Origin: a virus
DNA: 22,208 nucleotides
Reading direction: 5' to 3' (one strand)
IMG/VR virus record: IMGVR_UViG_3300021964_000605
Span: 1 to 22,208 of that record
The position numbers and the translations under genes were made by a program. The notes under the pieces are model-generated. The model ran no database searches and was not told the DNA's origin. It saw nothing but the letters and a program-made list of their open reading frames with translations. Shown in pieces: positions 1-22,208 of the stretch (its first letter is position 1; every line of letters begins with the position of its first letter).

Positions 1-39
1 GGCAGCACTGTTCTTACCTATAATACCAGCATTACGCAT
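1..39 (-). CDS. 5' end of an adhesin-like gene (partial)
   Basis: An ATG at 37-39 overlaps the TAA of the 119-aa gene at 39-398 (TAATG) and opens a frame that runs off base 1, reading MRNAGIIGKNSAA. The start matches that of the SPRY protein at 661-1374 (MRNGGYKGIN) and, more loosely, that of the beta-propeller protein (MRGIGGILAQ). Both of those also begin at a TAATG overlap behind a small structural protein. A Shine-Dalgarno GAGGA lies inside the 3' end of the upstream gene. I infer another receptor-binding or head-domain protein. Only 13 codons are visible, so its body is unknown. Confidence 0.7.
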   Translation of the reverse strand, partial: MRNAGIIGKNSAA

Positions 40-398
40 TAGCTGATTTCCTCATAGGAACAAATTGCCTGCAGAGATGAATTTGCGCTTGCTGTAACTG
101 CCAATGCTGTTCCTTCTTCAAGATACAATTGAAGATTTTTATCGATTGCTGAAAATGATGAGTCTGCATCAACAGCAACTGTCTTCACTAACGAGTACCC
201 AGTGCCACCAGTAAAGTAATCTACATTAATATCAGCGGCATTTACTCCATCAATATTTGATATGATTAATGAATTAATCTTAAATACTTTACCACTTGCG
301 GCTGAGTTTACTACAAGATTGGCTTGATCAGAAGAAACGCTTGCCGCAACTGTCTTTCCTGTAATCGTTGTTAAGCCTGCTATATTTGGCGCTGCCAT
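39..398 (-). CDS. Small structural protein, second copy of a 119-aa paralogue pair
   Basis: This 119-aa protein has no recognisable named domain. It is the same length as the product of 1374-1733 and aligns without gaps at about 65% identity by eye. The conserved cores are NSAASGK, KINSLIISN, KTVAVDADSSF and YLEEG. It is probably a compact beta-rich virion protein: no Cys pattern, no signal peptide, no membrane segment. The start has a strong ribosome site (AGGAG in ATAGGAGAATAG), shared with the paralogue. Its last codons read EEIS-stop, contain GAGGA, and overlap the next ATG by TAATG, so the downstream gene is probably translated by coupling. I infer a cap or connector that carries the next adhesin. 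It could also be a decoration protein. Confidence 0.85.
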   Translation of the reverse strand: MAAPNIAGLTTITGKTVAASVSSDQANLVVNSAASGKVFKINSLIISNIDGVNAADINVDYFTGGTGYSLVKTVAVDADSSFSAIDKNLQLYLEEGTALAVTASANSSLQAICSYEEIS

Positions 399-414
399 TT
401 TCTATTCTCCTATT
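399..414 (-). promoter_or_regulatory. Ribosome site of the 119-aa gene, shared by three genes
   Basis: The minus strand reads ATAGGAGAATAGAAA before the ATG. The other 119-aa gene has ATAGGAGAATAAA, and the chaperone gene at 5375 has TTAGGAGAATGTAA. The shared TAGGAGAAT leader suggests a duplicated or strongly selected initiation site. Confidence 0.6.
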
Positions 415-651
415 TTAATCGACAAAATACCATGAGGAATTTGCCGAACTCCATTCAACTACTCTATAATCTTCTGGTGCGGCATCTTCTGGCAAATCCT
501 GAACGGGAATAACAGGTGCCACAGTATAACCTTCTTGAAGCATTAGTTCGTGTGTTACTGATTCTTTTGTTCTCGTGCTTCCGTCAGACAATCTAAGTCT
601 AAAAGGAAGTGTTTGAGGATATGAACCATTTTTAGTGTATAATGTCGTCAT
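415..651 (-). CDS. 78-aa tail-fibre-locus small protein
   Basis: A 78-aa protein beginning MTTLYTKNGSYPQTLPFRLR, then LSDGSTRTKESVTHELMLQEGYTVAP, and ending VVEWSSANSSWYFVD. Short proteins with a 'YxKxGxYPxxLPxRxRLSDGxTRT' start and a final W-rich strand are familiar to me from marine phage fibre loci, where they are usually unassigned. The layout (small N-terminal domain, Pro-rich linker, closing W motif) is reminiscent of the front half of fibre-assembly chaperones such as the 149-aa protein at 4926-5375, but the chaperone helix is missing. It sits between the two copies of the 119-aa gene, so it may belong to the same cassette. Function not assigned. Confidence 0.75.
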   Translation of the reverse strand: MTTLYTKNGSYPQTLPFRLRLSDGSTRTKESVTHELMLQEGYTVAPVIPVQDLPEDAAPEDYRVVEWSSANSSWYFVD

Positions 652-660
652 AATAATCCC

Positions 661-1374
661 CTAGTGTACCTGAAATCCAACTGGTACTGAGTTTTGAATA
701 CTAGCACCTACTAAAAATTCACCTGTAATATTAATAGTACCACTAGAGCCATTTCCAAATAACACTCTATAATTCCCATCATCTCCATAAGTGCTGTATC
801 CATATATATCTACACCAGCACCCCCCGTATCAGGGTCACCAGTTTGGGATGCCCATGTGTCATTAGCACCAAACCATAATTTACCAGTAGTTAGATCATA
901 AGCGCATCTTAATAATTCTGGTTCAGTGTTAAAACCCCCAATACCAGATGAAGTAGCGCCAGGATAAAAATTACCATTACTAGCGTACCACATATTAATA
1001 CCAGCGATATTATATGTTTGAGTGCCTGAAGTTGCATTTTGGTGCGCTATAGGACAGACCATGTGAGATGCTCCGCTAGCAGTTTTAATGTTTATTTCAA
1101 AATAAAATTTACCGCCGCTTCTTAATCTGCTAGAAAATATTCTTGTGTTAGTGCCACCAGATGTATCAATGCTCCAATCAGAGGTTGACCCATCAGCATT
1201 TACAGTTCCGTTGTTATTTGGTGCGTCACCATCCCAAGTTATTGGAACAGAGGGAGAAAACCAAGACCCACCAAATCTTTTTGTTAATTCAAATTGATCT
1301 CTAGATGTATGAATCCCTCTAGTTCCTGTAACAGCGGAAGGATCATTGATCCCTTTATAACCACCATTTCTCAT
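661..1374 (-). CDS. SPRY-domain adhesin-like protein
   Basis: This 237-aa protein has a short N-terminal peptide (MRNGGYKGIN, residues 1-10), a linker through about residue 50, and a SPRY-like beta-sandwich at about 86-215. SPRY features are GKFYFEINI (88-96), the YDLTTGKLWFGANDTW stretch (159-174), the following GDPDTGG (179-185), and a closing strand near 200-215. In phages such domains occur in tail-fibre and receptor-binding proteins, where they bind surface glycans or proteins. The ATG overlaps the stop of the 119-aa gene (TAATG at 1374), with a GAGGA ribosome site inside that gene, so the two are probably made in fixed ratio. I infer that the N-terminal peptide docks the adhesin and the SPRY domain binds the receptor. 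The domain call is fairly firm; the ligand is unknown. Confidence 0.85.
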   Translation of the reverse strand: MRNGGYKGINDPSAVTGTRGIHTSRDQFELTKRFGGSWFSPSVPITWDGDAPNNNGTVNADGSTSDWSIDTSGGTNTRIFSSRLRSGGKFYFEINIKTASGASHMVCPIAHQNATSGTQTYNIAGINMWYASNGNFYPGATSSGIGGFNTEPELLRCAYDLTTGKLWFGANDTWASQTGDPDTGGAGVDIYGYSTYGDDGNYRVLFGNGSSGTINITGEFLVGASIQNSVPVGFQVH

Positions 1375-1733
1375 TAGCTGAGATCCTCATATGAACAAAC
1401 TGCTTGTAAGTCGCCATTGGCGCTTGCAGTTACTCTTAGTGCATCGCCTTCTTCAAGATATATTGAAAGGTCTTTATCAACAGCAGTAAAGGAAGAATCA
1501 GCGTCAACCGCAACTGTTTTAACAATATGATATGCTATGCTATCTCTATAAACATCTACAGTAATATCTGCTGCACTTGTACCATCAACATTAGAAATAA
1601 TTAAAGAATTGATCTTTAAAACTTTACCGCTTGCCGCTGAGTTAGTAACAATGCTTGTAGCACTTGTGATTACATTTGCTGTTGCAAGTTTTCCTGTTGC
1701 TGTTGTTAATGCAAGTATTGAGGGGGCTGCCAT
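1374..1733 (-). CDS. Small structural protein, first copy of the 119-aa paralogue pair
   Basis: A 119-aa paralogue of the product of 39-398: same length, no gaps, about 77 of 119 identical residues by eye. Identity is concentrated in NSAASGK, KINSLIISN, KTVAVDADSSF and the C-terminal CSYE. Differences cluster at residues 16-30 and 59-69, which may be exposed loops. The start has the same AGGAGAATA ribosome site as the other copy. The gene ends SYEDLS-stop, and its GAGGA precedes the overlapping ATG of the SPRY gene. I infer a cap or connector protein for the adhesin next door. No named family is recognised. Confidence 0.85.
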   Translation of the reverse strand: MAAPSILALTTATGKLATANVITSATSIVTNSAASGKVLKINSLIISNVDGTSAADITVDVYRDSIAYHIVKTVAVDADSSFTAVDKDLSIYLEEGDALRVTASANGDLQAVCSYEDLS

Positions 1734-1742
1734 TTTATTCTC

Positions 1743-1946
1743 CTATCTACCAAATATCACATTATATCCAAAAATTGTTGTTGCTGATGCACCACCGCCA
1801 CCAACTGCTTGACCTGGAGTCAATGTTACAACATTGGCGTTTGCGTCAGTAATTTTTAAAGTGCCGCTATCTGCTCCGAGCGTAACAGCTGAAGATCCTG
1901 TTCCAATCTGTATTGTGTTTGCTGAAGATCGAATTACTGTTGCCAT
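1743..1946 (-). CDS. 67-aa small fibre protein, paralogue of the N-terminus of the 153-aa protein
   Basis: The first 53 or so residues, including ANTIQIGTGSSAVTLGADSG and the LTPGQAVGGGG stretch, match the N-terminus of the 153-aa protein at 7592-8053 (ANTVQIGTGSSAVFLGADSG). After the glycine hinge the two diverge: this one ends in the short hydrophobic tail TTIFGYNVIFGR. The 975-aa fibre just upstream also ends in GGGGAS followed by a short hydrophobic tail. I infer a small beta-structured connector whose C-terminal tail docks into a partner. It starts 5 bases after the stop of the 975-aa gene, so the two are probably co-transcribed. Molecular function unknown. Confidence 0.8.
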   Translation of the reverse strand: MATVIRSSANTIQIGTGSSAVTLGADSGTLKITDANANVVTLTPGQAVGGGGASATTIFGYNVIFGR

Positions 1947-1951
1947 CTTTA

Positions 1952-4879
1952 TTACCCAAATACTAATGCCATTGCAATGGCCGTTCCTGTTGATGCTCCA
2001 CCTCCACCTGACTCAGCGGCAAAGTAGTATGTGGTATTTGCTGACGAATATTTTAAAACATGACCGTCCGTTGGCGTTACCTGAGCGACGTCAGTTAATC
2101 CAGCAAGAGTTGAGCTTCCGCCGCCTCCGCCTTCTAATGTTACCAATCTTACATTTGTATTGGCGACATATGATTGAAATTGACTATTACTTACACCACT
2201 TAAGACTTGTTGACCAATTGCTTTGATCTCACGAATAGCAACAATCTCTCCATTGATAGGAGCAGTTCCAAATGTTACTGTATTTGAAGCAAATGTGTAG
2301 TCGGTAGTAGGACGCTGAATCACGCCATCCAATGTTACAATTAGATCTTCGGCACCTGTTACGTCATTATTAATACTAAAAGCAGTTTGTGTACCATTAG
2401 CTGTAAAGGTCGTTACTGCTAAGTCAGAGAATGTTGGAGTGCCGCCTCCTCCGCCAGTGGCTGCAATTACAATGGTATTGTTACCAGCTGTAGGAGTAAG
2501 TGTTATTCCTGAACCAGCGTCTATTGAAAGTCTTGCCGTTGACCCAGCAGAATCAATTAATGTGCCGCCAACCTCAATGACGGAAAAGCTGTTTCCTCCA
2601 GCGCCGCCACCAGTTTCCGCTGCAAAATAATAAGTTGTATTAGAGGATGAATATTTTAGAACATGTCCGTCAGTGGGAGTTACCTGAGCGACGTCAGTTA
2701 ATCCAGCAAGAGTTGTAATAGCGTTAGCAACCTGAAGGCGATCGCTTATCAAAGTTCTTAATGCTGTATTAGTTCCTGTTAAATTCGTATTAACTAAATC
2801 AATTCTAGTTGCTTGTGTATTGACTGAAGTGTTTACAGTTGCTAAGTCTGTTGTTGTTGCCAACACACCGTCGCTTACTGGAAGTTTTACAGTTACACTT
2901 CCGCCATATGCAGAATGTGGTTGTGATTGCAATCTAGCATAATGAAGATTACTAACTTCACAATAAAAATCTACGAAAGAAGGATTGCCTGTATCTGTGA
3001 AGATAGAAATTGCACCATTCGAAATGTGAACCCCAGAAGTAGAACCTGTGCTGTCTACTGCTAGATTGGCTGTCATAGATTGTGCAACTGAAGTTGTTTT
3101 ATTCACAAAGTTTGTATCAACATTTGCAACTTGATAACGGTCGTTGATCAAAAGAGTTGCATTAGCGACTTGTAAGCGATCGGCGATGGCTAGATTGGTG
3201 TTAGCAAGAGCTGCACGCTCAACAGCAATTGTCTGATAAGTCGCAGCAGCATTAGCGACTTGTAAGCGATCAGAGATAGCTAGATTAGTGTTAGCAAGAG
3301 CAGCTCGTTCTATTGCAATTGTCTGATAAGTCGCTGATGCATTAGCAACCTGCAAACGGTCAGCAATTGCTAGATTTGTATTAGCAAGAGCAGCTCGCTC
3401 AATAGCAATCGTTTGATAAGTCGCTGATGCATTAGCAACCTGAAGACGATCGCTAATTAATGTTCTAAGAGCAGTATTTGTTCCCGTTAGATTGGTGTTG
3501 ACTAAATCAATTCTTGTAACTTCAGTTTGCAGAGCAGCGTTTGTTGCAAGCGTGTCAGAATTTGAAATATCTGAAACGACCAATGCTCTTGTATCGACAC
3601 CATTAGTTGTATTACCAATGAATACATGTTTATCTTCTAAATTAGGAACATCGTTAGAACGACCAGCGCCCTGTATAAGAATTGTTCCAGCAGAAGCATG
3701 TGAACGAAGAACCTGACCAATTTTTTGAACTTTTACTGTATCACCTGATGGTCTTGTTCCTGTGAGTTTACCAGCGACCGTGTCAATGTAAAGTTCTTGA
3801 CCTACTGAAAACACGCCAGTGTTGGCATTTGTTATAATGCCATAAGTTGCAACACGAAGATTATTCCCTGTTGATACAGTATCGAGCGCAAGTCCAAGAG
3901 CAGGCATTTGAGCTGGATCATCTGCATCAGCAAGTTCTACAAGAGGTCTTTCTCCGCCAGCACTATATCCTGAAACTGAAACTGGCTGACCGAAATTAAT
4001 TGTTCCTCCAGATTCATTTCTTGCCTGAATAATTGTTGCTGACGCTTCACTAACTTTTATAAAAGTCCCATCAGCTTCGCCATATTCCCAATATTCCCCA
4101 GTCTCATTCCAACGAAAATATACGTTTGCTTCAGCGCCACGATTTACAATAATGCCAGCATTTTCTGTTGCAGCTGTTCCACTCCCTAAATCTGAATTAA
4201 GAAGAATGTAAGTATTGGAAACATTTACCTGAGTTGTGTTTACTTCAGTTTTTGTTCCTGAAACAGTAAGGTTTCCGGAGATAAGAACATTGTTGTTAAA
4301 GGTGACTTGACCGCCAACAGATTGCGCCGCAGTTCCATCTTTACGAAGGAAACGTGTATCAGCATTGGCAACCTGAATGCGATCGTCAATTAATGTGCGA
4401 AGCGCAGTATTTGTGCCAGTTAGATTGGTGTTAACAAGGTCAATACGTGTTGCTTGATCGGCAATATATGAATTAGTATTAGCGAGTGCTGCTCGTTCTA
4501 TTGCAATTGTCTGATAAGTTGCTGAAGCATTGGCAACCTGAAGACGATCGTTTATTAACAAAGTTGCATTCGCTACTTGTAATCTATCAGCTATAGCTAG
4601 ATTAGTGTTTGCTAGGGCTGCTCTTTCAATTGCTATTGTTTGGAAAGTTGAATCGGCGTTAGCAACTTGTAATCGATCAGCAATGGCTAGATTGGTATTT
4701 GCTAGGGCAGAATTAAAAACAGACTCGGTCGTAAATGTGCTTGCCAACATTGCATCAGTGATTGTAGCATCACTAATTGTATTGTTTGCGTGTAGCTTTC
4801 CGTTGCTACCGAATACTGTAAGAGTTGAGTTGGCAACAGCAAATCCATGCTTCGCCACAAAAGGTTTTTTATCTGCCAC
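1952..4879 (-). CDS. Large modular tail fibre protein (975 aa)
   Basis: The protein is a chain of phage fibre modules. Residues 57-135 and 456-585 hold repeats around DRLQVANA and AALANTNLAIA, most with a 30-residue period and probably trimeric coiled-coil stalk. Residues 200-270 form a NLTVSG..VNVSNTYILLN..RWNETGEYWEYG module. Residues 275-415 are a known adhesin module with PVSVSGYSAGG, LADADDPAQMPALGLALD and KVQKIGQVLRSHASAGTILI. Residues 722-755 and 924-957 are TDVAQVTPTDGHVLKYSS modules. The end is a Gly-rich hinge and a short hydrophobic tail. The start codon is GTG (4877-4879) behind AGGGA; no better upstream start is needed because the MADKKPFVAKHGF start is fibre-like. A TATAAATA box lies 34 bases upstream. 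I infer a trimeric fibre or stalk on the virion. Confidence 0.9.
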   Translation of the reverse strand: MADKKPFVAKHGFAVANSTLTVFGSNGKLHANNTISDATITDAMLASTFTTESVFNSALANTNLAIADRLQVANADSTFQTIAIERAALANTNLAIADRLQVANATLLINDRLQVANASATYQTIAIERAALANTNSYIADQATRIDLVNTNLTGTNTALRTLIDDRIQVANADTRFLRKDGTAAQSVGGQVTFNNNVLISGNLTVSGTKTEVNTTQVNVSNTYILLNSDLGSGTAATENAGIIVNRGAEANVYFRWNETGEYWEYGEADGTFIKVSEASATIIQARNESGGTINFGQPVSVSGYSAGGERPLVELADADDPAQMPALGLALDTVSTGNNLRVATYGIITNANTGVFSVGQELYIDTVAGKLTGTRPSGDTVKVQKIGQVLRSHASAGTILIQGAGRSNDVPNLEDKHVFIGNTTNGVDTRALVVSDISNSDTLATNAALQTEVTRIDLVNTNLTGTNTALRTLISDRLQVANASATYQTIAIERAALANTNLAIADRLQVANASATYQTIAIERAALANTNLAISDRLQVANAAATYQTIAVERAALANTNLAIADRLQVANATLLINDRYQVANVDTNFVNKTTSVAQSMTANLAVDSTGSTSGVHISNGAISIFTDTGNPSFVDFYCEVSNLHYARLQSQPHSAYGGSVTVKLPVSDGVLATTTDLATVNTSVNTQATRIDLVNTNLTGTNTALRTLISDRLQVANAITTLAGLTDVAQVTPTDGHVLKYSSSNTTYYFAAETGGGAGGNSFSVIEVGGTLIDSAGSTARLSIDAGSGITLTPTAGNNTIVIAATGGGGGTPTFSDLAVTTFTANGTQTAFSINNDVTGAEDLIVTLDGVIQRPTTDYTFASNTVTFGTAPINGEIVAIREIKAIGQQVLSGVSNSQFQSYVANTNVRLVTLEGGGGGSSTLAGLTDVAQVTPTDGHVLKYSSANTTYYFAAESGGGGASTGTAIAMALVFG
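2009..2110 (-). repeat. TDVAQVTP module near the 975-aa C-terminus
   Basis: Its DNA at 2076-2112 is identical over 37 bases to 2679-2715 in the same gene. Its DNA at 2010-2062 differs by 2 of 53 bases from 7674-7726 in the 153-aa gene. Confidence 0.8.
2615..2716 (-). repeat. TDVAQVTP module, inner copy of the 975-aa fibre
   Basis: Codes for residues 722-755. It contains the 37-base exact repeat 2679-2715 shared with 2076-2112. The NSFSVIEVGG module follows it. Confidence 0.8.
3125..3514 (-). repeat. 90-bp repeats, second stalk array of the 975-aa fibre
   Basis: Codes for residues 456-585. A TRIDLVNTNLTGTNTALRTL unit is followed by three units of DRLQVANAxATYQTIAxERA plus ALANTNLAI, at exact 30-residue (90-base) spacing. 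A half unit (TLLINDRYQVANV) closes the array. The TRIDLV unit recurs at residues 144-173 and 691-720. Confidence 0.85.
4475..4711 (-). repeat. Coiled-coil stalk repeats, first array of the 975-aa fibre
   Basis: Codes for residues 57-135: copies of (A)LANTNLAIADRLQVANA, one with 30-residue spacing, plus a shorter TLLINDRLQVANA copy 13 residues on. Copies differ mostly at synonymous positions. Confidence 0.8.
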
Positions 4880-4890
4880 TAGAGTTCCCT
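4877..4890 (-). promoter_or_regulatory. Ribosome site that fixes a GTG start
   Basis: The minus strand reads AGGGAACTCTA then GTG (4877-4879). The AGGGA with 6-base spacing, and the fibre-like peptide MADKKPFVAKHGF that follows, support GTG as the start of the 975-aa protein. Confidence 0.6.
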
Positions 4891-4912
4891 ATCCGTCTAA
4901 TGATTTCAGTTC

Positions 4913-4920
4913 TATTTATA
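4913..4920 (-). promoter_or_regulatory. Late promoter box TATAAATA for the 975-aa fibre
   Basis: The minus strand reads TATAAATAGAAC in the 46-base gap between the chaperone and the 975-aa fibre gene, 34 bases upstream of the GTG start. It is an intergenic, exact match at the expected distance and the best promoter candidate in the window. Confidence 0.6.
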
Positions 4921-4925
4921 ATATA

Positions 4926-5375
4926 TTATTCTGGTTCTGTTGGCCAAGTTACAGAATATGGATATCCTTCTTGCGATGTAATATCACGAAGTGCTTGACG
5001 GTATGTTGACCATGCTGTATTAGCCACGCCAGTCTCGGCTGCCTTTACTGCAATCCAATCTGAATCTTTTAACAAAAGATCTCTTTTATGCTTAATTAAT
5101 TTTTCTGCATCTGCTTGCGGTCTATTTGATACAGTCCATGATTGACGCCAAATACCATCACCATCTTTAACTGGAGTGTCTCTTGTAAGTATTTGAGTCA
5201 TATCATCAAAATTTTCAGGATATGCATCTACAATAACATCATACATGTTGTATGATTCTAATGCTTCTTTACCCATATTTTTAGGGAAAGAAGTCCTAGG
5301 ATTATCTCTTACCAATTGCTGATAACGATATGGATATTGTAAAACATTATCATTATCATCCACTAATACATACAT
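4926..5375 (-). CDS. Tail fibre assembly chaperone (Phage_tail_APC-like)
   Basis: The 149-aa protein has a variable front domain (MYVLVDDNDNVLQYPY...) and a C-terminal segment at about 97-148 typical of phage tail-assembly chaperones: KRDLLLKDSDWIAV, then WSTYRQALRDI, then YPYSVTWPTEP. In the family, which resembles the T4 gp38/lambda Tfa class in role, such proteins help fibre trimers fold or attach and are encoded beside the fibre gene they serve. Here the 975-aa fibre follows 46 bases downstream and the beta-propeller adhesin precedes it, so either may be the client. The ribosome site AGGAG is in TTAGGAGAATG. The full C-terminal motif is present. Confidence 0.85.
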   Translation of the reverse strand: MYVLVDDNDNVLQYPYRYQQLVRDNPRTSFPKNMGKEALESYNMYDVIVDAYPENFDDMTQILTRDTPVKDGDGIWRQSWTVSNRPQADAEKLIKHKRDLLLKDSDWIAVKAAETGVANTAWSTYRQALRDITSQEGYPYSVTWPTEPE

Positions 5376-5385
5376 TTACATTCTC

Positions 5386-7092
5386 CTAATATTTTGTTCT
5401 TCTGATATTTGTTAAAGCCATCCAGTCATAGGTGTGAGCAAAAAGTTGATCACTGACTCCAGTTCCAAATACAGAAAGTTTTGTTCCATCGCTATTTATA
5501 TACATACCAGTGATGAAATAATTTGTTGACATGTTCAAGCCAATCACTGCATTTCTTGATGCCGTAGAAAGATCATATGGTGTACTTAAATCAAATTCAT
5601 ATAGCCCTTGCTCGTTATTGTTAAATAATGCGCCTACAACACCAAAATAAGCATATAATTTTGTACCATCATTGTTGAAATACGCTTGCCGTAACGCAAC
5701 ATTTGTAAGTGCGTCATCACCCAAAAATGTATCAAAGTCTTGTGTCTGTTCAGCTGTAATTGAAGATGGGTCAAATGGAGTTGATAAAGTAAATTTATTT
5801 ACAAACCCAGCACTTTCTGCTGTTAACATATAGGTTCCATCCGAAGAATATGACAAACCAAAATCTAAAGTTGTTGAATATGAATTTAATAGTACACTTA
5901 CCGTAGTGCCTATAGTTGATACATCCCACGGTGTTGACATTGGAAATATTCTAACATAGTCTGTATCCATACAATGAATCTCTGTTCCATCAGGAGTAAT
6001 ATACATACCACCATAATTCATACTGATAGATGTATCATGTTCTACTCGGGAAGTTAAATCTATTGTGGTTGGATCCCAAGCTGTTCCCACTGTGTATTGT
6101 TGAATAGGATATGGTGAAACATATTCAAAGGTGTAAAAGTAAGTTCCATCAGGATGCCAAAACCCACCAACCAGTATTGTATTATAGGTGGTAAAACTTT
6201 TAACCCTATCATCAAATGCCTGTTGATTGACACCTGTAGGAATTGATCCATCTTGGTTTAAAGATATTTGTCTCATATAGTCTGGATCTGAGGCAACAAG
6301 TCTATTACTGTTGCCATCCCTGACCATCGACATACCCCATATCATTGATGCAGCAGTAGATACTTCTTGTAAGCTGGCTAAATTTACTGTTGAAATATCC
6401 CAAGCTGTGCTGAGAGTAAATCGTTGAATAGGATATCCTGAAACATATTCATGCGTGTATAGATAGTAACCATCATCACTAAAATCAAATCCACCGATTG
6501 CCTGACAATATGTAGTAAGGTCTTTTTCGTCAACATATGTCGATGTTGAAATGTCCCAAGCTGTACTTAGATCATACTCAGTTATGATTTGTTCACCATA
6601 TTGAGCAACATATAATTTTGTTCCATCCGTCTTAAAAGCAATATCAGCACTATTAGCTGGAATAGACATTGATTTATATGTTGCACTAATTGTTGTTACG
6701 TCTCCTGGACTACTCATTGTAAATTGATATAATGTATCATTTCCATCTTCTACAACATAAACATATGTGTCGGTTGGATCTACATAGATACCTCTTTCGC
6801 CTGTAAAATTTACTATACTTGTAAGGGTGAGTTTGGTTGCTCCTGCATTGGCTATGTCAACACCAGTTCCAACATCATATTTTCTTTCAAGTGGTATAGA
6901 ATAAATGTCATTGCTGACATCCATAAAATACAAATAATTTCCACTTGGACTGATACAACCAGCACCAAATCCTGTATCCTCTTCCCCTGCATAATATGCT
7001 TGATTCAAGCCAAATTCTTCAGCATTATCCAGTAAGAATCCTTTTTTATTACCAGATGCTGCTTGAGCGAGAATACCACCAATGCCACGCAT
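5386..7092 (-). CDS. Beta-propeller-like adhesin with nine repeats (568 aa)
   Basis: After a start peptide MRGIGGILAQAAS, the whole protein is made of about nine repeats of 50-60 residues. Each has a strand pair near (S/P)DGTKLY followed by a tag such as LSTAWDIST. The tag Asp falls near residues 73, 131, 180, 232, 281, 340, 390, 441 and 507; the copy near 281 is degenerate (SLNQDGSIPT). Two repeats share the near-identical stretch EYVS(G/P)YPIQ (215-223, 323-331). This pattern is that of YVTN/WD-like beta-propellers, so I infer a propeller head, perhaps a receptor-binding or glycan-recognition domain. The start overlaps the stop of the 166-aa gene (TAATG at 7092) behind AGGA. An enzyme cannot be excluded, but no catalytic motif is visible. 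Confidence 0.8.
   Translation of the reverse strand: MRGIGGILAQAASGNKKGFLLDNAEEFGLNQAYYAGEEDTGFGAGCISPSGNYLYFMDVSNDIYSIPLERKYDVGTGVDIANAGATKLTLTSIVNFTGERGIYVDPTDTYVYVVEDGNDTLYQFTMSSPGDVTTISATYKSMSIPANSADIAFKTDGTKLYVAQYGEQIITEYDLSTAWDISTSTYVDEKDLTTYCQAIGGFDFSDDGYYLYTHEYVSGYPIQRFTLSTAWDISTVNLASLQEVSTAASMIWGMSMVRDGNSNRLVASDPDYMRQISLNQDGSIPTGVNQQAFDDRVKSFTTYNTILVGGFWHPDGTYFYTFEYVSPYPIQQYTVGTAWDPTTIDLTSRVEHDTSISMNYGGMYITPDGTEIHCMDTDYVRIFPMSTPWDVSTIGTTVSVLLNSYSTTLDFGLSYSSDGTYMLTAESAGFVNKFTLSTPFDPSSITAEQTQDFDTFLGDDALTNVALRQAYFNNDGTKLYAYFGVVGALFNNNEQGLYEFDLSTPYDLSTASRNAVIGLNMSTNYFITGMYINSDGTKLSVFGTGVSDQLFAHTYDWMALTNIRRTKY
5493..5500 (-). promoter_or_regulatory. Possible late promoter box TATAAATA inside the propeller gene
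   Basis: The minus strand reads TATAAATAGCG, within codons for YINSD, 118 bases upstream of the chaperone gene start at 5375. It could drive the chaperone plus the 975-aa fibre, or be chance. Confidence 0.3.
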
Positions 7093-7592
7093 TACGACAT
7101 ATCCTGTCCTGCGATAAAGCCATAATATGTTGTACCGCCATCTGTGGTAAAGAATGCAAACACATCAACATCACCATTGCCTGTTGAGAGTGTTGGTGCA
7201 GCACCACTCTCCCAATCTACTGATGCTGGCCAAGTAATAGTTCTCGATCCTGTCGCATCTTGAGTGACCTTGATTACAAAACTAAATCCTGTTCCACTTG
7301 ATGGTGGATTGCTGAATGTGTATGTTACAGCGCCAGTAAGTGTATGTTGAAAGATCGTTGCAGTTTGAAGATCAACTGTCACCGATCCTGTCGCACTTGC
7401 ATTTGTTGAAACATTCTCATATCCAAGAATGTTTGAAAACTTTTCTTTAGCGAGAGGATATCCCCCTGCTTGTGAATTATCGTGAACAACAACGGTGTCC
7501 TTATCAGTATCGACTGTAACTTCACCAACAGCGCCAGTGAAGCTGCTGTGCTCAGCTGTTGTTCCTCTTCTCAATTGTATCTGTGTTGGCAT
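7092..7592 (-). CDS. Small tail fibre protein with Mtd_N-like N-terminus (166 aa)
   Basis: Residues 1-50 (MPTQIQLRRGTTAEHSSF, then GEVTVDTDKDTVVVHDN) match the short N-terminal domain found in phage adhesins such as the major tropism determinant, which anchors the trimer to the tail. Residues 60-166 form a beta-rich module common in marine phage fibres: TATIFQHTLTGAVTYTFSNP, then DATGSRTITWPASVDW, then FFTTDGGTTYYGFIAG. There is no C-type lectin domain and no reverse transcriptase nearby, so it is not a diversity-generating Mtd. The gene is coupled on both sides by TAATG. Its QDMS-stop end carries the AGGA that serves the beta-propeller gene. I infer a connector or short spike. Confidence 0.85.
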   Translation of the reverse strand: MPTQIQLRRGTTAEHSSFTGAVGEVTVDTDKDTVVVHDNSQAGGYPLAKEKFSNILGYENVSTNASATGSVTVDLQTATIFQHTLTGAVTYTFSNPPSSGTGFSFVIKVTQDATGSRTITWPASVDWESGAAPTLSTGNGDVDVFAFFTTDGGTTYYGFIAGQDMS

Positions 7593-8053
7593 TAGGTTAT
7601 TGCTCCATAGTCTGCTGTTGAATCTGCTGATCCCGTTATTAATCCATAATCAGCATCACCACCACCTCCGCCCGACTCAGCGGCAAAGTAGTATGTAGTA
7701 TTTGCTGAAGAATATTTTAAAACATGCCCATCTGTTGGTGTAACCTGCGCAACGTCTGTCAAGCTGGCAAGCGTTGAACTTCCTCCGCCCGACTCAGCTG
7801 CAAAGTAATAAGTTGTGTTTGATGATGAATACTTGAGAACATGTCCATCAGTTGGTGTTACTTGTGCTACATCTGTTAATCCAGCGAGAGTTGAACTTCC
7901 ACCGCCGCCTACTGCTTCTCCAGGAGTAAGCGAAACAACGTTAGCATTAATGTCAGTGATTCTCAAAACACCACTATCAGCACCAAGAAATACTGCAGAG
8001 GAACCTGTTCCAATCTGTACTGTATTTGCTACAACTCTTATTCTTTGTGTCAT
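7592..8053 (-). CDS. 153-aa modular fibre connector
   Basis: Residues 1-52 match the 67-aa protein at 1743-1946 (ANTVQIGTGSSAVFLGADSG). Residues 55-87 and 94-127 are two tandem copies of the LTDVAQVTPTDGHVLKYSS module. A Gly run (128-132) then leads to a tail with two DYGxIT motifs (135-140 and 148-153). All parts occur elsewhere in the locus, so this is a small chimera of fibre modules. It is coupled by TAATG to the 520-aa gene upstream and the 166-aa gene downstream. I infer a structural connector in the same fibre complex. No catalytic feature. Confidence 0.85.
   Translation of the reverse strand: MTQRIRVVANTVQIGTGSSAVFLGADSGVLRITDINANVVSLTPGEAVGGGGSSTLAGLTDVAQVTPTDGHVLKYSSSNTTYYFAAESGGGSSTLASLTDVAQVTPTDGHVLKYSSANTTYYFAAESGGGGGDADYGLITGSADSTADYGAIT
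7673..7891 (-). repeat. Tandem TDVAQVTP modules in the 153-aa gene
   Basis: Two copies, 39 residues apart, of the LTDVAQVTPTDGHVLKYSS module with NTTYYFAAESGGG. Other copies lie at 2009-2110 and 2615-2716 (975-aa fibre) and at 8491-8589 and 8824-8922 (520-aa fibre), making six in all. Confidence 0.85.
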
Positions 8054-9615
8054 TATGCGCTCACCGTTATTCTTACCGTTTCGATGGTTGAGTTATTATA
8101 TGATGGTGTTACTAATAACCTCACATTTCCACCAGAAACATCTGCATCAATAGAAGCAATTGGTCCAGCGGTTGCAACCGATCCATATTCAGTTAAAAAT
8201 GCTGCTGAACCATTATGAACTAACAAAACCTCACTTGTTTGGAATCGATTGTTATCATCATCATGAGTAACCTGAACAATATATTTAGCTGACCTAAACG
8301 CTGTTGATGAGAAACTATCCACCACAGTTTGAGAAGCGGTGGCAATAGTTTCATCATTAGCTGTTGTAATATATGGTCTTGCTTCTAGAGAGGTAATTCT
8401 GGGATTGGTGTTAGAAACATAAGATTGAAAATCTGCATTGGTTGTAAATGTGCTAGTTAAATATGCGTTTGAGACACCGCCTGCAGCGCCAGATTCAGCT
8501 GCAAAATAATAGGTGGAGTTCGCTGAAGAATACTTTAAAACATGTCCATCTGTTGGTGTCACTTGAGCAATATCAGATAAATCTTGCAATTGTGTTGCGA
8601 CTGGAATTCCGCCTGTTCTTACAACAACAACACTATCGTTTAATGGTGCTGGGCTAATTGTTACAGTGGTTCCGGAGATAGAATAGTCGGTTGTCGGTAT
8701 TTGTAAAACACCATCAATGGTGACCAACACATCTTTAGGATCGCTGGTAGAAATCGGCGAAGTAAATGTGGTTTGCGTTCCATTAGCAGTAGTTGCTTGG
8801 AATGAAGAAGAAGTTACAGTTGCATCCGCAAAATAATATGTGGTATTTGATGTTGAGTATTTTAAAACCTGTCCGTCTGAAGGAGTTACCTGCGCAACAT
8901 CCGTCAGCCCTGCTAAAGTCGTAATAGCATTTGCAACCTGTAAACGATCTGCGATAGCGAGATTGGTATTCGCCAAAGCTGCACGTTCAATTGCTATGGT
9001 TTGATAAGTGGCAGCAGCATTGGCAACTTGAAGACGATCATTTATCAATAGTGTAGCGTTGGCAACCTGTATTCTATCAGAGATTGCTAAGTTAGTATTT
9101 GCTAATGTCGATTGGAATGTTGTGTTAGTTACAAATGTGCTTGTTAGATAAGCATTAGAAACTTCACCACCACCTGTAGAGGAGATAACAATTGTATTGT
9201 TACCAGCAGTTGGCGTGAGAGTAATTCCTGAACCAGCATCAAGAGATAATCTTTGCGTTGATGCAGTCGCCTTAACTAGAGTTCCGCCAACTTCAATTAC
9301 CGAGAAGCTGTTTGCGGTAGCACCACCACCTGACTGGTCTTGAAATGTAAGTGTGCCAGTTCCGTTAGTTACAAGAACTTGATCCGCTGTACCGTCTGAT
9401 GTTGGGAAAGTAATAGCGCCATTGCCGATAGAAAATCCGCCAGCGCCAACATAAAGAGAATGAACATTTGCACCAACTTCGAAGACATTTGTTCCGTTTG
9501 AAGAATAAAGACGACCGTCTCTTAAGTTAAGTGCTAACTCACCAGTGTCAATATTGCTTGTGGTTGGAACCTTCCCAGCAATGGAAGTTCGTTTTGTATA
9601 AATCTTCGAAGACAT
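8053..9615 (-). CDS. Modular tail fibre protein (520 aa)
   Basis: Modules in order: an N-terminal anchoring segment (about 1-50; IYTKRTSIAGKVPTTSNIDT, GELALNLRDGRLY) of the Mtd_N-like type; NSFSVIEVGG...SGITLTPTAGNNTIVI (102-150); coiled-coil repeat DRIQVANA/DRLQVANA (170-230); TDVAQVTPSDGQVLKYS (233-264); DVLVTIDGVLQIPTTDY (295-335); a second SDIAQVTPTDGHVLKYSS (346-375); and a C-terminal domain (about 412-520; FRSAKYIVQVTHDDDNNRFQ, SEVLLVHNG, LLVTPSYNNSTIETVRI) recurrent in marine T4-like phage structural proteins. It shares five modules with the 975-aa fibre in a different order. An AAAGG ribosome site and a late-promoter-like box precede it after the 86-base gap. I infer a virion fibre. 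Confidence 0.9.
   Translation of the reverse strand: MSSKIYTKRTSIAGKVPTTSNIDTGELALNLRDGRLYSSNGTNVFEVGANVHSLYVGAGGFSIGNGAITFPTSDGTADQVLVTNGTGTLTFQDQSGGGATANSFSVIEVGGTLVKATASTQRLSLDAGSGITLTPTAGNNTIVISSTGGGEVSNAYLTSTFVTNTTFQSTLANTNLAISDRIQVANATLLINDRLQVANAAATYQTIAIERAALANTNLAIADRLQVANAITTLAGLTDVAQVTPSDGQVLKYSTSNTTYYFADATVTSSSFQATTANGTQTTFTSPISTSDPKDVLVTIDGVLQIPTTDYSISGTTVTISPAPLNDSVVVVRTGGIPVATQLQDLSDIAQVTPTDGHVLKYSSANSTYYFAAESGAAGGVSNAYLTSTFTTNADFQSYVSNTNPRITSLEARPYITTANDETIATASQTVVDSFSSTAFRSAKYIVQVTHDDDNNRFQTSEVLLVHNGSAAFLTEYGSVATAGPIASIDADVSGGNVRLLVTPSYNNSTIETVRITVSA
8491..8589 (-). repeat. TDVAQVTP module, second copy in the 520-aa fibre
   Basis: Codes for residues 343-375 with the variant LQDLSDIAQVTPTDGHVLK. 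It leads into the second SNAYLTSTF segment and the C-terminal domain. Confidence 0.75.
8824..8922 (-). repeat. TDVAQVTP module, first copy in the 520-aa fibre
   Basis: Codes for residues 232-264, with the variants TPSDGQ and KYSTS. It joins directly to the stalk repeats, as the inner copy of the 975-aa fibre does (DRLQVANAITTLAGLTDV in both). Confidence 0.8.
8926..9108 (-). repeat. Stalk repeats in the 520-aa fibre
   Basis: Codes for residues 170-230: three DR(L/I)QVANA units with the same linkers (TLLIN, TYQTIAIERAALANTNLAI) as the 975-aa fibre. This is the same repeat family in a second gene. Confidence 0.85.
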
Positions 9616-9658
9616 ATCTAGCCTTTAATTGTTCAATCTCTATGTAGAGCGTTTTATG

Positions 9659-9666
9659 TATTTAGA
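9659..9666 (-). promoter_or_regulatory. Late-promoter-like box TCTAAATA before the 520-aa fibre
   Basis: One mismatch from TATAAATA. It lies in the only sizeable intergenic gap, 44 bases before the ATG at 9615, and abuts the hairpin at 9666-9689. The location supports a real promoter despite the mismatch. Confidence 0.45.
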
Positions 9667-9689
9667 GAGGGGATTATATAACCCCCTCT
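9666..9689 (-). terminator. Hairpin after the 541-aa fibre gene
   Basis: An inverted repeat lies 12 bases after the stop: the AGAGGGG arm (9666-9672) pairs with CCCCTCT (9683-9689). One A-C mismatch and two further A-T pairs follow, around an ATAT loop. There is no U-tract after it on either strand, so it is not a textbook intrinsic terminator. It may stop transcription weakly or protect the mRNA 3' end. Confidence 0.45.
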
Positions 9690-9701
9690 ACATATTATAT
9701 A

Positions 9702-11327
9702 TTAGAACGTGCCACCGTCGATAATAGCATCGACTTGAGCAAGAGTGTATCCAGCTGCACCAGTATCAACTGTCGTTCCTGGTTCAGACTGACTTTCTTT
9801 ATAGAATTTAAAGATTTCGTCTGTAGAGTCACGGAAGTAACCAGCATATTTCGTGGTTGCCCCATCAACATACATTGCGTAAACACCAGAGTCTGCAGAG
9901 TCAGCTGAGTTATTAGCTGACAATTTGATCATGCTGTCGTCAACATTTACTGTAGAAGAACTGATATATGTTACGCCGCCTTCAACGGTAAGAGAACCAT
10001 CGATAACTGTGTCGCCACTAATTCTTGCATCGCCACCAACGAAAATGTTTTCAGCAATACCAACACCACCATCAACAACTAATGCACCAGAAGAAGTTGA
10101 TGTCGATCCAGTCGTTCCGTTGATTGCTACATCATTAGTGATAGTAAGGTCATTTCCGATCGTTACGTCATTTGGTAAACCAATCGTAACAGAGGCGGTT
10201 TCTGAACCAGAACCACTTACTTCAATCTCACTAGCTGTACCAGAAATCGTGGCAACATAGTTACCAGTTGTTTTAGTTCCAAGAGCAACTGAGTTGTCAC
10301 CAACAGCGTTGGCAGTAATAGCATTTGGCGCAAGTTGGGTTGAGGTGATTACACCATCAGCAATCGAGTTAGCAGAAATTGCCTTTGAACCAATTTGCGT
10401 AGATGTGATTTGAGCATCTGCAATAGAGTTGGCAAAAATACCTTTTGAGGAAATTTGTGTTGACGAAAGAGTTCCGTCAGCAATTTTACCATTAAGAATG
10501 GTTTTGTCTGCGATTTCAGCGTTTACGACACCGCCATCTTTAATCGTTACTGCGCCAGAGGAAACTGAGAAGTTATCGGTGCTAAATGAAGCCACACCTT
10601 TCTGAGATGTTGTAGCATCTTTTGCAGTAATTGTTACAGTAGTTCCAGTGGCAGAAGTGTCGATGCCCTGTGCGTCCGTGCCAGCGATAGTAAATGTTTC
10701 GCCGAGAGTTGCTGCTGAAGTTCCTGTATCACCTGCTAATGTGAGGTCGGATGCGCTAACTGCGCCAGAACTAACACTAAAATGCGTAGAGTCAAAAGAT
10801 GCGACACCTTTTTGAGAATCCGTAGCATCCTTAGCTGTTATTGTAACTGTCGTTCCTGTCGCAGAAGTATCGATACCTTGAGCATCTGTACCAGCGATTG
10901 TCATAGACTCGCCGATAGTTGCAGCAGCAGAACCAGTATCGCCGCTTAACGTTAAGTCTTTAGCAGAAACTGCACCAGAAGATACGGTGAAGCTAGTCGT
11001 GTCAAAAGATGCAATACCTTTATTGGAAGTCGAAGCATCTTCGCCAGACCAAACATATGCACCGTTAGCAGCTTTCGTGATATCAATACCTTCGCCAGCT
11101 TCAATTTGAAGTGAAGTTTGGATATCGGTATTGGAGGAAGAGCCGCCAGCGCCATCCCCTAATTCGACAGTAAATGAGCCAGATAATGCTCTAGGATCCC
11201 CAGAAGAATCACCAACCCACAACAGACCGTCAGTGATGTTTACCGCAAGTTCCCCTTCGCTCAGAGATCCACTGGATGGTACTGCACTGGTGGTGGTACT
11301 GCGTTTAATTTTAATAATAGACGCCAT
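9702..11327 (-). CDS. Tail fibre protein with 70-aa and 20-aa repeats (541 aa)
   Basis: Residues 1-50 (IKIKRSTTTSAVPSSG, LSEGELAVNITDGLLWVGD) form the short anchoring domain seen in many marine phage fibres. Residues 97-166 and 167-236 are 70-aa repeats (KGVASFD..., DLTLAGDTG, AGTDAQGIDTSATGTTVTIT), with a third partial copy to about 265. Residues 282-341 are three 20-aa repeats of the IADGxITSTQxxxxAI(T)ANS type. Residues 400-515 hold the VDGGVGIAEN / GSLTVEGGVTYISSSTVNVDD / IFKFYKES module. The C-terminus is short. A strong AAGGAGTGA ribosome site precedes the ATG, and a TATAAATA box lies 61 bases upstream inside the 103-aa gene. I infer an elongated trimeric fibre. Confidence 0.9.
   Translation of the reverse strand: MASIIKIKRSTTTSAVPSSGSLSEGELAVNITDGLLWVGDSSGDPRALSGSFTVELGDGAGGSSSNTDIQTSLQIEAGEGIDITKAANGAYVWSGEDASTSNKGIASFDTTSFTVSSGAVSAKDLTLSGDTGSAAATIGESMTIAGTDAQGIDTSATGTTVTITAKDATDSQKGVASFDSTHFSVSSGAVSASDLTLAGDTGTSAATLGETFTIAGTDAQGIDTSATGTTVTITAKDATTSQKGVASFSTDNFSVSSGAVTIKDGGVVNAEIADKTILNGKIADGTLSSTQISSKGIFANSIADAQITSTQIGSKAISANSIADGVITSTQLAPNAITANAVGDNSVALGTKTTGNYVATISGTASEIEVSGSGSETASVTIGLPNDVTIGNDLTITNDVAINGTTGSTSTSSGALVVDGGVGIAENIFVGGDARISGDTVIDGSLTVEGGVTYISSSTVNVDDSMIKLSANNSADSADSGVYAMYVDGATTKYAGYFRDSTDEIFKFYKESQSEPGTTVDTGAAGYTLAQVDAIIDGGTF
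10305..10484 (-). repeat. 60-bp (20-aa) repeats in the 541-aa fibre
   Basis: Three consecutive 20-residue units (residues 282-341) beginning IADGTLSSTQI, IADAQITSTQI and IADGVITSTQL. This family is common in phage fibres and probably forms a beta-helical or coiled shaft. Confidence 0.8.
10535..11039 (-). repeat. 210-bp (70-aa) repeats in the 541-aa fibre
   Basis: Two full copies (residues 97-166 and 167-236) and a partial third. Residues 144-166 and 214-236 are identical in protein, while the matching DNA differs at 16 of 70 positions by my count, all silent. Confidence 0.85.
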
Positions 11328-11340
11328 TTGTCGTCACTCC

Positions 11341-11652
11341 TTATCTTAATAATCCGCCACTTCGAGTGGGTTTTTTCTTTTCTTCTCTATTTATAATTAT
11401 TTGAACTGGCACATGCTTTTTATAAAAATCAAGGTCTTCCTGTAGTTTTTTATTCTGTTGAACAAGTTTTTCCATCTCTTTTTGCACAATACTCGGCACA
11501 GGCAATCGATTAAACTCATCAATTTCTTCCTGTAAAAGAGCGTTTCGAGTTTTAAGAGCAACTATTTGTCTATTCAACTCCTTAACCTGATCATTATATT
11601 GCGAAAAATAAACATCAAAAATTTCTTCAGAATCCTTAAAACCATCACTCAT
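11341..11652 (-). CDS. 103-aa coiled-coil protein
   Basis: A highly charged helical protein. Residues 12-50 (QYNDQVKELNRQIVALK, RNALLQEEIDEF) and 57-80 (QKEMEKLVQQNKKLQEDLDF) have heptad-like spacing, broken by LPVPS at about 50-54. A basic tail (REEKKKPTRSGGLLR) follows. Small coiled-coil proteins at this kind of position recur in T4-like marine phages, but I know of no assigned function. The start overlaps the stop of the 288-aa gene (TAATG at 11652), so it is probably coupled to it. It could be a chaperone or bundle-forming connector for the neighbouring fibre. The tail codons also carry a late-promoter box. Confidence 0.8.
   Translation of the reverse strand: MSDGFKDSEEIFDVYFSQYNDQVKELNRQIVALKTRNALLQEEIDEFNRLPVPSIVQKEMEKLVQQNKKLQEDLDFYKKHVPVQIIINREEKKKPTRSGGLLR
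11388..11395 (-). promoter_or_regulatory. Late promoter box TATAAATA for the 541-aa fibre
   Basis: The minus strand reads TATAAATAGAGAAG near the end of the 103-aa gene, 61 bases upstream of the ATG at 11327, which has a strong AAGGAGTGA ribosome site. The placement suits a separate late transcript for the fibre gene. Confidence 0.5.
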
Positions 11653-12518
11653 TATGAAATGTCGCCTCCGTCAACGTCATCAAAGTCAGGAACTCCATCA
11701 CTTCTTATTTGCATCACTTTACCAGAAGTTCCTGTAGCAAAAGTTAATGCACTACTATTGGCTGCAATTAACACACCATTTTGCGTAAATGAAGCCAACC
11801 CAGTTCCACCATATTGCGTTCCTAAAACTTCTTCGAGAATTAATTCTCTTGCTTTTAATGTGTTACTTACAACAACATTAGAACTTACAATGGTGTTATT
11901 CGATTTATTTATAGTTACGTCGCCCACGGATATAGTATTTGCGACAATAGTATTTGCTGTGACAGCCGTAAAATTGGTATTGGCAGGCGAAGTTCCGAAG
12001 TCGCCTGTATATCTTGCGCCAACGATATATATTACATTTGTGCCATTAACTGATGATGGTAAATTTGTTCCGATAAAGTGAAGCACGCCTGCCTGATAAT
12101 CAAAGAACCATTCATCATCATTACCAGAACCTGTAGCAAAAAGTTGTGTGCCTGTTGAAGTTGGATCTGCAGCCCCTGTTGTATCAGCATAAACTTTTAC
12201 AAGATAAGTTGAACCGAACTCTGGCGGAATCCAATCAGTCAAACCTGTCAACCAAGTTCTATCTGCTGTTGCCGTTCCGTCTTCAGTAGTTTCTACTGCA
12301 CTTGATCCGAGATAAACTGTTACGATGCTTGAGTTTGATGTAGGAATAACAGTAGGAATACTTCCTGCCTGATTCCAAATTTTATCACCACGAATTAATA
12401 GTGGTGAAACAATTGCTTCGTTCGGCGCTTTCTTTCTAGCGTTGGTGTCGGTCTTGGCCACAGCATAGCCAAGTTTCTTCCAAAGATAATCAACTTTTTG
12501 TGCGTCGAGAATAGTCAT
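11652..12518 (-). CDS. Virion structural protein (288 aa)
   Basis: The N-terminus (ILDAQKVDYLWKKLGYAVAK, residues 3-22, then TDTNARKKAPNEAIVSPLL) resembles a conserved structural protein of T4-like marine phages. The central part (60-170) is beta-rich, with WLTGLTDWIPPEFGSTYLVK and WFFDYQAGVLHFIG. The C-terminal third has fibre-type strand repeats (ANTIVANTISVGDVTINKS) and the TQYGGTGLASFTQNGVLIAA module known from phage fibres. The gene overlaps both neighbours by TAATG, and its last codons (GGDIS-stop) contain GGAGG that may load ribosomes for the 103-aa gene. I infer a baseplate-proximal structural or fibre-attachment protein. The exact role is unknown. Confidence 0.8.
   Translation of the reverse strand: MTILDAQKVDYLWKKLGYAVAKTDTNARKKAPNEAIVSPLLIRGDKIWNQAGSIPTVIPTSNSSIVTVYLGSSAVETTEDGTATADRTWLTGLTDWIPPEFGSTYLVKVYADTTGAADPTSTGTQLFATGSGNDDEWFFDYQAGVLHFIGTNLPSSVNGTNVIYIVGARYTGDFGTSPANTNFTAVTANTIVANTISVGDVTINKSNNTIVSSNVVVSNTLKARELILEEVLGTQYGGTGLASFTQNGVLIAANSSALTFATGTSGKVMQIRSDGVPDFDDVDGGDIS
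11906..11913 (-). promoter_or_regulatory. Possible late promoter box TATAAATA inside the 288-aa gene
   Basis: An exact TATAAATA on the minus strand, within codons for TINK, about 254 bases upstream of the 103-aa gene start. It lacks the following GAG seen at the better-placed boxes, so it is less convincing. Confidence 0.25.
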
Positions 12519-15500
12519 TAAGAAACATCCTCTATTGAAAGTGCAGTTAGACTGTCATCACTATTTAGGGCGACCACAATAAGTATCTGATTGTTATAAG
12601 AATTGGTAGAAGAAACTGTACCAAGCGTCAGATCGAATGTTTGATTGCTATACGAAGTTCCGTCAATAATTCTATCGGCTCCAGTAAATGCGCAACCATT
12701 TGAGCCATTACCACCGTTTCCTGTATCCGCTCCTGGAACACCCGAACCAGCATATTGAATACTTGCGTCAACCCAACCATTTAAAGTTGATGCGCTGTCA
12801 ATAGCAGTTCCTGGAGCTGCGACATAGAAGCCAGAAACTTTACCAGTCAAACGAACACGGAAGTTTGAGACAGCTGTTCGTTTAAAGGCAAAACGGAAAT
12901 ATTGTGTTCCCGAACGACCTGTTGCTAGGTCTGGACCAGTCGGTAAATATCCACTTGATAAATCTGTATCAAAATGCGTTAGTGAGCCATAACGAATAAT
13001 CGCCTCATCCGTCCCTGCCACAGTTTCTGCACCTGACCAAGCATTGTCAACATAGAAGTCAGTTGTTGAGCCGAAAGATGGCGTTGCTCCTGTGAATCCA
13101 GTTATGCGAACACCATCAGTGTCGAAGCCAGCACCAAGGTCATCAGCAACAGAAATTGCCGCTTCGTTGATAACGTCGGTTCCATTAAACACCTGAATAA
13201 TCGGAGAGGTGATAGTTTCTGTATCATCACCATTTACGTTATATGCTGAGAACGTCAATCTAACTGCACGATCGCCAGTGGAAACATTTACCGTCAAATC
13301 TTCAAGGCTTGCTGAAGAGATACCAGCATTTGGTATTGAACCAGTTATATCACCAACAGCCAATGCCGTTGAATATGTGTATGACTGATCAGCAATACCT
13401 GTTCCTGAAGATCCCTCAATATTAGTGTCGCCAACGATAAATGGTGAGGAAGTATCACGATAAGTTTGACCTGTAAGATTCGTTACGACAACGCCACTCA
13501 AAGTCAAACTATCTCCGCTGTCATAGTATGGAACACCAGAAATATAGTTGTAAGAAGCAGACGCCTCAGTAATCGTTGCACCAGATACGTCAACTGTAGG
13601 AGCAGAAGTCATAGTATCATAAACATAGAACAATTCGTTTGAATTTCCTTCAATCGTAGAGAGTTCTGCTTTGTTAACCCCAGCAGACCCAGATGTAACA
13701 TCATATGAAATTCTGGCTTTGGCTCCTGTTTCATATAAACCTTGTGCATAAATTCTATTTTCAGCTGAGACAGCAGCGCCAGTTGCATCATAATTATAGT
13801 AATCTACACCGCTCTCATCGGTCGTAGGAGAGCCTGCAGAGGAGTCGTTTATTAATTGGGTAATTGAACCTGTATTATGGAAATATGTGCTCATGGAGGC
13901 TGTGGAGACCGTTCCAGAGGTATATCTAGGGAAAGATGAGCTTATCGAGTCACCAGCTGATTTACCTGATGCATTTTCAGTAAATCCAGCTGCCAGTTTA
14001 GGTGAAGTTCCTGAAGAGGATGACGCCCAAGAAATCGTTTTGGTTGTTAAATCATTAGGAGCGGCGATTCCTGTATCAAACACCTTAAAATTAGCGGTGG
14101 TTGTAAGTGGGAATATTCCTGGATCGCCAGCACTGAAACTATTAGCTGCAAGAGTTATTGTAAAACGACCAGACCCAGAATCTGTCGAGTATGTATGACC
14201 AAGTCTAGCACCCTGTGGACCACCATCATCAACTTTACTATCAATACCCTCAATAGAACCACCGTCTCCCCAATCAATACTGAATGTTGCTGTTATATCG
14301 GTGTTAGGAATGTTTGTTGTGGTATTTTCAATATAAATCGTCTCGCCTGTATTGGCTTCAGTAGTTGTAGAACCACCAGATAATGCGTCATGAATAGTAA
14401 ATGATGGAACAGGGTCGGCGAGATATATGGTTACATAATCTGTTCTTGAAAATGTTGCATTACTTCCTTCTCCCGAACCGCTAGTATTTCGTGCTGTTAC
14501 TGCAATATCAAAAGGTGAATTAGCGTTTGAAACATATGTGTGTGATGGTGTTGCGCTTGCTGTTGTATCTACTGTTCCATCGCCCCAGTTAATTGTATAT
14601 TGATTTGGTGAACCTGTTGCAAGTAATGAGAGAGTGACTGACGTTCCTGCGCCTCCAGAAGTTGGATTGGCTGTAAATGTAACGCTTCTAACATAACTAT
14701 TGTTATTGATATTTAACATTGCTTCATTGAGTTTATCAATTGCTTCATAGATTGTATCATCTGAAACGATGGATGTAACTGCGCCATCTGTAATGTCTTG
14801 ACCAACGCCCATAGTTGCGCCATTGGCAATAAAATTAACATTAGCAATACGACTATCAACATAAAGTTTAGTTGTTAGATCGTTATTTGAAACAGGCTGC
14901 GATAGACTCTGTAAAGTGTTAGCAAATACAATATGATTATTTACAAATACATCGCCAAGAATATGAACATCACCGAATGTGCTATTACCAGTGACTGTGA
15001 GAATATTTAAGCTGGCATTGCCGCTAATTGATAAATTTTCACCATTAAGCTCAATATCTTCTTCACCAGAACTCAAATAAGTCTTTACAAACCCAACGGA
15101 AGCAAGAAATGAATCGTTTGCTGAAATATCGTTTGTTGTTACACCATCATCATATCTTGCTGGACCATAAAAAATAGAATTGCTTGTTAATACGATTAAA
15201 CTACCATTGGCAAGAATAGTTGTATTGCCAGCTGTGAATTCACTAACATCAATCGTTTGTGTAGAAAGCTGACCAATTACAGCATTAGAAACATTATCAA
15301 TGACATCAAGTGTGCCAGAACCTGTATCTGAAAGCGAAAGATTACCAATCGCAATCGTTTGACCAGCCAAGTATAAAGTTCTAAAGCGATTGCCTTCAGA
15401 ACCTAAGTCATAGACATTATTTTGTGTAGGAATAAGTGGACCAGTAATTCGAATAACACCATCTTCGCCTTTGATGATATTACCAGAAGTAAGTCGGAAC

Positions 15501-15700
15501 TTTTCATTATCCTGCTCATAGACAAGTATAGATCCATCTTCTTTTGCATCAGGATCAATAATACTGTCGTTTAATTCGGCAATAGATGTTTTTGTTGCCG
15601 CTGTATTTTTTAGAGTAAGATTTTGTTGCGGTTCCTCAAACTTTACGTTTAAGTTTTTATTGCGACCACCACCAAAAGTGACATCAAAATCGTCAGCCAT
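12518..15700 (-). CDS. Large structural protein with two PKD domains (1060 aa)
   Basis: Residues 1-115 form a conserved front part that ends in a PTQNNVYDLG...RFRTLYLAG module (91-113). Residues 220-330 are fibre-type modules including NNDLTTKLYVDSRIANVNF. Two PKD-like Ig folds follow: the first at about 337-430 with NWGDGT (371-376) and SHTYV (386-390), the second at about 431-545 with DWGDGG (476-481) and GHTYS (501-505). The rest is a long Ser/Thr/Gly-rich beta region and a C-terminal domain (about 945-1060) with WVDASIQYAGSGVPGAD, a Gly/Asn loop and a closing LILV strand. In phages, PKD domains occur in virion proteins that touch glycans. The start has AGGGAG. It is coupled to the 288-aa gene by TAATG. 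Confidence 0.88.
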   Translation of the reverse strand: MADDFDVTFGGGRNKNLNVKFEEPQQNLTLKNTAATKTSIAELNDSIIDPDAKEDGSILVYEQDNEKFRLTSGNIIKGEDGVIRITGPLIPTQNNVYDLGSEGNRFRTLYLAGQTIAIGNLSLSDTGSGTLDVIDNVSNAVIGQLSTQTIDVSEFTAGNTTILANGSLIVLTSNSIFYGPARYDDGVTTNDISANDSFLASVGFVKTYLSSGEEDIELNGENLSISGNASLNILTVTGNSTFGDVHILGDVFVNNHIVFANTLQSLSQPVSNNDLTTKLYVDSRIANVNFIANGATMGVGQDITDGAVTSIVSDDTIYEAIDKLNEAMLNINNNSYVRSVTFTANPTSGGAGTSVTLSLLATGSPNQYTINWGDGTVDTTASATPSHTYVSNANSPFDIAVTARNTSGSGEGSNATFSRTDYVTIYLADPVPSFTIHDALSGGSTTTEANTGETIYIENTTTNIPNTDITATFSIDWGDGGSIEGIDSKVDDGGPQGARLGHTYSTDSGSGRFTITLAANSFSAGDPGIFPLTTTANFKVFDTGIAAPNDLTTKTISWASSSSGTSPKLAAGFTENASGKSAGDSISSSFPRYTSGTVSTASMSTYFHNTGSITQLINDSSAGSPTTDESGVDYYNYDATGAAVSAENRIYAQGLYETGAKARISYDVTSGSAGVNKAELSTIEGNSNELFYVYDTMTSAPTVDVSGATITEASASYNYISGVPYYDSGDSLTLSGVVVTNLTGQTYRDTSSPFIVGDTNIEGSSGTGIADQSYTYSTALAVGDITGSIPNAGISSASLEDLTVNVSTGDRAVRLTFSAYNVNGDDTETITSPIIQVFNGTDVINEAAISVADDLGAGFDTDGVRITGFTGATPSFGSTTDFYVDNAWSGAETVAGTDEAIIRYGSLTHFDTDLSSGYLPTGPDLATGRSGTQYFRFAFKRTAVSNFRVRLTGKVSGFYVAAPGTAIDSASTLNGWVDASIQYAGSGVPGADTGNGGNGSNGCAFTGADRIIDGTSYSNQTFDLTLGTVSSTNSYNNQILIVVALNSDDSLTALSIEDVS

Positions 15701-15702
15701 AC

Positions 15703-16053
15703 TTAGCTCCCTTCAGTGAATGTAACTTGTGGTGTAACCGTTGCAATACCTTCTATAAGTCTCGACTTAGTGTTAGCTGAAGTGTCTAAAATTTCAAGAT
15801 CGTAAACATAACGACCTGCTTCTAGATTAGCAGTTAAAAGTCTATCAAGTTTTAGTGTCAATTGTCCGCCAGTTCTTGGCGTTTCAAATTGTATTGTAAA
15901 GTTCGTTGCTGTAGTTGAAGTGTAATGTTTTCTAATCTGAGCAGCTGCTGTATAGCCAGTCAAATCTAATATATTACCATTCGTGTCTCTAATTGTTAGA
16001 GTCGTGGCAAAATCAGTTCCCTGATCAATGACAATATTTGCCTTTGCAGCCAT
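15703..16053 (-). CDS. Ig-like small virion protein (116 aa)
   Basis: The protein reads as a single beta-sandwich: IDQGTDFATTLTIRDTNG, then LDLTGYTAAAQIRKHYTS, then QLTLKLDRLLTANLEAGRYV, then YDLEILDTSANTKSRLIEGI, ending TPQVTFTEGS. Close relatives occur beside large fibre genes in T4-like marine phages, and the fold resembles the N-terminal domain of baseplate upper proteins (BppU-like). I infer a baseplate or fibre-attachment protein. The start overlaps the stop of the 1534-aa gene (TAATG at 16053), and a CATAAATA box lies 47 bases upstream inside that gene, so it may be expressed both ways. The 1060-aa gene follows after 2 bases. Confidence 0.85.
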   Translation of the reverse strand: MAAKANIVIDQGTDFATTLTIRDTNGNILDLTGYTAAAQIRKHYTSTTATNFTIQFETPRTGGQLTLKLDRLLTANLEAGRYVYDLEILDTSANTKSRLIEGIATVTPQVTFTEGS

Positions 16054-19000
16054 TAGTCCATCTCTTCGAGTTTAAATTTATATTTCTTACCATTCACTCT
16101 ATTTATGATGAATAAATCGTCGGCACCCTCTTGGATTGTCCAAGAACCTTGCGTACCATCAACTTCGTTTGGTGTATAATTTGTATTGTTTAAGTTCATG
16201 TCGCCTGTGTAGAAGTTTACACCGTAAACAGCTTTCCATCTTTTGCTACTTGAACCAAGGTTATATCCATTATCATCTTCTGGTGTTAGATTAGAATCAA
16301 CATCTCCGACAATAAGACTATTAGTCACAGTTAAATTTGTGCCGACACTCAAAGCACCTGAGAGCGAAAGACTGCTAACTGTAGTAGCACCAAGAGTTGT
16401 TGTTCCTGCTTTAAATGTTCCGTTTACATGAAGATCGGCGTCAGGTGAATTAGTTTTGATACCAATTTCACTCGTCCCTGAATCTAAGAAGAACATATTC
16501 GCATTACCATCAGATTCCATACGAATATTACGATCAAGCGAACCTTCGTTTAGTACAATTTCGGTGCTAGTTGCTTTAAGAATCGAATCTGAAGAACGTT
16601 TAAGTTCTAAGGCATCTCCTGTTGCTTGAAATACACCAGCATCATTAGTTGCTTGGAAACCAACTGCTGCACTAGAAATCAAAGTTTGAGCGGTGGTATT
16701 TCCTCTATCAGCGACATTATCAAGAGTTGACGTTTCGGTATATGATGTCAGATAAGGCGAAAGGTCTGCTGGTCTAAATGTAAATGCACCAGTTCCATTA
16801 TCGTATGAGAGCGAACCGCCGCCAGAAGCTGTTGATGTACTTACAGAAATGTCTGTTAGATCAATATAATTTGCGTCATTAGTAAAAGTAGAAACGGTGG
16901 TTGGTTGTGTATAACTAATCTCACCTGTTCCACTGTCATAAGACAACGAACCACTGACGCTGATAGAACCTCTTGCTCTTGCCTGAGTGAAGTATTGGTT
17001 CGAACCTTCAGTGAGATCGCCTGTGTCATGATTACTAATATCTGACACTGTACCTGTGACATCGCCAGTTAAATTTCCTTCAATATTTGCTACAAGCGTT
17101 CCTGTGGTTAAATCAACAGCCCCAGTTCTTTCTGCGCTAGTGGCGCCAGTTCCAAGAGCAAACTTATCAGCCGACTCATCCCATACAAAGATAGCATTCG
17201 ATCCAGTTGAACCACGATTAAAGATAAATCCTAAATCATTTGCGTTTGTAGCTGCACCTTCATTGAAAGAAATTAAAGTATCTTTCACAGTCATGTTATC
17301 TGTATCAACGGTGGTCGTTGTGCCAGCAACATAAAGGTTCCCAGAGATTACAAGATTTTCACCAACACTTAGTTGCCCAGTTACTGTAACATCTTCAGGA
17401 AGACCAACAGTTACTGTTCCATTCGTTCTTGAAACTTCTATTTCACTAGAAGTGCCGTTAATCGCAAGTACTGCACCAGTTGTTGCATCTTTAAGAGTGA
17501 CAGCGCCACTTGAAACATCAAATTCGTCACTATCAAACGAGGCGACACCTTTGATAGAAGATGTGGCATCATCAATAGTTGCATCGTGCGTAAATCCATC
17601 AGCAGTACTAACTCTTAGGTTGTTGTTTGCTGAGGTGTAAACAACTGACGTTACACCAGCAACATCCACTTCACTAGCAGCTGTCAAACGACCTTGCTGG
17701 TCGACTGTAAAGATAGGAACTTGTGTTGCGGATCCATACTCCCCTGGAGTTACAGCCGTATCATCAAGGTCTACTGTGACTTCATTGTCACTGACTGTTG
17801 TCGTAATTCCTGTGTCGCCAGTAAACGTTAAAGTATCGGTTAAGAGTGTAACATCGTCAGTTCCACTGTCGCCAGCAATACTGAGATTTGTTGCAACGTC
17901 TACAGTAGACAGGTCATCAACAATACCCTGTGCATTTACAGTGATTACTGGAATAGTTGTGGTAGAACCATATTCTCCAGCAGTAACACCAGAATTTTCT
18001 AGATGAACGTCACGAATACTTCCGTTATTTAAAGTGTTATTGGCATGAAGCGTTCCGTTTTTACCAAACAATACATCTTCATTTGAGTCAACAATAGTGT
18101 TAGCAAAGTAAACTGTGTTTGCGTATAAGCGAGTCCAAGTATTATCTACCGCACCGAGATCTCTAAAGTTTTGACCATCGCCTGTTGTGTTAGCGATTAA
18201 ATCACTTTGGAGATGAGCATTGACAGTAAGCGTATCTGCTGAAGAATCGCCGATTGTAGTATTGGTTTGGAATGAAGCTGTTGATTTGATCGTAAGAGAA
18301 TCTGCGGCAGCATCTCCAAGGTTTAAGTCGCCATTGATATTTGTTGTGCCGTTAAGATTTACCGTACCATTAAACGAAGCTGTTCCTGTCGTTGCTTGGT
18401 TTGCGAACTTACCTTTCACAGTAATTACATCCGTGTCTGCATCGCCAAGAGTTATATCGCCATTTAATGTTGACGTTCCAGCAACTCTAATACTGGTAAA
18501 ATCGCCTTCGCCGCTTTGCGTTAAAGCTCCACTAATATTTACGTCGCCAACGATAGTAACGTTATCGTGGAAAGTTGTATTTGCACCAACAGATAATGTG
18601 TTTAAACCACCTTCGTTATAGATTGCTGTCCTAACTTCTTTCGATAAAGCAGATCTATTATCACCTATTACAAAGTCCCCATTAGCAATAATTCCGCCAT
18701 TAACATTTAACTGCCCAGCAACGTTAGCAGTTTGGGTATAAAATCCGCCCCAATGTTTGCTCACCGAACCGAGAATTTTTCCAGTATTGGCTGAAGGCAC
18801 AATGTTTGTATCAACTTTAGCATTAATACTTAAAGTATCTGTATCATCGCTCCCGAGATCTACATTACCATTAAATTGTGCAAGACCAGATGTTGATTGA
18901 TTCGCAAACGTACCTTTTACGGTAATTATGTCAGACGAAGTTCCGCCCAACTCAGTGTTACCTTTTAAAAGAATACTATGGCTTTCGAATGTGGTATTAC

Positions 19001-20657
19001 TGTTTACAGTAAGTTCGCCATTAATTACAACTTGATCTTCGAAGTTATCGCCAAGAGTCGTATTCGAATTCAAGTAAACATTGTTACTGAATGTTGTGTA
19101 ACCTTTGATTGTAACATTCGTTTCTGCAGTTACGGCGCCAAAAAATCTTGATGTTTCATCAACTCTAAGTATATCAACCTGTGCTATACCATCAAGATAA
19201 AGATTTTTCCACTCACGAGTTGTAGAACCGAGATTGTATTGATCATCAGTTTTAGGAATCATCGAAGACGAAACGCCTTGTGATGCGCCAGTAGCAAGTT
19301 GAAGTTCGTCAATATATGCTACACCATCTAAGTAAAGATTGCGCCATTCTTTATCGTCGTCGCCAAGATCGTATGCATCATCGGTGGCTGGGACTAAGTC
19401 GGAATCAATTTCAGCAGAAACTGTAAGTGTATCGGTGTTTGCATTACCGATGTTTGTGTCGCCGTTTAAGTCAGATTGACCATTAAGCGTTGTTGTTCCG
19501 CCGACTGTTAAATTGTTGTCAACATTAACTTCGTTTGATACATCAATATCTAAGTCTGTTGCTACGACCTGAACTGTGGGGGCTGTTATCTCAACTTCTG
19601 TATCAGAATCGATATCAAGTTGACCATCAGCAGATGAATAAACCTTGAGGTCTCCGTCTCTAAACTGAACTTCATTGTCAGTATTAATTCGTAAACCAGT
19701 GTCAGGAATATGAGTTAGCGAAACTTCATCGTCTGCACCGAAGTAAACTACTGCGTCATCAGTTCCAACATATACATCGCCGTTGGCATTTAAATCACCA
19801 TTCACATCAAAAGTATGCGAAGGCGTTGCTGTATTAATACCGACCCTGTCATTCCCACCATCAACGAAAAGCGATGCGACTTTATTAGAAGTTTCTACAC
19901 GGAAGTCTGCGTCATTGCCCTGTTCGTTAAATACAACATTACCATCTGTATCAAAACTAAACTGTTCATTGTTTGCTGAGTCACGAATAGCAAGGTAATC
20001 TGTGCCAACTTCGTCAGAAAGCTGAATGACAAAAGCAGATTGAGTTCCATCAATATCTTCAAAATATAATTTTGAAATTTCCCCACGACTCGTGCTGAAT
20101 CTGATATCAGGCGAGTTATTAGCAGAACCATTAAATCTTTGACTTGTATTTGCGCCAGAAAGAATAAGACTTGCTGTATTCGTTGACATGTCAGAAATAT
20201 CACGCAATGTAATATCATGGAAAACTGGTGTGTCTGTCTGATTGCTAATACGAATAAATTGACCTAATGATCCACCAGAAATACGAATACGACTGATGTC
20301 TGGCAAAATCATACGATTGTCGCCAGTAATATCAAAGTCAACGTTTGATTGGAAGATGGCGTTGGCGACTACAGAGAAAGAAACGGCATTTACAGAAGTG
20401 TTAGCATATACTTGAAGGAATCCGCTTCCAGTCGTTAAAGTGTTGCCTGCTCTGATGCTATTGGCTCTAAATTCAGTAGCAGTGAAAGTTCCTTTAACAT
20501 GACCATTACCAGTTACGGAGCCGCCTCTATCAGTAGCACCTGAGCCTCTTTTGACAGTTACGACATTATTACTAATGACCGTGGCGGCAAGATTAGTATT
20601 TAATCGCCACGTATTAAAACTGTCAACAAGATTGGTATTTGAAACAGATACAGTCAT
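16053..20657 (-). CDS. Giant mosaic fibre-like structural protein (1534 aa)
   Basis: The N-terminus MTVSVSNTNLVDSFNTWRLN matches a class of cyanophage structural proteins. The body is a mosaic: NVVFNEQGNDADFRVE and DRVGINTATPSHTFDV (240-285); seven short repeats around [TVIL]-[LI]-G-x4-D-x-[ILV]-[ST]-[IV] between about 402 and 813; four modules around YDLGxxxxxWxNLYLDG (near 428, 474, 630 and 833) with a fifth near 1466; two GEYGS(T/A)T..P..TVD modules (near 894 and 972); KGVASFDSDEFDVSSGAV (1036-1053); and SNHDTGDLTEGSNQYF (1208-1223). The C-terminal GSWTIQEGADDLFIINR...GKKYKFKLEE segment is also typical of the class. I infer a long beta-rich fibre near the baseplate. Ribosome site AAGAAGG. 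Confidence 0.9.
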   Translation of the reverse strand: MTVSVSNTNLVDSFNTWRLNTNLAATVISNNVVTVKRGSGATDRGGSVTGNGHVKGTFTATEFRANSIRAGNTLTTGSGFLQVYANTSVNAVSFSVVANAIFQSNVDFDITGDNRMILPDISRIRISGGSLGQFIRISNQTDTPVFHDITLRDISDMSTNTASLILSGANTSQRFNGSANNSPDIRFSTSRGEISKLYFEDIDGTQSAFVIQLSDEVGTDYLAIRDSANNEQFSFDTDGNVVFNEQGNDADFRVETSNKVASLFVDGGNDRVGINTATPSHTFDVNGDLNANGDVYVGTDDAVVYFGADDEVSLTHIPDTGLRINTDNEVQFRDGDLKVYSSADGQLDIDSDTEVEITAPTVQVVATDLDIDVSNEVNVDNNLTVGGTTTLNGQSDLNGDTNIGNANTDTLTVSAEIDSDLVPATDDAYDLGDDDKEWRNLYLDGVAYIDELQLATGASQGVSSSMIPKTDDQYNLGSTTREWKNLYLDGIAQVDILRVDETSRFFGAVTAETNVTIKGYTTFSNNVYLNSNTTLGDNFEDQVVINGELTVNSNTTFESHSILLKGNTELGGTSSDIITVKGTFANQSTSGLAQFNGNVDLGSDDTDTLSINAKVDTNIVPSANTGKILGSVSKHWGGFYTQTANVAGQLNVNGGIIANGDFVIGDNRSALSKEVRTAIYNEGGLNTLSVGANTTFHDNVTIVGDVNISGALTQSGEGDFTSIRVAGTSTLNGDITLGDADTDVITVKGKFANQATTGTASFNGTVNLNGTTNINGDLNLGDAAADSLTIKSTASFQTNTTIGDSSADTLTVNAHLQSDLIANTTGDGQNFRDLGAVDNTWTRLYANTVYFANTIVDSNEDVLFGKNGTLHANNTLNNGSIRDVHLENSGVTAGEYGSTTTIPVITVNAQGIVDDLSTVDVATNLSIAGDSGTDDVTLLTDTLTFTGDTGITTTVSDNEVTVDLDDTAVTPGEYGSATQVPIFTVDQQGRLTAASEVDVAGVTSVVYTSANNNLRVSTADGFTHDATIDDATSSIKGVASFDSDEFDVSSGAVTLKDATTGAVLAINGTSSEIEVSRTNGTVTVGLPEDVTVTGQLSVGENLVISGNLYVAGTTTTVDTDNMTVKDTLISFNEGAATNANDLGFIFNRGSTGSNAIFVWDESADKFALGTGATSAERTGAVDLTTGTLVANIEGNLTGDVTGTVSDISNHDTGDLTEGSNQYFTQARARGSISVSGSLSYDSGTGEISYTQPTTVSTFTNDANYIDLTDISVSTSTASGGGSLSYDNGTGAFTFRPADLSPYLTSYTETSTLDNVADRGNTTAQTLISSAAVGFQATNDAGVFQATGDALELKRSSDSILKATSTEIVLNEGSLDRNIRMESDGNANMFFLDSGTSEIGIKTNSPDADLHVNGTFKAGTTTLGATTVSSLSLSGALSVGTNLTVTNSLIVGDVDSNLTPEDDNGYNLGSSSKRWKAVYGVNFYTGDMNLNNTNYTPNEVDGTQGSWTIQEGADDLFIINRVNGKKYKFKLEEMD
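16100..16107 (-). promoter_or_regulatory. Late-promoter-like box CATAAATA
   Basis: The minus strand reads CATAAATAGAG, 47 bases before the ATG of the 116-aa gene and inside the 3' end of the 1534-aa gene. It shares ATAAATAGAG with the box at 11388-11395. NATAAATA is a proposed late motif in cyanophages. Confidence 0.4.
18213..19457 (-). repeat. Short beta-strand repeats in the 1534-aa protein
   Basis: Codes for residues 401-815. Seven units resemble LGDADTDVITVKG: TNIGNANTDTLTV, TTLGDNFEDQVVI, TELGGTSSDIITV, VDLGSDDTDTLSI, ITLGDADTDVITV, LNLGDAAADSLTI, TTIGDSSADTLTV. Four YDLG..W..LY modules are interspersed. Confidence 0.75.
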
Positions 20658-20659
20658 TT

Positions 20660-20854
20660 TTAACCTTCTTTATTTAATAGCTGTTTGAGGAGAGATTTAA
20701 TTTCGCTGACATCGTCTTTTAACTGTTCAATTTCCATCTCTTTTTCCCTACGTTTCTTATATGCCTGTAATGCATTATTATTAGTATTTAACACTGCTGA
20801 GGTTTCTTGATCCCTCACCAAATTTTCATTATCTTCAATAGGCAATTCTTTCAT
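20660..20854 (-). CDS. 64-aa coiled-coil protein
   Basis: Residues 12-35 (LVRDQETSAVLNTNNNALQA, then YKKR) are followed by a strong coiled coil (36-62) with EIEQLKDDVSEIKSLLKQLL in heptad register. Small proteins with an 'LVRD..s.AvlNtnn.aL.aYk..R' start are common in T4-like marine phages next to structural genes, with no assigned function. The gene begins 10 bases after the stop of the upstream structural gene and ends 2 bases before the 1534-aa gene. No strong ribosome site is visible before its ATG, because that space is filled by a TATAAATA box. It may be a trimeric connector or a chaperone. Confidence 0.8.
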   Translation of the reverse strand: MKELPIEDNENLVRDQETSAVLNTNNNALQAYKKRREKEMEIEQLKDDVSEIKSLLKQLLNKEG

Positions 20855-20862
20855 TATTTATA
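20855..20862 (-). promoter_or_regulatory. T4-type late promoter box TATAAATA abutting an ATG
   Basis: An exact TATAAATA on the minus strand ends directly at the ATG of the 64-aa gene. A transcript from it would start inside that gene, so it would most usefully serve the 1534-aa gene about 200 bases downstream. It may be chance in AT-rich sequence. Confidence 0.45.
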
Positions 20863-20864
20863 CT

Positions 20865-22208
20865 CTATTGCTGAAGGGCGATCGCTCTCATATCTCTTAC
20901 ACGTGGAACAATTTCTGTTCCGTTAGCAGTCAATACAATCTTAATTGCGAATGACTTATAGGTATGATAGATAGAACCGTCTGACGCTCTATAAGCAACA
21001 ACGTTGTTATTTGAGGTGTTAAGTCTAGCATGGCTATTTGCAGAAGTCAAGAATCCTTGACCATTCGTATTAGCAGCAAAGCCAAACTCAATCTCTTTAT
21101 AATCATATTCGTCAGCTGGGTCAGAATAGTCTGTTCCAGAAAGTTCTGTCATCAATGTGAAGTCTTTATCATCAAGAGTTTGATCGTCTTCAGGATTATG
21201 GATTCTAGCATAAACTTTGACATCCGTTGAAGAAGGTCTAAATGCTGTCACATATACTCTTAAATCTTCAGCGTCTTGGCCATCTTTTAACGTGACTGGT
21301 TTACTAATATATCTCATTAAAGCATCACCAGCTTCTTTTTGCTCGTCAGTAGCATCATTGTTAATTAAGTTACCAATTACGAAAGCATTTGATCTTTCAA
21401 CATCGATAGCTGGAGAAACCGTTTTATCTGTCGAATCAACAGTTGCTTTAAGAATGAGAGACTTCTTAGAACCATTAACAGCAGTCAAAGAACCTTCGTT
21501 TGATATACTGTAAACTTTCTTCTCACCATCAACAAAATCAAATCCTTTATTGATGTCAAGATTTACGAACGAAGAAGAAATAATACCAGAATCGCTCGTT
21601 ACACGTGCACTCCAAGAAGTTGAGGTGTTAGCAAATTTAATTTCAGGAATCTTAGGAACAAGAGTGTTCAATTGAATATTGTCAATTGAAACCACCTGAG
21701 CATGCGCACCACTTACTTGACCACGAACATATGCACTGTCTTCAGCAAATGCTCCCGAGGAACCTGTGAGATAAAGTCTCTTTCTAGTTCTGTCGAAGTG
21801 ATTTACAAATCCTGTAGCTGTGTTCGGAGTAAATGCGGTTGTGTTACCGATCCAAGTCGTTCCAACAAAAAGGTTCAACGAGTTTGCTGAAGAGTTTGTT
21901 GTTGGGAAGATTCCGTATGGATCAACTGTTACTGTTACCGAACCAGATCCGCTAGTCACAATTTTACGAATCACGCCATTTGCGAAGTGTGCGTTTGCAG
22001 ACCCTTCTTTAGCGGCATAGGTTTGAATTACCTGACCAACAGAAACGCTATCATTATTTGCAAACGTTAGAATAGATTGACCACGAACCTTTTCCCCAAA
22101 GGTAAATGTTCCACCAATATTATCAATGGTAAAGAAGTCATAATCTTCGTTTTCGAGATAGATTGTTCCTGTGCTTGTTGTGAAATCTGCTTTATAAAGT
22201 TTGAACAT
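20865..22208 (-). CDS. C-terminal part of a large virion structural protein (partial at edge)
   Basis: The frame is open to base 22208, where the last three bases happen to be an ATG. With no upstream sequence, this Met may be internal, and the context MFKLYKADFTTSTG reads like mid-protein. Visible features: FTFGEKVRGQSILTFAN (36-52), DRTRKRLYLTGSSGAF (139-154) and VRGQVSGAHAQVVSIDNIQL (161-180), then a conserved segment YISKPVTLKDGQDAEDLRVY (300-319) with VTAFRPSSTDVKVYARI after it, and a C-terminal strand region ending RVRDMRAIALQQ. Proteins with this C-terminal half are large structural proteins of T4-like cyanophages, often over 1000 residues. I infer a baseplate or tail structural role and a start outside the window. 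Confidence 0.8.
   Translation of the reverse strand: MFKLYKADFTTSTGTIYLENEDYDFFTIDNIGGTFTFGEKVRGQSILTFANNDSVSVGQVIQTYAAKEGSANAHFANGVIRKIVTSGSGSVTVTVDPYGIFPTTNSSANSLNLFVGTTWIGNTTAFTPNTATGFVNHFDRTRKRLYLTGSSGAFAEDSAYVRGQVSGAHAQVVSIDNIQLNTLVPKIPEIKFANTSTSWSARVTSDSGIISSSFVNLDINKGFDFVDGEKKVYSISNEGSLTAVNGSKKSLILKATVDSTDKTVSPAIDVERSNAFVIGNLINNDATDEQKEAGDALMRYISKPVTLKDGQDAEDLRVYVTAFRPSSTDVKVYARIHNPEDDQTLDDKDFTLMTELSGTDYSDPADEYDYKEIEFGFAANTNGQGFLTSANSHARLNTSNNNVVAYRASDGSIYHTYKSFAIKIVLTANGTEIVPRVRDMRAIALQQ

Follow-up and report, generated by a model that had tools for sequence, protein, structure and literature searches.

The fibre genes of the window (the whole 22,208-nt stretch of viral DNA analysed, IMG/VR record IMGVR_UViG_3300021964_000605) are a further case of the known mosaic tail-fibre genes, and the best reading overall, which we consider likely, is that a slot-specific head precedes modules whose exchange has mostly been from phage to phage. 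On this account, the 975-, 520-, 153- and 67-aa genes would form part of an array of adhesion and fibre genes in a T4-like phage. The head would set the place of a gene in the array, as evidenced by synteny in related phages for the 520-aa protein and as we infer for the 975-aa one, and behind it would stand interchangeable modules (A/E, B, C and D) drawn from a pool common to many related phages. Modules would move, to a presumably large extent, by recombination between phages that sometimes joins different genes of the array, cases of which are given below; stalk units would multiply in tandem inside one gene, and C, F and mostly B would additionally have been copied within this lineage. The differing module orders would then be the residue of many gains and losses and not the output of a permutation mechanism now at work within this genome.

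Profile searches and all-against-all BLAST recovered the modules, confirming that those which the initial annotation had recognised as common to the 975-, 520- and 153-aa proteins are real (Table 1). In the 975-aa protein, these searches placed a weak E (residues 45-63), A (68-93 and 111-136), T (149-166) and G (192-267) in the N-terminal part, T/A (460-562) and T (696-713) in the middle, and B (722-758), C (763-811), D (819-885) and B (923-959) distally, where the profile search also found a weak and partial E (897-909, 15.8 bits). The order previously proposed for this protein, A-B-C-D-E-B, has its modules where they were placed but omits the N-terminal E and two of the three separate A blocks. 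In turn, the order C-E-A-B-D-B-E of the 520-aa protein was found as described, with head (1-94), C (102-150), E (153-175), A (193-218) and B (232-268) in the first half, and D (269-335), B (341-377), E (382-404) and a C-terminal domain (415-520) in the second. Both B copies of the 153-aa protein (54-90 and 93-129) were likewise recovered, preceded by a sixth module, F (1-52), that recurs in the 67-aa gene with 77% identity, and followed by a DYG tail. The G profile also matches the 541- and 1534-aa proteins. In our own reading, E looks like a variant of the NTN-type stalk unit of A and not a separate module. All 10 runs of at least three glycines in these four genes are at most 4 residues away from a module edge (~2.4 expected), the edges having been set after the sequence was seen.

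Table 1. Fibre proteins and modules in the window
Feature	Position	Strand	Remark
975-aa fibre protein	1952..4879	-	order E-A-G-A-A-B-C-D-e-B
A stalk unit 1 of 975 (DRLQVANADSTFQTIAIERAALANTN)	4601..4678	-	
A stalk unit 2 of 975	4472..4549	-	
G module of 975 (LTVSGTKTEVNTTQVNVSNTYILLN)	4079..4306	-	
A stalk units 3-5 of 975, in tandem	3194..3451	-	
B module 1 of 975	2606..2716	-	
C module of 975	2447..2593	-	
D module of 975	2225..2425	-	row 2 in the alignment behind the D520 model
B module 2 of 975	2003..2113	-	
520-aa fibre protein	8053..9615	-	head-C-E-A-B-D-B-E-Cterm
Head of 520-aa protein	9334..9615	-	conserved in related phages, where its gene follows the 541-type gene
C module of 520	9166..9312	-	
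E (stalk variant) of 520, first copy	9091..9159	-	
A stalk unit of 520	8962..9039	-	
B module 1 of 520	8812..8922	-	
D module of 520	8611..8811	-	modelled; T7 gp17-N-like fold
B module 2 of 520	8485..8595	-	
Second E of 520	8404..8472	-	
C-terminal domain of 520	8056..8373	-	relatives in fibre genes of L085, L086, L274
153-aa protein	7592..8053	-	F-B-B + DYG tail
B module 1 of 153	7784..7894	-	
B module 2 of 153	7667..7777	-	
67-aa protein	1743..1946	-	module F + short tail; absent from the initial annotation
541-aa protein	9702..11327	-	gene before the 520 slot; carries G

The repeat pattern LANTNLAIADRLQVANA suggests that A/E are probably trimeric coiled-coil stalk repeats, a reading that builds on the N-layers of coiled coils. 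B is a variant of the widespread LxxLTDVxxxxPxxGQVLKY motif, and C appears to be a short beta-like module. The AlphaFold2 (AF2) model of D520 (pLDDT 90.4) matched T7 gp17-N (7boz; VIA Z 8.6, 68/71 residues), a tail protein of LME-1 (Z 10.2, over 70 residues) and CBA120 TSP4 (7rfv, residues 187-250; Z 9.2), and D scored 18.9 bits (E 0.0013) against Pfam PF03906, under the cut-off of 25.2. As modelled, D is thus a domain with the T7 gp17-N/CBA120 TSP4 fold. The model also aligned with the T4 baseplate entry 5iv5_AC, which we take to be gp10 of T4, at a Z of 6.9, below the 8 at which the tool rates a match as common. Antibody matches of D in the PDB search were taken as chance, the 520-aa protein yielded no sequence match in the PDB, and an AF2 model of the 153-aa protein alone (pLDDT 35) was discarded.

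Synteny in related phages shows the head holding its place while the modules behind it change. At every locus where the C-terminal motif identified a 541-type gene, the next gene was of the head type (26/26 loci, 15 groups), carrying none of the modules, A, C, AC, CA, CCA/CCAGA, D or CABDBA; in L014, L015 and L190 the contig end cuts this gene. Retrieval by the head only, blind to the modules, gave 72 loci (55 groups; 49 complete) from 80 of the 337 stretches that encode a relative, 16 of the 72 being on contigs of other comparisons made here. The groups so fetched held no module in 26 cases, D in 8, A in 7, C in 4, AC and CA in 2 each, and CCA, CCAGA and AG in 1 each, with three groups counted twice for holding two module versions and with gene position checked for the 26 syntenic loci. 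At one and the same gene position, the 520 slot hence pairs a conserved N-terminal part with distal parts that vary, and homologous domains stand in proteins with otherwise unrelated parts, as in mosaic fibre genes. Counting against the exchange reading, the relatives closest by head offer no donor of the 520 modules, as their slot gene is without A, B and C. Individual exchanges can also be followed: identity of 95.4% between L199 and L208 extends for 5.8 kb and breaks off within the slot-gene stalk, and L209 and L213 share a 942-nt block (85.8% identical) that is part of a later fibre gene in L209 but of the slot gene in L213. The slot therefore allows module exchange to be traced between related phages and is useful for learning how T4-like phages rebuild their adhesion apparatus.

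Within the window, most pairs of B, C or F copies are 76-97% alike along 37-52 residues, and the best BLAST E-values were 1e-43 (520 vs 975), 2e-25 (153 vs 975) and 1e-18 (153 vs 520), all inflated by switching off the low-complexity filter and the composition correction. The initial annotation had taken the differing orders for permutation rather than simple duplication. Permutation is, however, indistinguishable here from gain or loss of copies, because the longest common subsequence of the two proposed orders, A-B-D-B, is equalled or beaten by 56% of random orders, and because no strict order conflict (every copy of one module preceding every copy of a second in one gene, with the opposite arrangement in the other) occurs in the window; within one contig, such conflicts were found in 0/2 contig groups with two genes sharing at least two module types, the window being one of the two. 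The order difference between the two long proteins is accordingly weak evidence of permutation. We regard as improbable that the 975- and 520-aa genes are old paralogues that kept A-B-D-B as a core and later gained or lost C and E with no permutation at all. The common core and the A-B junction VANAITTLAGLTDVAQVTP, identical in both proteins, speak for such a history, but the core is chance-like, the fibre of phage L023 shows a similar junction (VANAVSTLAGLTDVAKVTP) at two places, neither the heads nor the C-terminal ends of the two proteins match in BLAST, and D975 and D520 are 42% identical. It is very improbable that the module arrangement stems from misjoined repeats in assembly: the window is a metagenome contig, and contig L022 begins within a stalk repeat at window base 3316, but exact direct repeats in 1952-9615 reach 37 bases at most, short against usual read lengths, and the genes are uninterrupted. 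L022, 99.6% identical over 3316 bases, moreover backs the B-C-D-E-B end of the 975-aa protein, the 520- and 153-aa genes being on one contig only.

The proposal that fibre genes are assembled from a local module library, that is, from the genome's own copies by recombination among its fibre genes, fits some modules and not others, and as a general account we judge it unlikely. C copies are mutual best matches (about 66 bits vs at most 28 elsewhere), F copies and most B copies have their closest relatives locally, and B is nearly confined to the window genome and phage L023, whose B is 0.86 DNA-identical to one window B, the window copies reaching at most 0.85 among themselves. Because C, F and, nearly, B find their closest relatives in the same genome, the opposite outcome, in which copies never cluster by genome, did not apply either. 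E and G, in contrast, are closer to other phages: E520a scored 24.6 bits to L019 vs 18.2 to E520b, with both E copies of 520 closer to other phages, and G975 scored 62.4 bits to L027 vs 28.7 to the 1534-aa protein. The A unit of 520, for its part, resembles those of 975 no more closely than those of other phages. D520 scored 53.8 bits to L191, in the same gene slot, vs 46.5 to D975, with L209 in that slot likewise above D975, whereas D975 found its best match in D520 (47.1 bits vs 45.3 for L191); the D tree does not reject a window-only pair (AU p 0.598), module trees in general being weak because the modules are short. Elsewhere, D copies do cluster by contig, in three of the four L074 genes and in two L099 genes. 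Among stalk units, nearest neighbours outside the own gene but in the same contig are slightly more frequent than expected (A, 5.9% of 48 units, 1.7% expected; T, 15% of 28 units, 3.6% expected), and PMC11414711 reports an experiment in which two tailspike genes of one Ackermannviridae genome underwent exchange. Wider searches yielded one weak match to B in a scan of genomes, to a bacterial MAG (31 residues at 55% identity), weak matches to B in annotated phages, no match there to the stalk with the low-complexity filter on, hence a weak negative, and none in a megablast of the window against annotated phages.

Codon-level comparisons bear on the age of the copies. Agreement among window copies (observed/expected) was 0.44/0.42 for B, 0.49/0.43 for U, 0.42/0.38 for T, 0.42/0.37 for C, 0.36/0.37 for F, 0.39/0.42 for D and 0.29/0.43 for E, a mean close to chance. 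Since this is little above chance, most module copies are probably old, their proteins having been kept alike while synonymous codons drifted. For A units of 43 phage groups, the codon excess was 0.021 between genes of one contig, with a wide interval (-0.007 to 0.082), vs 0.042 between contigs, while that of stalk units inside one gene was 0.105; raw identities were 0.754 between genes of one contig vs 0.744 between contigs. Stalk units of different genes of one genome were thus not detectably more similar in codons than those of different phages, a point against the local library, and fibre genes of a single genome can carry near-identical modules without recent local shuffling. Active codon scrambling between repeats found no support, as same-gene copies agree above chance (by about 0.11 for A and 0.07-0.11 for T).

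There are also candidate traces of local recombination. Among 36 window pairs, four fell under P 0.01 before correction, namely B975a-B975b (0.0025) and B975b-B153b (0.005), which share DNA blocks beyond a synonymous shuffle, and two A pairs inside 975 (0.008, 0.0085); against the local library, none involved 520. The informative sites of B975b, the second B module of 975, split in two blocks (raw P 0.0007), which is suggestive of a mosaic of B module 1 of 975 and B module 2 of 153. This chimera is not significant after correction for 504 triples, and the single triple that stands at about 0.04 is another one.

Probable exchange between phages behind a fixed head makes these modular fibre genes a good example of a known route of phage evolution, comparable to several described systems. 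Receptor-binding proteins recombine homologous fibre domains across phages, some long ago and some recently, 50% identity or more being taken as contemporary (Smug et al. 2023, PMC10684548). The window proteins similarly share homologous domains in different combinations; unlike there, several genes of one genome share one module set, and most shared copies, highly identical as proteins, look old from the drift of their codons. As in T-even distal fibre swapping (Tetart et al. 1998, cited in PMC3797505), conserved motifs accompany exchangeable parts, but the motifs in common here consist of stalk units and Gly-rich edges, with no concentration of breakpoints in the stalk. T4-like fibritin was subject to ancient module swapping that has since stopped (PMC3797505), a comparable old replacement in a T4-like structural protein, whereas in the slot gene close relatives still differ behind the head. 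Pelagiphage tail fibres have a conserved N-terminus (assigned PF03906), protein-specific repeats and a variable C-terminus (PMC3909814); the window fibres also combine conserved head, repeats and variable distal part, but the PF03906-like D is distal and the repeats are common to several genes and phages. Finally, Gp10-like XD docking domains of branched Ackermannviridae tailspike complexes are proposed recombination sites (PMC11414711). D resembles a domain of CBA120 TSP4, and the matched stretch is presumably an XD domain, but D stands mid or distal in the fibre, not N-terminally, and its docking role is putative. A search of the open-licence literature found no description of these modules.

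A more speculative extension, rather unlikely in our judgement, is that A, near-identical in protein yet with freely varying codons across many T4-like phages, would be a community-wide standard connector through which any gene accepts any module. Because the modelled D fold is of a docking type, moving D might re-wire which fibre sits on which, so that the topology of the branched array, beyond receptor specificity, may be reshuffled.

Against the main reading, exchange breakpoints were not concentrated in stalk repeats (37/112 sides vs 34.3 expected, P 0.32; 56 breakpoints from 18 group pairs), and an apparent enrichment of stalk on both sides (13 vs 5.3) was discarded as circular, because the two sides of a breakpoint are homologous. 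As a possible hint of exchange driven by homing endonucleases, L017 carries a NUMOD3 ORF between its 541-type gene and its slot gene.

The long open reading frames of this 22-kb virus record constitute a structural cluster encoded on the minus strand, with a tail assembly chaperone (PF16778) preceding the 975-aa fibre gene and, at the right end, a 447-aa protein whose relatives are VrlC-type proteins of rhizobial phages, cyanophages and pelagiphages. Megablast of the window against annotated phages yielded no match; its relatives suggest a T4-like, aquatic phage. One contig, L022 (IMG 3300026187), aligned to the left end of the window at 99.6% identity and extends further left. Among its genes is one for a 285-aa protein that carries an S74 chaperone domain and matches Shufflon_N below threshold.

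All-against-all BLAST and profile searches confirmed the initially annotated modules A to E in the 975-, 520- and 153-aa proteins, as well as the module order in the latter two (C-E-A-B-D-B-E and B-B). For the 975-aa protein (A-B-C-D-E-B) the modules held, but three A blocks had been merged into one, and an N-terminal E and a module G, which recurs in the 541-aa and 1534-aa proteins, omitted. A sixth module, F (52 aa, 77% identity), is common to the 153- and 67-aa genes. Modular sharing among these fibre genes is real, and mosaicism of this type is already known (PMC10684548, PMC3797505, PMC2993671). The two longer orders have A-B-D-B in common; however, shuffled orders shared at least four modules in 56% of trials, and no order conflict under a strict rule was found among the window's genes, so that order alone is of little use for inferring mechanism.

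All 10 of 10 glycine runs fall at module edges, and these Gly-rich edges may serve as joints; A is probably a stalk, and C is probably of beta character. The structural model of D (pLDDT 90.4) matched T7 gp17-N (7boz, Z 8.6), CBA120 TSP4 (7rfv, Z 9.2) and an LME-1 tail protein (Z 10.2), and more weakly the T4 baseplate (5iv5_AC, Z 6.9). Gp10-like domains of a broadly similar type link tailspikes in Ackermannviridae phages (PMC11414711). Within the fibre cluster, a 568-aa protein has internal repeats and weak beta-propeller (Lactonase) similarity.

Coordinates of features in the window and in related contigs
Feature	Record	Positions	Strand
Region shared with L022	window	1-3316	
119-aa paralogues	window	39-398; 1374-1733	
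67-aa protein	window	1743-1946	-
975-aa protein	window	1952-4879	-
C-terminal tail of 975-aa protein, STGTAIAMALVFG	window	1955-1993	
568-aa protein	window	5386-7092	
153-aa protein	window	7592-8053	-
520-aa protein (slot gene)	window	8053-9615	-
541-aa protein	window	9702-11327	
285-aa protein	L022	4454-5311	
NUMOD3-motif ORF	L017	9289-9876	-
Oxygenase- and glycosyltransferase-like genes	L017	13245-19111	

Relatives in IMG/VR comprised at least 201 stretches for the stalk (78 loci kept), 164 for D (80 kept) and 49 for B, and a scan with C recovered the sister contig only; without repeats, this first set comprised 215 records, the window among them, in 119 groups. Nearest relatives differed from module to module. 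The C copies were mutual best matches (~66 bits; others ≤25, or ≤28 in a later, head-fetched set), F had close matches only within this phage, and B had close relatives in L023 and L025 only, the L023 copy reaching 0.86 DNA identity to one of the B copies in the 153-aa gene versus ≤0.85 between window copies. D of the 520-aa protein scored best with L191 (53.8 bits) and L209 (53.7), its 975-aa counterpart being lower (46.5); conversely, the latter matched D of the 520-aa protein best (47.1), only just ahead of L191 (45.3). The two E copies of the 520-aa protein were nearest to the L019 group, and G of the 975-aa protein to L027. The D tree lacked resolution, and a pair formed by the window copies alone was not rejected (AU p 0.598); in this tree, copies clustered by contig for three of four L074 genes and two L099 genes, and paired by position for L085 and L076. 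Assembly from a local module library, as initially proposed, is right in part, for C, F and mostly B, but as a general rule it is not supported.

We compared same-codon rates at same-residue sites of two copies with the codon-usage expectation. Agreement between window copies was about that predicted: 0.44 versus 0.42 for B and 0.49 versus 0.43 for the A unit (15 pairs each), 0.42 versus 0.38 for the stalk unit T (3 pairs) and, in one pair each, 0.42 versus 0.37 (C), 0.36 versus 0.37 (F), 0.39 versus 0.42 (D) and 0.29 versus 0.43 (E), with single pairs spread widely (0.24 to 0.71). Two 119-aa paralogues (65% protein identity) retained higher codon agreement than the average for fibre modules (0.54 versus 0.42, P 0.024), indicating that the test can detect remaining ancestry. 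Genes of ~110 aa that may be related to these paralogues follow the slot gene, i.e. the head-bearing gene behind the 541-type gene, in L191, L204, L209 and L222. Synonymous shuffling gave P < 0.01, before correction, in 4 of 36 window pairs (the two B copies of the 975-aa protein, its second B with the second of the 153-aa protein, and two stalk pairs within the 975-aa protein), none involving the 520-aa protein.

Across 43 groups, codon excess over chance was 0.105 for stalk units in one gene, 0.042 between contigs and 0.021 (−0.007 to 0.082) between different genes of one contig (63 pairs, 11 contigs). Nevertheless, when neighbours from the own gene were left out, 5.9% of A units (n=48; 1.7% expected) and 15% of T units (n=28; 3.6% expected) had their nearest neighbour in the same contig, and raw identity was slightly higher within than between contigs (0.754 versus 0.744; 0.737 versus 0.702), both of which count against our own reading.

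A 541-type gene, recognised by its C-terminal motif, was followed by a gene that begins with the same type of head yet has differing modules in 26/26 loci (15 groups), the slot gene being cut by the contig end in L014, L015 and L190. Because these loci had come from module or fibre queries, we also fetched by head only, obtaining 72 new loci in 55 groups (complete gene in 49; 16 of the 72 on contigs already analysed), with gene position verified for part only and some heads from rather different phages. With each version counted, complete genes carried none of the modules (26), D (8), A (7), C (4), AC (2), CA (2), CCA (1), CCAGA (1) or AG (1, the neighbouring gene); B was found in none. Two versions occurred within three groups: L199/L208 (= L268/L270), L272/L288 and L235-L238; in the last of these the threshold may explain part of the D call, yet lengths differ (212, 336 and 374 aa). 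C-terminal ends are also unlike in the L245/L248 group. In L245, L249 and L272, head-bearing genes end in tails similar to the C-terminal tail of the 975-aa protein, possibly a shared end cap.

L199 and L208 share 95.4% identity across 5.8 kb until a break in the slot-gene stalk and differ beyond it, and a block at 85.8% identity is common to a later fibre gene of L209 and the slot gene of L213. These cases show that modules are exchanged from phage to phage and from one array gene to another. Breakpoints were not in excess in the stalk, their frequency there being what its length within the gene predicts. Such exchange would likely proceed by recombination, homologous or microhomology-based, when T4-like phages co-infect a cell; stalk units would probably also multiply in tandem, and some modules be copied inside the genome. 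In the related phage L017, the 541-type and slot genes are separated by a homing-endonuclease-type ORF with a NUMOD3 motif, which could drive exchange there; genes that on inspection read as oxygenase-like and glycosyltransferase-like lie beyond its fibre genes.
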